Below, piece by piece: positions 1 through 64,000 of a stretch of 64,000 nucleotides of DNA. Origin of the DNA: Modestobacter sp. L9-4 (GTDB lineage: Bacteria > Actinomycetota > Actinomycetes > Mycobacteriales > Geodermatophilaceae); the NCBI RefSeq assembly GCF_019112525.1, contig NZ_CP077800.1:186001-250000 (forward strand), read 5' to 3'. Numbering within the stretch: position 1 is the first letter of the stretch; every line of letters begins with the position of its first letter. Position numbers and translations under genes: made by a program. The notes below the pieces were generated by a model. That model worked only from the letters and a program-made list of their open reading frames with translations. It was not told where the DNA came from and ran no database searches.

Positions 1-968
1 TCCCACCGCCGGTTCGTCGTCCCCCGGTGGGCGAACGCCGGGCCCAGCGGTTCGGCGTCCGCGATCGCCTCGGCGATGACCGGGTGCGGCAGCCGGCGGG
101 CGAAGGCGGTGAACCCCGCCTCGTCGGTGGGCGGCTGGTCGGCCCCGGTGCCCATCAGCGCCAGCATCCACCGGCCGCCCTCGACCGGGTACAGGTAGCC
201 GCCGACCCGGGCCGAGGGTGGCTGCGCCATCACCATCGCCGCCTTCCAGTCGGCGGTGCAGCCCGCGGGGACCCGGTAGCTGCGGGTGGCGTAACCGAGC
301 TGGGGGTCGATCAGGGTCAGCTGGGGCGTGCCGTACCCGAGCTCGGTCAGCCACGCCGAGGCCCGCGAGCCCCGCCCGGACGCATCGACGACCAGGTCCG
401 CGTCGACCTCGGCCTCGGTGCCGTCGCGGTCCCGGGTCACCACGCCGACGACCCCACCGTCCCCGGCCCGCAACCCGGTCACCTGGGTGCCGGTGACGAG
501 CGTGACGCCGGGCAGGGCGCACAGCCGCCGGCGCACGGTGGCCTCGATCAGCGGCCGGCTCGCCGACAGCGCCTCGAAGCCGGCCGCGCGCCGGTCGATC
601 GACCCGACGGGCGTCACCATCTGCACGTCGCCGGGCACCCGCAGCCGGACCGCCCCGGCCGCCAGCAGGTCGTCGTCCCAGCCGGGGAACAGCTGCTCGA
701 TGCTCTGCCGGCCACGCGCGAGGAGCACGTGCAGCTGACGCCCGTGCGGCACCCCCCGCCGGGCGTCCGCGCCGTCGGGGAGCTCGTCCCGCTCCACCAC
801 CGTGACCTGGGGGAAGTGGTCGGTCAACACCCGCGCGGCGAGCAGGCCCGCCATGCTCCCGCCGATCACGACCGCGGTGGCGGGCTCCCCCGGGCCGCCC
901 GGCCGGCGCCGCGCGACCGGGCCAGCTCGGGGTACGGGGCGGGGTGGGACGGCAGGTGACCGGGCCAC
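1..968 (-). CDS. FAD-dependent oxidoreductase, 3' end cut by window edge
   Basis: Reading the minus strand from a GTG at 968 gives an open frame that runs off the window at base 1. An Arg/Pro-rich leader of about 30 residues precedes a Rossmann FAD-binding stretch (AVVIGGSMAGLLAARVL), with a GGSMAG variant of the GxGxxG motif, then an acidic VVERDELP strand end. Later segments (DADLVVDASGRGS, then GGYLYPVEGGRWM) fit the middle of a flavin monooxygenase or geranylgeranyl-reductase-like oxidoreductase. The substrate cannot be read. The start is uncertain because the leader is low-complexity and no clear ribosome site is seen. Its first bases overlap the weak plus-strand ORF at 944. Confidence 0.8.
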   Translation of the reverse strand, partial: MARSPAVPPRPVPRAGPVARRRPGGPGEPATAVVIGGSMAGLLAARVLTDHFPQVTVVERDELPDGADARRGVPHGRQLHVLLARGRQSIEQLFPGWDDDLLAAGAVRLRVPGDVQMVTPVGSIDRRAAGFEALSASRPLIEATVRRRLCALPGVTLVTGTQVTGLRAGDGGVVGVVTRDRDGTEAEVDADLVVDASGRGSRASAWLTELGYGTPQLTLIDPQLGYATRSYRVPAGCTADWKAAMVMAQPPSARVGGYLYPVEGGRWMLALMGTGADQPPTDEAGFTAFARRLPHPVIAEAIADAEPLGPAFAHRGTTNRRW

Positions 969-1174
969 GGTGGCTCCCTCCGCCGAGGACGGTCGGGGCA
1001 CCGCCCGGGCAGGACAACGGTCCCAGCAGCCGGGCCCCCTGGGAAGCCCCGCCGGAGGACCCCCGGGCCCGGCTGCTGTGCGCCGGCTCGCCGGAGGGCG
1101 TCGGGGTGCCGGCCGCCTGCCGCCGGGACAACCCGTTCGCCGCCACCACGCAGCTGCCCACCGTGTGGCGCTGA
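944..1174 (+). CDS. possible small protein or gene remnant
   Basis: A 76-codon frame lies between the oxidoreductase and the alpha/beta hydrolase. The last 45 codons are G/C-biased at the third position and read like protein (RLLCAGSPEGVGVPAAC and DNPFAATTQLPTVWR). I do not recognise the family. The first codons overlap the start of the divergent oxidoreductase and look non-coding, so the true start may be the GTG at 956 or absent. It may be a real small protein, the 3' remnant of a lost gene, or chance in GC-rich DNA. Confidence 0.25.
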   Translation: MGRQVTGPRWLPPPRTVGAPPGQDNGPSSRAPWEAPPEDPRARLLCAGSPEGVGVPAACRRDNPFAATTQLPTVWR

Positions 1175-1205
1175 CCGGTCGCGGCACCCGGTACCGGCCC
1201 GGCGC

Positions 1206-2081
1206 TCAGCGGGTCAGCAGATCCCGGACGGTGGCGACGACGAGGTCGGGGTCCTGCTCGGCCATGAAGTGCCCGGCCGACGCCGTCCGGTGCACCAGGT
1301 CCGGCGCCCACGCGCCCCACAGCGCAGCGGCGTCGAAGCCCAGGGCGCTCCCCCAGTCCTGTTGCAGCACCGCGACCGGCATGGTCAGCCGCACCCCGGC
1401 GTCCCGGTCGGCGCGGTCGTGCTCGACGTCGATGCCGGCGCTGGCCCGGTAGTCGGCCACGATCGAGGGCACCCGGGCCGCACTGGCCCGCAGGTACTCC
1501 GCGCGCACGTCGGCCGGGAAGAGCTCCGCACTCCCCCAGGCGTCGAGGAAGGAGCCGAAGAACGCATCGGCGGTGGCGGTGATCATCGCCTCGGGGAGGC
1601 CGGGCGGTTGGGCCATCAGGTACAGGTGCCAGGCGACCGCGGCCTGCACGCCGTGCAGGATGTCCCAGGAGTCCAGGGTGGGCAGCACGTCGAGGGAGCC
1701 GAGGTGGGTGACGACGTCGGGGTGGTCCAGCCCCGCGCGGACGGCGACCAGCGCACCCCGGTCGTGGCCGACGAGGGCGAACCGCTCGTGCCCGAGCTCG
1801 CGGGCCAGCGCGACGACGTCGGCGGCCATGGTGCGGGCGCTGTAGGTGTCCGGACCGTCCTCGGCCGGGGCGTCGCTGGCGCCGTAGCCGCGCAGGTCCG
1901 GGCAGATGACGGTGCGGTCGGCGGCCAGCGCCGGGGCGACGTGGCGCCACATGAGGTGCGTCTGCGGGAAGCCGTGCAGCAGGACGAGCGCCGGCCCGCT
2001 GCCGAGCACCGCCGCGGAGAGGCTGACGCCGTCGGCGACGGGGACGCGCTGGAGGGTGGAGCCGGGGATCTGCGGTGTCAT
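1206..2081 (-). CDS. alpha/beta hydrolase, haloacetate dehalogenase/epoxide hydrolase-like
   Basis: A 291-aa cytoplasmic alpha/beta hydrolase with no signal peptide. The oxyanion strand LLHGFPQTHLMW lies near residues 34-45, then DLRGYGASD near 62-70. The nucleophile elbow is VGHDRG with Asp107 as nucleophile, and His271 sits in AGHFMAEQ. An Asp nucleophile is typical of haloacetate dehalogenases and epoxide hydrolases, as opposed to Ser esterases. Choosing between those two needs the cap residues. The length fits the family (about 290-300 aa). It is divergent from the SARP-like regulator with 44 bp between start codons, so that regulator may control it. Confidence 0.85.
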   Translation of the reverse strand: MTPQIPGSTLQRVPVADGVSLSAAVLGSGPALVLLHGFPQTHLMWRHVAPALAADRTVICPDLRGYGASDAPAEDGPDTYSARTMAADVVALARELGHERFALVGHDRGALVAVRAGLDHPDVVTHLGSLDVLPTLDSWDILHGVQAAVAWHLYLMAQPPGLPEAMITATADAFFGSFLDAWGSAELFPADVRAEYLRASAARVPSIVADYRASAGIDVEHDRADRDAGVRLTMPVAVLQQDWGSALGFDAAALWGAWAPDLVHRTASAGHFMAEQDPDLVVATVRDLLTR

Positions 2082-2125
2082 GCCCCCACCGTGGCGCGAC
2101 CCGATGAGCGATCGATGAGCACGCC

Positions 2126-4093
2126 GTGACCCCCACCGTGGGCGTGCTCGGCCCGGTGACCGCCTGGGCCGACGGCACCCCGCTGCCCCTCGGCGGTCCC
2201 CGCCACCGGGAGCTGCTGGCCCGCCTCGCGGTGGCGCACGGGCAGGTGGTGCCGGTCGGCAGCCTCGTCGACACCCTCTGGGAACGGCCCCCGGACGGCG
2301 CGGTCGCCGCCGTCCGCACCTTCGTGGCGGCGCTGCGCCGCGGTCTGGAGCCGGACCGCCGGCCGCGCACCCCGGCGCGGGTGCTGGTCACCGAGGGCCC
2401 GGGCTACGCGCTGCGGGCGGCGACCGACGCCGACGCGTTCACCTCCGCCGTCGAGCGGGCGGCCGGGCTCCCACCGGCCGCGGCGCTGGCGCTGCTCGAG
2501 GACGCCCTGGCCGGCTGGCGGGGTCCGGCCTACGCCGACGTCGGCGACCGGTCGTGGGCCCGCCCGGAACGCAGCCGGCTCACCGAGCTGCACAGCACCG
2601 CCGTCGAGCGGGCCGCCGCCGCCCGGCTGGCACTCGGCCGGGCCGCCGACGCCGTCCCCGGGCTGGACGCCCACGTCAGCGCGCACCCCTGGCGGGAGGA
2701 GGGCTGGCGGCTGCTGGCCCTGGCCCTCTACCGGTCGGGACGGCGACCCGACGCGCTGGCCGTGCTGCGCCGGGCCCGCAGCCGGCTGGTCGACGAGCTG
2801 GGCCTGGACCCGAGCCCGCAGCTGGCCGCCCTGGAACGCGACGTGCTGCACCAGGCGCCCGCGCTGGAGCTCGCCGACGACCCGCTGACCCGGGCCACCG
2901 CGTCCTGGGAGCGGGCGGCCGGCCCACGCGCGCGGCTGGAGGCCACCGTCGGCCTGCTGCGCAGCCTGTCCCGCACCGGCGCCGAGGGGCTGGCCGCGGC
3001 CCGGGAGCAGCGGCTGGCCACCATCGCCGCCGCCGAGGAGATCGGCGACCCGCTGCTGACCGCCCGCGTGGTCGGCGACCTCGACGTCCCCGGCGTGTGG
3101 ACCACCTCCGACGACCCGGAGCAGGCCGCCGCAGTGGTCGCCGCCGCCGAACGGGCGCTGCCGGTGACCGGCGCGGACGCCGTCCGGGTGCGGCTGCTGG
3201 CCACCGTCGCCGTCGAGTCGCGGGGGCTGCCCGGCCCGCGCGGTGCCGCGGCGGCCCGGGAGGCGGAGGCGCTGGCCCGGGAGCTGGGCGACCCGGCGCT
3301 GCTGGCCGTGGCGCTGGGCGCCCGCACCCTGCAGGTGTTCGACCGCTGCGGCCGCGCCGGCGACCGCGACGCCCTGGGTGCGGAGCTGGTGGAGCTGGCC
3401 GGGCGGCACGGTCTGACCGACTCCCTGGTGCTCGGCCACCTGGTGCGCATGCAGTCCCGCAGCGCCCTGGGCGACCTGGCCGGGGCCGGGCAGCACGCCG
3501 ACCTGCTCGACCGCCTGGCCGTCACGCACGACCGCCCGCTGGTCGGCGTCTTCACCGGTGGCTGGCGGGCGCTGCGCGCGGCGGTCGAGGACTCCCCCGA
3601 CGCCGAGGAGCAGCTCCGGACGGCGGCCCGGCTGCGGCAGGACTCCGGGATGCCCGGGGTCATCGACGGGCTGCTGACGCTGACGCTGGCCTGCCGGCAG
3701 GTGGCGCGCGGCGAGCCGGTGACCCCCGCCGGGCCGGCCGGACCGTACGCACCCTGGGTGGAGCCGCACCTCCGGCTGGCCGCCGGGGAGCCGGTGGAGG
3801 TGTCCGGGCTGCCGGACCCGCCGCCGGGTCTGCTGATGGAGGCGCTGTGGGTGCTCGCCGGCAGCGCCGCGGTGGCCGTCGGCGACACAGAGCTGCTGGC
3901 GTGGGCTCGGGCGGCGTTGACCCCCGCGGCCGGTCAGCTCGCCGGCGCGGGCAGCGGGATGCTCTCCGCCGGCCCGGTCAGCGACCACCTCACCCGGTGG
4001 GACCGCCTCCTCGGCGGTGTCGGCCGAGCCCGGCCGGACCGTGGACCGGGACGGTCCCGGCCCGCCGGGACCTCCTCGACCGGGCCAGCCTGA
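2126..4093 (+). CDS. AfsR/SARP-type regulator with BTAD domain, no ATPase
   Basis: A 655-aa protein from a GTG start. Residues 1-90 are an OmpR-like winged helix (VGVLGPVTAWADG, HGQVVPVGSLVDTLW), followed by a bacterial transcriptional activation domain to about residue 250 (LELLHS/SGRRPDALAVLRRARSRL type helices, ending LDPSPQLAALERDVL). The remaining 400 residues are Ala/Leu-rich helices resembling TPR-like repeats. Unlike the regulator at 14875, there is no P-loop or NB-ARC segment. SARP proteins activate nearby promoters by binding direct repeats. The adjacent divergent hydrolase is the obvious candidate target (inference). Confidence 0.82.
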   Translation: MTPTVGVLGPVTAWADGTPLPLGGPRHRELLARLAVAHGQVVPVGSLVDTLWERPPDGAVAAVRTFVAALRRGLEPDRRPRTPARVLVTEGPGYALRAATDADAFTSAVERAAGLPPAAALALLEDALAGWRGPAYADVGDRSWARPERSRLTELHSTAVERAAAARLALGRAADAVPGLDAHVSAHPWREEGWRLLALALYRSGRRPDALAVLRRARSRLVDELGLDPSPQLAALERDVLHQAPALELADDPLTRATASWERAAGPRARLEATVGLLRSLSRTGAEGLAAAREQRLATIAAAEEIGDPLLTARVVGDLDVPGVWTTSDDPEQAAAVVAAAERALPVTGADAVRVRLLATVAVESRGLPGPRGAAAAREAEALARELGDPALLAVALGARTLQVFDRCGRAGDRDALGAELVELAGRHGLTDSLVLGHLVRMQSRSALGDLAGAGQHADLLDRLAVTHDRPLVGVFTGGWRALRAAVEDSPDAEEQLRTAARLRQDSGMPGVIDGLLTLTLACRQVARGEPVTPAGPAGPYAPWVEPHLRLAAGEPVEVSGLPDPPPGLLMEALWVLAGSAAVAVGDTELLAWARAALTPAAGQLAGAGSGMLSAGPVSDHLTRWDRLLGGVGRARPDRGPGRSRPAGTSSTGPA

Positions 4094-4245
4094 CCGTCGT
4101 CGGTCCCGTCCCGCTCCTCGCGGCGGCTGGTGCTCCTGCGCCGGCTCCCTGCCGATAACCGACCCGGGGCCGGTACCGGACCCCGCGCCCACCCCTGTTC
4201 CGACCCGACGCCCACGACGTCCCCGCCCGCCCTGGAAGGCCGACC

Positions 4246-4935
4246 ATGACCACCGCAGCGCCCACCGGCCGCCCGTCCCTAATCACCGTGCTCCCGATCA
4301 CCGCCGAGCGGACCGCCCAGCTGACCGGCCTGTTCCGGGAGGCCCGGTCCTTCGGGATGATCGGGGCGGCCAACGCCGTGGTCGACATCGCGCTGTTCAC
4401 GGTCCTGCACACGGTCGGGGTCGGCCCCATGTCGGCGAAGGTCGTCTCCGGCCTGGTCACCATCGTCATCTCCTACTACGCGAACCGGCGCTGGACCTGG
4501 CCGCACCGACCGGGCCGGGACGACCAGCGCCGCCAGCTGCTGCAGTTCGCGGCCATCTCCGGGGCCGGGCTGGCGCTGGCCGAGGGGTGCCTCGCCGTCT
4601 CCCACTACCTGCTGCACCTGCACGGCGTGCTGGCCGACAACCTGTCGGCCAACGTCGTCGGGCTGGCGCTGGGCATGCTGTGGCGCTTCTACGCCAGCCG
4701 CCGGTGGGTGTTCACCAGTGCCGAGCCCACCGACGGCCGGCGCACCAGCACCGCCGTCGCCGGCGCCCCGTCCAGCGACGCCGCCGGGGCTCGTACGCCC
4801 CGCTCGACCCCGGCCCAGCGCCCGGTGACCGCGCGTGCGGCCACCCACGCCCGGCCGGTCACCGAGCCCCTGCACCTCTCCGGCCTCGACCGGTTGCTCG
4901 ACAGCGAGGACGCCCCCGTCGCCCAGTCCCGGTGA
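4246..4935 (+). CDS. GtrA family membrane protein
   Basis: A 229-aa integral membrane protein with four predicted helices (about residues 36-56, 62-80, 100-120 and 130-150). The GtrA signatures are visible: FGMIGAANAVVDIALF in helix 1, YYANRRWTW after helix 2 and RFYASRRWVF after helix 4. GtrA proteins are thought to flip polyprenyl-phosphate-linked sugars for cell-envelope glycosylation. The Pro/Thr-rich tail of about 65 residues is longer than usual and probably cytoplasmic. The ATG is preceded by GGAAGG at good spacing. No glycosyltransferase partner lies beside it. Confidence 0.85.
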   Translation: MTTAAPTGRPSLITVLPITAERTAQLTGLFREARSFGMIGAANAVVDIALFTVLHTVGVGPMSAKVVSGLVTIVISYYANRRWTWPHRPGRDDQRRQLLQFAAISGAGLALAEGCLAVSHYLLHLHGVLADNLSANVVGLALGMLWRFYASRRWVFTSAEPTDGRRTSTAVAGAPSSDAAGARTPRSTPAQRPVTARAATHARPVTEPLHLSGLDRLLDSEDAPVAQSR

Positions 4936-5176
4936 CCTGAGGCCGGGCACCGGCGTTCCCCGCCGGATCGGAGCGCTCGCCGGCCTCGGGCCCGCGTCCG
5001 TGACCCTGCGCGGGTGGGGCACCACCGCGGCACCGGCAACAGCCGGGCGCGCCGCACTCCGTGCCGACGGGGCGGTCGATGCCCTGCGGACGGTCGCGAG
5101 CCCCGGCGTCGCACCGTCGACGCCCGTGCCGTGCCCCCGACCGACCTGATCGGCCCCGGGCCGGCCGGCGACCACC

Positions 5177-7201
5177 TCACCACGTGGGGACGCGTCCTCC
5201 GTCCGCCGTCAGGACGGCGCTGAGCGGTCGTCCCGGCCCGTGCTCGTCGAGCCAGCCGAGCACGGCTGCCCGCGTGTCCCCGGAGAGCCGGTGCCAGTCG
5301 GCCAGCGGCACGCGCGGCACCCCGGCGGCGCGGCAGGCGGCGGCCAGCGCCCCGGCCGGCGTCTCGGGGTCCCAGGCCGGGTCGAGCACGACCGTCGGGC
5401 GGTCGGCCGCCGCGGCGAGCAGGTCGGCGACGGTGTAGCCGGGACGGGCGCGCAGCAACGGCTCGCCGCAGCTGGGGGCGACCAGCACCGCACCGGCCAC
5501 CGGCACCTCGCGCGGCCCGGCGCCCAGGGCGAGCAGGTGGAGTGCCACCAGTGCCCCGGTCCCGTAGGCGGCGACCCACACCCGGTCGTGGCCGGTCGCG
5601 GCCGCCGCGACGGTGGCCACGGCGGCCGCGTCGGCGGTCATCCGGCCCAGCGGCGAGGACGCCCGCCCCGGCTGCTCCCCGTACCGCGCGCCGCTGCCCA
5701 CCGGGTCGGCGCAGGCGACCGCCCAGCCCGCGGCGGCCAGCTGCTCGGGCAGCGGCTCGGCCTGCTCGTAGCCGGCCTGCCAGCCGGTGGCCGCGCAGGG
5801 CGGGCCCAGCCACAGCACCAGTCCCCGCCCGCTCCCGCCGTCCGACGGGCGCAGCACGGTGACCGGCACGCCGTCCGCCGTCCGCAGACCCGGCTCGGCC
5901 GCGCGGGGCAGCGGCACGACCGCGCGCCCGGGCCGGCCGAGGGCGGCGCGGACGGCGGTGCGCAGCTCCGCACCGCGCACCGGCCGAGGACCGGGTCGGA
6001 CCCGGTCGGCGGGCCAGGCGACCGGCGCCGCTGCCACGAGCGCCGACAGGCGACGGCGGGGCGGACCGCCGAGCACCGACTGCGCCCAGTCCAGCTGCGC
6101 GGCCACCGCCGACTCGTCGGCCCGGTGCCCACCGGGCCGCAGCGCGAGCTCGAGCGCATCGCCCCGGCCGAGCAGGGTGAAGGCCTCCCGGGCCGCCTCG
6201 ACCGCGGCGCGGGCGGCCGGGACGCGCTCGACCGGGTCGGCCACGGCCACCGACACGAACACCGGCCGGGGCGCGGCGAGCGCGAGCAGCTCGTGGGAGT
6301 CGGTGGGCAGCCGGTGCTCGCGCCCGGCGAACCAGCGCAGCGACGGGTGGTACCAGCCCGGGTAGTAGCGGGTGAGAAGCTCCACGCCCTCGCCGAAGTG
6401 CCGGTCGGTGCACAGCCGGGCGGGGATGGCGCCGAGCACGCCGCTGGAGCTGGAGACCACGCCGGCGAACCGGTCGTCGGTGGCGGCGGCCAGCAGCGCG
6501 GTCTTGCCGTTGCGGCTGTGCCCGCCGACCAGCACCCGGCGGGCGTCGACCCCGGGCTGGTCGGTCAGCGCGTCGAGCACCCGGGACAGCGCCCACGCGC
6601 GCCAGGCCAGCCGCCCGGCGACGAAGGAGGGGAACGCCCGCTCGACGGCCTCGGTGTCGTCGTCGCCGTCCGCGGCCGACACCAGGCAGGCGCCCCACCC
6701 GCGGGCCAGTGCCGCCTCGGCCCAGGGCCCGTGGCTGGACTGGAGCAGGTAGACCGGCACGTCGCGGCGCACCCCGGCGGGGGGCACCGGCAGCAGCAGC
6801 CGCGCCCGCACCGACGAGCCGTCCCCGACGACGAGCTCGCGCACCTCCACGCCCCCGGCCGTGGTCACCCCGGTGACCCGGACCGGGGTGCGGCGCGGGG
6901 CCGGCGGGGTCGTCCCCGTCAGCCAGCGGCGCCAGCGGGCGCGCAGCACCGCGCGCCGGGCCGGCCACTCGGCGGCACCGGCCGCCCCGGCGGGCAGGCC
7001 CTCGGTCGGCGACCACAGTCCGGTGCGCGCCGGCAGCCGCGCGAAGTCCGGCGCCAGGTCGCCCCCGGCGGCCCGCCAGGCCTCGAACGGCGCGCTGGGC
7101 GGCAGCGCCGCGGTGAGCTCGGCGGTGTAGCGCACCCGCCGGGCCGCCGCCGAGCGCACGTCGAGCCCGTCGGCGGAGCGGCCGGACAGCGTCTGCGTCA
7201 T
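5177..7201 (-). CDS. two-domain alpha/beta hydrolase, glucuronoyl/acetylxylan esterase-like, second domain degenerate
   Basis: A 674-aa protein. The N-terminal half (about 100-375) has the motif GGHSRNGKTALLAAATD with Ser229 as predicted nucleophile and His359 in LRPGGHRADES, plus an APRPVFVSV strand. This resembles CE15/CE7-type carbohydrate esterases, whose signature is G-C-S-R-x-G-K; here Cys is replaced by His. The C-terminal half (about 450-674) repeats the fold (LVLWLGPPCAATGW, AVACADPVGSG), but its elbow is AAYGTGAL with Gly where Ser is expected, so it is probably not catalytic. No signal peptide is seen. The start overlaps nothing; the next gene begins about 90 bp away on the other strand. 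Confidence 0.75.
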   Translation of the reverse strand: MTQTLSGRSADGLDVRSAAARRVRYTAELTAALPPSAPFEAWRAAGGDLAPDFARLPARTGLWSPTEGLPAGAAGAAEWPARRAVLRARWRRWLTGTTPPAPRRTPVRVTGVTTAGGVEVRELVVGDGSSVRARLLLPVPPAGVRRDVPVYLLQSSHGPWAEAALARGWGACLVSAADGDDDTEAVERAFPSFVAGRLAWRAWALSRVLDALTDQPGVDARRVLVGGHSRNGKTALLAAATDDRFAGVVSSSSGVLGAIPARLCTDRHFGEGVELLTRYYPGWYHPSLRWFAGREHRLPTDSHELLALAAPRPVFVSVAVADPVERVPAARAAVEAAREAFTLLGRGDALELALRPGGHRADESAVAAQLDWAQSVLGGPPRRRLSALVAAAPVAWPADRVRPGPRPVRGAELRTAVRAALGRPGRAVVPLPRAAEPGLRTADGVPVTVLRPSDGGSGRGLVLWLGPPCAATGWQAGYEQAEPLPEQLAAAGWAVACADPVGSGARYGEQPGRASSPLGRMTADAAAVATVAAAATGHDRVWVAAYGTGALVALHLLALGAGPREVPVAGAVLVAPSCGEPLLRARPGYTVADLLAAAADRPTVVLDPAWDPETPAGALAAACRAAGVPRVPLADWHRLSGDTRAAVLGWLDEHGPGRPLSAVLTADGGRVPTW

Positions 7202-7292
7202 GCACCCGCACGCTAGGACCGCTCTGTGTCCGGCGGGGTGTCACCCGTGTTGCGTCCGTGCTGCGCGGGACGCGGCGGGCAGGGACAGTGGC

Positions 7293-8183
7293 GTGGTGCG
7301 CGTGCTGCTGGTGATGACCGACGTCGACTGGTACGAGAACGCCGGCTACGCAGCCGCCTGGGTGCGGGCGCTGGAGGCCGAGGGCGCGGAGGTGGAGCGG
7401 CTGGCCCGCATCCCCGCCGACTGGCCGGTCAGCGGCCCTCCCGCGGGCCGCTACGACCTGGCGATCGCCCACGTCCTGGTCGAGGAGGTGGTGGCCTACG
7501 CGCCCACCTTCGCCCTGGCCACCCTGCTGGAGGCCGCCGGCGTCCCGCTGCTCAACCCGGTCGCGGCCCTGGTCGCCTCCGCCGACAAGCTCGTCACCCA
7601 CGCCGTGTGGGCCGCCGCCGGCCTGCCGCAGCCCGCCGCCTGGGATCTCGCGCAGGTCCGCGAGTGGCCGATGCCCGGCCGGCAGATGGTGCTCAAGCCC
7701 GCGCTCGGCGACGGGGCGCGCTACATCGAGCTGGTCGGCGACCTGGCCGCCGCGCACCGCGTCGAGGAGGGCTGGCGGGCCGACGAGGCGGCCGGCGGCC
7801 ACCGGCGCGGCACGTCGCTGCTGCAGGAGTGGGTCGCCGAGCCGGCGTGCGCGCGCATCTTCGCCACCCCCACCACCACCTCGGCGGCCTACGAGAAGGA
7901 CCGGGAGGAGGGCGCACTGGTCACCCACGGCACCGTCTACCCGCGGGTGTACGAGCCTTCCCCGGAACTGGCGGCCCTCGCCCAGCGCATGGTCGCCGCC
8001 CTCGGCGGTGGCCTGATGGGCGTCGACGTGCTCATCGAGCCTGGCGGGCGGCTGCTCGCGCTGGAGGCCAACGCGCCGTTCGGCTTCGACGTCACCGACC
8101 CTGGGCAGGGCCGCTGGGTCGCCCGCGCCGCCCTCTCCCTCGCCGAGCGCGCCGCGGCCGGACGCCGGGCCCCCGCGGCGTGA
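7293..8183 (+). CDS. ATP-grasp ligase, RimK/glutathione-synthase-like
   Basis: A protein of about 297 aa. I prefer GTG 7293 (or GTG 7296), because the frame further upstream is Cys/Arg-rich and unlike protein. The N-terminal pre-ATP-grasp strand is VRVLLVMTDVDWYENAGYAAAW. ATP-grasp features follow: MVLKPALGDGARYIELV for nucleotide binding, LLQEWVAEPACARIFAT, and the metal-binding end GVDVLIEPGGRLLALEANAPFGFDV. Such enzymes join a carboxylate to an amine via acyl-phosphate. The substrate is unknown. The stop overlaps the start of the next gene (GTGA), so the two are translationally coupled. Confidence 0.78.
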   Translation: MVRVLLVMTDVDWYENAGYAAAWVRALEAEGAEVERLARIPADWPVSGPPAGRYDLAIAHVLVEEVVAYAPTFALATLLEAAGVPLLNPVAALVASADKLVTHAVWAAAGLPQPAAWDLAQVREWPMPGRQMVLKPALGDGARYIELVGDLAAAHRVEEGWRADEAAGGHRRGTSLLQEWVAEPACARIFATPTTTSAAYEKDREEGALVTHGTVYPRVYEPSPELAALAQRMVAALGGGLMGVDVLIEPGGRLLALEANAPFGFDVTDPGQGRWVARAALSLAERAAAGRRAPAA

Positions 8184-9553
8184 ACGGCGCCAGCCTCGAC
8201 GAGGCGCTGCTGCCCGACGGGACCGACCGCCCGCACGCCGCCGCGGCACTGCAGGCGGTCCGCGGGTACGGCCCGACCGCCCTGGCCGCCGACGTCGCCC
8301 GGGCCGCGGCCGACCTGGGCCTGGAGCACGGCCCGGCCGGGGAGGCGCACGCCTTCACCGTCGACCCGGTGCCACGGGTGCTCGAGCGCACCGAGTGGGC
8401 CGCCGTCGCGGCCGGCGTCGACCAGCGGCTGCGGGCGCTGGAGGCGTTCGTCGCCGACGCCCACGGCCCGCGCGAGGCGGTCCGCGCCGGCGTCGTCCCG
8501 GCCGCGGTGCTGGACACCAACCGCTACCTGGCACCCGGGCTGCCCACCCCGAGGCGGTGGATCGGGATGGCCGGTCCCGACCTCGTCCGCGGCGCCGACG
8601 GGGAGTTCGTCGTCCTGGAGGACAACGTGCGGACGCCGTCGCTGCTGGCCTACTCCCTGGCCGCCCGTGACCTGGTGGCCCCGCGGCTGGGCGTGCAGCC
8701 CGGTCCGGTGCCGGTGCGCGAGGTCGCCGCCGAGGCGATGCGCCGGATGCTCGCCGACGCCACCGACGTCCCCGACCCGGTGGTGGCGGTGCTCGGCGAC
8801 GGGCCACGCAGCGCGGTGTCCTGGGAGATCGACCGCTTCGGGGAGCTGGTCGACGCCCCGGTCGTGCTGCCCGGCCAGCTCACCGTGCGGGGCGAGGACC
8901 TGCTTCTGCCCGACGGGCGCCGGGTGGACCTGCTGTGGCGGCGCACCAGCGAGGAGCGGCTGACCGACGACGACGGCCGGCCGAACGAGCTCGGTGAGCT
9001 GCTGCTGCCCGCCCTGCGTGCCGGCACGGTCACCGTGGTCAACGCCTTCGGCACCGGTGTCGCCGACGACAAGCGCACCTTCCCCTACGTCGAGGACCTG
9101 GTCCGCCACTTCCTGGGCGAGGAGCCGCTGCTGCGCTCCCAGCCCGCGTACGACCTCGGCGACCCCGCCACCTGCGCCGCCGTGCTGGACCGGCTGCCCG
9201 AGCTGGTGCTCAAGCCGCGGTCGGGCTCGGGCGGGTGGGGCATCCTCATCGGGCCGCGCGCCACCGCCGAGCAGCTCGAGCGCGCCCGCGCCGCCGTCCT
9301 GACCGCACCCGGTGAGTGGATCGCGCAGGAACCGGTCGCGCTGTCGACGCACCCCACGGTCGTCGACGGCGCGCTGGCACCCCGGCACGTCGACTACCGC
9401 CCCTACGCCTTCTGCACCGACGCCGGCACCGTCGTGCTGCCCGGTGGCCTCACCCGCTTCTCCCTGGCCGCCGGTGACCTGGTCGTCAACGCCTCCCAGG
9501 GCGGCGGCGCCAAGGACACCTGGGTCCCCGGACCCGGCACGAACGGAGGGTGA
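8180..9553 (+). CDS. circularly permuted ATP-grasp type 2 protein (DUF404/DUF407-like)
   Basis: A 457-aa protein starting at a GTG that overlaps the previous stop. It has the order typical of circularly permuted ATP-grasp proteins: FVVLEDNVRTPSLLAYSL near residue 150, then SAVSWEIDRF, VDLLWRRTSEERL, VVNAFGTGVADDKRTFPYVEDLVRHFL, and late LPELVLKPRSGSGGWGILIGP. In other bacteria this family sits with alpha-E (DUF403) and transglutaminase-like genes, which are absent here. It is instead coupled to a classical ATP-grasp enzyme and a small conserved protein. The likely chemistry is amide-bond formation, with unknown substrate. Confidence 0.82.
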   Translation: MNGASLDEALLPDGTDRPHAAAALQAVRGYGPTALAADVARAAADLGLEHGPAGEAHAFTVDPVPRVLERTEWAAVAAGVDQRLRALEAFVADAHGPREAVRAGVVPAAVLDTNRYLAPGLPTPRRWIGMAGPDLVRGADGEFVVLEDNVRTPSLLAYSLAARDLVAPRLGVQPGPVPVREVAAEAMRRMLADATDVPDPVVAVLGDGPRSAVSWEIDRFGELVDAPVVLPGQLTVRGEDLLLPDGRRVDLLWRRTSEERLTDDDGRPNELGELLLPALRAGTVTVVNAFGTGVADDKRTFPYVEDLVRHFLGEEPLLRSQPAYDLGDPATCAAVLDRLPELVLKPRSGSGGWGILIGPRATAEQLERARAAVLTAPGEWIAQEPVALSTHPTVVDGALAPRHVDYRPYAFCTDAGTVVLPGGLTRFSLAAGDLVVNASQGGGAKDTWVPGPGTNGG

Positions 9554-9556
9554 GCC

Positions 9557-9955
9557 GTGCTCTCCGTCGCCACGGCCCGCGCCCTGCACGAGGCGGGGCT
9601 GCAGTGGACCCCCGCCCGCGGTGACAGCTTCGTCGTCTCCGACCGGGGCATGGACGACGAGGTGTTCGTGCTGTCGGACATGACCGTCGAGGTGCACGAG
9701 TTCCCGGGCGGGCCGGTCATCGGCTTCAACGGCACCACCGAGTGGGCGCTGGACTCGGTCGAGAAGTCCGAGACGCTCTGGATCCCGGCCGAGCACCAGC
9801 TGCGCGAGCTCCTCGGCGACGCCTTCGCCGGGCTGGCCCCGACCGGCGACGGGTACCGGGTGACGCTGCGGGTCGACGGCGTGACCCGCGGGTTCAACGG
9901 GCCCGAACCGGCCGAGGCCTACGCCGCGGCGCTGCTGGACCTGCTCGCCGGCTGA
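9557..9955 (+). CDS. small conserved actinobacterial protein of ATP-grasp cluster
   Basis: A 132-aa soluble acidic protein from GTG 9557, three bases after the previous stop and preceded by GGAGG. Recognisable segments are ARALHEAGLQWTPARGDSFVV, VFVLSDMTVEV, FNGTTEWALDSV and WIPAEHQLRELLG. From memory, relatives in actinobacteria are often labelled pilus assembly protein CpaE; nothing here resembles the CpaE ATPase, so I regard that label as unsafe. It is clearly co-transcribed with the two ATP-grasp genes and could be a substrate-handling or accessory subunit (inference). Confidence 0.65.
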   Translation: MLSVATARALHEAGLQWTPARGDSFVVSDRGMDDEVFVLSDMTVEVHEFPGGPVIGFNGTTEWALDSVEKSETLWIPAEHQLRELLGDAFAGLAPTGDGYRVTLRVDGVTRGFNGPEPAEAYAAALLDLLAG

Positions 9956-9994
9956 GGGGCCCCGCGTGGACAGGCGGGCTGGTGCGGGCGGTCG

Positions 9995-10000
9995 TACGGT
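9995..10000 (+). promoter_or_regulatory. candidate -10 box for the sugar porter
   Basis: TACGGT matches the actinobacterial TANNNT -10 pattern. It lies 26 bases before a GGGGAGAG ribosome-binding site at 10027-10034. No convincing -35 hexamer was found at 16-18 bases. Confidence 0.4.
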
Positions 10001-10038
10001 GACCAGCGCAACAGTTCCATGATCACGGGGAGAGTCCG

Positions 10039-11472
10039 ATCACCGCGTCCGAGCACCGAGCGCCCAGTCCGTCCGGCACGTCCGGCAGCGACGACGGCGG
10101 TGGTCTGACCGGTCCGGTCGTCATCGTCGCCCTCGTGTCGGCGATCTCCGGCCTGCTCTACGGCTACGACACCGGCATCATCTCCGGCGCGCTGCTGCAG
10201 ATCAGCGACGAGTTCGGCATCGGCAGCGGCTGGGAGCAGGTGATCGCGGCCTCCATCCTGGCCGGTGCGGTCATCGGCGCCCTCGCGTGCAGCCGGCTCA
10301 GCCAGCGGCTCGGCCGCCGCAAGACGCTGCTGATCGTCGGCGTCGTGTTCGTCCTCGGGTCGGCGGGGGCCGCCCTGGCGCCGAACCCGGTACTGCTGTC
10401 CCTAGCCCGCGTGGTGCTCGGCTTCGCCGTCGGCGGGGCCACCCAGACCGCCCCGACCTACGTGGCGGAGCTGGCCCCCAGCAAGTACCGCGGGCGCCTG
10501 GTGCTGTTCTTCCAGATCGCCATCGGCGTCGGCATCCTCATCGCCACCATCATCGGGGCGAGCGAGAGCGTCGACTGGCGGATCTCCATCGGTGCGGCCA
10601 CCGTACCCAGCGCGCTGATGTTCCTGCTGATGCTGCGGCTGCCCGACAGCCCGCGCTGGCTGGTCAAGGCCGGCCGCGAGGACGAGGCCCGGCAGGCCCT
10701 CGAGCGGGTCCGCCCGAAGGGCAGTGACGTCTCCGGCGAGCTGCACGACATCAACGAGCTGGTCGAGGCGGAGACGAGCGCGAGCACCAGCGGCTGGCGC
10801 GGCCTGCGCGAGCGCTGGGTGCGGCCGGCCCTGATCGTCGGGTGCGGGCTGGCGGTCTTCACCCAGCTGTCGGGCATCGAGATGATCGTCTACTACTCCC
10901 CGACGATCCTCACCGACAACGGCTTCTCCAACACCGTGGCGCTGCGGGTGTCGGTCGGTCTCGGCGCCACCTACCTCATCACCCAGCTGATCGGGCTGGC
11001 GATCATCGACCGCGTCGGCCGGCGGCGGCTGACGCTGCTCACCCTCCCGGGGGCGGCGCTGTCGCTCATCGTGCTGGGCACCTTCTTCGTCACCGACCAC
11101 GCCGGCAAGGCGCAGGTGCCCTACATCATCGCCACGCTCATCGCCTTCATGGCCTTCACCGCCGGCGGCATCCAGCTGATGGGCTGGCTCACCGGCTCGG
11201 AGATCTACCCACTGGCCACCCGCGAGGCGGGAGCTGCCGCCCAGTCGGCGTCGCTGTGGGGCACCAACCTGCTCATCACCCTGTCGCTGCTGACCATCAT
11301 CGACACGATCGGCACCGGCCAGACCTTCTGGCTCTACGCCGCGTTCAACGTCGCCGGGTTCGTCTTCCTTTACCGGAAGATGCCCGAGCTCACCGGCCGC
11401 AGCCTGGAGCAGATCGAGAACCGGCTGTCGAAGGGCAAGTTCACCCCGGCGGACTTCGCCGGCACGCGCTGA
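10039..11472 (+). CDS. sugar porter family MFS transporter with non-canonical start
   Basis: A 12-helix sugar/H+ symporter with LLYGYDTGIISGALL in helix 1, RLGRRKTL between helices 2 and 3, PDSPRWL before the central loop and PELTGRSLEQIE after helix 12. The first ATG/GTG/TTG in frame is GTG 10135, which falls inside helix 1. The frame is open back to a stop at 10000, and a strong site GGGGAGAG (10027-10034) sits 4 bases before an ATC at 10039. That start gives a normal 477-aa protein with a Ser/Gly-rich cytoplasmic leader. CTG 10105 is an alternative. Function and family are firm; the start is not. Confidence 0.8.
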   Translation: MTASEHRAPSPSGTSGSDDGGGLTGPVVIVALVSAISGLLYGYDTGIISGALLQISDEFGIGSGWEQVIAASILAGAVIGALACSRLSQRLGRRKTLLIVGVVFVLGSAGAALAPNPVLLSLARVVLGFAVGGATQTAPTYVAELAPSKYRGRLVLFFQIAIGVGILIATIIGASESVDWRISIGAATVPSALMFLLMLRLPDSPRWLVKAGREDEARQALERVRPKGSDVSGELHDINELVEAETSASTSGWRGLRERWVRPALIVGCGLAVFTQLSGIEMIVYYSPTILTDNGFSNTVALRVSVGLGATYLITQLIGLAIIDRVGRRRLTLLTLPGAALSLIVLGTFFVTDHAGKAQVPYIIATLIAFMAFTAGGIQLMGWLTGSEIYPLATREAGAAAQSASLWGTNLLITLSLLTIIDTIGTGQTFWLYAAFNVAGFVFLYRKMPELTGRSLEQIENRLSKGKFTPADFAGTR

Positions 11473-11477
11473 CAGCT

Positions 11478-11513
11478 GGTCCTGTCCCGTCGGCTCCCCG
11501 ACGGGACAGGACC
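11478..11513. terminator. 16-bp hairpin after sugar porter
   Basis: Perfect 16-bp arms (left arm GGTCCTGTCCCGTCGG) with a 4-base loop CTCC, starting 5 bases after the stop codon. There is no T tract, as is common in actinobacteria. Confidence 0.75.
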
Positions 11514-11590
11514 GGCGCACGACCTCCGCGAGCAGGGGAACCCGCGCACCTCCGCCGTCCGTTCCTCCGCTGAGCCAGCAGGAGGTCCGT

Positions 11591-12163
11591 ATGGTCACCC
11601 GCCCCCACGACGTCCCGCGCGCCCGCGGCTGGCCGGGACGCGCCGCGGTGTGGCTGCTGGCCACCGGCTGGCTCGTCCTGCAGGGGCTGGCACGGGCCGG
11701 GCTCTGGCTGCTCGGCACCGTCGACGTAGGGACGTCGGCCGTGGCCCGCGGCGCCGGCCGGGCGCTGCGGGCGTTCGTACGGGCGCTGGGTCCGGCGGGC
11801 CGGACGCTGGTGCGGTTGCTGGCCCCGGTGCTGCGGGGGCCGCGCCGGGCCTGGGCCTGGCTGAACCGCCGGGTGCTCCTGGTCATGGTCCGGGGGCTGG
11901 GCCGGTCCGGGCGCTGGCTGGTGCGGCGTGCCCGCCCGGTCGTGGCCGTGGTCGGCAGGTGGGCCCGGCGGTGGCTGCTGCGGGCCCGGCCGTGGGTGCG
12001 CCGGCTCGAGGCGGCGACCGCGGCGGTCGGAGGGGCGGCCGCACGGCTGGGACGGTCACTGGCCCGGCTCTTCGCGCCGGCGCTGCGGCGGGCCGCCGCC
12101 CTGCGCCGCCGGGTCCGGTCGGCCTGGGCCCCGGTCGCCGCCCGGCTGCGCGCCCGCGGCTGA
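11591..12163 (+). CDS. Arg/Trp-rich basic protein of unknown function
   Basis: A 190-aa protein with ATG preceded by AGGAGG. It is extremely rich in Arg, Ala, Leu and Trp, with repeated patches such as GRSGRWLVRRARP and GRWARRWLLRARPWVRR. Residues 18-45 (VWLLATGWLVLQGLARAGLWLLG) could form one membrane helix or a paired amphipathic helix. No domain is recognised. The strong ribosome site and clean position between two hairpins favour a real gene. It could be a membrane-associated or nucleic-acid-binding protein (inference). Confidence 0.55.
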   Translation: MVTRPHDVPRARGWPGRAAVWLLATGWLVLQGLARAGLWLLGTVDVGTSAVARGAGRALRAFVRALGPAGRTLVRLLAPVLRGPRRAWAWLNRRVLLVMVRGLGRSGRWLVRRARPVVAVVGRWARRWLLRARPWVRRLEAATAAVGGAAARLGRSLARLFAPALRRAAALRRRVRSAWAPVAARLRARG

Positions 12164-12176
12164 CCGGGCCGCGGCA

Positions 12177-12205
12177 GGGCCGGGGCGTCGACCGCGCCCC
12201 GGCCC
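12177..12205. terminator. hairpin between convergent genes
   Basis: Perfect 11-bp arms GGGCCGGGGCG / CGCCCCGGCCC with a 7-base loop lie between the convergent stops at 12163 and 12221, suited to ending both transcripts. Confidence 0.65.
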
Positions 12206-12220
12206 CGGCCCTTCGTGCTG

Positions 12221-13744
12221 TCAGGCGGCGTGCTCGGCCAGGACGCCGGTCCGGTGCCGCTGCCGGAGCAGGTAGTAGGCGAGCCCGACCGCGGCGATGG
12301 CGCCGATGAAGACGAACGCGGCCCACTGCAGGTACCAGTGGTGCGGATCGGTGGCGTTGTAGACCTCGCTGCGCGGCCAGGCCAGGTTCAGCGCCATGCC
12401 CCCGCCCCACAGCACGGCCAGCACGTTGACCGGCAGGCCCCAGCGGCCCAGCGAGAAGTGCCGGGCGCCGTCCGCCGGGGCCGGCAGCGGCCACCGTCCG
12501 CGCAGCCGGGCGATGAGCATCGGCACGGTGACCAGCAGGTAGGCCACGTAGATCATGACCACCGCGATGCTGGTGACGGCGGTGAAGATCTGCGGCTGCC
12601 GGATGTTGACCACCAGGATCGCGATCGACAGCACCCCGATGAGCACGGCGGGCAGGACCGGGGTCCGGCGCTTCGGGTCCACCCGGGCGAGGCGGGCCGC
12701 GAAGGGCAGGTTGTTGTCCCGCGCCATCGCGAACATCATCCGGACCGTCGCGGTGTGCACCGCCAGGCAGCACACCGTGATGGCGATGGCGATGCAGAGC
12801 AGGAAGACCTTGCCCAGCCCGCCCCCGGCCGCCGACAGCAGCACGTACTGCAGCCCGCCGGTCGAGGAGGACAGCTGCGGGTCGCCGAGGTCCTGCACCG
12901 ACATCAGGCCGAACAGCAGGATGAGCCCGCCGAGGACGAACGAGGCGGTGATCGCCCGGATGATCGCCCGGGGTGCGGTGCGCCGGGCGTCGATCGTCTC
13001 CTCCCCCATGGAGCTGGCGGTGTCGAAGCCGTACATGACGTAGCCCGAGGCCAGCGCGGCGACCAGGAAGGCGCCCAGGTAGCCCAGCTGCTGCCCCTCG
13101 CCCCGGCCGGCGGTCTGGGTGAGGACCTCACCCGGTCCGCGGACGGCGTGCACCGCGAGGATGACGATGATCAGCACGGCGGCGACGAGCTCGATGAAGA
13201 CCCCGATGCTGTTGATCCGCGCCATCAGCTTCACCCCGAAGGCGTTGACCAGGGTCGTGAAGAGGATCAGCCCGCTGCCCAGCACGACGGCGTTGACGGC
13301 CACGTCGTAGGTGCCGGTGCCGTCGCCCACGACCTGGAAGCCGGACCACAGCTGCGGCAGGGTGATCTGGTAGGCCAGCACGGTCGCCGACAGGGTGACG
13401 ATCGAGGCCGTCAGCATCATCCAGCCGGCCATCCAGGCCGTCGTCCGGCTGCCCAGCCGCTTGGTCCAGTTGTAGAGCGAGCCGGCGATCGGGTAGCGCG
13501 CGGCCAGCTCGGCGAAGCACAGCGCCACCATCAGCTGGCCGATGAACACCGCCGGCCAGGACCAGACGTAGGACGGGCCGCCCGCGCCGTAACCGAAGTA
13601 GAAGAGCTGGAAGGTGCCGGTCAGGATCGAGATGTAGCTGACGCCGGCGGCGAAGCTGGCGAACCGGCCGATCCTGCGGTCCAGCTGCTGGGTGTAGCCG
13701 AAGTCGGTGAGCGAGGTGTCGTTCTGCTGGGTCGTGGAGTCCAC
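12221..13744 (-). CDS. APC family amino acid/amine permease
   Basis: A 507-aa permease with 12 predicted helices and GTG start behind GGAGG. The N-terminus is typical (DTSLTDFGYTQQLDRRIGRFASFAAGVSYISILTG), with helix 2 ending AELAARYPIAGSLYNWTKRLG and a conserved GYVMYGFDTASSMGEETIDARRTAPRAI stretch near the middle. This resembles the amino acid/choline (ACT/BAT1-like) branch, although the substrate cannot be proved from sequence. It is divergent from phosphatidylcholine synthase, which consumes choline, so choline or a related amine is a reasonable candidate (inference). Confidence 0.82.
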   Translation of the reverse strand: MDSTTQQNDTSLTDFGYTQQLDRRIGRFASFAAGVSYISILTGTFQLFYFGYGAGGPSYVWSWPAVFIGQLMVALCFAELAARYPIAGSLYNWTKRLGSRTTAWMAGWMMLTASIVTLSATVLAYQITLPQLWSGFQVVGDGTGTYDVAVNAVVLGSGLILFTTLVNAFGVKLMARINSIGVFIELVAAVLIIVILAVHAVRGPGEVLTQTAGRGEGQQLGYLGAFLVAALASGYVMYGFDTASSMGEETIDARRTAPRAIIRAITASFVLGGLILLFGLMSVQDLGDPQLSSSTGGLQYVLLSAAGGGLGKVFLLCIAIAITVCCLAVHTATVRMMFAMARDNNLPFAARLARVDPKRRTPVLPAVLIGVLSIAILVVNIRQPQIFTAVTSIAVVMIYVAYLLVTVPMLIARLRGRWPLPAPADGARHFSLGRWGLPVNVLAVLWGGGMALNLAWPRSEVYNATDPHHWYLQWAAFVFIGAIAAVGLAYYLLRQRHRTGVLAEHAA

Positions 13745-13962
13745 GGGCCCTCCTCGTCTCGGAGGTCGGAGGTCGATCGGGTCGCGTCACTGTGCCCTGT
13801 GCACGTGACGGTCGCGAGTCGCGGGGGTGCCGCCACCGGCGCGGACGACACGGCGGGACGGACGTCGAGCGGCCCGAGAGCCGCGGACGTGGAAAGGTCA
13901 TGGGAGCACGGCGCCCCCCGGGCTGCCGTCCCTCCCACTCCGCGACCACAGAGGGGCCCACC

Positions 13963-14697
13963 TTGCGCCGACGCCTGGCTGGCTGGGCGGTGCACGTCTA
14001 CACCGCGAGCGGTTCCGTGCTGGCCCTGCTCATCGTGCTGGCCGCCCTCGACGGCGAGGCGGTCACGGCCCTGTGGATCGGCCTGGCCGCCCTCGTCGTC
14101 GACGGCACCGACGGGATGCTCGCCCGCGCCGCCCGCGTCAAGGAGACGATCACCTGGTTCGACGGGGCCCGGCTCGACGACATCGTCGACTACCTGACCT
14201 ACGTCTTCGCCCCGGTCGTCCTGCTCTGGACGACGGGGGCGCTGCCCGACGGACTGCCGGGGTACGTGCTGGCCGCGCTGCCGCTGCTGGCGTCCTGCTA
14301 CCAGTTCTGCCGGACGGACGCCAAGACCGAGGAGCACGCCTTCCTCGGGTTCCCCAGCTACTGGAACGTCGTCGCCTTCTACGTGATCGTCCTGGACCTG
14401 GGCCGCGGCACCGTGGCCGCCGTCCTGGTGGTGTGCTCGGTGCTGGTCTTCGTGCCGGTCCACTACCTGTACCCGTCCCGGACCAGGACGCTGCGGACGC
14501 TGAGCCTGGCGCTCACCGCCGTCTGGATCGGCACCTACGCGGTGCTGCTGGTGCAGTACCCGGACGTCAACCCCGTGGTGGTCGCCGTGTCGCTGGGGTA
14601 CCTGGTGTTCTACGTGGCGGTCAGCGGGCACCTCACGCTCATGGCACGCCGCCGCCGTGCCGCCGGGACACCGGTGGCGGTGGACACCGCCTCCTGA
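13963..14697 (+). CDS. pcs: phosphatidylcholine synthase (CDP-alcohol phosphatidyltransferase family)
   Basis: A 244-aa membrane enzyme joining CDP-diacylglycerol and choline to give phosphatidylcholine. The CDP-alcohol motif is present as DGMLARAARVKETITWF then GARLDDIVDY: DGxxAR, then G-x3-D-x3-D, with the longer spacing seen in the Pcs subfamily. Pcs-like segments LASCYQFCRTDAKTEEHAFLGFPSYWNVVAFY and PVHYLYPSRTRTLR follow. About eight helices are predicted. I chose TTG 13963 because AGAGGGG lies 6 bases upstream and the product starts RRRLAGWAVHVYTASGS; ATG 13900 is an alternative with a poorly spaced site. Confidence 0.87.
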   Translation: MRRRLAGWAVHVYTASGSVLALLIVLAALDGEAVTALWIGLAALVVDGTDGMLARAARVKETITWFDGARLDDIVDYLTYVFAPVVLLWTTGALPDGLPGYVLAALPLLASCYQFCRTDAKTEEHAFLGFPSYWNVVAFYVIVLDLGRGTVAAVLVVCSVLVFVPVHYLYPSRTRTLRTLSLALTAVWIGTYAVLLVQYPDVNPVVVAVSLGYLVFYVAVSGHLTLMARRRRAAGTPVAVDTAS

Positions 14698-14861
14698 CCC
14701 GTCCCGACGGCAGCCGGCCCCGGGCCGCCCGCGACGTCGACCCGGTGGCCCCCGGCCGCGGACCCGGCCCGGGGCAGCGGGCACCCGGCCGTCGCCCGGC
14801 CCCGCCGTCACCGGCGGCCGGGCCGGGACCGCGGACCGCCCCACGGAGGGCGCCGCGACCC

Positions 14862-14867
14862 TAGGCT
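14862..14867 (+). promoter_or_regulatory. -10 box, probable leaderless start of SARP-ATPase gene
   Basis: TAGGCT ends 7 bases before the GTG at 14875 with no ribosome site between, the layout of an actinobacterial leaderless transcript. Confidence 0.5.
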
Positions 14868-14874
14868 GCCGCGG

Positions 14875-17871
14875 GTGGACGGGACCTCCTTCGGAGTCCT
14901 CGGCCCGGTCCAGGCCTGGCGGGGCGGTCACCTCCTGCCCTGCCGCACGGCCCGTCACCGCGCGGTGCTGGCGGCCCTGCTCGTCGACCCCGGCGACGTC
15001 GTCCCCGTCGACGTGCTGGTCGACCGGGTCTGGAGCGGGCAGCCACCGCCGTCGGTCGCCACGACGCTGCCGGCGGTGGTCTCCCGGCTGCGGCGCGAGC
15101 TGGAACCGGACGCCGTCCCCGGCAGGTGGACCGTCCTGGTCACCCGGCCACCGGGGTACGCGATCGCGGTGGACCCCGCGGCCGTCGACGCGGTGCGCTT
15201 CGTCCGGCTGCTGCGGGCCGCGCGCGACCTCGCCGAGCAGGACGACGTCGCCGCCGCCCGGTCGACCGTCGGCGAGGCACTCGGGTTGTGGCGCGGCCCG
15301 GCGTACGCCGACGTCGCGGCCGCCTTCGCCACCGCGGAGTGCGAGCGCCTGGGCCGGCTCCGGATCGACGCCCGGGAGCTGGCCGCCGAGCTGGACCTCC
15401 GGCTGGGCCGGCACGTCGAGGTCGTCGACGAGCTGCGCGAGCTGCTGGCCACCGACCCCTTGCGCGAGGGCGTGCGGGCCTCCCTCATGCTCGCGCTGTA
15501 CCGGGCCGGCCGGCAGGCGGAGGCGCTGGCCGTGCACGCCGAGGGCCGCGCACTGCTCGCCGAGGAGCTCGGGGTCGACCCCGGCCGGCCGCTCCAGTCG
15601 CTGTACCAGCGGATCCTCCGCCAGGACCCGGGCCTGGCCCCACCGAGCACCGACCGGCCCCGGCGCCCCGACGGCGTCCAGCGCCCGGCGGGACCGTCCG
15701 CACCCGCACCGCTGGACCCCCTGGCGACCCCGCTGACCACCTTCATCGGGCGCGCCGGGGAACTGGCGACCCTGGCGCGGGCCCTGGCCGACCGCCGGCT
15801 CACCACCGTGGTCGGCCCCGGCGGCGCCGGCAAGACCCGGCTCGCCCTGGAGGCCGCCCGCCGGCGACCGGCGGACGCGCCACCGGCCGTGCTCGTCGAG
15901 CTGGCCGAGGTGGAGGACGCCGACCTGGTCCCCGCGCAGGTGGCCACCGTGCTGGGCGTCAGCCTCACCAGCGGGGACCCGGTCGGGGCGATCCGGACCG
16001 CGTTGCGCGACCGCTCGCTGCTGCTCGTGCTGGACAACTGCGAGCACGTGGTGGCCGCCGCGGCCGAGCTGTGCGCCGCGCTGCTCCCCCACTGTCCCGG
16101 CCTCCGGGTCCTGGCCACCTCCCGCGAACCGCTGGCCCTGCCCGGTGAGGCCCTGCTGCTGTGCGGCCCCCTGCCCGCCGGCGGACCGGGCAGCGACGCG
16201 GAGCAGCTGTTCCTCGACCGTGCCCGGCTCACCGTCCCCTCGCTGGCCGAGCCGACCGCGGAGGAGCTGGCGCAGGTCCGTGCACTGTGCGCCGCCCTCG
16301 ACGGTCTGCCCCTGGCCGTCGAGCTGGCCGCTGCCTGCCTGACCACCCTGCCGCTGGCCGAGGTCGCGGGCCGCCTCGACGAGCGGTTCACGCTGCTGTC
16401 CGGGGGGTGGCGGTCGGCGCGCCCCCGTCAGCGCACCCTGGCGGCCACGGTGGCCTGGAGCGTGGACCTGCTCTCCGTCCAGGAGCGCACGGTCCTCCAG
16501 GCGGTCTCGGTGCTGCCCGGCAGCTTCTCGCCCGACGCGGTGGACGCCGTCGCCGGCCAGGACGTCGGCGGGACGACGTTGGGACTGCTGCGCGGGCTGG
16601 TGGCCAAGTCCCTCGTCGAGCTGGACCGCGGGGCCGGCCGCTACCGGGTGCTGGAGACGATCCGCCAGTACGCGGAGCAGTCGCTGGACGCCGGGGCGGC
16701 CCGGCGGCTGCGGGACCGACACGCCGCCCACGTCCTGGCGCTCACCGAGCGGCTGGAGCCGACGCTGCGCGGGCCCGGGTGGACCGCCGGCGCCCGCCGG
16801 CTCGACGCCGAGCAGCCCGGCCTGCGGGCCGCCCTGGCCCATGCCACGGCCACCGGGCAGGGCGAGCTGGCCCTGCGGACGGCCTCGGCGCTGAGCTGGT
16901 GGTGGTACCGGCGCGGGCACGTCCAGGAGGGCCGTCGCTGGCTGGCCGCGGCGCTCGCCGTCCCCGGTGTCCCGCCCGCGGTGCGCAGCGGCGGCCTGCT
17001 GGGTGATGCCCTGCTGGCCTACCTGTCCGGGGACGTCGCCTCGATCTGGGCACGCACCAACGAGATCGTCGCGCTCGCCGACGAGCGTGACGGGGTGCTC
17101 CCCCTGGCCCTCGTGCTGCGCGGGTTCGTCCGGGCCCTGCTCGGTCAGCCCGACCCGGACGGGGAGACGGCCCGGGACATCGCCCGTGGTCTCGAGCTCG
17201 CCCACGCCTCGGGCATCCAGTGGGTGCAGGCGGAGATCGCGATGACCCTCGGGCAGTTCGCGCGGGTCGCCGGGGACACCGCCGGGGCGCTGGCACGACT
17301 GGCGGAGGCGGAGTCACTGGCGCTGGCGCTGGGCCACTCGTGGGCGCGGTCCTCCGCCCTGTGGGTGCGGGCCAAGGCACTCGTCGACGTCGGCCGGGGT
17401 CCCGAGGCCCTCGACGCGCTGCGCCGGATGGTCGAGGTCACGCACCCGGAGGGCGACGTGACCGGGACCCTGGCCGGGCTGCTCGCGTCCGTGGGCGCGG
17501 CCACCGTCAGCGGCCGAGCGCGGTCCGCCGCCGTCCTGCTCGGTGCCGTGGACGCCGCGGCACGCCGGGTGGGCTACGACCCGCTGCGGATGGACCCGGT
17601 GGACGGCCGGCGCTACGTCGAGGCCACCCGCGCCGCGCTCGACCCGGCCGAGTACGCCGACGGCCTCGCCGAGGGCGAGCTCCTGGACCTCACCGCGGCC
17701 TGCACGCTGGTCGGCGAGCTGGCCGGTGGGACGACCGACCCTCCGGTGCGCAAGGCGGGGACAAGCCGCGCGCAAGGCCGCTCCACCACGGTGGTCCTGC
17801 CCACCGACCAGGAGAGAGAGCATGGCACCCGGAACGCACGTCCCCCCGACCACGGCCACGACGGCCGCTGA
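14875..17871 (+). CDS. AfsR-like regulator: winged helix, BTAD and ATPase domains
   Basis: A 998-aa regulator. Residues 1-95 form a SARP winged helix (FGVLGPVQAWRGG, VVPVDVLVDRVW), then a BTAD domain to about 250 (LGVDPGRPLQSLYQRIL). A Pro-rich linker follows, then an AAA/NB-ARC-type ATPase with P-loop VGPGGAGKTRLA near 313-323, Walker B LLLVLDNCEHV near 382-392, an ATSREPL sensor segment and GLPLAVELAA. The last 400 residues are TPR-like helices. Such proteins couple a signal or phosphorylation state to activation of metabolic genes. Its 3' end overlaps the DUF4333 gene by 50 bp. Likely leaderless. Confidence 0.87.
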   Translation: MDGTSFGVLGPVQAWRGGHLLPCRTARHRAVLAALLVDPGDVVPVDVLVDRVWSGQPPPSVATTLPAVVSRLRRELEPDAVPGRWTVLVTRPPGYAIAVDPAAVDAVRFVRLLRAARDLAEQDDVAAARSTVGEALGLWRGPAYADVAAAFATAECERLGRLRIDARELAAELDLRLGRHVEVVDELRELLATDPLREGVRASLMLALYRAGRQAEALAVHAEGRALLAEELGVDPGRPLQSLYQRILRQDPGLAPPSTDRPRRPDGVQRPAGPSAPAPLDPLATPLTTFIGRAGELATLARALADRRLTTVVGPGGAGKTRLALEAARRRPADAPPAVLVELAEVEDADLVPAQVATVLGVSLTSGDPVGAIRTALRDRSLLLVLDNCEHVVAAAAELCAALLPHCPGLRVLATSREPLALPGEALLLCGPLPAGGPGSDAEQLFLDRARLTVPSLAEPTAEELAQVRALCAALDGLPLAVELAAACLTTLPLAEVAGRLDERFTLLSGGWRSARPRQRTLAATVAWSVDLLSVQERTVLQAVSVLPGSFSPDAVDAVAGQDVGGTTLGLLRGLVAKSLVELDRGAGRYRVLETIRQYAEQSLDAGAARRLRDRHAAHVLALTERLEPTLRGPGWTAGARRLDAEQPGLRAALAHATATGQGELALRTASALSWWWYRRGHVQEGRRWLAAALAVPGVPPAVRSGGLLGDALLAYLSGDVASIWARTNEIVALADERDGVLPLALVLRGFVRALLGQPDPDGETARDIARGLELAHASGIQWVQAEIAMTLGQFARVAGDTAGALARLAEAESLALALGHSWARSSALWVRAKALVDVGRGPEALDALRRMVEVTHPEGDVTGTLAGLLASVGAATVSGRARSAAVLLGAVDAAARRVGYDPLRMDPVDGRRYVEATRAALDPAEYADGLAEGELLDLTAACTLVGELAGGTTDPPVRKAGTSRAQGRSTTVVLPTDQEREHGTRNARPPDHGHDGR

Positions 17872-18466
17872 GCCCGCCGCACCGTTCCCCGCACCACCGT
17901 GGGCGCCCGGTCGGGCACCCGTCCCCCCGCCGCGCCGCCGCACCGGTCGGGTCGTCGCGGCCGTCGCCGGCACGACCCTCGCCGTCGCCGCCCTGGCCGG
18001 CGGAGCGCTCCTGCTGTTCGGGGAGCCGACCCTGGACACCGCTGTCGTCGAGGAGCGGATCGTCACCGAGACCGGGCTGCAGGCCGGGGCGGCCGCCACC
18101 GACGTCGACTGCCCGACGGGGGTGACCGCCGAGGCCGGCGGCGCCTTCACCTGCACCGCGCAGCTCGACGGCCAGCCGGTGACGTACACCGTCCGGCAGC
18201 AGGACGCCGAGGGCAACGTCCGGTTCCAGCTCGACGACGAGATCGTGCGGCTGGACGACGTCGAGCAGATGCTCGCCGACCAGCTCGCCACCGACCACGG
18301 GCTGGCGGTCACCGCCGCCTGCGGCACCGACGAGCGGCGCGTCCTGGTCGACGGCACACGGACGCCGCTGCCCTGCGTGGCGACGAACGTGGAGGACGCA
18401 TCGGACACGCTCGCGCTGGTCGTGGCGGTCCAGGCCGACGGCAGCATCACCTACGCGGAGGCCTGA
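17822..18466 (+). CDS. membrane-anchored protein with two DUF4333 domains
   Basis: A 214-aa protein from ATG 17822, preceded by GGAGAGAGAG and overlapping the end of the SARP gene in another frame. A Pro-rich cytoplasmic leader is followed by one helix (about 43-67, VVAAVAGTTLAVAALAGGALLLF), then two similar extracytoplasmic domains. Each has the DUF4333 pattern of a conserved Cys pair: DVDCPTGVTAEAGGAFTCTAQLDG and TAACGTDERRVLVDGTRTPLPC. Many actinobacterial relatives are single-domain; the tandem copy is notable. The function is unknown. The overlap suggests it belongs to the regulator's transcript. Confidence 0.75.
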   Translation: MAPGTHVPPTTATTAAEPAAPFPAPPWAPGRAPVPPPRRRTGRVVAAVAGTTLAVAALAGGALLLFGEPTLDTAVVEERIVTETGLQAGAAATDVDCPTGVTAEAGGAFTCTAQLDGQPVTYTVRQQDAEGNVRFQLDDEIVRLDDVEQMLADQLATDHGLAVTAACGTDERRVLVDGTRTPLPCVATNVEDASDTLALVVAVQADGSITYAEA

Positions 18467-18470
18467 GCCG

Positions 18471-18617
18471 ATGACCACCGCTCCCGACCGTCCCGGGTCG
18501 CTGCCCGGCGCGTCCCCGGACGCGCGCGCTCGCCGGATCATCGCCGCTCGCCGGTGGAACCGGCGCGCGCAGCAGGCCACCCGCCGGGCCGCACGGGCCA
18601 GCGCCGCGGTCCGCTGA
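18471..18617 (+). CDS. 48-aa basic micropeptide downstream of DUF4333 gene
   Basis: ATG 18471 lies 4 bases after the previous stop and 9 bases after GGAGG (18457-18461). The product is 48 aa, with a Pro-rich start followed by a strongly basic helix (ARARRIIAARRWNRRAQQATRRAARASAAVR). Third positions are G/C biased and a hairpin follows 10 bases downstream. No family is recognised. The charged helix could bind membrane or nucleic acid (inference). Confidence 0.5.
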   Translation: MTTAPDRPGSLPGASPDARARRIIAARRWNRRAQQATRRAARASAAVR

Positions 18618-18627
18618 GCACCGCGGC

Positions 18628-18658
18628 CGACGGCGCCCCGTGACCCCGGGCGCCGTCG
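18628..18658. terminator. hairpin ending the SARP-DUF4333-micropeptide unit
   Basis: Perfect 11-bp arms CGACGGCGCCC / GGGCGCCGTCG with a 9-base loop, placed between the micropeptide stop (18617) and the convergent recombinase stop (18764). Confidence 0.65.
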
Positions 18659-18763
18659 CCGCGGCGGCGAGCAGCACGGTGGCGGCCGGGTCCGGGTCGT
18701 GGGGCCGGTCCACCACCGCCACCCGTCCCGACCAGGACCCCCGGACCCCCGGGGCGGGTGGCG

Positions 18764-19825
18764 TCAGAGGCCCAGCCGGGCGGACGCCGGGGCCGCCCAG
18801 CGGCTGCTGGCGTCGTAGCCGCGCAGGGTGGTGACCGAGGCCCACCGGCCGGTGCGGGCCAGCTCGCGCTCGCTGACCCCGGCCTTGTAGCCCTCGGTGG
18901 CGAAGGACCGGCGGAGGCTGTGCGGGCTGAGCCCCTCCAGCGGGACGCCGGCCCGCTCGGCCGCCCGCAACAGCACCAGCCGCACCGACGACCGCGCCAT
19001 CCGGGTTCGGCCGATCCGCGGTGCCGCGCCGCGCCCGACACTGCGGAACAGCGGGCCGGACTCCAGCCCGGCCGCCTCGACCCAGGCCTGCAGCGCGCGC
19101 ACCGGGCAGGTCTGCACCCGCACCCCGGGCGCGAGGGCCAGCACCTCCCCGGCGCCCTCCTGGTCGGTCTTGGAGAACCGCACGGTGACGTCGAGGCCGC
19201 CGTGCCCGGCCGGGGCCAGGTCGGTGACGTCCAGGCCGCAGGCGTCCGAGGCCCGCAGGCCGAGGGCGAAGGAGGTGAGCACCAGCGCCCGGTCGCGCAG
19301 CCCGGCGGGCCCCTCGGGCAGGTCCTCGACGAGCGCGCGGATGGTCTGGGTGTCCAGTGCACGGGCCTTCTTCGGACGCCGTCCGCTGCGGGCCGCCGCC
19401 CGGCGGATGCCGCGCAGCACCTCGCGGGTGCCGGGGTGCTCCGACGGGCTGGGGTGCCCGGCCTCGCGGTGGGCGTGCCCGATCCCGGACAGCCGCCGGG
19501 CGATGGTGCGCGGGCTGGCGCCGGCGTCGCCGAGCGCAGCGAGGTAGGCCGCCACCGCGGCGTCCGCGGCCGGCAGCGGGGTGAAGCCGCGCTGAGCGGC
19601 CCAGTCCGACCACGCCCGGAAGTCCGCCTCGTACGCCCGCCGCGTCGACTCCGCCTTCGCCGCGTCCAGGTAGCGGCCCACGGACTCGACGTCGCCGGGC
19701 AGCACCAGTCCCCCGTCGGCGGGGTGCGCGTCCGGCTGCGTCCCGGTGCGCGTCTCCGAGCGACGCCGGACCACCTCATGGGTGGTCGCAAGTGCATCTG
19801 TCGTCACTGCGGATGAACGCTCCAT
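18764..19825 (-). CDS. tyrosine recombinase / site-specific integrase
   Basis: A 353-aa tyrosine recombinase. Residues 50-140 look like a SAM-like core-binding domain (AKAESTRRAYEADFRAWSDWA). The catalytic domain contains GLRASDAC (first Arg), RFSKTDQ (Lys), LSPHSLRRSFAT (His and second Arg), TGRWASVTTLRGY with Trp at the His/Trp position, and Tyr as nucleophile. All catalytic residues appear present. No phage genes, tRNA or att repeat flank it. ATG 19825 lies within an inverted repeat and 8 bases after a CATAAT -10 (leaderless reading); GTG 19807 is an alternative. It is divergent from the coiled-coil gene. Confidence 0.9.
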   Translation of the reverse strand: MERSSAVTTDALATTHEVVRRRSETRTGTQPDAHPADGGLVLPGDVESVGRYLDAAKAESTRRAYEADFRAWSDWAAQRGFTPLPAADAAVAAYLAALGDAGASPRTIARRLSGIGHAHREAGHPSPSEHPGTREVLRGIRRAAARSGRRPKKARALDTQTIRALVEDLPEGPAGLRDRALVLTSFALGLRASDACGLDVTDLAPAGHGGLDVTVRFSKTDQEGAGEVLALAPGVRVQTCPVRALQAWVEAAGLESGPLFRSVGRGAAPRIGRTRMARSSVRLVLLRAAERAGVPLEGLSPHSLRRSFATEGYKAGVSERELARTGRWASVTTLRGYDASSRWAAPASARLGL

Positions 19826-19842
19826 AACAGTTGATTATGGAG
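19820..19842. promoter_or_regulatory. inverted repeat over recombinase promoter and start
   Basis: Perfect arms CTCCATAA and TTATGGAG separated by CAGTTGA. On the minus strand the right arm supplies CATAAT as -10 (19839-19834) and the left arm contains the ATG at 19825. A protein bound here would block transcription and translation start. The local A/T content is well above the surroundings. Confidence 0.5.
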
Positions 19843-19889
19843 TGCTGTCTGCCGTTGAGCCAGCCATCGACGCATGACGGCCGTCCGTC

Positions 19890-19924
19890 CGTTCGTCTAA
19901 TGAGCGTGCATTGACGGACGAACG
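19890..19924. promoter_or_regulatory. inverted repeat near coiled-coil gene promoter
   Basis: Arms CGTTCGTC (19890-19897) and GACGAACG (19917-19924) flank a possible -10 TCTAAT (19896-19901). The pair is centred just before the coiled-coil gene start and is a candidate operator. Confidence 0.4.
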
Positions 19925-19940
19925 AGCGCACGATGGCCGC

Positions 19941-21329
19941 ATGACCGCCCCGGAGACCACCTGCGCCTATCCCGGCTGCGACCGGCCGGTGGCTCCTCCC
20001 CCGGCGACAGGCGGGCGGTCGTCCTACTGCGCACTCCCCGGTCACAACCGCACGACCGCCTTCGCCGCCCGCCGCAGCCAGGCGGCCGACCGGGCACCGG
20101 CCTCCCCTGGGACCCCTCCCCCGGCACCGTCGCCCCGCACCGGCGAGACGCTCCTCGAGGTGGCCGACCGGCTGCGCTCGACGCTGACGGCCATCACCGA
20201 GCAGGTCGACCGGGCGCAGGACGCGCTGACCCGGGCCGCGGACGCCGAGCTGCTGGAGGCCGAGCGGGCGGCGGTGCGCACCGACGCCCGGCGCGAGATC
20301 GCCGAGGCCGACCAGCGCGCCGCCCTGGCCGACCGGGTGCGCGCGGTCGCGGAGAAGGCGACGCGGGAGGCCCTCGAGGCCGCGGCACGGGCCGACGCCG
20401 ACGCGTCCGCCGCCCGGACCGCGACCGCCGCCGCCGAGGACCGGGCCGCCGCGGCCCTGGCGGCCACCGTCACCGCGGAGCGGGCAGCACAACAGGCACG
20501 GACCGAGGCCGAGGCGGCCACGGTGGCGGCCGCCGGCGCCGAGCAGGCACGCCAGGACGCCGACGGGCAGCGAGAGGCCGCCGAACGTGAGACCGGCACC
20601 GCCCGCGCCGAGGCCGCCCGCGCGGAGGAGGCCCGTGCCCGCGCACTCGCCGACGCCGCAGCGGCCGAGGACCGGGCGTCCGCCGCCGAGGCCGCCCGTG
20701 ACCAGGCGCTGGCCGCCGAGCAGGCCGCCCGCGCGGAGACGGCCGCCGCGCAGGCGGAGGCGGATCGCTCCCGGGCCGATGCCGCCCGGGCCGCCGGCCG
20801 GGCCGAGCTGGCCGAGACGACCGCCCGGCTGGAGACCGCCGCCGCCGAGAGCCGGGCACAGGCGGCCGACGCCCGGGCCGAGGCCGCGACCGACCGCGCG
20901 AGCACCCAGGAGGCACGCGCCGAACGAGCCGAGCGCAGCGCGGAGGACGCCCGCCACGACCGCCTGCAGGCCGAGGAGGCCCGCGACCGCGCCCGCGCCG
21001 AGGCGGAGGCCGCCCGCGCCGAGGCGGAGGCCGCCCGCGTCGAGCTCGCTGCCGCCCGAGCCGAGCTGGCAACCGCCCGGCCCGAGCCCGTAGGGACCCC
21101 GGCCGAGCTCGCGGCCACCCGGGCTGAGCCGCTAGCCGGCCGGATCGAGCCGGCGGGGACGCAGGGCGAGCCGGCGGGGACGCAGGCCGAGCCGGCAGCC
21201 GGCCGGATCGAGCCGGCAGCTGTCCGGACCGACCAGGCCACAGCGACCCGGTCACCCGACGCACCAGGCGGCGGAGCAGGTCAGCCGGGGTCGCCCGAGG
21301 GCTCCGGCGAGGACACCCCGGTCACTTGA
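19941..21329 (+). CDS. zinc-knuckle, long Ala-rich coiled-coil protein (KfrA-like architecture)
   Basis: About 462 aa from ATG 19941; TTG 19911 would add 10 residues and would be leaderless. Residues 8-35 hold a putative zinc knuckle C8-x4-C13-x16-C30-x4-H35 (YCALPGHN). After a Pro-rich linker, residues 65-390 form an almost uninterrupted Ala/Glu/Arg coiled coil. The tail has repeats of the GRIEPA and GTQxEPA type. The layout of a small DNA-binding-size head plus long Ala-rich coil recalls plasmid KfrA proteins, but there is no visible helix-turn-helix. Being divergent from the recombinase suggests a linked function: regulator, DNA organiser or recombination accessory factor (inference). Confidence 0.6.
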   Translation: MTAPETTCAYPGCDRPVAPPPATGGRSSYCALPGHNRTTAFAARRSQAADRAPASPGTPPPAPSPRTGETLLEVADRLRSTLTAITEQVDRAQDALTRAADAELLEAERAAVRTDARREIAEADQRAALADRVRAVAEKATREALEAAARADADASAARTATAAAEDRAAAALAATVTAERAAQQARTEAEAATVAAAGAEQARQDADGQREAAERETGTARAEAARAEEARARALADAAAAEDRASAAEAARDQALAAEQAARAETAAAQAEADRSRADAARAAGRAELAETTARLETAAAESRAQAADARAEAATDRASTQEARAERAERSAEDARHDRLQAEEARDRARAEAEAARAEAEAARVELAAARAELATARPEPVGTPAELAATRAEPLAGRIEPAGTQGEPAGTQAEPAAGRIEPAAVRTDQATATRSPDAPGGGAGQPGSPEGSGEDTPVT

Positions 21330-21354
21330 CGGTCGAGCAGGTGACCGGGGTGTC
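21312..21354. terminator. hairpin between convergent coiled-coil and reductase genes
   Basis: Perfect 14-bp arms GACACCCCGGTCAC / GTGACCGGGGTGTC with a 15-base loop. The left arm encodes the last residues (DTPV) of the coiled-coil protein, and the right arm ends 3 bases before the convergent stop at 21357. Confidence 0.7.
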
Positions 21355-21356
21355 GC

Positions 21357-22607
21357 TCAGCGGCCTCCCGGCCCCGACGCCAGTGACACCACCCCGTACT
21401 CGTGGCCGGCCGAGCGCAGCCGCTCCACCAGCACCTCCCCCAGGGCGGTGGCCGGCGTGAGCGAGCCCGCCCGGTCGGGCAGCCCGTCGCCGTCCAGGGC
21501 CAGGGCCAGGGCGCTCTCCCCCAGCATCACCGCGGTGGCGGAGTACCCCGGGTCGCCCCGGCCGGCGACGGTCGCGCGGTAGCGCCGGCCGTCCTCGGTC
21601 CCGGCGTCGACGACCATCCGGAACCACCCCTTCCGCCGGACCTCCTCGCTCGGGCCGCTGCCCGGCGCGGGCAGCAGGCGGTCGACCACACCGCGGGCCG
21701 GGGCGAAGGAGAGCGCACCGTAGGCCCCGGCGAGTGCCGCGGTCAGGCCGGCCGCGGTGACCGCACCGGTCAGGCCCCGCCCGGTGCCCATCACCTCCCC
21801 GTAGCTGAACGACCGGCCGTACCGCCAGTCCTGCAGCGCGTTGCTGCGCCGGACGACCCGGGTGTTGAACGACGCCATGACGAACGGCGCGGTCCACCGG
21901 CCGTCCGGGTCGCGGGCGGGGGGTGCCGCGGTCGGGGGCTGCGGAGTGTCGGGCTCGGCGTCCCGGTCGGGGCTGAGGGCGAAGGGGTCGGCGACCAGCC
22001 GGCGCAGCGAGCGGTCCCGGCCCACGGCGTCCAGCTGGGCGCGCCCGGAGTCGATGGTGCCCCCGCTGAAGCCGCCGCGGACGGTGGCCACGAGCCGGAC
22101 GTCGCGCAGCCCGCCGGCGCCGTCGGCGGCCGCCCGGTCGGCCAGCATCAGGGCCGCGAGGTCGGAGGGGACGGAGTCGAACCCGCAGGCGTGCACGATC
22201 CGGGCACCGGTCTCCCGGGCGACGGCGTCGACGCGGTCGATCGCCTCCCGCACGAAGAGCACCTCCCCGGTGAGGTCGGCGTAGTGGGTGCCGGCCCGGG
22301 CGCAGGCCTCGACCACGGGCAGCCCGTGCCGGAGGTAGGGCCCGACCGTGCTGACCAGCACCCGCGTCTGCGCGGCGAGCGCGGTCAGCGACGCGGGGTC
22401 GCTGGAGTCGGCCACGAGCACCGGCCAGTCGCGGGCCGCGCCGGGCAGTCCCGCGCGCACCTCCGCCAGCCGCTCACGGGAGCGACCCGCCAGCGCGATC
22501 CGGGTGCCCGGCGGCGCGTGCTCGGCCAGGTGGGCGGCGGTCAGCCGGCCCACGAAGCCGGTGGCGCCGTACAGGACCAGGTCGTGGGTCCGCTCGTCCG
22601 CCGTCAT
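21357..22607 (-). CDS. saccharopine-dehydrogenase-like / trans-acting enoyl reductase family protein
   Basis: A 416-aa protein from ATG 22607. The N-terminus is a Rossmann fold (LVLYGATGFVGRLTAAHLAEH, ALAGRSRERLAEVRAGL), followed by VSTVGPYLRHGLPVVEACARAGTHYADLTGE, HACGFDSVPSDL and GGTIDSG. This is the pattern of the actinobacterial saccharopine dehydrogenase NADP-binding family that includes mycobacterial trans-acting enoyl reductases for lipids. A lysine-pathway role is unlikely. A possible membrane-touching helix lies near 285-305. The upstream 261 bases of the same frame are low-complexity and were excluded. Confidence 0.82.
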   Translation of the reverse strand: MTADERTHDLVLYGATGFVGRLTAAHLAEHAPPGTRIALAGRSRERLAEVRAGLPGAARDWPVLVADSSDPASLTALAAQTRVLVSTVGPYLRHGLPVVEACARAGTHYADLTGEVLFVREAIDRVDAVARETGARIVHACGFDSVPSDLAALMLADRAAADGAGGLRDVRLVATVRGGFSGGTIDSGRAQLDAVGRDRSLRRLVADPFALSPDRDAEPDTPQPPTAAPPARDPDGRWTAPFVMASFNTRVVRRSNALQDWRYGRSFSYGEVMGTGRGLTGAVTAAGLTAALAGAYGALSFAPARGVVDRLLPAPGSGPSEEVRRKGWFRMVVDAGTEDGRRYRATVAGRGDPGYSATAVMLGESALALALDGDGLPDRAGSLTPATALGEVLVERLRSAGHEYGVVSLASGPGGR

Positions 22608-22734
22608 CCCGCCATCCTGCGGCCGGACGGGCCGTCCTGCTGTGTGTCGTCGCGCGTCCTTGCCGTTGCGGCAAGGACGGTTGCGGTGGGACGGGACGCC
22701 CGTCATGGTCGTGGACACCGACGAGGAGGCCCTC

Positions 22735-23373
22735 TTGACCGAGCAGACCCCGACCGACCACGAGTTCGACCGGGCGTACTGGCAGCAGCACTGGCAGGAT
22801 CGGGCAGGAGCCGCCACCCCGCCCAACCCGTACCTGGTCGCGGAGCTCGACGGCCTGGTGCCGGGCACGGCCCTGGACGCCGGGTGCGGCGAGGGCGCGG
22901 AGGCGGTGTGGCTGGCCGGTCACGGCTGGCAGGTCACCGCGGCCGACATCTCGGCCGAGGCCCTGGCCCGGGCCGCCGACCGCGCCACGGCGGGCGGTGT
23001 CGCCGACCGGGTGCGGTGGGTGGAGGCCGACCTGGTCGACTGGGCCCCGGAGGCCGGCTTCGACCTGGTCACCACCCACTACGCCCACCCCGCGATGCCC
23101 CAGCTGGAGTTCTACGACCGGGTCGCCGGCTGGGTCGCCCCGGGCGGGACCCTGCTGGTGGTCGGGCACCTGCACACCGCGGGCGGACCCCAGCACGGGC
23201 ACGGCCACCACCCGGCCGAGGCGTCGGTCACCGCGGCCGCCGTGGTCGCGCGCCTGGACGCCGTCGGGTGGGACGTCGTCACCGCCGAGGAGCCGCAGCG
23301 CACGATGAGCGGCCCCGGCGGGCGGACGGTCACCCTCCACGACGTCGTCGTGCGGGCCACCCGGCGGGGCTGA
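22735..23373 (+). CDS. class I SAM-dependent methyltransferase
   Basis: A 212-aa methyltransferase. Motif I is TALDAGCGEGAEAVWLA, followed by QVTAADISAEAL, RVRWVEADLVDW and FDLVTTHYAHP, the usual SAM-binding order. The tail GHGHHPAEASVTAAAVV and TLHDVVVRATR resembles small-molecule or metalloid methyltransferases of the TehB/thiopurine type. The substrate is unknown. TTG 22735 is chosen because GAGGAGG lies 5 bases upstream; ATG 22705 in the same frame has no good site. Divergent from the reductase at 22607. Confidence 0.78.
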   Translation: MTEQTPTDHEFDRAYWQQHWQDRAGAATPPNPYLVAELDGLVPGTALDAGCGEGAEAVWLAGHGWQVTAADISAEALARAADRATAGGVADRVRWVEADLVDWAPEAGFDLVTTHYAHPAMPQLEFYDRVAGWVAPGGTLLVVGHLHTAGGPQHGHGHHPAEASVTAAAVVARLDAVGWDVVTAEEPQRTMSGPGGRTVTLHDVVVRATRRG

Positions 23374-23590
23374 CGCGCACCGTCCCGCGACGTCCCGGTC
23401 GGGCCGCTGGGCGACGACCACCGGGCCGTGGCAGGACAGGGTGGCGGGAGGAGACAGGGGCGACCGGCCCCGACGAGCCGCCACGCGAGACCCCGGGGGG
23501 GACACGCATGCGCGCCCGGGGTGGGCAGGCGTGGGATGACGGGCGCGCACGGAAATCGCGCACCCGTCCCCCGGAGGAGGTCAGCCCGCC

Positions 23591-24553
23591 ATGACGACGT
23601 CCCTGCTGCCCACCCCGCACCGGGCACCGGCGGACCTGTCGGACGCCGCGCTGGTGCACGCCGCCCAGCAGGGCGACACCCAGGCCTTCGCCGTGCTCGT
23701 CCAGCAGCACGCCGCGAGCCTGCGGGCGGTCGCCATCGCCACGCTCGGCTACGTCGACGAGGTGGACGACGCGGTCCAGGACGCCCTGCTGGTCGCCCTC
23801 CGCAAGCTGCCCCAGCTCCGCGACCCGGACGCGGCCGGCCCGTGGCTGCGGTCCATCGTGCGCACCAGCTGCCTGATGCTGGTGCGCACCCGGCGGGCCA
23901 CCCCAGTCGCCGAACCGGAGCTGCTGCTGCCCGCCGATCCGGCGCTGGGACCGGCCGCGGTGCTGGAGCGGGCAGCCACCGGCGACTGGGTGCAGCAGGC
24001 GGTGTCGGAGCTGGCCGAACCGGTCCGGGAGGTCGTGGTGCTGCGGTACTTCAGCGACTGGTCGTCCTACCAGCAGATCGCGCAGCTGTGCGGCGTCCCG
24101 GTGGACACGGTGCGCAGCCGGCTGCGGGACGGGCGGCGGGCCCTGACCGGTGCCCTGCAGCGCAGCGCGAGCGCGGCCCATCCGGACGCCGGACGGGCCG
24201 CGGAGGCCAGCCGCAGCCAGGCCGAGGAGACGATCGCGGCCAGCCTGAGCGACCACTACGAGCAGGTCCTGCGCGAGCGGTACCACCCCGACGCGACGGT
24301 CGTGCTGCCCGGCCGGCAGCCGGGCGACCGGGACAGCCTGCTCGCCGCTCGGGACCACACCCAGGGCGCCGGCGTCGGGCTCCGGCTGCGCCACGCGGCG
24401 GCGAGCCGGGGCCTGATGGTCTGGGAGACCGACTTCCTCAACCCGTCCGACGCCCCCGACCACTGCCCACCGGCCATGGCCTGGCTGCACAGCGTCCGCG
24501 ACGGCCGGACCACCCGGCTGCGACTCGCCTACCGGGAGCCGCAGGCCGGATGA
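23591..24553 (+). CDS. ECF sigma factor with C-terminal SnoaL-like domain
   Basis: A 320-aa protein with ATG behind GGAGGAGG. Sigma region 2 spans about 17-85 (DAALVHAAQQGDTQAFAVLVQQH, EVDDAVQDALLVALRKL), region 4 about 130-185 (LAEPVREVVVLRYFSDWSSYQQIAQLCGVPVDTVRSRLRDG). Residues 200-320 form a SnoaL/NTF2-like domain (YEQVLRERYHPDATVVLPG). ECF sigmas with fused SnoaL domains usually lack a separate anti-sigma; the fused domain is thought to regulate. No anti-sigma gene is nearby. The flavoenzyme gene follows after 97 bases and may be a target. Confidence 0.87.
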   Translation: MTTSLLPTPHRAPADLSDAALVHAAQQGDTQAFAVLVQQHAASLRAVAIATLGYVDEVDDAVQDALLVALRKLPQLRDPDAAGPWLRSIVRTSCLMLVRTRRATPVAEPELLLPADPALGPAAVLERAATGDWVQQAVSELAEPVREVVVLRYFSDWSSYQQIAQLCGVPVDTVRSRLRDGRRALTGALQRSASAAHPDAGRAAEASRSQAEETIAASLSDHYEQVLRERYHPDATVVLPGRQPGDRDSLLAARDHTQGAGVGLRLRHAAASRGLMVWETDFLNPSDAPDHCPPAMAWLHSVRDGRTTRLRLAYREPQAG

Positions 24554-24650
24554 GTCCGGCATCACACCGACGACCGCGCACGACGGGCTCCCGGGCTGCA
24601 TCTCCCTGCCAGACCACCGAGCCCGGCCGGTCACGACGAGGAGAGACCCG

Positions 24651-25811
24651 ATGACCACCACCCAGCGCACGACCACCGCCCTGCACGACCTGCCCGAGCT
24701 GCTGCGCCCGGTGATCGAGGCGCACCGGGACGCCGCCGAGCAGCAGGGCCGCATGCCCGACGAGCTGGCCCGTGCCCTGCGGGACTCCGGCGTCCTCGGC
24801 CTGTACACCCCGCGCGAGCTGGGCGGCAGCGAGGCAACGACGTCGGGGGTCCTGGAGCTGCTGGCCGACCTCGCCCGCATCGACGGGCCCACCGCCTGGA
24901 CGGTCTGGAACCTCAACATGGGCTTCCTGGCCGGCCTGCTCGACCCGGCCGCGGTGGCCGAGGTGTGGTCCGGGGGCGGCGACCCGCTGATCGCCAACTC
25001 CGGGCAGCCCGGGGTGCTCACCCCGGCCGAGGGCGGCGCGCGGCTGTCCGGCCGGTGGCGCATCGTCAGCGGGGCCGACGTCGCCGAGTGGTTCAGCCTC
25101 GCCGCCGTCCTCCCCGCCGACGCGGGCGCGGCGGGCGCGGGCTTCGGCGCCGGCCTGCAGCTGGCCCTGGTGCCGCGCTCGGCGGTCACCGTCGAGCAGA
25201 CCTGGGACGTCGCGGGCATGCGGGCCACCGGCAGCCAGACCGTGGAGGTCGACGACGTCCTGGTGCCCGCCACGATGCTGTTCGGCTTCGCCGCGCAGAA
25301 CCGGCTGGCCGGCCCGACCTACCGGCTGCCCACGGTGAACCTCGTCTACCCCGGCTGCGCCGCGGTGGTGATCGGGATGGCCCAGGGCGCCCTCGACGAG
25401 GCGGTGCGGGTCGTGAGCACCAAGACCGGCTTCGACGGCGCACCGCTGGCTGCGCAGGAGCGGGTGCAGACCGCGGTGGGCCGGGCGTCCACCCAGGTCG
25501 CGGCGGCCCGCGGGCTGCTGCTGGCCACGGCCCGCGAGCTGGACGAGACCGCCGCCGCGGGCCGGCCGACCACCGACGAGCAGCGCGGCGCCCTGCGCGG
25601 GGCGATGTGCCTGGTCACCGAGGTCGCCCGCGCCACCTTCACCACGGCCTACGAGCTGGGCAGCTCCGAGCCGCTGGCCCGCGGCAGCCGGCTGGGGCGC
25701 TGGTTCCGCGACGGGATGGCCGCCGCGCAGTCGGCGAACCTGTCCACCGCGCAGTGGCCGCTGGCCGGCCGGATCGTGCTGGGCCTGCCGCCCGCTGTCC
25801 CCTTCGTCTGA
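24651..25811 (+). CDS. acyl-CoA dehydrogenase family flavoenzyme (possible monooxygenase)
   Basis: A 386-aa protein with ATG 24651 preceded by GGAGAG. The N-terminal helical domain has PDELARALRDSGVLGLYTPRELGGSEATTSGVLELLADLARIDGPTAWTVW, followed by a beta domain with GARLSGRWRIVSGADVAEWFSL and TWDVAGMRATGSQTVEVDDVLVPA, and a C-terminal helical bundle. The AWTVWN-type segment and lack of the usual catalytic Glu context favour the group D flavin monooxygenase or nitroalkane-oxidase-like branch over fatty-acid dehydrogenase. No reductase partner is adjacent. It lies downstream of the ECF sigma factor. Confidence 0.78.
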   Translation: MTTTQRTTTALHDLPELLRPVIEAHRDAAEQQGRMPDELARALRDSGVLGLYTPRELGGSEATTSGVLELLADLARIDGPTAWTVWNLNMGFLAGLLDPAAVAEVWSGGGDPLIANSGQPGVLTPAEGGARLSGRWRIVSGADVAEWFSLAAVLPADAGAAGAGFGAGLQLALVPRSAVTVEQTWDVAGMRATGSQTVEVDDVLVPATMLFGFAAQNRLAGPTYRLPTVNLVYPGCAAVVIGMAQGALDEAVRVVSTKTGFDGAPLAAQERVQTAVGRASTQVAAARGLLLATARELDETAAAGRPTTDEQRGALRGAMCLVTEVARATFTTAYELGSSEPLARGSRLGRWFRDGMAAAQSANLSTAQWPLAGRIVLGLPPAVPFV

Positions 25812-25815
25812 GCTG

Positions 25816-25857
25816 CGCCCCCCGGACCCGCCCATGTGCTGCCCGGTCCGGGGGGCG
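25816..25857. terminator. hairpin between convergent flavoenzyme and TSUP genes
   Basis: Perfect 13-bp arms CGCCCCCCGGACC / GGTCCGGGGGGCG with a 16-base loop between the stops at 25811 and 25861. Confidence 0.7.
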
Positions 25858-25860
25858 GAC

Positions 25861-26682
25861 TCAGAGCCGGGGACGCAGCTCCTCGGTCCACACGTCCCAG
25901 CCGAGCCGGGCGATCAGGACGGTGACCACCACCAGGAAGACCACCCGGATGAACCGGCTCCCGCGGGTGGTCGCCGTCCGGGCCCCGAGGTAGCCGCCGA
26001 CCATGTTGGCCACGCCGAGCATCAGCCCCAGACCCCAGAAGACCGAGCCGTGCGGGACGAAGAACAGCAGGGCCCCGAGGTTGGTCGCGCAGTTGACGAT
26101 CTTGGCCTTGGCGCTGGCGGCGAGGAAGTCGTAGCCCAGCAGCGAGACCATCGCGAAGACCAGGAACGAGCCGGTGCCCGGGCCCAGCACCCCGTCGTAG
26201 AAGCCGATGACCAGACCGACCGCGGCGGCCACGCCGTGGTGGCGGCGGCCGGTGTGCCGCAGCGCGGTCACCTCGCCCAGCGCGGGCCGGAACAGCGTGA
26301 ACGCCCCGATCCCGACCAGGGCGACCACGATGACCGGTTTGAAGACGGCGGTGGGCAGCAGCGCGGCGATCGACGCGCCGCCGAAGCTGGCGGCCAGCGC
26401 GATCCCCGCCATCGGCAGGGCGGTGCGCAGGTCCGGGCGCACCCGCCGGTAGAAGGTCACCGCGCTGGTCGTCGTCCCGAGGATGGCGCCGAGCTTGTTG
26501 GTGGCCAGCGCCTGCACCGGGCTCATGCCGGGGATCAGCAGCACCACCGGCAGCTGGACGAGCCCGCCCCCGCCCACGACGGCGTCGACGAACCCGGCGG
26601 TCAGGCCGGCCAGCAGCACCAGGAGCAGGACGGTGGGGGTGAGACCGTCGGGCACGAGGTCGACCGCCAGGACCTCGATCAC
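25861..26682 (-). CDS. TSUP (TauE/SafE) family anion exporter
   Basis: A 273-aa membrane protein with about eight helices. TSUP signatures are present twice, as in the family's internal repeat: GLTAGFVDAVVGGGGLVQLPVLL-like near the N-terminus and GFYDGVLGPGTGSFLVFAMVSLLGYDF in the middle, with ATNKLGAILGTTTSAVTF between. The family moves sulfite, sulfoacetate or related organosulfur anions; the substrate here is unknown. The GTG start lies 6 bases after a TAACCT -10 box, within the 22-base gap after the M15-like gene, implying its own leaderless transcript. Confidence 0.85.
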   Translation of the reverse strand: MIEVLAVDLVPDGLTPTVLLLVLLAGLTAGFVDAVVGGGGLVQLPVVLLIPGMSPVQALATNKLGAILGTTTSAVTFYRRVRPDLRTALPMAGIALAASFGGASIAALLPTAVFKPVIVVALVGIGAFTLFRPALGEVTALRHTGRRHHGVAAAVGLVIGFYDGVLGPGTGSFLVFAMVSLLGYDFLAASAKAKIVNCATNLGALLFFVPHGSVFWGLGLMLGVANMVGGYLGARTATTRGSRFIRVVFLVVVTVLIARLGWDVWTEELRPRL

Positions 26683-26688
26683 CCGGGC

Positions 26689-26694
26689 AGGTTA
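26689..26694 (-). promoter_or_regulatory. -10 box, probable leaderless start of TSUP gene
   Basis: On the minus strand TAACCT is followed by 6 bases and the GTG at 26682. There is no ribosome-binding sequence in the gap. Confidence 0.45.
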
Positions 26695-26704
26695 ACCAGC
26701 GCCC

Positions 26705-27631
26705 TCAGCGGTAGTTGACGTGCACGTGGTCGACGTGGTTCTCCGTGACCCCGCCGCGGTCCTCCATCTGCTTCCACGACCCGCCGGGCGAGCTGAGCAT
26801 CCGCTGCTCCCAGATGACGTAGGCGACGCCGAGCTCGGTCCAGTGCTCGACGTGGTAGGCCACGATCGCGTCGCCCAGGGCGGCGTCGGTGAGCACCATG
26901 TAGTCCAGGGCCAGGCCCGAGGGGTGGCCGCCGGGGTCGGTGGCGCTGGCCCGGGTGCCGCCCAGGGTGATGCCGCCGGCGCCCGGCACCGCCGACACCA
27001 CCTGGTCGGCGGCGGCCTGCACCTGCGGCTCCACGTCGCCCGTGCGGTTGGTGATCCGGGCGACCGCGGAGGTGGCCGCGCTGGAGGCCACTCCCGCCGA
27101 CGACCGGCGGGCCGGCGCCTCAGCGGGTGCCGGCCCGACCTCCGCCGCTGCTTCTGCGGCGGCGGCCGCCGTGGCCTCCGCCGCCCGCGCGGCCTCGGCG
27201 GCGGCCGCGGCCTCCGCCTCGGCAGCTGCCGTGGCGGAAGCCTCCGCCGCAGCGGCGGCCTCGGCCTCGGCGGCGACCCGGGCGGTGGTCTCGGACTCGA
27301 CCCGCCGGCGCTCGAGCTCGGCGGCGTCCGCGGCGGCCTGGACCTGCTGGGCGGCGGTCTGCGCGGCCTCGCGGCTGCTGCGGCTGGCCGCCAGCTGCTC
27401 CAGCGGCGCCAGGTCGCGGGCCGGCCCGGACGGCGCGGGCACCCCGGCCAGGCCGAGCTGCTCGGCGACGCTGACCGGCCCGGCCTCCGGCAGTGCCGTC
27501 GCCGTCGGGCCGGCGACCTGGGCGAGGCCCGTGCCGGCCAGGACGGCGAGGGCGACCGCACCGGCCACGGCGGAGCCGAGCAGTGCCCCGGCGGGCGGAC
27601 GACGGTGCGCGCGCGTGCTGCGGGGGCGCAT
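26705..27631 (-). CDS. secreted coiled-coil protein with M15-like peptidase domain
   Basis: A 308-aa protein from ATG 27631. A basic N-terminus and one hydrophobic helix (LLGSAVAGAVALAVLAGTGLAQVAG) indicate export or membrane anchoring. Residues about 70-185 are an Ala/Glu-rich coiled coil. The C-terminal 100 residues resemble the ARB_07466/peptidase M15 fold, with metal-ligand pattern HPSGLALDYMV (H-x2-G-x-A-x-D) and HVDHVHVNY (HxH). M15 enzymes cleave D-amino-acid peptide bonds in peptidoglycan, so a cell-wall role is likely. Upstream in-frame ATG 27754 was not chosen because the extension is low-complexity. Confidence 0.75.
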   Translation of the reverse strand: MRPRSTRAHRRPPAGALLGSAVAGAVALAVLAGTGLAQVAGPTATALPEAGPVSVAEQLGLAGVPAPSGPARDLAPLEQLAASRSSREAAQTAAQQVQAAADAAELERRRVESETTARVAAEAEAAAAAEASATAAAEAEAAAAAEAARAAEATAAAAAEAAAEVGPAPAEAPARRSSAGVASSAATSAVARITNRTGDVEPQVQAAADQVVSAVPGAGGITLGGTRASATDPGGHPSGLALDYMVLTDAALGDAIVAYHVEHWTELGVAYVIWEQRMLSSPGGSWKQMEDRGGVTENHVDHVHVNYR

Positions 27632-27806
27632 GGGCGGTGGGACTCCCAGGGTACGGGCGCAGCGACGGGGACCCGGCGGGGTGCGCTGCGGCAGGTGTGC
27701 GGACTCCCCGGCGCCGGACGTGCCGACCCGCCGGACTCCGGCCACGGTAGCCACCGTGACCGTTCCGTGACAACGCCGGACGGCGAGTCGCCCCGCCGTC
27801 CGGCCC

Positions 27807-27885
27807 GTCAGCCCCGGACGCCCCGTCAGCCCCGGGCGACCGGTGGGTCCTGGCCGGCCGGCCCGGACCGGCGGGTCAGCCCCGG
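27807..27885. repeat. three copies of GTCAGCCCCGG around helicase stop codon
   Basis: The 11-mer occurs at 27807-27817, 27825-27835 and 27875-27885. The last copy includes the helicase stop (TGA on the minus strand, 27878-27876). The other two lie just beyond the gene's end and repeat its terminal codons. Confidence 0.6.
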
Positions 27886-30008
27886 GCGGCCAGGGCGTCG
27901 GTCAGCAGCGCGACCAGCGCCTCGTGCTGGACGTCGGCCGAGGACCCGACCTCCTCGTCGGACCCGTCCAGCGCCCGGGCGGCGAGGCCGGCCTTGCTGT
28001 CGATGAGCTCGGCGATCCGGGCGTCGATGGTCTGCGCGGCGATGATCCGCCACGCGGTGACCGGCTCGGTCTGCCCGATGCGGTGGGCCCGGTCGATGGC
28101 CTGGGTCTGCTCGGCGTCGGTCCAGGACAGCTCGGCGAGCACCAGGTTGGACGCGACCTGCAGGTTCAGCCCCACCCCTGCCGAGGTCAGCGAGCAGACG
28201 GCGATGGCGACCTCGGGGTCGTTGACGAAGGCGTCGATGTTGCGCTGCCGGGCGCCGGGCGTCTGGTCGCCACGGATCGAGGAGTACCGCACGCCCTGCT
28301 TGGTGAAGGTCTCCTCGGCGGTGTCCATGACGTCGATGTGCTTGGCGAAGAAGACGACCTTGCCGGCGCTGCGGGCCAGCTGCGCCGCGTAGTCCGCCGC
28401 CAGGCCGGCCTTGGCCTCACCGATCCGCCGCATCATGGAGAACACGTTCTCCCCGGCCTTGGTCGAGGTGGCGTCCTTCTGCTCCCAGCGGGCGACCTGG
28501 CGCACCAGGTGCTCGTCGATGCCCTCGACCTCGGTGGCGGACTCCCGCGCGGCGAGCGCGGACTCGTAGCGCTTGACCAGGCGGCGGGCGAGCTCGCGCT
28601 CGGCGGCCCGGATCGAGCGGCCGGCCGCGCCGTCCAGCTCGACGGGCAGGTCGGCGATCCGGCGGGCCGGGATGTCGGCGGCGACGTCGACCTTGCGCCG
28701 CCGGACGATGCCCTGCTCGACGACGCAGCGCCGGGCGGCCGGGTAGAAGCCGTGGTCGGCCGGGGTCAGCCCGGTGTCCTCCAGGGCGTCCATCAGCGCG
28801 CCCAGCGGCTTGCCGTCGTCGATCCAGCCCAGGAACTGCCAGATGGCCCGGAAGTCGTCGATGTCGTTGATCAGCGGGGTGCCGGTCAGCGCCATCAGCA
28901 GCGGCCGCGGGCTGCGCGTGCGGATCCGCTCGGAGAGCTCCAGCACGTGCTGGGAGCGCTGCGACGTGCGGTTCTTGATGAAGTGCGCCTCGTCGACGAC
29001 CATGCCGCGGAAGCCGAAGTCGCCCAGCCAGCCCACGTGCCGGTCGAGCACCTCGTAGTTGACGACCACGATGTCGGCGAACCCGTCGAGGGTGTCGCCG
29101 TTGCCGTTGATGACGGTGGCCCGGCGGTGCGGGGTCCACAGCCCGGCCTCGCGCGCCCAGTTGGTCTTCACCACGTTCGGCACGACGACCAGCAGCGGGT
29201 AGGCGCCGGCCGCCTCGGCGGCCAGCAGCGCCTGGGCGGTCTTGCCCAGGCCGGGCTCGTCGGCGAGCAGGAAGGTGCGGTGCCCGGCGGCGGCCGCGGC
29301 CACCAGCTGCCCCTGGTGGGGCATGAGCTCCATGCCCATCGGGGTGAAGCGGGAGGTGGGGAACGGCAGCGACATGCAGGCGGCGTCGCCGGCGCCGGCG
29401 CGCTCGAAGGAGCTCAGCAGCGGGCCGATGAGCTCCCAGCCGGCCAGCCGGCGCGGCCGCGCGGGGGCCTGCGGGACGGCGGAGAAGTCCGGCGCCAGGA
29501 AGGGGTTGGCCAGCTGCCGGGAGATCACCGACTGCGGCACGACCCGCTCGGGCGCGGCGGTGGTGGCCGCGGCGGCGACCGGCGCGGCGGGGGCCTCGGG
29601 CTCGTCGGCCACCTCGATCCCGGCGTCGCGCAGCATCTCGCGCTTGAGCCGGCGGGTGGACTCGGGCACCACGGCGTCCTCGGACAGCAGCGCGTAGAGC
29701 GCGGAGTCGCGCACCGCCGTGCGGGCCAGGATGGTGGCGATCCCGTCCAGCCGCTTCAGCTGCTCAGCGCGGCGGGCCTCGCCGAGGTCCTCGGCGGACT
29801 TGACCCGGGCGTGCTCCTCGCGCACCAGCAGCGCCACGACCTGGAACTTCGTGCGGGCGCCGGGGGTGACCGGGCCGCGCTGGGCGGCGGCCTCGACCTC
29901 GCGCACGGCGCGGGCTAGCACCGACATGACGTCGCCGGGCTCGCGGCCGCGCCGCTGGTCGCGTGCGGGACCGCGGCGGGCGGTCGGGCGCTGGCCTGTT
30001 CGAGCCAC
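27876..30008 (-). CDS. SNF2 family DEAD-like helicase/translocase
   Basis: A 710-aa protein from GTG 30008, chosen because GAGGAGGAG lies 3 bases upstream. Residues 50-130 form a conserved helical N-terminal region. The SNF2 core begins near 225 (LMPHQGQLVAAA) with P-loop DEPGLGKT at 250-257, DEAH at 339-342 (VVDEAHFIKN), MALTGTPL, and the C-terminal helicase motifs VVFFAKHIDVMD, SLTSAGVGLNLQ and QAIDRAHRIGQ. It resembles compact SMARCAL1/ZRANB3-like translocases that remodel DNA or displace proteins. No SWIM zinc finger or nuclease domain is seen. Confidence 0.87.
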   Translation of the reverse strand: MARTGQRPTARRGPARDQRRGREPGDVMSVLARAVREVEAAAQRGPVTPGARTKFQVVALLVREEHARVKSAEDLGEARRAEQLKRLDGIATILARTAVRDSALYALLSEDAVVPESTRRLKREMLRDAGIEVADEPEAPAAPVAAAATTAAPERVVPQSVISRQLANPFLAPDFSAVPQAPARPRRLAGWELIGPLLSSFERAGAGDAACMSLPFPTSRFTPMGMELMPHQGQLVAAAAAGHRTFLLADEPGLGKTAQALLAAEAAGAYPLLVVVPNVVKTNWAREAGLWTPHRRATVINGNGDTLDGFADIVVVNYEVLDRHVGWLGDFGFRGMVVDEAHFIKNRTSQRSQHVLELSERIRTRSPRPLLMALTGTPLINDIDDFRAIWQFLGWIDDGKPLGALMDALEDTGLTPADHGFYPAARRCVVEQGIVRRRKVDVAADIPARRIADLPVELDGAAGRSIRAAERELARRLVKRYESALAARESATEVEGIDEHLVRQVARWEQKDATSTKAGENVFSMMRRIGEAKAGLAADYAAQLARSAGKVVFFAKHIDVMDTAEETFTKQGVRYSSIRGDQTPGARQRNIDAFVNDPEVAIAVCSLTSAGVGLNLQVASNLVLAELSWTDAEQTQAIDRAHRIGQTEPVTAWRIIAAQTIDARIAELIDSKAGLAARALDGSDEEVGSSADVQHEALVALLTDALAARG

Positions 30009-30305
30009 GGACTCCTCCTCTGTCGTGCCGGGCACGGCCCCCGGAACGGGGCACCGTGCCTGCGCCCCGGACGGCCGGTGCGTCCCGGACGCGACCACGA
30101 CGGCCGCTCCGGGGAGCGGCTGGGCGGCCGGGCCCGCGGTGGCGGGGTCCCGGCGGTCCGCCGACGGCGGACCGGGGCCGCCGGTGGGGAACGGGGCGGC
30201 GACCACGCCGGGAGGTCCGTCATCAGGCGGCTGCCGCGTGGTCTGCGCTGTCACGATGCTAGCGCGCGCCTGTGCGGGGAGGACGGCGGCGCCCGCGCGG
30301 CGACC
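30009..30305. other. gap between SNF2 gene and GntR gene
   Basis: About 297 bases without a convincing gene. On the minus strand the SNF2 frame stays open here but is Pro/Gly/Ala-rich with no good start before GTG 30008. It should contain the SNF2 promoter; I could not pick a reliable -35/-10 pair. Confidence 0.4.
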
Positions 30306-30977
30306 TCAGACCGGCCCGAGCTCGTCGATCATCGGCTGCAGCAGCGCGGCCATGGTGGCCGCGGCCCGGTCGGCGTCCTGGTCGGTGATGGCCGCCACGA
30401 GCTGGTCGTGCAGCTGCGCCAGGTCGTCGGTGGCGCCCCGCACGTCGTCGTCGAGCACCTCCTGGAACACCGTCAGCAGCCCGTCGTAGACCTCGCCGAG
30501 GAGCTCGTTGCCGGTGGCCGCCACGACGGCGCGGTGCAGCGCCGTGTCGGCGCGGGCCCGCTCGCGCGGGTCCCCACCGGCCCAGGCGTCCCGGCGGGCG
30601 GCCAGCAGCACCTGCAGCAGCTCGGCGTCCTCGGGGGTGCGGCGGACGGCGGCGGTCCGCGCGGCGGCCGCGTCCAGGGCCAGCCGCAGCTCCAGGCCGT
30701 CCCGCCGGGAGGTGCGCGCCACCCGCCGTCCGATCGAGGTCTGCACGTCGGAGGTGGTCAGCACGAACGTGCCGCGGCCCTGCTCCCGCCGCAGGATGCC
30801 GGCCTCCACCAGCGAGCCGACCGCCTCCCGCACGGTGTTGCGGCCGGCGCCGCTCCACTCGACCAGCTCGGTCTCGGTGGGGATCCGCCCGCCCACCGGC
30901 CAGCGCCCGCTGCTCACCTGCTCCCGGAACAGCCGCGCCACCTGCGTGCCCAGCGGCGGCCGGGCGTCGTCCGGCAC
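30306..30977 (-). CDS. FadR/GntR family transcriptional regulator
   Basis: A 223-aa regulator. Residues 8-75 form the GntR winged helix (GTQVARLFREQVSSGRWPVGGRIPTETELVEWSGAGRNTVREAVGSLVEAGILRREQGRGTFV). An all-helical FCD ligand-binding domain follows (ELRLALDAAAARTAA; ADTALHRAVVAATGN with conserved D/H positions; LHDQLVAAITDQDADRA). FCD domains bind a metal and small organic acids. The gene begins 3 bases after the stop of the NimT-type transporter, so the two form one operon. It probably binds the palindrome at 32221-32237. Confidence 0.87.
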   Translation of the reverse strand: MPDDARPPLGTQVARLFREQVSSGRWPVGGRIPTETELVEWSGAGRNTVREAVGSLVEAGILRREQGRGTFVLTTSDVQTSIGRRVARTSRRDGLELRLALDAAAARTAAVRRTPEDAELLQVLLAARRDAWAGGDPRERARADTALHRAVVAATGNELLGEVYDGLLTVFQEVLDDDVRGATDDLAQLHDQLVAAITDQDADRAAATMAALLQPMIDELGPV

Positions 30978-30980
30978 CGC

Positions 30981-32195
30981 TCAGCCCTGCCGCGCGGTGC
31001 CGGCGGGGACGACGGGAGCGGAGGTGCGCGGCGGACGGCAGGCCCACCAGCCGGCGGCGAGGGTGACCAGCAGCGTCGCGGCGAGCACGAGGTAGGTGGC
31101 GTCCCAGCTGCCGGTGGCCTGGTCCAGGGCGCCGAGCGCGAGCGGGCCCAGGCACCCGATGCCGTAGCCGATGCCCTGCACCAGCCCCGACAGCGCGGAG
31201 GCCGAGGGGGCGTCGCTGGTGCGCAGGCCGATCAGGGTCAGGCACAGCGGGAAGGTGCTCACCCCGAGGCCGAAGGCGGTGGCCCAGGCCAGCGCACCGG
31301 CGGCGGGACCGGTGAGCATGCCCAGGTAGCCGACCGCCATCAGCACGGCGCACACCACGACCACCGGGTAGGGGTTGGCCAGCCGCCCGGCCAGCGGCGG
31401 GACGACGAAGGCCGCCAGCAGCCCGAGGCCGGCGAACCAGGACAGCAGGAAGGCGCTCCCCGTCTCCCCCACCCCGGCGTCGCCGAACATGGTCGGCAGC
31501 CAGGTGATCAGCGTGTAGACGTGCAGCGACGTCATGGCCATCAGGCCGATGAGGCCCAGGGCCAGCGGTGACCGCCCGTGCACCCGGCGGGCGGCGGGAC
31601 CCACCGGCGCCGGCCCGCGGGCCGCCCGGTCGCGGGCCACCCGGACCCACAGCAGCGCCGCCACCGCGGTGAACAGCGCCCAGACCGCCGACGCCGTGCG
31701 CCAGCCCGCGACTGCGGCCAGGCCCAGCGCCACCAGCGGTGCGATCAGCTGCCCCACCTGCAGCAGCACCATGTAGACGGTGCTCAACGTGCGCACCCGG
31801 TCGGGGAAGTGCGTCTTGACGATCGGGATCAGGACGACGTTGGAGGCCCCGACGCCGGCGAAGAGCACCACCGAGGCGCCCAGCAGCACGGCCGGCGACC
31901 AGGCCAGGGCGCGCACGACGATGCCCACCGTGGTCGCGGTCAGCGCCAGGGCCGCGGTCCGCTCCAGCCCGATGCGGCGCACGAGCGCGGGGGCGGCGAA
32001 CGCGGCCACCGCGAAACAGGCGGTGACGATCGTGCCGATGGCCCCGGCGACCAGGTTGCCGAAGCGCAGCGCGTCCCCGGCCGTGCCCACCAGGACGCTG
32101 AAGCCGGTCACCGCCGTCCGCAGGTTCAGCGCGGTGAGGACGACGGCGGTGAGGACCCCGCGCTGCTGCGAGTCGGGGCCGGTGGCGACGGTCAC
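30981..32195 (-). CDS. CynX/NimT family MFS transporter
   Basis: A 404-aa 12-helix transporter. The N-terminus TALNLRTAVTGFSVLVGTAGDAL matches the CynX/NimT group (cyanate, 2-nitroimidazole and related export), as does VVLFAGVGASNVVLIPIVKTHFPDRVRTLSTVYMVLLQVGQ. The substrate is unknown. It is the first gene of an operon with the GntR regulator. GTG 32195 follows a TCTACT -10 box by 6 bases, indicating a leaderless transcript, and a perfect palindrome covers the -35 position. Confidence 0.82.
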   Translation of the reverse strand: MTVATGPDSQQRGVLTAVVLTALNLRTAVTGFSVLVGTAGDALRFGNLVAGAIGTIVTACFAVAAFAAPALVRRIGLERTAALALTATTVGIVVRALAWSPAVLLGASVVLFAGVGASNVVLIPIVKTHFPDRVRTLSTVYMVLLQVGQLIAPLVALGLAAVAGWRTASAVWALFTAVAALLWVRVARDRAARGPAPVGPAARRVHGRSPLALGLIGLMAMTSLHVYTLITWLPTMFGDAGVGETGSAFLLSWFAGLGLLAAFVVPPLAGRLANPYPVVVVCAVLMAVGYLGMLTGPAAGALAWATAFGLGVSTFPLCLTLIGLRTSDAPSASALSGLVQGIGYGIGCLGPLALGALDQATGSWDATYLVLAATLLVTLAAGWWACRPPRTSAPVVPAGTARQG

Positions 32196-32201
32196 CGCGG
32201 G

Positions 32202-32207
32202 AGTAGA
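32202..32207 (-). promoter_or_regulatory. -10 box of NimT-GntR operon
   Basis: TCTACT on the minus strand ends 6 bases before GTG 32195. The expected -35 position falls inside the palindrome at 32221-32237. Confidence 0.45.
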
Positions 32208-32220
32208 CCACGGCCCGCCG

Positions 32221-32237
32221 GATTCATGGGATGAATC
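32221..32237. promoter_or_regulatory. palindromic operator, probably for the GntR regulator
   Basis: Perfect repeat GATTCAT-GGG-ATGAATC, A/T-rich in a GC-rich setting, centred about 34 bases upstream of the transporter start and overlapping the -35 region. This is consistent with autorepression by the operon's own FadR-type regulator. Confidence 0.6.
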
Positions 32238-32250
32238 ATGTGGGGCCGGT

Positions 32251-32281
32251 CGGCCGGCGGCGGGATCCCCGCCGCCGGCCG
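32251..32281. terminator. hairpin after SDR gene
   Basis: Perfect 14-bp arms CGGCCGGCGGCGGG / CCCGCCGCCGGCCG with a 3-base loop, 5 bases beyond the SDR stop codon at 32286. Confidence 0.7.
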
Positions 32282-32285
32282 TCGG

Positions 32286-33116
32286 TCAGGCGTCGATGTC
32301 GGTGCTGGTGGTCAGGTGCACCCAGGCGTCGGACTCGACCCGCCGGGCGTCCAGCACGCTGCGGTAGCTGTCGAGCGCGTCGTTGCCCAGCAGCAGCATC
32401 GCCGGCGGCTCGGCCGACTCGACGGCGGCGATGATCGCCCGGCCGGCCTTCGCCGGGTCACCGGGCTGGGTGCCGTCGGTGGTGTCGACCTCCTTGCGCC
32501 GCTTCCCGGCGGTGTCGGCGTAGTCGGCGATCGGGGTGGCGGCCTGGGTCAGCGAGCGCCCGGAGAAGTCGGTGCGGAAGGAGCCGGGCTCCACGACGGT
32601 GACCGAGATGCCCAGCGGTGCCAGCTCCCCGCGCAGCGATCCGGTCATGCCCTCGAGCGCGGCCTTGGCCGCGGCGTAGTAGCCGGACCCCGCCGGGGTG
32701 ATCGTCGCCCCGATGGAGGAGATGTTCACGATCGCGCCCGAGCGGCGGGCCCGCATGCCCGGCAGCACCGCCTTCACCATGGCCACCGCGCCGAAGAAGT
32801 TCGTCTCGAACAGCGCCCGGACGTCGGCGTCCTCGCCCTCCTCCACCGCGGCGCGGTAGCCGTAGCCGGCGTTGTTGACCAGGACGTCGACGCCGCCGAA
32901 GCGCTCCTCCGCCCGGCGCACGACCTCGGTGACCTGCGCGGGGTCGGTGACGTCGAGCGCGGCGGTGAGCACCCGGTCGGCCGCCCCCTCGGCGAGGTCG
33001 GCGACCTTCTGCTCGTCGCGTGCGGTGACCACGGCGGCGTGGCCGGCGGCCAGCACCTCCTGGGCGATCGCGCGGCCGAGGCCGGTCGAGCATCCGGTGA
33101 TGAGCCAGGTGGACAT
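32286..33116 (-). CDS. short-chain dehydrogenase/reductase
   Basis: A 276-aa classical SDR from ATG 33116, with GAGAGGGAG just upstream. Cofactor motif TGCSTGLGRAIA is at about 7-18, NNAGYGY near 85-91, the catalytic Ser in VNISSIGA, and YYAAAK as the Tyr-x3-Lys pair. The TARDEQKV segment after beta 2 suggests NADP preference. The substrate is unknown. It is divergent from the TetR gene across a promoter region holding the TetR-like operators and is probably under TetR control. Confidence 0.87.
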   Translation of the reverse strand: MSTWLITGCSTGLGRAIAQEVLAAGHAAVVTARDEQKVADLAEGAADRVLTAALDVTDPAQVTEVVRRAEERFGGVDVLVNNAGYGYRAAVEEGEDADVRALFETNFFGAVAMVKAVLPGMRARRSGAIVNISSIGATITPAGSGYYAAAKAALEGMTGSLRGELAPLGISVTVVEPGSFRTDFSGRSLTQAATPIADYADTAGKRRKEVDTTDGTQPGDPAKAGRAIIAAVESAEPPAMLLLGNDALDSYRSVLDARRVESDAWVHLTTSTDIDA

Positions 33117-33241
33117 GTGCTCCCTCTCAGCGGTGTGCGCGGGCGTGGAGGACGCCCGCGCGTCGAGGGACCGGTGCCCCGCCCGCGGCGACCGAACCCC
33201 CACGCCCCGCCGGTGGTGTGACCAGACCCACCAACCACTTC

Positions 33242-33268
33242 GGTCGGTAGACCGACCACATCGGTCGG
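33242..33268. promoter_or_regulatory. tandem TetR-type operators
   Basis: GGTCGGT-AG-ACCGACC (33242-33257) is a perfect inverted repeat, and its right arm pairs again with GGTCGG at 33263-33268. The element lies between SDR (33116) and TetR (33290) starts, directly upstream of the TetR -10 box. Confidence 0.65.
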
Positions 33269-33276
33269 GAGCGGGT

Positions 33277-33282
33277 TACGGT
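33277..33282 (+). promoter_or_regulatory. -10 box, probable leaderless start of TetR gene
   Basis: TACGGT ends 7 bases before GTG 33290. The -35 position falls in the operator repeats, consistent with autorepression. Confidence 0.5.
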
Positions 33283-33289
33283 CGCCCCC

Positions 33290-33937
33290 GTGACCCGAGC
33301 GTTCCGGCAGCAGGCCGACGAGCAGATCCTCGACCGGGCCGCGGCGCTGTTCGCCCAGCACGGCTTCGCGCACACCTCGGTGCAGGCCGTGGCCGACGCC
33401 GTGGGGCTGTCCAAGGCCGGGCTGCTGCACCACTTCCCCAGCAAGGACGCGCTGCACGCCGCGGTGCTCGCCCAGTCCACCGCCCTCGGCCAGCAGGTGC
33501 TGGCACAGGTCGAGCCCCTGCCGCTGGGCCCCGAGCGTGACCGCCGGGCGGTCGAGGCGATGGTCGACGTGGCCATGACCCACCCCGGCATGGTCGCGCT
33601 GCTGCTCGCCCCGGTCACCCAGGGCGGGGACGGCGTCGCCCTGAGGCCCGACGGCGTGGGTGCTGCGGCGCTGACGGCCTTCGGCATCGACGCCGACCAC
33701 GAGAACGACACCGAGCGGGTGGTGCGCGTCGTCGCGGCCCTCGCTGCGCTCGCCGTCCTCTCCCTCGCCGCACACCGGCACTCCCAGACCACCGAGTGGC
33801 GGCCGTTCGTGGTCGCCACCTGCACCGACGCGCTCGGCCACCGCCGTCCCGGCGCGGTGTCGCCAGGCCGTCCCGGCGCGGTGTCGCCAGGCCGTCCCGG
33901 CGACACGCACACCCGTCCCGACCAGGTGGAGGCCTGA
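33290..33937 (+). CDS. TetR family transcriptional regulator
   Basis: A 215-aa regulator from GTG 33290. Residues 8-55 form the TetR helix-turn-helix (QQADEQILDRAAALFAQHGFAHTSVQAVADAVGLSKAGLLHHFPSKDALHAAVL). The ligand domain is Ala/Val-rich. The C-terminal 25 residues come from a 24-bp tandem duplication (GAVSPGRP twice) and are probably disordered. It is followed 3 bases later by the MMPL transporter, which it likely represses together with itself and the divergent SDR. Confidence 0.87.
   Translation: MTRAFRQQADEQILDRAAALFAQHGFAHTSVQAVADAVGLSKAGLLHHFPSKDALHAAVLAQSTALGQQVLAQVEPLPLGPERDRRAVEAMVDVAMTHPGMVALLLAPVTQGGDGVALRPDGVGAAALTAFGIDADHENDTERVVRVVAALAALAVLSLAAHRHSQTTEWRPFVVATCTDALGHRRPGAVSPGRPGAVSPGRPGDTHTRPDQVEA
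33843..33903. repeat. 24-bp tandem duplication in TetR 3' end
   Basis: Two exact 24-base units (33843-33866, 33867-33890) and a partial third. The unit keeps the reading frame and inserts GAVSPGRP repeats. Confidence 0.75.
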
Positions 33938-33940
33938 CCC

Positions 33941-36118
33941 ATGGCTCTGTTGTTGTCCCGACTGGGGACGTACGCGCACCGGCACCGGCTGGCCGTCGTG
34001 CTGGTCTGGCTGCTGGTGCTCATCGGTGGCGGCGTGGGTGCGGCCACCCTGGGCGGCACCACGTCCAGCACCTTCTCCATCCCCGGCCAGGAGTCGACCA
34101 CCGCGCTCGACCTCATCGAGCGCGACTTCGGCGCCGGCGGCAACGGGGCCACCGCCCGGGTGGTCGTGCAGTCCCCCGACGGCTCGCCGCTCACCGTGGG
34201 CAGCAACGCCACGGCCCTGGGCGACCTGGTCACCGACCTCGGGCAGCTGCCCGGGGTGCTGCGGGCGAGCAACCCGCTGGACCCGGCCGCGCCCGCGGTC
34301 AACGCCGACCAGACCGTCGCCTACAGCACCGTCACCTACGGCGAGCCGGTCGGCGGGGTCACCGCCCCGGAGCAGGACGCCCTCGTGGCCGCCGTCGACG
34401 GCGCGCGCGCCGACGGGCTCACCGTCGAGATCGGCGGTGAGGCGCTCACCGAGACGCCGGGCGTCGGCGGTGCGGGCGAGGCCGCCGGCGTCGTGGTCGC
34501 GCTGGTCATCCTGGCCATCACCTACGGCACGCTGGTGACCGCCGGCATGAACCTGCTGACCGCCGTCGTCGGGGTCGGCGTCGGGATCATGGGCATCACC
34601 ATCGCCACCGGGTTCCTCGACCTGTCCTCGACCACCTCGGCGCTGGCCGGCATGCTCGGCCTGGCCGTCGGCATCGACTACGCGCTGTTCATCATCAGCC
34701 GGTACCGGCAGGAGCTGCGCCGGGGGTCCGACGTCGGCACGGCCGTCTCCACCGCGGTGGGCACCGCCGGCTCGGCCGTGGTCACCGCGGGGCTCACCGT
34801 GGTCATCGCCCTCGTCGGGCTGGCCGTCGTCGGCATCCCGTTCCTCACCCAGATGGGCATCGCCGCGGCCGGCACCATCGTCATCGCCGTGCTGGTCGCC
34901 CTCACCCTCGTGCCCGCGGTGCTCGCCCTCCTCGGCCGCCGCGTCCTGCCGAAGAAGCAGCGCAGCGCCGCGGCCGAGACCGGGGACACCCCGGCCCGCG
35001 GCCGCGGGTTCCTCGCCGGCTGGGTCGCCGGGGTCACCCGGCACCGGCTGCTGGCCCTGGTGACCGCGGTGGTCGCCCTGGGCGTCATCGCCGTCCCGTT
35101 CTTCTCCATGCAGACCACGCTGGTGCAGGCCCTGCCCGAGGACAGCACCCAGGCTCGCGCCGAGCAGCTGCTGGCCGGCGGCTTCGGCCCCGGCTTCAAC
35201 GGCCCGCTGACCGTGCTGTTCGAGGGCAGCGGGGCCGCCGAGGCGGCCGCCGGTGCCCGCGACGGCATCGCCGCGCTCCCCGACGTCGCCGCCGTGGCCG
35301 CGCCGATCCCGAACCCCACCGACAGCGCGGCCCTGCTCACCGTCGTCCCGCAGTCGGGGCCGGCGACCCAGGCCACCGAGGCCCTCGTGGCCGACCTGCG
35401 CGGCCAGCTGGCCGACCTCGACGGCGTGCGGGCCTACGTCACCGGCTCCACCGCGGTCAGCGTCGACGTCTCGGAGTCCCTGGACGCCGCGCTGCCGGTC
35501 TACCTCGTGCTGGTCGTCGGGCTGGCGCTGGTGCTGCTCGTGCTGGTCTTCCGGTCGCTGCCGGTGCCGCTGATCGGCGTGCTGGGCTTCCTGCTCACCA
35601 TCGGCGCCTCGCTCGGCGCCACGGTGGCGGTGTTCCAGTGGGGCTGGCTGGCCGACGCGATCGGCGTGCCGAGCACCGGCCCGCTGCTGAGCCTGGCCCC
35701 GATCCTGGTCATCGGCATCCTGTTCGGCCTGGCCATGGACTACCAGATCTTCCTGGTGTCCCGGATGCACGAGGCGCACAGCCACGGCGCTCCCGCGCTC
35801 GACGCCGTGCGCACCGGCTTCCGGCAGGCCGCGCCGGTGGTGGTCACCGCGGCGCTGATCATGTTCTCGGTGTTCGCCGGGTTCTTCACCGGCGACGAGG
35901 CCACGATCAAGACGATCGCCTTCGCGCTGGCCACCGGCATCCTCGTCGACGCGTTCGTCGTCCGGATGGTGGTCGTGCCCGCCGCTCTGGCGCTGCTCGG
36001 CGAGCGGGCGTGGTGGCTGCCGCGCTGGCTGCGCTGGCTGCCCGCGCTCGACGTCGAGGGTGCCGCCCTGGAGCACCGGGCCGACGCCCCCGAGCCGGTG
36101 GGCGCCGGCGCGCGCTGA
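33941..36118 (+). CDS. MMPL family RND transporter
   Basis: A 725-aa inner-membrane transporter. An N-terminal helix (VVLVWLLVLIGGGVGAATLGG) is followed by an extracytoplasmic loop, then a bundle with LGLAVGIDYALFIISRYRQEL. The second half repeats the pattern, with FGLAMDYQIFLVSRMHEAH. The two Asp-Tyr pairs in helices 4 and 10 are the proton-relay residues of MMPL proteins, which export lipids, siderophores or drugs. Its length is at the short end of the family. It is co-transcribed with the TetR gene 3 bases upstream. Confidence 0.88.
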   Translation: MALLLSRLGTYAHRHRLAVVLVWLLVLIGGGVGAATLGGTTSSTFSIPGQESTTALDLIERDFGAGGNGATARVVVQSPDGSPLTVGSNATALGDLVTDLGQLPGVLRASNPLDPAAPAVNADQTVAYSTVTYGEPVGGVTAPEQDALVAAVDGARADGLTVEIGGEALTETPGVGGAGEAAGVVVALVILAITYGTLVTAGMNLLTAVVGVGVGIMGITIATGFLDLSSTTSALAGMLGLAVGIDYALFIISRYRQELRRGSDVGTAVSTAVGTAGSAVVTAGLTVVIALVGLAVVGIPFLTQMGIAAAGTIVIAVLVALTLVPAVLALLGRRVLPKKQRSAAAETGDTPARGRGFLAGWVAGVTRHRLLALVTAVVALGVIAVPFFSMQTTLVQALPEDSTQARAEQLLAGGFGPGFNGPLTVLFEGSGAAEAAAGARDGIAALPDVAAVAAPIPNPTDSAALLTVVPQSGPATQATEALVADLRGQLADLDGVRAYVTGSTAVSVDVSESLDAALPVYLVLVVGLALVLLVLVFRSLPVPLIGVLGFLLTIGASLGATVAVFQWGWLADAIGVPSTGPLLSLAPILVIGILFGLAMDYQIFLVSRMHEAHSHGAPALDAVRTGFRQAAPVVVTAALIMFSVFAGFFTGDEATIKTIAFALATGILVDAFVVRMVVVPAALALLGERAWWLPRWLRWLPALDVEGAALEHRADAPEPVGAGAR

Positions 36119-36123
36119 CCGCC

Positions 36124-36155
36124 CGGGGCGTCGGGGTCAGGTGACCGACGCCCCG
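36124..36155. terminator. hairpin after MMPL gene
   Basis: Perfect 11-bp arms CGGGGCGTCGG / CCGACGCCCCG starting 6 bases after the MMPL stop, with an inner GGTCA/TGACC pair in the loop. Confidence 0.6.
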
Positions 36156-36264
36156 ACCGGTCCCCTCCGGTGACGGTGGGGCCGGGCCCGGTCCCACGAT
36201 CCGGAGGTCCTCGGCCACGGCCCCGCGGACCGGCCGGCGAGCGGGTCCCCGCGCCGCCGGCACC

Positions 36265-36432
36265 TCAGCCGGCGGGGGTCGGCGGGGTGTCGGCATCCGG
36301 GTCGCCGCCGGCCCGCCGCGCCGCCCGGCGCCGCGCCGCGGTGGCCAGCCGCTCGTCCCGGCCGTGGTCGCGCCGGGCCTCACCGGCCAGCTGACGGGCG
36401 GCGATCAGCCAGGCCGGCTCCGCACCGCTCAC
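36265..36432 (-). CDS. 55-aa hypothetical protein
   Basis: GTG 36432 is preceded at 6 bases by GGGGGAGG, a strong ribosome site. The product is 55 aa: a helical segment (WLIAARQLAGEARRDHGRDERLATAARRRAARRAGG) and an acidic Pro-rich tail. Longer upstream starts are possible but lack such a site. No family is recognised. It is convergent with the MMPL gene. Confidence 0.5.
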   Translation of the reverse strand: MSGAEPAWLIAARQLAGEARRDHGRDERLATAARRRAARRAGGDPDADTPPTPAG

Positions 36433-36588
36433 CGGGCACCTCCCCCGGCCGCGGCGACCAGGAGCGCGCGGCGGCTGTCTGCTGTGCGCATGCGGCGACC
36501 GTAGGGCGGGACGCCGGCGTCCCGCATCGGTCACGTGACGGTCCCGGCGGCGGTGTCACATCCCCGGCCGCGGCGGTGCTCTCCGGGC

Positions 36589-37182
36589 ATGGACCTCGTT
36601 CAGCACGGGCGACCGGGGATCGCGGTGGGCCTGCCGGCCCGCGCGCGGGGACCGGCGCGAGAAGGTGGTGTCGTGGGCGGAGCCGGGGTGCGGGGCGACC
36701 TGGCCGAGGTGTTCCGCCGCGACTACCAGCGGGTCGTCGGCGTCGCCGCCCGGGTGCTCGGCTCCCGCGACCAGGCCGAGGACGTCGCCCAGGAGGTGTT
36801 CCTCACCTTCGGCCGGTCCGCCGTCCCCGCCGCCGAGGCGCCGGGCTGGCTCGCGGTCGCCGCCGCGCACACCGCGCTGAACCTGATCCGGTCCGGCCGC
36901 CGCCGCGCCTCGCGGGAGGAGGCGGTCGCCGCGACCGCCGACACCGTGAGCCCCGACGTCGCCGAGGCGGTGCTCACCCGTGAGGACCGCAGCCGCGTGC
37001 GTGCCGGGCTCGCCCGGCTGCCGCAGAAGCAGGCCGTGGCCCTGGTGCTGCGGCACAGCGGCCTGTCCTACGCCGAGGTGGCCGCGGCCCTCGACATGTC
37101 CCCCGGCAGCGTCGGCACCACCGTCCGCCGCGCCGAGTCCGCCCTGCGCAAGGAGCTGATCCGTCATGCGTCATCCGACTGA
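36589..37182 (+). CDS. ECF RNA polymerase sigma factor
   Basis: About 197 aa from ATG 36589; GTG 36673, behind AAGGTGG, is a plausible shorter start. Sigma region 2 reads VFRRDYQRVVGVAARVLGSRDQAEDVAQEVFLTFGR, region 4 reads ARLPQKQAVALVLRHSGLSYAEVAAALDMSPGSVGTTVRRAESALRKEL. It is the first gene of a four-gene unit; its end overlaps the anti-sigma start by 17 bases, a typical sigma/anti-sigma coupling. Confidence 0.87.
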   Translation: MDLVQHGRPGIAVGLPARARGPAREGGVVGGAGVRGDLAEVFRRDYQRVVGVAARVLGSRDQAEDVAQEVFLTFGRSAVPAAEAPGWLAVAAAHTALNLIRSGRRRASREEAVAATADTVSPDVAEAVLTREDRSRVRAGLARLPQKQAVALVLRHSGLSYAEVAAALDMSPGSVGTTVRRAESALRKELIRHASSD

Positions 37183-38239
37183 GGGCGTGCTGCGCCGGCT
37201 CGTCGACGCCCCCGCCGGGGTCTCCGCCGACGACCGCGCACACGTCGCCGGCTGCCCCGCCTGCCTGGCCGGCCTGGCCGCCGCCCGCGACGACGCCACC
37301 ACCGTGGCCACCGCGCTGCACGCCGACGTCCCGGACGCCGACCTCCCGGCCGCCTGGCAGCGGCTGACCTCCGGCCTGGCCACGGCTCCCCGCCCGGCGC
37401 CGGCCCGCAGCCGGCGCGCCCGGGAGCTGCTGCGGCGTCCGGTCGTCGCCGGCGTCGCCGTCGGCGTCGTGCTCGCCGGTGCGGGCACCGCGGCGGCCAA
37501 CGACTGGCTGCCGGTGTTCCGCACCCAGGCCGTGCAGCCGGTCGCCTTCGACACCGCCGACCTGGTGTCGCTGCCGGACCTCTCCGGGTTCGGCGACCTG
37601 GCCGTGTCCGGCGAGCCGGACGTGCACACCGTCGCCGACGCCGCCGCCGCGACCGAGGAGAGCGGGCTCGCGGTGCCGGAGGTGACCGAGCTGCCCGACG
37701 GCATCACCGGTGCCCCGACGTTCACCGTGGGCGACCAGGTGACGGCCACGTTCACCTACTCCGCCGCCCGGGCCGCGGAGACGGCCGCGGCCGCCGGTGA
37801 GCAGCTGCCCGCGACCTCCGACCAGCTCGACGGCAGCGCCGTGCAGCTGACCGCCGGCCCCGGGGTGGCGCAGGTGTTCTCCTCCGGCACCGGCGTGCCC
37901 GGCCTCGTCGTCGGCCGCGCCGTGGCCCCGACGGCGTCGTCCACCGGCGTCCCGTTCGAGACGCTGCGGGACCACCTGCTGTCGCTGCCCGGCCTGCCCG
38001 ACGACGTCGCGGCGCAGCTGGCCACCTTCACCGCCGACGGCGGCACACTGCCGCTGCCGGTGCCCAGCGACCGGGTCACCACGTCCGCGACCGACGTCGA
38101 CGGCGTCCCGGCCACCGTGCTGGAGACCCGCGACGGGCTGCTGTCGGCGGTGATCTGGGTGTCCGACGGCTCGGTGACCGTCGTGGCCGGCTCGCTGGAC
38201 ACCGACGAGGTGCTCGAGGTCGCCCGGGAGCTGCGGTGA
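37166..38239 (+). CDS. membrane anti-sigma factor with zinc motif
   Basis: A 357-aa protein. Residues 26-33 contain H-x3-C-x2-C (HVAGCPAC), the zinc-binding anti-sigma motif. One transmembrane helix lies near 92-110 (VVAGVAVGVVLAGAGTAAA), then a large extracytoplasmic domain of about 240 residues (FTVGDQVTATFTYS, TVLETRDGLLSAVIWVSDGSVTVVAGSL) that may sense an envelope signal. ATG 37166 lies inside the sigma gene; its stop overlaps the ABC ATPase start. Predicted to hold the ECF sigma at the membrane until signalled. Confidence 0.85.
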   Translation: MRHPTEGVLRRLVDAPAGVSADDRAHVAGCPACLAGLAAARDDATTVATALHADVPDADLPAAWQRLTSGLATAPRPAPARSRRARELLRRPVVAGVAVGVVLAGAGTAAANDWLPVFRTQAVQPVAFDTADLVSLPDLSGFGDLAVSGEPDVHTVADAAAATEESGLAVPEVTELPDGITGAPTFTVGDQVTATFTYSAARAAETAAAAGEQLPATSDQLDGSAVQLTAGPGVAQVFSSGTGVPGLVVGRAVAPTASSTGVPFETLRDHLLSLPGLPDDVAAQLATFTADGGTLPLPVPSDRVTTSATDVDGVPATVLETRDGLLSAVIWVSDGSVTVVAGSLDTDEVLEVARELR

Positions 38240-39195
38240 CGGCAGCGGGACCGGCCGGCGCGGCCACCGCGCTGGCCGACCTGCCGCCCGGCCCGGCCGT
38301 CTGGTGCTCCGGGCTGCGCAAGCGGTACGGCAAGCAGCAGGCGGTGAGCGACGTGTCGCTGGAGGTCGGCCGGGGCGAGGTCGTCGGCCTCCTGGGCCCC
38401 AACGGCGCCGGCAAGACCTCGGTGATCAAGATGCTGCTGGGCCTGGTGCGCCCCGACGCCGGTGAGGTGCTGCTGCTCGGGCAGGACGCGCGCCGGCCGG
38501 CGTCCCGGGCGCGGGTGGGCTACCTGCCCGAGCTGTTCCGCTACCAGCCGTGGCTGTCCCCCGCCGAGGTCATGGAGCTGCACGTGCGGCTCTCCGGCCT
38601 GCCCGTCGGGGTGCAGCGGCAGCGCGAGTGCCTGGCGCTGGTGGGCCTGGCCGACCGCGCCGGCGACCGGCTGGGCGGGTTCTCCAAGGGGATGCAGCAG
38701 CGCCTCGGGCTGGCGGTCGCGCTGGTCGCCGACCCCGAGCTGGTGGTGCTCGACGAGCCGACCAGCGCGCTGGACCCCCTCGGGCGGGTCGACGTCCGCG
38801 ACATCGTGCTGGCGCTGCGCGAGCGCGGCGTCGCGGTGCTGCTCAACTCCCACCTGATCGGCGAGGTCGAGCGGGTCTGCGACCGGGTGGTCATCCTCGA
38901 CCGCGGCCGGGTCGCCGCCGCCGGCACGCTGGCCGAGCTGCTGGGCCAGCGGGAGGTGCGGCTGCACCTGACCGACCTGCCGGCCGGTGCGGCTGCGCGG
39001 CTCGCCGCGGCCGGCCCGGTCGAGCGCGAGGGCGAGTGGTTCACCGTCGCGCTGCCCGCCGACGACACCGGGACGGCGGTGCCCGACCTGGTCGGTGACC
39101 TGGTCGCCCTCGGCGTGCGGGTGCACGCGGTGGAACCGGTGCGGATCAGCCTGGAGGAGCGCCTGCTCGGCATCCTGCGCGAGGGCGCCCGGTGA
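38236..39195 (+). CDS. ABC transporter ATP-binding protein
   Basis: A 319-aa ATPase from GTG 38236 overlapping the anti-sigma stop. Walker A is GLLGPNGAGKTSVIK, the signature GGFSKGMQQRLGLAVAL, Walker B LVVLDEPTSALDP and the H-loop NSHLIGEVERVCDRVVIL. A C-terminal extension of about 90 residues is typical of exporter-type DrrA/CcmA-like ATPases. The next gene, overlapping by 4 bases, is the membrane partner. The pair is likely the output, or the resistance/repair function, of the sigma unit. Confidence 0.9.
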   Translation: MTAAGPAGAATALADLPPGPAVWCSGLRKRYGKQQAVSDVSLEVGRGEVVGLLGPNGAGKTSVIKMLLGLVRPDAGEVLLLGQDARRPASRARVGYLPELFRYQPWLSPAEVMELHVRLSGLPVGVQRQRECLALVGLADRAGDRLGGFSKGMQQRLGLAVALVADPELVVLDEPTSALDPLGRVDVRDIVLALRERGVAVLLNSHLIGEVERVCDRVVILDRGRVAAAGTLAELLGQREVRLHLTDLPAGAAARLAAAGPVEREGEWFTVALPADDTGTAVPDLVGDLVALGVRVHAVEPVRISLEERLLGILREGAR

Positions 39196-40043
39196 GCGCG
39201 GCGGGCACGGTCGTCACGATCGCCGCGCTGACCCTGCGCGAGGCGACCCGGCGGCGGGTGCTGCTGGCCCTGGCGGTGCTCACCGTGCTGCTGCTCGCGC
39301 TCAGCGGCTGGGGGTTCACCCGGCTGGCCGCGGAGGGCCTGACCAGTGGGGAGGCCCAGCTGACCGCCTCGGTGGTGCTGAACCTGGTCATGTTCGGCTT
39401 CAGCCTCATCGCCGCGCTGGGCACCGCGTTCCTCGCCGGGCCGACGCTGGCCGGGGAGACCGAGTCCGGGATCGCGCTGGCCGTGCTGGCCCGGCCGGTG
39501 CACCGCTGGGCCTTCCTGCTGGGCAAGCTGGCCGGGCTGGTCGTGTTCGGCGCCGGGTTCGTCGTCGTCGCCGGCCTCGCCGAGCTGCTCGTCGTGCAGG
39601 CCACCGTCGGCTACTGGCCACCCGAGCCCGTCACGGCGCTGGGGCTGCTGGCCGCGCAGACGGTCGTGCTGCTCACCCTCACCGTGCTGCTGTCCACGGC
39701 GATCTCCCCGATGGCCTCGGGCGTGGTGGCCGTCGGGCTGTTCTGCACCACCTGGGTGGCCGGCGTGGTCGGTGGCATCGGCGCCGGCCTGGGCAACGAC
39801 GCCGTCGAGCGGGTCGGCAGCGTGTCCCGGGTGCTGCTGCCCACCGACGGGCTGTGGCGCGGGGCGATGCACGCCTTCCAGGACCCCTCGGCGCTGCTGC
39901 AGTTCGGCAGCGGCCCCGAGGCCGGGGCGTTCCCCTTCCTCAGCCAGGACGCACTGGCCCCCGCCTACCTGGCCTGGGCCGCGCTCTGGGTGCTCATGGT
40001 GGGCGGGCTGGCCGCGCTGGCCTTCTCCCGCCGCGACCTCTGA
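39192..40043 (+). CDS. ABC transporter permease (ABC-2 type)
   Basis: A 283-aa membrane protein with six predicted helices from GTG 39192 (GTGA overlap). It starts TVVTIAALTLREATRRRVLLALAVLTVLLLALSGWGF and has the ABC-2-like segment FLAGPTLAGETESGIALAVLARPVHRWAFLLGKLAGLVVF, which contacts the ATPase. A long periplasmic loop precedes the final helix. The transported substrate is unknown. A strong hairpin follows, closing the sigma/anti-sigma/ABC operon. Confidence 0.87.
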   Translation: MSAAGTVVTIAALTLREATRRRVLLALAVLTVLLLALSGWGFTRLAAEGLTSGEAQLTASVVLNLVMFGFSLIAALGTAFLAGPTLAGETESGIALAVLARPVHRWAFLLGKLAGLVVFGAGFVVVAGLAELLVVQATVGYWPPEPVTALGLLAAQTVVLLTLTVLLSTAISPMASGVVAVGLFCTTWVAGVVGGIGAGLGNDAVERVGSVSRVLLPTDGLWRGAMHAFQDPSALLQFGSGPEAGAFPFLSQDALAPAYLAWAALWVLMVGGLAALAFSRRDL

Positions 40044-40046
40044 GGT

Positions 40047-40078
40047 CCCCGCGTGCCCGCACCGGCGGGCACGCGGGG
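40047..40078. terminator. hairpin closing the ECF sigma-ABC operon
   Basis: Perfect 14-bp arms CCCCGCGTGCCCGC / GCGGGCACGCGGGG with a 4-base loop between convergent stops at 40043 and 40087. Confidence 0.75.
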
Positions 40079-40086
40079 CCGGTGGC

Positions 40087-41409
40087 TCAGTCGTCGAACG
40101 CGAAGACGGTCGTGCTGTCGTACACCTCGCCCGGGCGCAGCTCGGTGGAGGGGAACTCCGGCTGGTTCGGGGAGTCCGGGAAGTGCTGGGTCTCCAGCGC
40201 CAGCCCGTCACCCTGCCGGTACGCGCCCCCGCCGGTGCCCACGAGGGTGCCGTCGAGGAAGTTGCCGGAGTAGAACTGCAGCCCCGGCTCGGTCGTGGAG
40301 ATGGTCATCGTGCGGCCGCTGTCCGGGTCGTGCAGCACCGCCGCCCGCTCCAGCCCGTCCTCGGCGTCCGACCCCTCCCGCGCGCCGTCGTCGCTCCGGT
40401 CGAGCACCCAGTTGTGGTCGTAGCCCTGCCCGTACAGCAGCTGCTGGTCGGCCTGCCGGATCCGCTCGCCGATCGCCACGGGCGTGCGGAAGTCGAACGG
40501 GGTGTCCTCGACGGGTGCGACCTCGCCGGTGGGGATGAGCGTCTCGTCGACCGGCGTGTAGCCGCTGGCGGCGATCTGCAGCTCGTGGTCGTAGATGGTG
40601 CCCGAGCCCTCCCCGGCCAGGTTCCAGTAGGAGTGCTGGGTCAGGTTGACCACGGTGGGTGCGTCGGTGGTCGCCCGGTAGTGCACGGTGAGCGCGCCTT
40701 CGGCGTCCAGGTCGTAGGTGACGGTGGTGCTGAGCGTGCCGGGGAAGCCCTGGTCACCGGCCGGGCTGACCAGGTCCAGCTGCAGCGCCGCGGTGTCCTC
40801 GTCCCCGACCGACTCAGCCGCCCACACCCGGTCGTCGAACCCGTCGGGGCCGCCGTGCAGGGTGTTCGGGCCGTCGTTGAGCGGCAGCTGGTAGCTCGCG
40901 CCGTCCAGCTCGAAGGCACCGTTGGCGATCCGGTTGCCGTAGCGGCCGATGACCGCGCCGAAGTAGGGGTCGGTGTCGGCGGCGTAGCCGGCCACGTCCG
41001 GGAAGCCGAGGACGACGTTCGCGGCCTGGCCCCACCGGTCGGGCACCTCGAGGGTCTGGATGATGCCGCCGTAGGTCAGCACGCGCATCGTGACGCCGCC
41101 GTTGGACAGCGTCCAGCGCTCGACGGGCGTGCCGTCGGGGGCGTTGCCGAAGGGCTCGACGGTGGCCGTGGGCTCCCCGCCGTCGTGGCCGCCGCCGTGC
41201 CCGTCGCCGTTGCCACCGCCCGGGCCGCCCCCGGTGGCGCCGGCCGGGGAGGCCGCCGTGCTCAGCAGGACGCCGGCGCTGACGACGGCGACCACGGGGA
41301 CGGTGAGGGCGGGCCAGCGGCGCCGTCGCCTCCGGTCGGGACCGGGCTCGGTCGGACCGGACCCTGCGGGACCGGTCGGGGGCACGTGCGAGGCGGGGTG
41401 CTCGGGCAT
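40087..41409 (-). CDS. secreted aldose 1-epimerase (galactose mutarotase)
   Basis: A 440-aa protein from ATG 41409 with GGAG upstream. A Pro-rich start, a run of Arg, a hydrophobic helix ([16 protein letters not shown]) and ASPAGA indicate export. A Gly/His-rich spacer follows, then the mutarotase domain: [28 protein letters not shown] with the catalytic His, and [12 protein letters not shown] with the catalytic Glu and conserved motif. It interconverts alpha- and beta-anomers of aldoses, here probably outside the membrane, for example for polymer-derived sugars. Confidence 0.88.
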
Positions 41410-41598
41410 GGGGACTCCGTTGTCCGTTGCGTGGGTCCACCGGCGTTCTCGCGCGGTGGCCGGGCACGACGGACCCCGTACCAGGAGCTGTGCAGGGAGG
41501 GGGTCGTGCCCTCGTGCAGTCCTCGAACGCATCGACCGTAGGGAGACCGGCGGAGCACTGTCAACCAGCTCCGGCACGCCCGGTGTCGGTGGCGCTCG

Positions 41599-41604
41599 TA
41601 CCCT
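41599..41604 (+). promoter_or_regulatory. -10 box, probable leaderless start of selO
   Basis: TACCCT ends 7 bases before GTG 41612, with no ribosome site between. Confidence 0.45.
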
Positions 41605-41611
41605 CGGGACG

Positions 41612-43075
41612 GTGACCGTCGCACCGCACGAGACCGTGGTCCTGGGCTCCTCCTTCGCCCGCGCGCTGCCGGAGATGGCCGTGCCGTGGCAGGCCGCCGA
41701 GACCCCCGACCCGACGCTGCTGGTGCTCAACGAGCCGCTCGCCGCCGAGCTCGGCCTGGACCCCGCGGAGCTGCGCGCCCCCGACGGCGTCGCCCTGCTG
41801 ACCGGCACCGCCGTGCCCGCAGGGGCGACCCCGGTGGCGATGGCCTACGCCGGGCACCAGTTCGGCGGGTTCAACCCGCGCCTGGGCGACGGCCGCGCCC
41901 TGCTGCTCGGCGAGCTCACCGACCCCGCCGGCCGGGTGCGCGACCTGCACCTCAAGGGCTCCGGGCGCACCCCCTTCGCCCGCGGCGGTGACGGGCTGGC
42001 CGCGGTCGGCCCGATGCTGCGCGAGCACGTCGTCAGCGAGGCGATGGCCGCCCTGGGCATCCCCACCACCCGCTCGCTGGCCGTGGTGGCGACCGGGCGC
42101 ACGGTGCGACGGGAGACCCCGCTGCCCGGCGCCGTCCTCGCCCGGGTGGCGAGCAGCCACCTGCGGGTGGGCAGCGTGCAGTACGCCGCGGCCTCCGGCG
42201 ACGTCGCGCTGCTGCGCCGGCTCGCCGACGTCGCGATCGCCCGCCACCACCCGGCCGCGGCCGACGCCGAGCAGCCGTACCTGGCGCTGTACGAGGCCGT
42301 GGTGACCGCCCAGGCCGAGCTGGTCGCGCGGTGGATGCAGGTGGGCTTCGTGCACGGCGTGCTCAACACCGACAACGTCACGCTGTCGGGCGAGAGCATC
42401 GACTACGGCCCGTGCGCGTTCATGGAGGCCTACGACCCGGCCACGGTCTACAGCTCGATCGACACCGGCGGCCGGTACGCCTTCGGCAACCAGCCGGTGG
42501 TGACGGAGTGGAACCTGGCCCGGCTGGCCGAGGCACTGCTGCCGCTGTTCGCCGACGACCAGGAGCAGGCCGTCGCGCTGGCCGTGCCCGCGCTGGAGCG
42601 GTTCCGGCCGCAGTACGGCGCCGCGATGCTCACCGGCTGGGCGGCGAAGCTGGGCCTGCCCGCCGGGCTGGACGACGCCGTGGCCGCGCCGCTGGTCGAG
42701 GGGCTGCTGGCCCTGCTGCACGCCGACCACGTCGACCTGACGTCGTTCTGCCGCGCGCTGGCCGGTGCCGCCCGCGGCGACGTGGCGCCGGCGCGCGACC
42801 TGTTCCTGGACCTGGCGGGCTTCGACACGTGGCTGGCCTCCTGGCGGGCGCTGGGCCCCGACGCCGACGCGATGGACCGGGTCAACCCCGTCTACGTCCC
42901 GCGCAACCACCTGGTCGAGGAGGCACTGACCGCCGCGACCGACGGCGACCTGGCGCCGCTGCACCGGCTGCTGGAGGCCGTCACCGACCCGTTCACGCCC
43001 CGGCCCGGACTGGAGCGGTACGCCGCCCCGGCGCCGGTCGACTTCGGTGTGTACCGCACGTTCTGCGGCACCTGA
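41612..43075 (+). CDS. selO: protein adenylyltransferase SelO (pseudokinase)
   Basis: A 487-aa protein. SelO signatures are clear: [100 protein letters not shown] and the C-terminal YRTFCGT. The Lys of LKGSG and the Asn/Asp of NTDN and DYGP match ATP/metal positions of the flipped-ATP kinase fold. SelO transfers AMP to Ser/Thr/Tyr of target proteins in redox stress responses. The antepenultimate residue is Cys where some eukaryotic forms have selenocysteine. GTG 41612 is preferred over the longer low-complexity frame. Confidence 0.92.
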
Positions 43076-43116
43076 CCGGAGCGTGACCGGCCGCGGCCCG
43101 GGGTACCGCTGCGCCC

Positions 43117-43683
43117 ATGAGCGGGAAGAGCGCGGACGACTACGCGGCCGACTACACCGAGCCCGAGCTGCGGGAGCGACTCAAGGAGGAGATCAAGGCC
43201 GGTGAGAAGGGCGGCCGCGCGGGTCAGTGGAGCGCGCGCAAGAGCCAGCTGCTGACCACCGAGTACGAGCAGCAGGGCGGCGGCTACGTGCACGAGGGCG
43301 AGCGCACCGAGTCCCAACAGCACCTGTCGGAGTGGACGGCTCAGGACTGGCACACCGCCGACGGCGGCACCGCCGAGCGCGGCGAGCACGAGACCGCGCG
43401 CTACCTGCCCGACGCCGCCTGGGCGCTGCTGAGCGAGGACGAGAAGAAGGCCACCGACGCGGCGAAGCGGCACGGCGAGGGCCAGCACGTGCCCAACACC
43501 GAGGCCGCCAAGGAGGCCCGCAAGGCCGCCGAGCTGGTCGACGTCCCGGCCCCGGAGGCGCGGGAGAAAGTGCGGGAGATGCACGGGGACTCCCAGCTGG
43601 ACCGCGCCGAGCGGGCGGAGGAGCTGGGGCGGCACCGGAAGACGGTGCTCGGGGAGATCGAGCACCAGCGCTCGGCGGAGTAG
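43117..43683 (+). CDS. DUF5872 family protein
   Basis: A 188-aa highly charged, hydrophilic protein from ATG 43117. The family core is recognisable: YTEPELRERLKEEIKAGEKGGRAGQWSARKSQLLTTEYEQQGGGY, LSEWTAQDWHTADG, ARYLPDAAWALLSEDEKKATDAAKRHGEGQHVPNTEAAKEARK. The C-terminal 50 residues are a charged helix. The family is widespread in bacteria of soil and dry habitats, and its role is unknown; the composition suggests a stress-linked or nucleic-acid-binding protein (inference). Convergent with the next gene. Confidence 0.75.
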   Translation: MSGKSADDYAADYTEPELRERLKEEIKAGEKGGRAGQWSARKSQLLTTEYEQQGGGYVHEGERTESQQHLSEWTAQDWHTADGGTAERGEHETARYLPDAAWALLSEDEKKATDAAKRHGEGQHVPNTEAAKEARKAAELVDVPAPEAREKVREMHGDSQLDRAERAEELGRHRKTVLGEIEHQRSAE

Positions 43684-43715
43684 CCGGCGACGGTCGGCCC
43701 GGCGCCCGCGGAGCC

Positions 43716-44096
43716 TCAGTCCCGCGGCGCGGCGGGTGCGCTCAGCAGTCCGGCGAGCGCCGACACGGCCGAGGTGGTGCCGCTCACCCAGATCGGGCGG
43801 GCGTGCTGGGGCCAGCGCAGCCGGGCCAGGACCATGCTCGTGGCGTGCAGGCTGTCGATGCCCGCACCGGCGAGCACCACCGCACGCGTCGGGCGCACCA
43901 GCGTGACCGCGCTCTGTGCCACCAGGCGGGCGCCGAGCACCCGGACGATCCAGGCAGCCGGCTCCGGTCCACCGCCGCACACCGCGCGGGTGAGGCCGCC
44001 GGGACGGAGCAGCATCACGGCTCCCCACCCCGTCCAGAGGACGGCGAGCACCCGGGTGACCCGACTGTCGGTGCTGCCAACGCGACGAGCGCTCAT
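43716..44096 (-). CDS. small membrane protein, DUF4267-like
   Basis: A 126-aa protein from ATG 44096 with about three to four hydrophobic stretches (VLAVLWTGWGAVMLL, IVRVLGARLVAQSAVTLV, AVVLAGAGIDSLHATSMVLARL, and a short C-terminal one). The R-x-L-G-A-R-L-V-A-Q pattern matches the R-L-I-A-A-R-N-I-A pattern of the small protein at 53515, so the two are probably distant paralogues. Function unknown. The in-frame extension to 44210 is Pro/Gly-rich and was excluded. Confidence 0.65.
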   Translation of the reverse strand: MSARRVGSTDSRVTRVLAVLWTGWGAVMLLRPGGLTRAVCGGGPEPAAWIVRVLGARLVAQSAVTLVRPTRAVVLAGAGIDSLHATSMVLARLRWPQHARPIWVSGTTSAVSALAGLLSAPAAPRD

Positions 44097-44404
44097 GCTC
44101 TGCCCCTGCTCTCCAGCGGTGCCTCGAGCCACCCGCGGGAGCCGGGTCGGCGGGTGCCGCTCCCCGGTGCTACCCGGGCCACCCGCACCGACACGTACCG
44201 GCCTGGCCACCCGCCCTGAGTGGGACGGGGGCGGCCCACCAGTGCTGGGACAGGTAGTGCTCGTGGGACGTGGGCAGGCTCCTGCGCCAGGAGGCCATCG
44301 ATGTGCCGATCGCGGCCTGATCGGTTCCGGATGCTCCTGTACTTCGGATGGTTGCGCACTGAGAATCTCCCGCAGGCCCAGTCACCTCACAGCACAGGAG
44401 CGGC
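44097..44404. other. 308-base divergent intergenic region
   Basis: No gene is seen. The part near 44290-44380 is less GC-rich than its surroundings and must hold the promoter of the LGFP protein, whose ATG is preceded by AGGAGCGGC. I could not choose a firm -35/-10 pair. Confidence 0.4.
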
Positions 44405-45643
44405 ATGTCACGCGACGCACACCCCACCTCCTCCTCAGGGCACGCCCTGCGGAAGACGCTCGCCGTCGGGGGGTTGACGCTCGCGGTGGCCCTGGGTGCC
44501 GCGCCGGCAGCCCACGCCGACCTGTTCACCTCGCCCGCCACCGGTACGCACGACGTCCACGGCGACATCCTGGCCCGGTACAACGCCGTGGGCGGTCCGG
44601 GCGGCGCGCTCGGCTACCCGACGACCGACGAGCAGGGCACGCCCCGCGTCTACGGTGCCGTCAACCACTTCCAGTACGGGTCGATCTACTGGTCGCCTGC
44701 CTCTGGCGCGCACGCCGTCCGCGGCGCGATCCGGGACACCTGGGCCGCGCTCGGGTGGGAGAACGGCACCCCCGGGTTCCCCGTGACCGACGAGTCCCCG
44801 GTGCGCGGTGGCGCAGGGCAGCACTTCCAGGGCGGCTCGATCTACTGGTCCGGGCCCACCGGCGCGCACGAGGTGCACGGCGCCATCCGCGACAAGTGGG
44901 CCTCGCTGGGCTGGGAGAACTCCGAGCTCGGCTTCCCCACGACCAACGAGCTCGGGACCCCCAACCGCCGGGGTGTGTACACCGGCTTCTCCGGCGGCTC
45001 GATCTACTTCTCCCCTGCCACGGGCGCCCAGGCCGTCCGCGGGGCCATCCGCGACCGGTGGGGCACGGCCGGCTACGAGAACGGCTTCCTCGGGTTCCCG
45101 ACCACCAGCGAGACCCCGGTGGCCGGCGGTGCGGTCAACCACTTCCAGGGCGGCTCGATCTACTGGTCCCCGGCCAACGGCGCGCACATCGTCCAGGGCG
45201 CCATCCGGGACAAGTGGGCCTCCATGGGCTGGCAGGAGTCAGCGCTGGGCTTCCCCACGACCGGTGAGTACGACGTGCCGGGCGGAAAGCGGGAGAACTT
45301 CGAGCGCGGCTCGATCACCTGGACGCCGCAGACCGGCGCCCAGGTCGACCCGCCGAGCGTCGCTGCGGCGAACGCCCGGCAGAAGGCACAGGACTACCTC
45401 AAGTACTCCGCCTTCTCGCGGTCCGGCCTCATCGAGCAACTGCAGTACGAGAAGTTCTCCCTCCAGGACTCGACCTGGGCCGTCGACAGCCTGGGCGTGG
45501 ACTGGTACCAGCAGGCGGTCAAGAAGGGTGCGTCGTACCTGAAGTACTCGTCGTTCTCCCGCGACGGGCTCATCGACCAGCTCGAGTACGAGGGCTTCAC
45601 GCACGACCAGGCCGTTTACGGGACCACCCGGAACGGTCTGTGA
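44405..45643 (+). CDS. secreted LGFP-repeat protein with C-terminal Ltp-type repeats
   Basis: A 412-aa exported protein. The signal peptide spans about 1-38 (KTLAVGGLTLAVALGAAPAAHA). Five LGFP-type repeats follow (ALGYPTTDE, TPGFPVTDE, ELGFPTTNE, FLGFPTTSE, ALGFPTTGE), each with FxxGSIYWSP-type and GAIRDKW segments. These repeats bind cell-wall polymer in mycolyltransferases and hydrolases. Residues 325-412 carry two copies of the Ltp/host-cell-surface-exposed repeat (DYLKYSAFSRSGLIEQLQYEKFS, SYLKYSSFSRDGLIDQLEYEGFT). In Streptococcus phage TP-J34, Ltp blocks DNA injection by other phages. No lipobox Cys or catalytic domain is seen. Confidence 0.85.
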   Translation: MSRDAHPTSSSGHALRKTLAVGGLTLAVALGAAPAAHADLFTSPATGTHDVHGDILARYNAVGGPGGALGYPTTDEQGTPRVYGAVNHFQYGSIYWSPASGAHAVRGAIRDTWAALGWENGTPGFPVTDESPVRGGAGQHFQGGSIYWSGPTGAHEVHGAIRDKWASLGWENSELGFPTTNELGTPNRRGVYTGFSGGSIYFSPATGAQAVRGAIRDRWGTAGYENGFLGFPTTSETPVAGGAVNHFQGGSIYWSPANGAHIVQGAIRDKWASMGWQESALGFPTTGEYDVPGGKRENFERGSITWTPQTGAQVDPPSVAAANARQKAQDYLKYSAFSRSGLIEQLQYEKFSLQDSTWAVDSLGVDWYQQAVKKGASYLKYSSFSRDGLIDQLEYEGFTHDQAVYGTTRNGL

Positions 45644-45649
45644 ACCGGC

Positions 45650-45688
45650 GCCGTCTCCCGGGTCGCTGCACGCGGCCCGGGAGACGGC
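45650..45688. terminator. hairpin after LGFP-Ltp gene
   Basis: Perfect 13-bp arms GCCGTCTCCCGGG / CCCGGGAGACGGC with a 13-base loop, between convergent stops at 45643 and 45722. Confidence 0.7.
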
Positions 45689-45721
45689 CCACCTCCTCGC
45701 TGGAGTGGTCAGGGGTGCAGG

Positions 45722-47218
45722 TCACGGGTGCGCGGTCGCGTGGTGGCGGTGCTCCTGCGCCCGGTCACGCTCCTCCTCCGCCTCGTCCCGGCGGTCGTGC
45801 CGCCAGTCCAGGACGCCGATGACCAGCGCTGCCAGCGCACCCACCACGGCCACCGCGAGCGCGGCCGCGGCCGCCAGCGGGAAGCGCTGGTCGGTGTGGG
45901 CGAGCACGAGGTAGAACAGCCCGGGCAGGGCCGCGGTGCCGATGGCGCCGCCGAAGCGCTGGAAGGTCTGCAGTGCCCCACCGGCCGAGCCCGCCTGCTC
46001 CACGGGGACGTCGCGCAGCGTGAGCGTCACGTTGGGCGAGATGACGAACCCGCCGCCGATGCCGGCCAGCAGCAGGGTCGGCGCGATCGCCCAGCCGGTC
46101 GCCCCCTCCGGCACGGTGGCGATCAGCAGCGCCGTCGCGGTGAGCCCGACCGCCACCCCGGTCAGGCCGAACACCGTCAGCGCCCGGCCGTACCGCTCGA
46201 CCAGCCGGCCGGCGATCACCGCGGCCGACGCCGATCCCACGGCGAAGGGCGTGACGGCGAGCCCGGACTGCAACGGCGTCCAGCCCAGGCCGGTCTGGAA
46301 GAACAGCGCGAAGGTCAGCCAGATGCCGCTGAAGCCGACGAAGTAGACGGTGCCGAGCGCCACGCCGGGCGCGTAGCCGCGGGTCCCGGTGACCAGCCGC
46401 GGGTCGAACACCGGGTCCTTGCCCGACCGCACCACCCGCTGTTCCCACGACCAGAAGGCCACCAGCAGCACGACCCCGATCGGGAAGCACCACCAGTACC
46501 GGGTGAGCCCGCCGGACTCGGCCTGCACCAGCGGGAAGAGCAGCGCCAGCGCCCCGGTGCCGAGGAGCAGGACGCCGGGGACGTCGATCCGCCCGTGCCC
46601 GGCGGCCTCGCGTGCGGGGATCAGGCGCAGGGCGAGCACGAAGGCCACCACGCCGATCGGCACGTTGACGTAGAAGATCCACCGCCAGCCATCGGGACCG
46701 GATGCCAGCGCGAGCAGCGCGCCGCCCACCACCGGGCCGACGGCGGTGGAGATGCCGACCGTCGCGCCGAAGAAGCCGAACGCCCGTCCGCGCTCCGGGC
46801 CGCGGAACAGCTGCTGGATCAGCGCCGAGTTCTGCGGCGCCAGGACGCCGGCCGCCACACCCTGGGCCAGCCGGGCGGCGATGAGCAGCCCGGCGGTCGG
46901 CGCGGCCCCGGCGGCCGCGCTGCAGACGACGAAGGCGACCAGGCCGATGAGGAACAGCCGGCGGCGGCCGAAGGCGTCCCCGAGCCGCCCGGCCGGCACC
47001 AGCGCGATGCCGAATGCGAGCGCGTAGCCGGACACCACCCACTGCACGGTGGCCGGGGAGGCGCCCAGCCCCTCCTGGAGCGAGGGCAGGGCGACGGAGA
47101 CGATGCTGACGTCGAGCAGCGTCATGAAGCCGACGACGAGGGTCACCCACAGCGCCGTCCAGCGCTTCGGGTCATCGCCTGCGGGCGCGTCCTGCTGGTC
47201 CTGCGCAGTGCCGGTCAC
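45722..47218 (-). CDS. DHA2 family MFS drug transporter (EmrB/QacA-like)
   Basis: A 498-aa protein with about 14 helices from GTG 47218, behind GAGAGGA. Signatures: helix 1 LVVGFMTLLDVSIVSVALPSLQ, motif A GRLGDAFGRRRLFLIG, RLAQGVAAGVLAPQNSALIQQLF and motif C GPVVGGALLAL. The family exports cationic drugs and other amphiphiles with protons. No regulator is adjacent. It lies downstream, on the same strand, of the hemerythrin-esterase gene, with 86 bases between. Confidence 0.88.
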   Translation of the reverse strand: MTGTAQDQQDAPAGDDPKRWTALWVTLVVGFMTLLDVSIVSVALPSLQEGLGASPATVQWVVSGYALAFGIALVPAGRLGDAFGRRRLFLIGLVAFVVCSAAAGAAPTAGLLIAARLAQGVAAGVLAPQNSALIQQLFRGPERGRAFGFFGATVGISTAVGPVVGGALLALASGPDGWRWIFYVNVPIGVVAFVLALRLIPAREAAGHGRIDVPGVLLLGTGALALLFPLVQAESGGLTRYWWCFPIGVVLLVAFWSWEQRVVRSGKDPVFDPRLVTGTRGYAPGVALGTVYFVGFSGIWLTFALFFQTGLGWTPLQSGLAVTPFAVGSASAAVIAGRLVERYGRALTVFGLTGVAVGLTATALLIATVPEGATGWAIAPTLLLAGIGGGFVISPNVTLTLRDVPVEQAGSAGGALQTFQRFGGAIGTAALPGLFYLVLAHTDQRFPLAAAAALAVAVVGALAALVIGVLDWRHDRRDEAEEERDRAQEHRHHATAHP

Positions 47219-47304
47219 GGATGTCCTCTCGGGGTCGCGCCCGGGAGGGCCGTTCGAGGTGGGTAGCGCACCGGCCCCCGCGTCCAGCGGGGGCCGGTGG
47301 GAGG

Positions 47305-48873
47305 TCACACCGCCGCGGCGGCGGGGCGCTCGAAGGCGGCCAGGAAGTGCGCCGCCGCGTCCTGCTGGGCCTGCTCGGCGTCCTCCAGCACCGCGGAGGC
47401 GCCGAAGAACTCGTGCATGACGCCCGGGAAGTAGCGGTGGGTGGTCTCCACCCCGGCCGCTTCGAGGTCCTGGGCGAACTGCTGGCCCTGGCTGCGCAGC
47501 ACGTCGCGCTCGTCGGTGATGACCAGCGTGGGCGGCATGACCGCGCGCTGCTCGGCCGTCCAGTCCAGCAGCGCGATGCGCGGGTCGGTGCCGGCCTCCG
47601 GCTTGCCCTGGAACGCGTGCAGCGCCATCCAGGACAGCAGCGGCCGGTTCAGCGGGCGGGCGTCGGCGGCGTCCTCCATCGACTCGCCGAACTGCTCACC
47701 GGTGGTCAGCGGATAGACCAGCACCTGCGCGCGCGGCATCGGCTCGTGGGCCTCGGCCAGCTGCAGGCTGGTCGCGGCGGCCATGTTCCCGCCGACGGAC
47801 TCGCCACCGATGGCCATGCGGGCGGGGTCCCCGCCCATCTCGGCGGCGTTGAGCACCAGCCAGCGCCAGGCGGTGATCACGTCGTCGTGGCTGGCCGGGA
47901 AGACCGCCTCGGGGGCGCGCCGGTAGTCCGGCGACACGATGATCGCGCCGGTCTTGTTCGACAGCGCCCGGCACGACGCGTCGTAGGTGTCGATGTCGAA
48001 CAGCACCCACCCGCCGCCGTGCACCCACATGATCACCGGCAGCCGGCCCACGGCGGGGTCAGCCGGGGTGTAGACGCGCAGCGTCTGGGTGCCGCCGGCG
48101 CCGTCGGGGATGGACAGGTCCTGCACCGAGCCGACGGGCTCAGGGCCCTCCAGTCCGCGGTCGGCCATGACCTTCTTGACGGCGTCGTCGGGGCCGGGCT
48201 GCTTGCGGGCCTCCTTCGGCGTCAGCGTCTCGAACGGCAGCGGCCGCAGCGAGGCATGCGCGTCGACGATCGCCTGCGCCTGCGGGTTGAGCAGCCCGCT
48301 GGCGTCGGTGGCGGCCTCCGCGTCGGCGCCGGAGACCCGGTCGCGGACCAGGTCGACCGGTGCGGCCAGGGCACCGACGATCTTCTCCTTGATGCCGCCG
48401 TTGGGGGCGGCGGGGTGCGGGTTGGTCGGGCCGCGGCGCTTGGCGGTGAGGAAGTCCTCGCCGAGCTGTGCCATCCGCTCGGCCCCGACCTTGGAGCGGA
48501 ACTCGGGCAGCTCCTGGCCCTCCTCGTCGCCCACGTGGTGCCGGACGACGGCCATCAGCGTCGTGAGCGCCTCCTCGAACGCGGGCTCGCCGGGCTGGGT
48601 GTCGCCCAGGACGACGAGCAGGTCCTTGATCTCCTGGTGCTCGCCGGTGGCGTCGTGGTTCTCCTCCACCATCCCGATCTCGGTCCAGATCGGGTAGAGG
48701 ACGGTCTCCTCGGCGAAGGCGTGCATCGACAGCTCGGTCGAGACCTGGTCGACCAGCACGCGCCGGTTGCCGCGGTGGGCCTCCAGGTGCTGGAACTGGC
48801 GCTCGACGACGGCGTGGTCGTCGGCGATCAGGTGGTCGATGTCACCGGGCAGGGTGGGGTAGCTCAGGGCCAC
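47305..48873 (-). CDS. hemerythrin HHE domain fused to HSL-type alpha/beta hydrolase
   Basis: A 522-aa protein from GTG 48873, with AGGAGA 4 bases upstream. Residues 11-130 form a hemerythrin-like bundle with candidate di-iron ligands His20, His51, Glu55, His79, His112/113 and Glu117. A charged linker (about 131-230) leads to a hormone-sensitive-lipase-family esterase: HGGGW oxyanion motif at 285-289, GGESVGG with Ser359, Asp457 in TDERDVLR and His487 in GVMHEFF. Both halves look complete. HHE proteins sense O2, NO or iron; the esterase substrate is unknown. The fusion suggests redox-gated hydrolysis (inference). Confidence 0.87.
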   Translation of the reverse strand: MALSYPTLPGDIDHLIADDHAVVERQFQHLEAHRGNRRVLVDQVSTELSMHAFAEETVLYPIWTEIGMVEENHDATGEHQEIKDLLVVLGDTQPGEPAFEEALTTLMAVVRHHVGDEEGQELPEFRSKVGAERMAQLGEDFLTAKRRGPTNPHPAAPNGGIKEKIVGALAAPVDLVRDRVSGADAEAATDASGLLNPQAQAIVDAHASLRPLPFETLTPKEARKQPGPDDAVKKVMADRGLEGPEPVGSVQDLSIPDGAGGTQTLRVYTPADPAVGRLPVIMWVHGGGWVLFDIDTYDASCRALSNKTGAIIVSPDYRRAPEAVFPASHDDVITAWRWLVLNAAEMGGDPARMAIGGESVGGNMAAATSLQLAEAHEPMPRAQVLVYPLTTGEQFGESMEDAADARPLNRPLLSWMALHAFQGKPEAGTDPRIALLDWTAEQRAVMPPTLVITDERDVLRSQGQQFAQDLEAAGVETTHRYFPGVMHEFFGASAVLEDAEQAQQDAAAHFLAAFERPAAAAV

Positions 48874-48965
48874 GGGGTCTCCTGGGGTTCTCGGACGTCC
48901 GGTGCGCAGCAGCGCGGCGCCGGTCGGGCTCCCTCGTGCGCTACCCGGTGGTGCACGACCGCACA

Positions 48966-48997
48966 CCGGCCCGTCGGGCGGTCACCCGACGGGCCGG
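48966..48997. terminator. hairpin ending the PaoABC-like operon
   Basis: Perfect 13-bp arms CCGGCCCGTCGGG / CCCGACGGGCCGG with a 6-base loop, 5 bases beyond the minus-strand stop at 49002. Confidence 0.7.
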
Positions 48998-49001
48998 GGG
49001 C

Positions 49002-51086
49002 TCAGTCGAGGCCGGCGAGGACCTTGTCCAGCGTCACCGGCAGGCCACGCACCCGGACACCGGTGGCGTGGTGGACGGCGTTGACCACCGCCGCCGCCGT
49101 CCCGGTGATGCCGATCTCGCCGATGCCCTTGGCACCCATCGCGTTGACGTACGGGTCGTGCTCGTCGAGCCAGTGCGCCTCGATCTGCTGCACGTCGGCG
49201 TTGACGGTGATGTGGTACTCGGCGAGGTCGTGGTTGGCGACCTGGCCGATCCGGGTGTCGAAGACGCTGTTCTCGTGCAGCGCCATCGACAGCCCCATGG
49301 TCATGCCGCCGATGAGCTGCGACCGGGCCGTGCGCGGGTTGATGATCCGGCCGGCCGCGAAGACGCCGATCAGCCGGGGAACCCGGATCTCGCCGGTGTC
49401 GGCGTTCACCCGGGTCTCGACGAACTGGGCGCCGAAGGCGTAGGCGGCGTGCGCGTCGTCCATCGCCGCCTGGTCCACGTCGCCGGAGGCCTCGTCGCCG
49501 TCGCGGGGGTCGGTGCCGTACTTGCCGCGGAACTCCCGGGCGGCCTGCACGATCGCCGAGCCCCAGGTGTTGGTGCCCGAGGAGCCGCCGGCGACCGAGG
49601 CCGTCGGGTACCGGGTGTCCCCGATGTGGACGTCGACGTCGGCGACGTCGACCCCGAGGGCGTCGGCGGCGATCTGCGGCAGCACGGTCCAGGCGCCGGT
49701 GCCGAGGTCGGCCGCGCCGATCTCGACGGCGTACCGCCCGTCGGTGAACCGCACGTTCGCCGTCGACGTCGCCTGCCGCATGGTCGGGTAGACGGAGGAG
49801 GCGACGCCGTAGCCGACCAGCCAGTCGCCCTCCCGCCGCCGGCCGGGCCCGCGGGTGTCCCAGCCGAAGCGCTCGGCGCCCTCGCGCAGGCACTCGACCA
49901 GGTGCCGGCTCGACCACGGCTTCCCGGTGTCGGGGTCGACGTCGGGCTCGTTGACGATGCGCAGCTGCACCGGGTCCATGCCGAGTGCCCCGGCCAGCTC
50001 GTCCATAGCGACCTCGGGGCCGAACATGCCCGGGCACTCCCCCGGTGCCCGCATCCACGACGGGATCGGCACGTCGAGGGGGGCCAGCCGGTGGGTGGTG
50101 CGCCGGTTGGGCGAGGCGTACATCATCCGCGTCGGGACGCCGGTCTGCTCCGCGAACTCCTTGACCTTCGAGGTCTGCTCGACCACGTCGATCGCGATCG
50201 CCGACAGCCGGCCGCGGTGGTCGGCGGCCAGCTGCACCCGCTGGATCGTCGGGGTGCGGTACCCGGTGAGGAAGAACATCTGCTGCCGGGTGAGCGCGAG
50301 CTTCACCGGACGCCCCGGCACGGCACGGGCCGCCATGGTCACCAGCATGACGTTCGCGTGCGGGTTGCCCTTGGAACCGAAGCCGCCGCCCACGTAGGGG
50401 CAGACGACCCGCACCCGCTCCTCGTCCAGGCCGAAGACCTCGCTGACCGCGGCCCGGTCGGGGTGCACGCCCTGGGTGGAGTCCCACAGCGTCAGCGACC
50501 CGTCCTCCCACAGCGCCGTCGTGGCGTGCGGCTCGATCGGGTTGTTGTGCAGCATCTGGGTGTCGTACGTGTGCTCCACCGTCACCTCCGCCGACGCCAT
50601 CGCGGCCGCGACGTCGCCCTCGGCGGTGTCGGTGGGGTGCCCGGCGTTGACCTCCTCCGGCGCGTACAGACCCGGGTGGTCGGTGCGCAGCACGCTGTCG
50701 TGCGGCTGCTCGGCGTAGGTCACCGTGATCCCGTCGGCCACCTCGCGGGCGAGCTCGGAGGTCTCGGCGACGACCACCCCGATCAGCTGCCCGCGGAAGG
50801 CGACCTCCGGCGACTGCAGGACGGCGTACTCGGCGTCCTCGGTCGAGGCCAGCCGCTCGGCGTTGAACGGGGTGAGCACCGCGAGCACGCCGTCCAGCGC
50901 CTCGGCCGCGGCGGTGTCCATCGCGGTCACCCGGCCCAGCGCGATCGTGGCCTGCACCGGGTGGCAGAACGCCGGGTGCTCCACGTCGGTCTCGAACGCG
51001 TAGGTGGCGGTGCCGCGCACCTTGTCCACGCCGTCGCGGCGGACGAGCGACTGCCCGATCGCGTGCGGCTCCAGCAGGTCGGTCAT
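49002..51086 (-). CDS. xanthine dehydrogenase family molybdopterin subunit (PaoC-like)
   Basis: A 694-aa large subunit. It starts [30 protein letters not shown] and has the molybdopterin motif [39 protein letters not shown], and the C-terminal [25 protein letters not shown] with the catalytic-site Glu of the family. Such enzymes hydroxylate aldehydes or N-heterocycles using water. ATG 51086 overlaps the FAD subunit stop. Together with the next two genes it forms the three-subunit PaoABC/YagTSR arrangement. Confidence 0.9.
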
Positions 51087-52102
51087 GACTGCCCCTCCGG
51101 GGTGAGCGCGCGCAGGGTGGCGACCACCGTGCGGTGGACGAGCGGGACCTTGAAGCCGTTGCCGCCGCCCTCACCGGGCTGCGGCTGGGCGGCGGCCAGC
51201 TCGACGTCCATGGCGGCACGGACGGCGTCGTCGGTGAGCTCGGCCCCGCGCAGCAGCTCCTCGGCGCGGGTGGCCCGCCACGGCGTGTGGGCGACGCCGC
51301 CCAGGGCGATCCGCACGTCCCCGCCCGGGACGACGACCGCGGCCACCGACACCAGGGCGAAGGCGTAGGAGGCCCGGTCGCGCACCTTGCGGTAGGTACT
51401 GCGGGTGCCCGCCGGCAGCGGCGGGAGGTCGATCGCGGTGATCAGCTCACCGTGCGCCAGCGTGGTGTCCCTCGACGGGTCGTCACCGGGGAGCCGGTGC
51501 AGCTCGGTGAACGGGAGGGTGCGCTCCCCCGTCGGGCCGAGCACCTGCACCTGCGCGTCGAGGGCGGCCAGCGCCACCGCCATGTCCGAGGGGTGCGTGG
51601 CGATGCAGGTCTCCGCCGCCGTGGGGTCCGGCAGCGCGGCCGTCGTCCCCAGGATCGCGTGATAGCGGGTGTAGCCGCCGACGGCGGCGCAGCCACTGCC
51701 CGGCTCCCGCTTGTTGCACGGGGTCGTCACGTCCTGGAAGTACACGCACCGGGTGCGCTGCAGCGGGTTGCCGCCGGTGGTGGCGGTGTTGCGCAGCTGC
51801 CCGGTCGCGCCGGCCAGCAGCGCCTGGGCGAGCACCGGGTACCGCTCGCGCACCCGCCGGTCGGCGGCGACCTCGCTGTTGGTCGAGGCCGCACCCAGCC
51901 GCAGGCCGCCGTCGGGGAGGTCGGTGACCTCGCGGGAGGTGAGCGTGCGGACGTCGACGACCAGGTCGGGCCGGGCGACACCGAGCTTGAGGTGGTCGAC
52001 GAGGTTGGTGCCGCCGGCCAGGAAGACGGCGTTGGGCTCGGCGGCGACGTCCCGCACGGCCTCGGCGACGTCGCTCGGGCGGACGTAGGCGAACGGCTTC
52101 AC
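51083..52102 (-). CDS. FAD-binding subunit of molybdenum hydroxylase (PaoB/YagS-like)
   Basis: A 339-aa subunit from GTG 52102, overlapping the 2Fe-2S subunit stop. FAD motif [25 protein letters not shown] is near 27-51 and [20 protein letters not shown] near 100-119. Cys119, Cys129, Cys138 and Cys166 (RTRC, TPCNK, GSGC, ETCIA) match the extra 4Fe-4S cluster of E. coli PaoB, absent from ordinary xanthine dehydrogenases. It passes electrons between the iron-sulfur and molybdenum subunits and an external acceptor. Confidence 0.9.
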
Positions 52103-52608
52103 CGCGCGCCGCCGGCCTGCTGCACGGCCGGGACGATGTTGGCGTAGGCGGCGCAGCGGCACAGGTTGCCGCTCATCCGCTCGGCGACCTCGTCGTGGCT
52201 CAGCTCCACCTCGCCGGTGAGGTCGGCGGTCGCGTGGCTGGGCCACCCGCGGGACACCTCGTCGAGCACCCCGACCGCGGAGCAGACCTGCCCCGGCGTG
52301 CAGTAGCCGCACTGGAAGGCGTCGTTGTCCAGGAACGCCTGCTGCACCGGGTGCAGCTCCCCGGCCGGGGCCAGCCCGTCGGCAGTGGTGATCTCCGCGC
52401 CGTCGTGGGCCACGGCCAGGGCCAGGCAGCTGAGCTGCCGCTGCCCGTCGAGCAGCACCGTGCAGGCGCCGCACTGGCCGTGGTCGCAGCCCTTCTTCGG
52501 GCTGGTGTTGCCCAGCCGTTCGCGCATCAGGTCCAGCAGCGTCGTGCGGGTGTCGACGGGCAGCTGATGCCGCGTCCCGTCGACGGTCAGGGTCACCTCG
52601 GCGTCCAT
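52099..52608 (-). CDS. 2Fe-2S subunit of molybdenum hydroxylase (PaoA/YagT-like)
   Basis: A 169-aa ferredoxin-type subunit. The first cluster uses Cys41, Cys46, Cys49 and Cys61 ([16 protein letters not shown]); the second uses Cys100, Cys103, Cys150 and Cys152 ([16 protein letters not shown]). It is the first gene of the operon. Unlike E. coli PaoA there is no twin-arginine signal peptide, so the complex is predicted to be cytoplasmic. No PaoD/XdhC-type chaperone gene lies nearby. Confidence 0.92.
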
Positions 52609-52672
52609 GGACGTCGCGGTGCCCGCCCGCAGGGGCGCGGCAAACCACCCACCGGATGTCGGACCCGCCCCC

Positions 52673-52678
52673 TACGGT
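52673..52678 (+). promoter_or_regulatory. -10 box, probable leaderless start of DinB gene
   Basis: TACGGT ends 6 bases before ATG 52685, with no ribosome site in the gap. Confidence 0.45.
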
Positions 52679-52684
52679 GCCGGC

Positions 52685-53260
52685 ATGACCGAGCTGCCGC
52701 CCTGGGAACCACCGTTCGCCGGCACCGACGCCGAGCACCTGCTCGGCGTGCTGGGCCGGCTGCGCACCACCTTCCGCTGGAAGACCGCCGACCTGGACGC
52801 CGCCGGGCTGCAGGCCCGGGTCGGTGCGTCCGCGCTCACCCTCGGCGGCCTGCTCAAGCACCTCGCCAGCGTGGAGGACGACGTGTCCACCCGGCGGCTG
52901 AGCGGCGCCCGGATCGGGGAGCCGTGGGAGTCGGTGTGGGCCGGCGGCGACGACTGGGCGTTCACCTCCGCCGCCGACGACACCCCCGAGCAGCTCTACG
53001 CGTACTGGGACGACGCGGTCGCCCGGTCCCGCGCGCGGCTGGACGCCGCACTCGCCGCGGGTGGGCTCGACCAGCCCGTCGACCTGACCGGCCCCGACGG
53101 CACGCACGCCAGCCTGCGGCGGCTGGTGTGCGACCTGGTCGAGGAGTACGGCCGGCACACCGGGCACGCCGACCTGCTGCGGGAGGCGGTCGACGGCCTG
53201 GTCGGCGAGGACCCGCCGTTCGGCTGGCGGCCCCGCGTCGGCCGGCTGCCCGTCGGCTGA
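52685..53260 (+). CDS. DinB/DUF664 family protein
   Basis: A 191-aa four-helix protein of the DinB/DUF664 group common in actinobacteria: [50 protein letters not shown], then [29 protein letters not shown]. His in LLKHLA and in YGRHTGHAD fit the metal-binding His triad. Relatives are mycothiol-dependent or other thiol S-transferases; the substrate is unknown. Divergent from the molybdenum hydroxylase operon, with 76 bases between starts. Confidence 0.8.
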
Positions 53261-53285
53261 GCGGCGGGCAGCCGGCGCGGGACGG

Positions 53286-53438
53286 TCAGGCGTTCAGGCC
53301 GACCAGCAGCATGTAGGCGAAGATAACCACGACGATCAGCACGAAGGTGCCGATGATGAGGGCGCGGGCGCGGTTCTTCGGGATCCGCCCCGTGCTGCCG
53401 TCGGGGGTGCGGTCGGGCTCCGTGGGGTTCACGGCCAT
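53286..53438 (-). CDS. 50-aa single-helix membrane protein
   Basis: ATG 53438 is preceded by GGAGA at 6 bases. The product is 50 aa: a charged Pro-rich start ([20 protein letters not shown]) and one C-terminal helix ([23 protein letters not shown]). It is last in a minus-strand run of four genes. Function unknown; it may be an accessory to the upstream membrane proteins. Confidence 0.65.
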
Positions 53439-53514
53439 GGGTCTCTCCTGGGTGCGTGCGTGCGTGCGTCGGTGCGTGCGTCGGTGGAGGCGGTCGGTGA
53501 GGCGGGTGTGCCGG

Positions 53515-53892
53515 TCAGCGGCGGTGCCAGCGGACGGCGCCGGCCGCCGAGGTCGCCAGCACGGTCAGCGAGAGCCCGGCGCTGCGGGGTGCCACGTTGC
53601 GGCGGTGGCGGGAGACGAGCACCGCAGCCGCGTCCAGCGTGGTCAGCAGCAGCGTCACCTCGGTGGTGCGCTTGGCCTGGGGCGCGGGCGTGACCAGCAG
53701 CGCCGCGCCCATCGCGATGTTGCGGGCGGCGATCAGCCGCACCAGCAGCGGCAGCGCGACGTCGGTGCGGGTCGCCTCCGGGTCCAGACCGAGCAGCCTG
53801 GGGAGCGCACGCGGCACGAACAGCGCGGCCGTCCCCAGCCAGATCGACACGGTCCCGACTGTCTTGCGGGTGATGTCCCATTCCTCGGCCAT
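53515..53892 (-). CDS. small membrane protein, DUF4267-like
   Basis: A 125-aa protein with about three to four hydrophobic segments (VSIWLGTAALFVPRALPRLLGL, VALPLLVRLIAARNIAMGAALLV, TTEVTLLLTTLDAAAVLV, AGLSLTVLATSAAGAV). It starts 6 bases after the neighbouring membrane gene's stop, so both share a transcript. It resembles the protein at 43716 in size and in its RLIAARNIAMG segment. Function unknown. Confidence 0.7.
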   Translation of the reverse strand: MAEEWDITRKTVGTVSIWLGTAALFVPRALPRLLGLDPEATRTDVALPLLVRLIAARNIAMGAALLVTPAPQAKRTTEVTLLLTTLDAAAVLVSRHRRNVAPRSAGLSLTVLATSAAGAVRWHRR

Positions 53893-53898
53893 GGGTGA

Positions 53899-54459
53899 TC
53901 ACTGCCCGGCGGCGGGAGCGGCCAACCGGCGGCCTCCAGCGACGAGGACCACCACCAGCGCGAGGAACGGCAGCGTGACGGCGCTGGCCACCACGTCGCT
54001 GACCGCGGCGACGGTGAAGGCGCCCACACCCGGGGCGTCGAGCGGGCCGAGCACCCGGGCGGACCCGAGCGCGGCGACCGAGGCCGGGACGGTCAGCAGC
54101 GCCGACACCGCACCGCCGAGGACGACGCCGGCGAGCACCGTGAGCGGCGCCAGCCGGACGGCCCGCACCGCCAGCCGCGTGCCGCGCCCCAGGGCGCCGG
54201 ACAGCACCGGCCGCTCCCCCGCGGGCAGGGCGGCGAGCGCGCCGGTCACCCACAGCTGGGCCAGCAGGCCGGTGCCGAAGCCGACGACGTCGACGGCCAG
54301 CGCGGCGGCCCGGCTGGGGTCGTCCCAGACGAGCACCTGCCGCAGCACGTCGGGGACGGTGTTGACCAGCGTGGCCGCCAGCGCGACGAGGTAGGCCGCC
54401 CGCGCGTGCCGGCGGAGCAGGTGCAGTGCCTGCCGGACCGTGTCCAGCGGCGCGCTCAC
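53899..54459 (-). CDS. integral membrane protein, unknown function
   Basis: A 186-aa Ala/Leu/Val-rich protein from GTG 54459, overlapping the methyltransferase stop (GTGA). About four to five helices are predicted (AYLVALAATLVNTVPDVLRQVLV, ALAVDVVGFGTGLLAQLWVTGALAAL, LTVLAGVVLGGAVSALL, SDVVASAVTLPFLALVVVLVAGG). It resembles the DUF7544/YciC-like class of bundles only loosely; I do not assign a family. Translational coupling ties it to the methyltransferase. Confidence 0.7.
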   Translation of the reverse strand: MSAPLDTVRQALHLLRRHARAAYLVALAATLVNTVPDVLRQVLVWDDPSRAAALAVDVVGFGTGLLAQLWVTGALAALPAGERPVLSGALGRGTRLAVRAVRLAPLTVLAGVVLGGAVSALLTVPASVAALGSARVLGPLDAPGVGAFTVAAVSDVVASAVTLPFLALVVVLVAGGRRLAAPAAGQ

Positions 54460-55088
54460 TGCTTGGCGGCCACGAGGCCGGTCCAGCAGCCGAGCAGCCT
54501 GTTCTCCTGGCCGACGACGGTCAGCCCGACCGAGCGGGCGGCGGACGCGACCGTGGCCGGGGTGGGCCGGTCGCCGTCCGCGGGGTGGAAGGCCACGGCC
54601 CGCAGCGGGCGGCTGTCGACGAACCGGGCGGTCATCTCGCAGGAGTAGAACCGGCCGCCGGGACGCAGGACCCGGGCGGCCTCGGCGACGACACGGCGCC
54701 AGTCGACCGCGTGGTGCAGCACGTGGTGGGCGAAGACCGCGTCGTAGCTGCCGTCGGCGGCGGCCAGCGCAGTGGCGTCGCCGGCCTGCACGTCGACCCG
54801 GTCGCCCAGGTCGCGCAGCGCCTCGCGGGAGGCCCGCACGCTGGGCCCGTAGAGCTCGACGCCGTCGGCGTGCGCGGCCCCGAAGGTGTCCAGCGCCAGC
54901 CGCAGCCCGGTGCCGCGGCGGCCGCTGCCCAGCTCGAGCACCCGGCCCCCGGGCACGGGGCCGCCGAGGCGGAGCAGGATCGGCGCCTCGGCGGTGCGCT
55001 GGACCCGGGCACGCAGCCGCGAGTCCACCCACAGCCGGGTGCCGTCGACGTAGGTGGGCGGGACGCCGGGCGCGGTCACGTGGGGCAC
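54456..55088 (-). CDS. class I SAM-dependent methyltransferase
   Basis: A 210-aa methyltransferase from GTG 55088, with GGAAGG 8 bases upstream. SAM-binding motif VLELGSGRRGTGLRLAL, then ADGVELYGPSVRASRE, VDVQAGDATALAAADGSYDAVFAHHVLHHAVDWRRVVAEAARVLRPGG fits the UbiE/Methyltransf_11 type. The substrate is unknown. First gene of a four-gene membrane-protein operon, and divergent from pabBC with 54 bases between starts. Confidence 0.82.
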   Translation of the reverse strand: MPHVTAPGVPPTYVDGTRLWVDSRLRARVQRTAEAPILLRLGGPVPGGRVLELGSGRRGTGLRLALDTFGAAHADGVELYGPSVRASREALRDLGDRVDVQAGDATALAAADGSYDAVFAHHVLHHAVDWRRVVAEAARVLRPGGRFYSCEMTARFVDSRPLRAVAFHPADGDRPTPATVASAARSVGLTVVGQENRLLGCWTGLVAAKQ

Positions 55089-55142
55089 GGGACGTGCCTT
55101 CCCCGCGCGGGCGGTGCGGAACCGTCGGGCAGGCTGGTGCCG

Positions 55143-56975
55143 ATGACCGTCCCCGCTGCAGGTGCGTCCGCGCCGTGGGCCCGCTTCGACGACCTCACGA
55201 CCGGCACGGCGCTGCGCTGCCCGCCGCCGCGCCGGGTGCTGGTCGCGCGCCGGCCCGAGGACGTCGTCCCGGTGCTGGCCGAGGTCGAGGCGGCGACGGC
55301 GGCAGGCGAGTGGGCGTTCGGCTTCCTCGCCTACGAGGCCGCTCCCGGTCTGGACCCGTCCCTGGTGACCGCCGGGCCCGACGGCAGCCCGCTGGCGTGG
55401 TTCGGGATCGGCGGACCACCCGAGCCGACCGCGCCCCTGGCGCCCTCGGGGCGGGCGCAGGGACCGGAGTGGACACCGGACTGGTCCGACGCCGAGCACG
55501 CGGCCGCGGTGGACGTCGTCCGGGCGCACATCGCCGCCGGTGAGACCTACCAGTGCAACCTCACCGACCGGCTGCGGACCACCGGGGTGGACGACCCCGA
55601 GGCGCTCTACGCCGACCTCGCACTCGCCCAGCGCGGTGCGCACAACGCCTTCCTCGACACCGGCGACACCGTGGTCGCCAGCGCCAGCCCCGAGCTCTTC
55701 CTCGAGTGGTCCGGCGACCTCGTGCGCACCCGGCCGATGAAGGGCACCGCCCCGCGCGGGGTGACCACCGCCGACGACGCCGACCGGGCGGCGGTGCTGC
55801 GCGCCTCGGCGAAGGAGCAGGCGGAGAACCTGATGATCGTCGACCTGCTGCGCAACGACCTGGGCCGCGTCGCCCGCCCCGGCACCGTGCACGTGCCCGA
55901 GCTGTTCAGCCTCGAGCGCTACCCCACGGTCTGGCAGCTGACCAGCGAGGTCACCGCGCGGCTGCGGGCGGACGTCGGCCTGGTCGACCTGCTGCGCGCG
56001 CTGTTCCCGTGCGGCTCGGTGACCGGTGCGCCGAAGGCCCGCACGATGCGGCTGGTCCGCGACCTGGAGCCGACGCCGCGCGGGGTCTACTGCGGGGCGA
56101 TCGGGCTGGTCGCCCCGCCGGGCTCGCCGTTCCGGGCGCGGTTCAGCGTCGCGATCCGCACCGCGGTGGTCGACCGGGCGACCGGGCAGGCCGTCTACGG
56201 CGCCGGCGGCGGCATCACCTGGGACTCGCAGCCGGCCGCCGAGCGCGCCGAGCTGCACGCCAAGGCCGCGGTCCTGCGCGCCGGGGCAGGTGACCACGCG
56301 CTGGTCGAGACGCTGCACTGGTCACCGGCCGAGGGAGCACGCCACCTGGACCGGCACCTGGCCCGGCTCACGGACTCCGCGGCGTACTTCGGGTTCGCGC
56401 TGGACCCCGGCGCGGTGCGGGCGGCCGTGGCCCGGGCGGTGGCGGGGCGGTCGGCGCCGAGCCGCGTACGGCTCACCGTCGTCCGGGCCGGCACCGTGAC
56501 GGCCGGCGTCCGGGACGCACCGGCCGCACCCGACCGCCCGGTGACCCTCGCCGTGGACGACGACCCGGTCGACCCCGGCGACGTGTGGCTGCACCACAAG
56601 ACGACCCGCCGGGAGGTCTACGACCGCCGCGCGGACCGGCACCCCGGCGCGGACGACGTGGTGCTGGTCAACGACCGCGGCGAGGTCACCGAGACGACGA
56701 TCGCCAGCCTCGCCGTCCGGATGGGCGGGCGCTGGTGGACCCCGCCGACGGCGTCGGGCTGCCTGCCCGGCGTCGAGCGCGCCCGGCTGCTGGACGACGG
56801 CGTGCTGACCGAGCGCGTGCTCACCGTCGCCGACCTGCACGCCGCGGAGGAACTCGCCCTCGTCAGCTCCCTCCGCGGCTGGCGCGCAGCGGAGCTGATG
56901 GCCCCCTCGCCGGGCCCCGGGGCGCGCGGAGCGGGTCCCGGGGAGCGAGGGGGTCCTCCCGTTCAGTCCAGGTAG
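55143..56975 (+). CDS. pabB: aminodeoxychorismate synthase PabB fused to lyase PabC
   Basis: A 610-aa bifunctional protein. Residues 1-390 are the chorismate-binding domain of PabB/TrpE: AGETYQCNLTDRL, ASASPELFLEW, RTRPMKGTAPRG, ENLMIVDLLRNDLGRVA, LFPCGSVTGAPKARTMRLV. Residues about 395-595 are a class IV PLP-dependent 4-amino-4-deoxychorismate lyase (ETLHWSPAEGARHLDRHLARL, HHKTTRREVYD with the PLP Lys candidate, NDRGEVTETTIASL). Together they convert chorismate to p-aminobenzoate for folate, given a PabA glutaminase encoded elsewhere. The stop codon lies inside a 16-bp tandem repeat shared with the convergent sigma gene. Confidence 0.88.
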   Translation: MTVPAAGASAPWARFDDLTTGTALRCPPPRRVLVARRPEDVVPVLAEVEAATAAGEWAFGFLAYEAAPGLDPSLVTAGPDGSPLAWFGIGGPPEPTAPLAPSGRAQGPEWTPDWSDAEHAAAVDVVRAHIAAGETYQCNLTDRLRTTGVDDPEALYADLALAQRGAHNAFLDTGDTVVASASPELFLEWSGDLVRTRPMKGTAPRGVTTADDADRAAVLRASAKEQAENLMIVDLLRNDLGRVARPGTVHVPELFSLERYPTVWQLTSEVTARLRADVGLVDLLRALFPCGSVTGAPKARTMRLVRDLEPTPRGVYCGAIGLVAPPGSPFRARFSVAIRTAVVDRATGQAVYGAGGGITWDSQPAAERAELHAKAAVLRAGAGDHALVETLHWSPAEGARHLDRHLARLTDSAAYFGFALDPGAVRAAVARAVAGRSAPSRVRLTVVRAGTVTAGVRDAPAAPDRPVTLAVDDDPVDPGDVWLHHKTTRREVYDRRADRHPGADDVVLVNDRGEVTETTIASLAVRMGGRWWTPPTASGCLPGVERARLLDDGVLTERVLTVADLHAAEELALVSSLRGWRAAELMAPSPGPGARGAGPGERGGPPVQSR

Positions 56976-56978
56976 TCG

Positions 56979-58103
<1,125 letters not shown>

Positions 58104-58236
58104 GCGGGTCTCTCCTCCGATGCCGGGCGGCGTCGCCGCACCCGTGGGTGCTGGCGGAGAGGCCGGGTGGACGTGCGCGGCGGTCACCGGCACGGGGAAA
58201 CGGCAGCGGGGCTGCAGCTGCCGCGGTCGACCTGCA

Positions 58237-58264
58237 ACCTTAGGCCGCCCCTGCGCAAGATCAA
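58237..58264 (-). promoter_or_regulatory. promoter of the principal sigma factor gene
   Basis: On the minus strand TTGATC (58264-58259), a 16-base spacer and TAAGGT (58242-58237) give a good housekeeping -35/-10 pair, about 134 bases upstream of the sigma ATG. It lies just after the end of the phosphatase gene. Confidence 0.6.
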
Positions 58265-58313
58265 GCCGCCGGGTGGTTGACCTTCCCTCGAAGGTGTGTT
58301 CGCGGCACCCGGG

Positions 58314-60440
58314 TCACTCGCCCGGTTCGTCGGGCACCGAGCCCGGCAGGCGCCGCGGGCCCGCCTCGGCCGGGCGTGGACCGTCCTGCCGGTGCAGCCG
58401 CACCGCGACCAGCGCGACGTCGTCGTCCGGGCGTCCCTCGACGAGCCGCTCGAGGAGCAGGTCGCACACCTCCTGCAGCGGCCGCGAGCCGAGCTCCGCC
58501 AGCACCGCCAGCAGCCGGGCCGTGCCGGCGTCCAGGTCGGAGTCCCGTCGCTCGACCAGTCCGTCGGTGAACAGCAGCACCGTGTCGCCCCGGTCGAGGG
58601 TGACCACGCTGTCCGTCCGCCGGGTGCCCGGGTCGACCCCCAGCAGCAGCTCGGCCGGCCCGGCCGGCTCCAGTGCGGTGACCGTGCCGTCGCGGTGGAC
58701 GACCACCGGGGGCAGGTGGCCGGCGCTGGACCAGCGCATCCGGGTGGTCCCGCGCTCGCGCTGCCCGGCGTCCTGCTCGAAGCGGGCCACCGCGGCGGTG
58801 GCCAGGGTGTCCAGCTGCAGCAGCTCCATCGAGGTGTCCAGTCGGCGCAGCACGTCGGCGGGCCCGGCCTCGTCGTGGGAGGTGGCGATGCCGCGCAGCA
58901 GGCTGCGCAGCTGCCCCATGGTGGCCGCGGCCGCGATGTCGTGGCCGACGACGTCGCCGATGACCAGCACCGTGGCGCCGTCGGGCTGGAGGAAGGCGTC
59001 GTACCAGTCACCGCCGACCGCCGCCGCCTCGGTCGCGGGCAGGTAGCGGGCGACGATCTCGGCGTGGTCGGGCTCCGGCGGGGCGGTGAGGAAGCTGCGC
59101 TGCAGCTGCTCGGCCAGGGCCACCTGCTGCCCGTAGCGCCGGGCGTTGTCCAGCGCGAGCCCCGCGCGGGAGGCCACCTCACCGGCGGTGGCCAGGTCCG
59201 CGGCGGGGATGCCCCCGCGCTCGGACCCGTTGAACAGGGTGAGCAGCCCCACCGTGCGCCCGCGGCCGCGCAGCGGCAGCACCACGATCGACTCCGGCGC
59301 CAGCCGGCCGATGAGGTCGTGCGCCTCACCCGGCAGCAGCACCCGCTGCACGGCTGCGGCCGCGTCGCGCTCGATCGGCACCGGACGGCCGCCGGACAGC
59401 GCCCGCTGCACGAAGGAGCTGTCCCGCAGGGCCGGGATGCGCAGCCGGGCATAGTCGGCGACCAGCGGCCGCAGCGACTCCTCCCGGTGCCACCAGCCGA
59501 CGTCCCGGATCCCGCGCCGGCCGTCCTCGTCGACGAGGGTGACGATGCACCAGTCGCCGAGGGTGGGCACCACGAGCTGGGCGAGCAGCGCGACCGCCCG
59601 CTCGGCCTCCATCGTGCCGGTCAGCTGCTCGGTGACCGCGCCGAGCAGCGCCAGCCGCGCGGCGGCCTGCTCGGCCCGCTCCTGCTCGCGGCGCCGGGCG
59701 GTGATGTCGAGGAAGTAGACCGACAGCCCGTCGGGGCTCGGCCAGGCGCGCATCTCGTAGAACCCGTCCAGCGGCGGCGGGTAGTGGGCCTCGAAGATGA
59801 CCGGTGCGCCGGTGGCCACCGCCCGCCGGTAGCCGTCCTCGAACGGCGAGCCGACGCTGGCCGGGAACTCCTCCCAGATGACCCGCCCGAGCAGCTCGTC
59901 GCGCCCGCGCTGCAGCACGTGCTCGCCGGCGGCGTTGACGTGCGTGAAGCGCCACTCCCGGTCCAGCGAGTAGAAGCCGGCGGGCATGGCCTCCAGCACC
60001 CGGGTCACGGCCTGCTCGGCGTCCCGCTGGTCGGTGACGTCGTAGGCCGCACCCAGCAGCCGCACGGCCCGGCCGTCGGGGCCGGTGAGCGTGCGGCCGC
60101 GCGCGGACACCCACCGGGTGGCCCCGCCGGGGAGCACGACCCGGTACAGCAGGGAGAGCTCGCCGCCGGTCTCGATGACGGCCTGGACCGCGGCGGTGAC
60201 CCGGTCGAGGTCGTCGGGGTGCAACCGGTCGTTGAAGCCGGTGATGCGGCGGTCGAAGGTGTCCAGGGAGTACCCGAACAGCTCGACCAGCCGGTCGTCC
60301 CAGTCCAGCCGGCCGGTGACCAGGTCCCAGTCGAACGTGCCGATGCCGGCGGCGGCGATCGCCAGCTCACCGCGCAGCCGCTCGGCCTCGCGCTCGTCGC
60401 CGGGGGGTGTCACGGGCTGGTCCACGTCCGCCTTCCGCAC
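58314..60440 (-). CDS. PAS-PAS-GAF-SpoIIE (PP2C) serine phosphatase
   Basis: A 708-aa soluble signalling protein. PAS 1 spans about 25-140 (GTFDWDLVTGRLDWDDRLVELFGY, ending DVTDQRDAEQAV). PAS 2 spans about 145-250 (LEAMPAGFYSLDREWRFTHVNAAGEHVL, ending DITARRREQERAE). A GAF domain covers about 262-425, and a SpoIIE/PP2C phosphatase about 435-690 (AVGGDWYDAFLQPDGATVLVIGDVVGHDIAAAATM, RMRWSSAGHLPPVV, LLFTDGLVERRD, DDVALVAVRL), with the metal-binding Asp residues present. RsbU-like proteins dephosphorylate anti-anti-sigma factors. No STAS or RsbW-type gene is nearby, so its partner lies elsewhere. Confidence 0.9.
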   Translation of the reverse strand: MRKADVDQPVTPPGDEREAERLRGELAIAAAGIGTFDWDLVTGRLDWDDRLVELFGYSLDTFDRRITGFNDRLHPDDLDRVTAAVQAVIETGGELSLLYRVVLPGGATRWVSARGRTLTGPDGRAVRLLGAAYDVTDQRDAEQAVTRVLEAMPAGFYSLDREWRFTHVNAAGEHVLQRGRDELLGRVIWEEFPASVGSPFEDGYRRAVATGAPVIFEAHYPPPLDGFYEMRAWPSPDGLSVYFLDITARRREQERAEQAAARLALLGAVTEQLTGTMEAERAVALLAQLVVPTLGDWCIVTLVDEDGRRGIRDVGWWHREESLRPLVADYARLRIPALRDSSFVQRALSGGRPVPIERDAAAAVQRVLLPGEAHDLIGRLAPESIVVLPLRGRGRTVGLLTLFNGSERGGIPAADLATAGEVASRAGLALDNARRYGQQVALAEQLQRSFLTAPPEPDHAEIVARYLPATEAAAVGGDWYDAFLQPDGATVLVIGDVVGHDIAAAATMGQLRSLLRGIATSHDEAGPADVLRRLDTSMELLQLDTLATAAVARFEQDAGQRERGTTRMRWSSAGHLPPVVVHRDGTVTALEPAGPAELLLGVDPGTRRTDSVVTLDRGDTVLLFTDGLVERRDSDLDAGTARLLAVLAELGSRPLQEVCDLLLERLVEGRPDDDVALVAVRLHRQDGPRPAEAGPRRLPGSVPDEPGE

Positions 60441-60549
60441 CGGTGCGGCCGGCAGGTCCGACCGCCGGGCGCCGTTGCCCGGCCGGCAGCCGGGTCATCC
60501 TCCCCGGTTCGACCGGTTGGGCACAACGAGGGTCCTCGGGGACCCCCGC

Positions 60550-61428
60550 CTACAGCTGGTGGGCTGCCGCCACGACCGGCAGCGCCGCCGGCGGCAGACC
60601 GCGGCCGTCCGGGCGGGGCCAGTGCACGCTGACCTCGGCGACGCCGGCCTCGGCCAGCCGGCCGAGGGTGTCGGCGTAGCGGTCGGCGCTCTCGAACGGC
60701 CAGTACATCTCCAGCCCCAGCTGCACGGTGCGCCGGACGTCGCCGGGCGCACGCCCCTCCTCCGCCAGGGCCTCGGTGAGCCGACGCGACTGGTCGGACA
60801 CCGCGGTGAACCACTCCTCGGGCTCGACGGCGGCGCCGAACGGGCCGTAGGTCACCCACGCCTGGCCGTGCCGGGCGGCCAGCCGCAGCGCCTTCGGCCC
60901 GGTCGCGGCGACGGTGAACGGCAGCCGGGGCTGCTGCACGCAGCCGGGCAGCTGGTGGGCGTCGACGGCGTCGTAGAACTCGCCGTGCGCCGTCACCACC
61001 GGCTCGCGCAGCAGCCGGTCGAGCAGGCCCAGCCACTCGCCGAACCGGTCGGCCCGCTCCCGCCGGCTGCGGGGCGCCTCCCCCAGCACCAGCGCGTCGG
61101 GGCCCTCGGTGCCCACGCCGACGCCGAGCTCGAGCCGGCCGCCGCTGAGCTGGTCGAGGGTCATCAGCTCCTTGGCGAAGGGCACCGGGTGCCGGAAGTT
61201 CGGCGAGGCGACCTGGGTGCCCAGCCGGACCCGGTCGGTGACCGCCGCAGCGGCGGCCAGCAGCGGGACGGCGCCGTACCAGGGGTTGTCGGCCAGCAGC
61301 GGCCAGGTGAGGTGGTCGTAGGTCCACACCGTGCGGACCCCGGCCCGCTCGGCCTCCTGCACGTCGGTGAGGAACTGCGACACCGGGTGGCGGTCGGGCA
61401 GCACGACCGCCGACAGCGCGAGGGTCAT
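60550..61428 (-). CDS. LLM class (probably F420-dependent) oxidoreductase
   Basis: A 292-aa luciferase-like TIM-barrel protein from ATG 61428. Segments include RTVWTYDHLTWPLL, RVRLGTQVASPNFRHPVPFAKELMTLDQLSGGRLELGVGVGTEGPDALVLG, and LPFTVAATGPKALRLAARHGQAWVTYG. The short N-terminus, Asp-His after beta 2 and the GGR-x-E-L-G-V-G block match actinobacterial F420-binding members. The substrate is unknown. Downstream on the same strand is the phosphatase gene, 109 bases away, probably independent. Confidence 0.83.
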   Translation of the reverse strand: MTLALSAVVLPDRHPVSQFLTDVQEAERAGVRTVWTYDHLTWPLLADNPWYGAVPLLAAAAAVTDRVRLGTQVASPNFRHPVPFAKELMTLDQLSGGRLELGVGVGTEGPDALVLGEAPRSRRERADRFGEWLGLLDRLLREPVVTAHGEFYDAVDAHQLPGCVQQPRLPFTVAATGPKALRLAARHGQAWVTYGPFGAAVEPEEWFTAVSDQSRRLTEALAEEGRAPGDVRRTVQLGLEMYWPFESADRYADTLGRLAEAGVAEVSVHWPRPDGRGLPPAALPVVAAAHQL

Positions 61429-61563
61429 CGGCCGGCCTGCGCAGCGGCGCGGGGGGCGGGGCAGCGGGCGTCGGGGCGGTCCACGGGCACAGTCTCGCCC
61501 ACCGGCGTCCCCTCCTCCGGGTGGCGGTGGGTTCCCCCGCGCGGACCCGGGTAGGCCAGGCGA

Positions 61564-61731
61564 ATGCGCGAGATGGACCCCAAGGACCCCAGCACCCTGT
61601 ACGCCGCCGGCCCGGTCGCGGCCGAGCCCCCCGTGGCCGACGTCCCCGACGACGACGTCCACGAGGCCTCGCCCCTGGTGGACAAGGGCGGCACGGGCCC
61701 GGGCCCCGACGACCTCGACCGGCTGCTCTGA
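61564..61731 (+). CDS. 55-aa acidic conserved-looking small protein
   Basis: ATG 61564 opens a 55-residue acidic peptide (MREMDPKDPSTLYAAGPVAAEPPVADVPDDDVHEASPLVDKGGTGPGPDDLDRLL, shown in parts: start MREMDPKDPSTLYAAGP, end DKGGTGPGPDDLDRLL). It is hydrophilic, Pro/Asp-rich and probably unstructured. G/C-biased third positions and the lack of any overlapping gene favour a real gene. ATG 61573 is an alternative start. Function unknown. Confidence 0.5.
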   Translation: MREMDPKDPSTLYAAGPVAAEPPVADVPDDDVHEASPLVDKGGTGPGPDDLDRLL

Positions 61732-61842
61732 GCGGACAGGACTAGAACGCGGCCCCGCCGGGAAAGCCCGGGCCACCCGCGCGAGCCGAGCCGGGAGCCC
61801 GACCGCCCCCGCACCGGCGGGGACCGCCCCCTGGAGCACGCC

Positions 61843-62061
61843 ATGGCCACCGCCCACGACCACCGACCCGACGTCCGCAGAGAGCAGCGCTCCCCCGCCG
61901 TCCGCGACCAGGGCGCAGGCGACGACCAGCGCCCGGGACTCCGCCAGCAGATCTCCGACGGCCGCTGGCAGCTGTACGCGCTGGAGGTGCTGGTGCTGCT
62001 CGTCGTCTTCGGCTGGATGGCCATCACGAACGTCGCCGCCGGAGGCCACGGCCCGCTGTAG
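61843..62061 (+). CDS. 72-aa single-helix membrane protein
   Basis: A 72-aa protein from ATG 61843: a charged hydrophilic half (HDHRPDVRREQRSP, RQQISDGRWQLY) and a C-terminal helix (ALEVLVLLVVFGWMAITNVAAGG). The topology suggests the N-terminus faces the cytoplasm. No family recognised. It lies upstream of the DNA ligase on the same strand, 93 bases before its start. Confidence 0.6.
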   Translation: MATAHDHRPDVRREQRSPAVRDQGAGDDQRPGLRQQISDGRWQLYALEVLVLLVVFGWMAITNVAAGGHGPL

Positions 62062-62154
62062 GGCCGCAGGCCACGGCGGCGTCCCGGCGCCGGTCCCCCG
62101 GCCGGCGTGGAGCACCGTCCGGCCCGTCCGGCGCCGGGCTGGGAGCATGGCCCC

Positions 62155-63687
62155 GTGCTGCTCGCCGAGGTCGTCGCCGCGTCGGCCGCCGTCGCGGCCA
62201 CCCGCTCCCGGACGGCGAAGGCGGGCCTGATCGCCGAGCTGCTGCGCCGGGCCGGTGCCGACGAGGTCGAGCCGGTCACCTCCTGGCTCGCGGGTGAGCC
62301 GCGGCAGGGTCGGCTCGGGGTCGGCTGGCGCAGCCTGGGCGCGGCGGCGCACACCGCGGCGGGGGCGCCCGCGCTGGGCGTCGCGGAGGTCGACGGCGCG
62401 CTGACCGCGCTGGCTGCCACCGCGGGCCCGGGGTCCGCCGCCCGGCGCGAGGCAGCCGTGGGCGCGCTGATGACGGCGGCCACCGCGGACGAGCAGCGCT
62501 TCCTGGTGCGGCTGCTCACCGGTGAGCTGCGTCAGGGGGCGCTGGAGGGCGTGGTGCTCGACGCGGTGGCGCTCGCCGCGGACGTGCCGGCGGCGGCGGT
62601 GCGGCGGGCGTTCATGCTCTCGGGCCGGCTGCCGGAGACCGCGGCGACCGCGTTGTCGGGCGGCGTGGCCGCACTGGAGGCGGTGCACCTGCAGGTGGGG
62701 CGCCCGGTGCGGCCGATGCTGGCCAGCCCGGGGTCGTCCCTGGACGCGGCGCTGGCCGACCTGGGCAGCGACGTGACCGTGGAGGCCAAGCTCGACGGCG
62801 CCCGCATCCAGGTGCACAAGGACGGCGGCGTCGTCCGGGTGTGGACACGCACGCTGCGCGAGGTGACCGACGGCGTCCCGGAGCTCGCCGAGCGGGTGCG
62901 GGCGCTGCCGTGCGCGAACGCGGTGCTGGACGGGGAGACCCTCGCCCTGGACGACGACGGCCGCCCGCGGGCCTTCCAGGACACGATGAGCCGCTTCGGC
63001 AGCGACGCCGCGGACGCCGGTGTGCTGCTCAGCCCGTTCTTCTTCGACCTGCTGCACCTGGACGGCCGGGACCTGCTCGACGAGCCGCTGTCGACCCGGC
63101 TGGACGCGCTGGCCGGGCTGCTGGCCGGCGAGGAGCAGGCGCCGCTGCGGATGCCCGGCGTCCGGTCCCCCACCGGGGAGCAGGCGGCACAGGTGCTGGA
63201 CGACGCGCTGTCGGCCGGGCACGAGGGCGTGGTGGTCAAGGCGCTGGACGCCCCCTACGCAGCCGGCCGGCGGGGCAAGGCGTGGCAGAAGGTCAAGCCG
63301 GTGCACACCCTGGACCTCGTCGTCCTGGGCGCCGAGTGGGGCTACGGGCGGCGGTCGGGGCGGCTGTCGAACATCCACCTGGGTGCCCGCGACCCCGACG
63401 GTGGCCCGCCGCTGATGGTCGGCAAGACGTTCAAGGGGATGACCGACGAGCTGCTGGACTGGCAGACCGCGACCTTCCCCGGCCTGGCGCGGGAGACCCA
63501 CGAGTGGGGTGTGCTGCTGCGGCCGGAGCTGGTCGTGGAGATCGCCCTGGACGGCGCCCAGCGCAGCAGCCGCTACCCGGGCGGGGTGGCGCTGCGGTTC
63601 GCCCGGGTGCTGCGCTACCGGCCGGACAAGGACGCCGGCGACGCCGACGACCTGGAGGCGGTGCGGGCCCTGCTGGCCGGCGGCTGA
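62155..63687 (+). CDS. ligB: ATP-dependent DNA ligase, LigB type
   Basis: A 510-aa ligase from GTG 62155. The N-terminal DNA-binding domain has SAAVAATRSRTAKAGLIAELLRRA, FLVRLLTGELRQGALEGVVLDAV. The nucleotidyltransferase motif I is EAKLDGARIQVH with Lys212 as the AMP-accepting residue. Later motifs are DGETLALDDDGRPRAFQ, SPFFFDLLHLDGRDL, GHEGVVVKALDAPY, KVKPVHTLDLVVLGAEWGYGRRSG, and a C-terminal OB fold (LMVGKTFKGMTDELLDWQT, SSRYPGGVALRFARVLRYR). It closely follows Mycobacterium LigB in length and order. It seals nicks in repair; the main replicative ligase is expected to be NAD-dependent LigA elsewhere. Confidence 0.92.
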   Translation: MLLAEVVAASAAVAATRSRTAKAGLIAELLRRAGADEVEPVTSWLAGEPRQGRLGVGWRSLGAAAHTAAGAPALGVAEVDGALTALAATAGPGSAARREAAVGALMTAATADEQRFLVRLLTGELRQGALEGVVLDAVALAADVPAAAVRRAFMLSGRLPETAATALSGGVAALEAVHLQVGRPVRPMLASPGSSLDAALADLGSDVTVEAKLDGARIQVHKDGGVVRVWTRTLREVTDGVPELAERVRALPCANAVLDGETLALDDDGRPRAFQDTMSRFGSDAADAGVLLSPFFFDLLHLDGRDLLDEPLSTRLDALAGLLAGEEQAPLRMPGVRSPTGEQAAQVLDDALSAGHEGVVVKALDAPYAAGRRGKAWQKVKPVHTLDLVVLGAEWGYGRRSGRLSNIHLGARDPDGGPPLMVGKTFKGMTDELLDWQTATFPGLARETHEWGVLLRPELVVEIALDGAQRSSRYPGGVALRFARVLRYRPDKDAGDADDLEAVRALLAGG

Positions 63688-63732
63688 CCGGCGACGTCGG
63701 TCCGCCGCCAGGTGGGGACGGCACCGGCCGAG

Positions 63733-63893
63733 CGACATGTGGACGTGTCGACTCGGCGACAGGCACATGGGCCGACAGGCCGACTCGGGGACAGGCCGAC
63801 TCGTCGACGTGACGACACGTCGTCACGTCGACCCCGCGTGCTCGGCAGCACCGCACGTGGACAGTGCCCTGTGTCGACATCGCGACATGTCAA
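63733..63893. repeat. repeat-dense region with perfect long palindrome
   Basis: Between ligB and the SSB gene. A perfect palindrome has 13-bp arms GTCGACGTGACGA (63803-63815) and TCGTCACGTCGAC (63820-63832) around CACG. GACAGGCCGACTCG is directly repeated at 63774-63787 and 63790-63803, the second copy touching the palindrome. CGACATGT recurs at both ends (near 63733 and 63884). No gene is seen in the stretch. Confidence 0.7.
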
Positions 63894-63914
63894 CGTGAGC
63901 TGCGGTGGCCGCCG

Positions 63915-64000
63915 TCAGAACGGTGGGTCGTCCGCATCGGGTGGAGCGCCGCTGGTGACGAGCTGCGGGCTGGTGAGCTGCTGCTGTCCGGCGGGGAGCC
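63915..64000 (-). CDS. ssb: single-stranded DNA-binding protein, C-terminal tail only
   Basis: The minus strand from the window edge to a TGA at 63917-63915 reads LPAGQQQLTSPQLVTSG then APPDADDPPF. A Gln/Pro/Gly-rich linker ending in an acidic DDPPF tip is the hallmark of bacterial SSB, where it binds partner repair proteins. The OB-fold domain lies outside the window, so the identification rests on the tail alone. The gene is convergent with ligB. Confidence 0.6.
   Translation of the reverse strand, partial: LPAGQQQLTSPQLVTSGAPPDADDPPF

Follow-up and report, generated by a model that had tools for sequence, protein, structure and literature searches.

Two divergent genes occupy the locus analyzed here, which lies within a 64-kb stretch of DNA (the window) from a soil actinobacterium. 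The minus-strand gene (18764..19825) was assigned from the ORF list and a Pfam domain search to a simple tyrosine recombinase of 353 amino acids with a core-binding and a catalytic domain, and the plus-strand gene (19941..21329) encodes a zinc-head coiled-coil protein that we propose to be an accessory factor, based on the ORF list, its conserved head, and its recurrence. With the ATG at 19941 as the start codon of the latter gene, instead of the TTG at 19911 where the mechanical ORF begins, the two genes share a gap of 115 bases. This gap, the intact recombinase divergent from a coiled-coil protein, the C-x4-C-x16-C-x4-H motif of that protein, and two perfect inverted repeats had all been described in an initial sequence-only reading of the window and were borne out; we place the repeats at 19820-19842 (8+7+8) and 19890-19897/19917-19924 (8-base arms).

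The recombinase matched the Pfam domains Phage_integrase and SAM-like core-binding domain and nothing else, and no arm-binding domain was detected in this search; it is therefore a "simple" recombinase, the term that the scheme outlined in PMC8138268 gives to recombinases with core-binding and catalytic domains only. Its best matches in the PDB were Cre, followed by XerD. Residues R191, K219, H302, R305, W328, and Y337, which we take to be the catalytic set of tyrosine recombinases, were invariant in an alignment of 13 sequences. The dN/dS ratios between the window gene and eight relatives from the genus ranged from 0.08 to 0.17; the distant type II recombinase gene from G026 gave 0.55, with dS probably saturated in that comparison. 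The recombinase locus is intact and under purifying selection.

The recombinases of Geodermatophilus are of two types, sharing 87-90% and 60-63% identity with that of the window, and each type formed a supported clade (SH-aLRT 99) in a quick tree of 120 rows, from which nine near-duplicates had been removed beforehand. In the same quick tree the recombinase may group with TnpS, within a set of 45 rows (SH-aLRT 88) on a branch of 2.88. The nearest relative found outside the Geodermatophilaceae was encoded on two IMG/VR contigs (49% identity). A large serine recombinase is located about 1 kb from it on the one contig read, and a CACATAA-N7-TTATGTG palindrome is present at the start (p 0.12 on one of the two contigs and 0.05 on the other). 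Relatives were also detected in 1217 plasmid records at E <= 1e-10, with identities of 34-43% among the 40 matches listed.

The head of the coiled-coil protein (residues 8-35, 19962..20045, plus strand) has the form C8-x4-C13-x16-C30-x4-H35. In 16 aligned sequences the three cysteines were invariant and the histidine was present in at least 90%, a pattern that suggests metal binding. The protein had no Pfam or PHROGs match up to E 1, KfrA_N included, so that the label "KfrA-like" given to it in the sequence-only reading is not upheld. An AlphaFold2 model of the first 100 amino acids (mean pLDDT 82.6) contained helices at residues 37-51 and 71-99, and a fold search with the head returned nothing useful, its single match being at E 9.5. 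A CACGAT motif on the plus strand (19929..19934), six bases before the ATG, may be the -10 box of the gene.

The first inverted repeat, at 19820..19842, is a perfect, dif-like palindrome of the form CTCCATAA-N7-TTATGGAG, with arms at 19820-19827 and 19835-19842 and a spacer, CAGTTGA, at 19828-19834; we refer to it as the core. To define its conservation, we compared 18 modules, namely, 12 from 11 genomes of the genus (G012 has two) and six Geodermatophilus loci, leaving out L086, L089, L091, and L092, which come from the same genomes as G007, G012, G011, and G022. The arms CTCCATAA and TTATGGAG were identical in all 18 modules from Modestobacter and Geodermatophilus, the 7-bp spacer occurred in eight variants, and the flanks were otherwise dissimilar. 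Fixed arms with eight spacer forms are as expected if the recombination partner is the sister copy and not a fixed outside site. The start codon of the recombinase lies within the core (19823..19825, minus strand); in all 18 modules, an ATG at this place leads in frame into the conserved protein. A CATAAT hexamer built from the other arm (19834..19839, minus strand), likewise present in 18 of 18, is a possible -10 box, and a consensus scan for a full sigma-70 promoter at the recombinase found none. The recombinase transcript would be leaderless.

A pattern search of the 4.22-Mb genome that allowed up to three mismatches retrieved the core once and no second copy; one match was also obtained with the reversed control pattern. 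With up to two mismatches, the core was present in 11 of 23 genomes of the genus, the same 11 that encode a close recombinase, at one copy per module, and was not found in the other 12. The dif site of F. alni, quoted in PMC3025954 as GATAA-N6-TTATG, has the same inner ends as the core (ATAA/TTATG). At the type II loci of Geodermatophilus, a differing and imperfect CTTCCGAGAA-N7-TTCTGCGAAG-like element was recognized by eye and with a loose pattern in seven of eight cases, the exception being L098, and a palindrome scan found the expected site at p <= 0.05 in none of the eight. The palindrome scan of 89 relatives left many without anything significant; distant relatives from other phyla likewise have ATAA-N7-TTAT palindromes in front of them. 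The core pattern was further encountered in 12 contigs of a virus collection. These matches look like chance, because the contigs have a GC content of 27-47%, the spacers are unrelated, and no recombinase match was present in the stretches searched.

The second inverted repeat is a perfect pair of 8-base arms, CGTTCGTC (19890..19897) and GACGAACG (19917..19924), with a 19-base loop and the general form CGTTCGT...ACGAACG; a wider pair (19882-19897/19917-19932) is imperfect. Both arms were annotated on the basis of an enrichment of TTCGT/ACGAA units and of the uniqueness of the paired form, of which the 470 kb surrounding the module contain a single copy. Taken with the single genomic match to the core and its unchanged arms, this places the repeats beyond what chance would produce. 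The stretches from core to coiled-coil gene contain 55 such units in the 18 modules versus 1.9 expected from mononucleotide shuffles, with p <= 0.005 in 17 of 18 modules and p 0.08 in G. sabuli I12A. The right arm is altered, with no ACGAA, in 4 of the 18 modules, and the full pair was not found in G137, G337, and G307. The second repeat is a candidate accessory site belonging to the coiled-coil gene. Single half-sites are more common than the pair, with 37 occurrences of CGTTCGTC and 7 of GACGAACGA in the same 470 kb; in 360 kb of other chromosome slices, GACGAACGA occurred once and the paired repeat was not found. Since half-sites outnumber the pair, scattered binding of the coiled-coil protein at single half-sites may also take place. 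A MatP-like role of the protein was considered and dropped in view of the single paired repeat in 470 kb and its absence from the 360 kb elsewhere.

The neighborhood was inspected by scanning 12 ORFs between 10.1 and 30.3 kb of the window with Pfam and PHROGs. They include a sugar transporter, an amino acid permease, a BTAD regulator, a saccharopine-dehydrogenase-like protein, a sigma factor, an acyl-CoA dehydrogenase, a TauE-type protein, and an SNF2 helicase, and no mobile-element genes were recognized among them. PHROGs matches were obtained for the sigma factor, the SNF2 helicase, the TauE-type protein (an unknown family), and the ORF at 26705-27754 (an endolysin-like domain), and we read all of these ORFs as chromosomal. 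No tRNA is present in the 64-kb window, as noted before, and neither these ORFs, the Pfam search with the recombinase, nor the genome-wide core scan gave any indication at the module of attL/attR, a tRNA target, an arm-binding domain, or phage neighbors. Three PF00589 proteins were found in the genome: XerD, which passes the cut-off of its model, an XerC-like protein, which falls below its own, and the module recombinase. A genome that encodes XerC- and XerD-like proteins and carries a classical dif does not need a stand-in, and the module is thus additional to XerCD/dif. An interpretation as a Tn3 transposon was ruled out, as no PF01526 match was obtained in the genome; of 14 control genomes searched in the same way, 2 gave a match.

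Because the signal of plain GC skew did not suffice to locate the origin, we used a hexamer skew trained on G008, in which dnaA lies at base 65; this skew is noisy, and its behavior on G008 is so by construction. In the genome of the window, the sign changes were at 0.50-0.55 (origin side) and about 0.05 (terminus side), and the cumulative skew over 470 kb had its maximum at 119964. A candidate classical dif is located at 114973-115000, with 4 mismatches in 28 positions relative to the actinobacterial dif sequence quoted in PMC3025954. The core, at 205820, is thus separated from this dif by 90.8 kb, or 2.1% of the chromosome, and the corresponding distance in G008 is 213.5 kb, or 3.8% (dif at 2607295, core at 2393757). 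Among the 13 record starts read, that of the window's genome included, five were recognized as dnaA starts by a sequence motif. In these five genomes, which come from three families and are thus not five independent cases, the core lies at 0.497 (G325), 0.490 (G355), and 0.429 (G008), the coiled-coil gene of G353 at 0.482, and in G046 the recombinase at 0.521 but the coiled-coil gene at 0.728. In the genomes that were placed, the module is located in the terminus region, near but not at dif, the case of G046 being mixed. Acquired DNA, too, generally accumulates around the replication terminus.

The distribution of the two genes was surveyed in 397 genomes of the order, using cut-offs of E <= 1e-25 for the recombinase and E <= 1e-3 for the head; as 5 recombinase and 12 head candidates were scored per genome, some may have been missed. 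In this survey, g1 was taken as Modestobacter and g5 as Geodermatophilus, and f7, f8, f13, and f15 are families of the same order. The recombinase was present in 73 genomes and the head in 88, and the resulting lists were sorted into arrangements by hand. The genes were divergent within about 0.8 kb in 27 genomes (7 of g1, 15 of g5, 1 of f7, and 4 of f8), and in another 14 they were on one contig but 6.5-81 kb apart, pointing outward in every case. Six genomes showed other arrangements: in G324 the genes are 164 kb apart on the same strand, and in G046, G059, G068, G076, and G268 they are far apart or on different contigs. The recombinase occurred alone in 26 genomes. Against the sequence-only reading, the two genes are not adjacent in the 14 spread genomes and the other six, 41 of the 88 head-bearing genomes lacked a close recombinase, and the module is present in only 11 of 23 genomes of the genus. 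This occurrence is patchy, and the neighborhoods differ between genomes.

In the 14 genomes with spread genes, the core, of the type TGACCTCCGATAA-TGTTCAC-TTATCGGAGGTCA, was read in the sequence of seven and found by pattern in all 14, and it adjoins the coiled-coil gene, not the recombinase, in 13 (the exception being G355). A search of 28 selected genomes for CCGATAA-N7-TTATCGG with up to one mismatch was positive in 19, all from f8 and f15, each with exactly one match having the spacer type [TCG]GTT[CT][AC]C; eight additional matches had unrelated spacers (two of them exact), and the reversed control gave six. The core was about 80-180 bases from the coiled-coil head match in 18 of the 19 genomes and 8.4 kb away in G355. 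A reading of the core as an att site was ruled out, as no second core was found in the genome, the genus, or the 28 selected genomes, and the idea that the 6.5-81 kb stretches are cargo integrated at the core was dropped, given that the core remains next to the coiled-coil gene and is not repeated at the recombinase. The content of these stretches was mostly unshared in the seven spread genomes compared, except between close relatives. One ORF between the genes, FAD monooxygenase-like as named by eye, was common to four of the seven. Of eight ORFs scanned in the gap of G358, five were ordinary metabolic or regulatory genes and three had no match. Among 34 stretches scanned, 31 contained no tRNA, and the three calls were in L094 (overlapping the recombinase gene and doubtful), in L097 (about 6.7 kb from the recombinase start), and in the gap of G137. 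The coiled-coil genes of G046, G030 (two genes), G057, G033, and G004 had no upstream palindrome above shuffles; the recombinase of G046 had no palindrome of score 8 or more and the core was not identified in this genome, and the compact pair of G040 had none of score 7 or more. G003 has a different palindrome upstream of its coiled-coil gene, and that of G054 has a 7-bp spacer and 15-bp arms.

The anatomy of the module resembles that of TnpS/TnpT/rst, which resolves cointegrates of Tn4651-type Tn3 transposons such as that of pWW0. Both combine a divergent tyrosine recombinase and a coiled-coil helper with a core inverted repeat and an accessory inverted repeat between the genes (not seen in G040). 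For rst, PMC4619425 describes a 23-bp core for TnpS and an accessory repeat for TnpT, and according to the same article and PMC7157771 tnpS and tnpT can be separated by passenger DNA, a trait shared with the spread relatives of the module. The two systems differ in that the module recombinase is just 29% identical to TnpS; that its helper has the C-x4-C-x16-C-x4-H head, whereas TnpT, whose coiled-coil nature we deduced from Pfam matches, has a KfrA_N head; and that the module is chromosomal, near the terminus, and without a Tn3 transposase. The module would thus work like TnpS/TnpT/rst but is not regarded as a member, because Tn3 transposase and TnpT-type head are both absent.

With XerS/difSL, XerH/difH, and XerL/dif, the module shares the use of one recombinase alone and a single-copy dif-like site beside the recombinase gene, although in the f8 and f15 relatives the site is beside the coiled-coil gene instead. 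A site near the gene is described for XerS and XerH in the corresponding part of PMC5357621, and a terminus location for Legionella XerL/dif in that of PMC9765430. These systems stand in for XerCD, whereas the module coexists with XerC- and XerD-like proteins and a classical dif and adds a dedicated coiled-coil partner. Compared with actinobacterial XerCD/dif, the palindromic core with inner ends ATAA/TTATG is common to both, but the module has an 8+7+8 site and a third recombinase and lies 91 kb from dif. Cre of phage P1, the best PDB match, is a simple recombinase acting alone at the palindromic core of loxP, which is not known to have a dedicated accessory protein and repeat. No module of this kind was found in searches of the open-licence PMC literature.

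Considering these data, we judge the chances to be evenly balanced that the locus is a chromosomal single-recombinase site-specific resolution module with TnpS/TnpT/rst anatomy near the terminus. This anatomy, the fixed arms with drifting spacer, the single copy, and the second repeat suggest that identical cores, carried by sister or joined molecules, recombine with each other. Two recombinase monomers would bind the arms of the core, and two core copies, on sister chromosomes or the halves of a dimer, would be brought into synapsis and undergo exchange inside the 7-bp spacer. Through its metal-binding head, the coiled-coil protein would bind the second repeat and help or filter synapsis. Each protein may repress its own promoter, given that the start codon of the recombinase falls within the core and the promoter of the coiled-coil gene within the second repeat. 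The likely service of the module would be to convert joined chromosome copies into monomers, beside XerCD/dif. Several observations count against resolution: the core is 91-214 kb from dif, 12 of 23 genomes of the genus are without it, some modules have only a weak second repeat or none, G046 and the compact pair of G040 depart from the scheme as described above, the core pattern also gave matches with unrelated spacers and in the reversed control, the dnaA-start genomes come from three families, acquired DNA likewise accumulates near the terminus, and the presence of XerC- and XerD-like proteins with a classical dif leaves no gap for a resolution module to fill.

A doubtful but possible alternative is that the module was left by a plasmid, an integrative conjugative element, or a transposon, that it served the lost element alone, and that it is now a passenger or selfish locus, maybe still active on the core. 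The IMG/VR relatives, with their palindrome and the adjacent serine recombinase, the abundance of plasmid relatives, and the patchy occurrence in differing neighborhoods are in line with such an origin, whereas purifying selection, the retention of core and start codon in all 18 modules, the absence of recognizable element genes from the 12 flanking ORFs, and the terminus placement argue against it. It is unlikely that the recombinase is an integrase with the core as the attachment site of a mobile element and the compact locus as its empty or parental form. The family to which the protein belongs and the 6.5-81 kb of mostly unshared DNA between the genes in 14 genomes (seven compared) would agree with this, but no two cores surround that DNA, the single core is by the coiled-coil gene in 13 of 14, the arm-binding domain is missing, tRNAs are absent from nearly all stretches, most of the G358 gap ORFs are ordinary, and the spacer drifts between species.

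The palindromes could also be mere operators or start signals. Their arms would then be conserved on account of the start codon and CATAAT box that they contain and of a repressor, and the recombinase would act elsewhere or not at all. The position of both signals in the core in 18 of 18 modules and of both repeats where the promoters must be fits this, but in f8 and f15 the palindrome is by the coiled-coil gene, far from the recombinase in the spread cases, and ATAA-N7-TTAT palindromes precede distant relatives in other phyla, so that we consider it quite unlikely. Orphan tyrosine recombinases can invert promoters, and a DNA invertase for phase variation is in this general sense conceivable; with no second core in the genome at up to three mismatches, it is extremely improbable. 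Against these alternatives, the resolution module remains our preferred reading. The sequence-only reading is partly supported: its self-contained chromosomal module, as opposed to a dead phage integrase, is supported by an intact locus under purifying selection, the lack of a tRNA and of a second core, ordinary neighbors, and a partner that recurs divergently in other families. What the present analysis adds is the dif-like core holding the start codon, the candidate accessory site, the terminus location, and the TnpS/TnpT/rst anatomy.

More tentatively, several actinobacterial families might possess, beside XerCD/dif, a second dedicated terminus system derived from a tamed plasmid or transposon resolvase and composed of a self-repressing recombinase, the dif-like core on which it acts, and a coiled-coil protein that promotes synapsis by sensing metal or bridging DNA. 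Should the module act on sister chromosomes, a second recombination system for the terminus would exist in bacteria whose XerCD/dif is normal, and living relatives could show how a mobile resolvase of the TnpS/TnpT type became a chromosomal dif system. The module could also supply an orthogonal recombinase that uses a 23-bp site together with a defined accessory site. For the bacteria that carry it, it may represent a second, unstudied means of separating or reshaping chromosome copies.

A genome of the same genus as the window (G012) contains the module, comprising the tyrosine recombinase, its dif-like core palindrome and the divergent coiled-coil gene, in duplicate; the two copies (L058 and L059) differ slightly from each other, and each has a distinct core spacer. 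The completeness of this genome is 70%, and the two copies possibly represent two strains sharing one bin.

Zinc-head coiled-coil genes were also present in three genomes in which a close recombinase was not found. In G003 (L046), a perfect palindrome with 16-bp arms and a 4-bp centre is located upstream of this gene, 135 bases before the coiled-coil match. The corresponding proteins of G033 and G004 (L047, L048, L068, and L069) are highly alike, and at L069 a likely integrase, identified by motif only, is encoded about 1.5 kb from the coiled-coil gene.

The 3.6-kb Micromonospora sicca contig L141 harbors a related recombinase at 773-1729 and, at about 3085-3112, a sequence that resembles the F. 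alni dif, the classical XerCD site of an actinobacterium, with 6 mismatches in 28 positions.

The palindrome scan of distant recombinase relatives revealed GATAA-N7-TTATC 5' of the recombinase gene in 13 of the 89 loci (L101, L104, L106, L115, L135, L148, L150, L152, L155, L158, L161, L162, and L181), from hosts including Azospirillum, Bacillota, Myxococcales, Pelosinus, and Pelagibacteraceae; Micromonospora L145 and a few further loci contained a one-sided variant. In four Pelagibacteraceae genomes (L155, L158, L161, and L162), the palindrome has 14-bp arms and is identical apart from a single base difference in L162; it precedes the recombinase match by about 75-90 bases. Judging from these sequences, the recombinase may carry its own core site along with it across a wide family.
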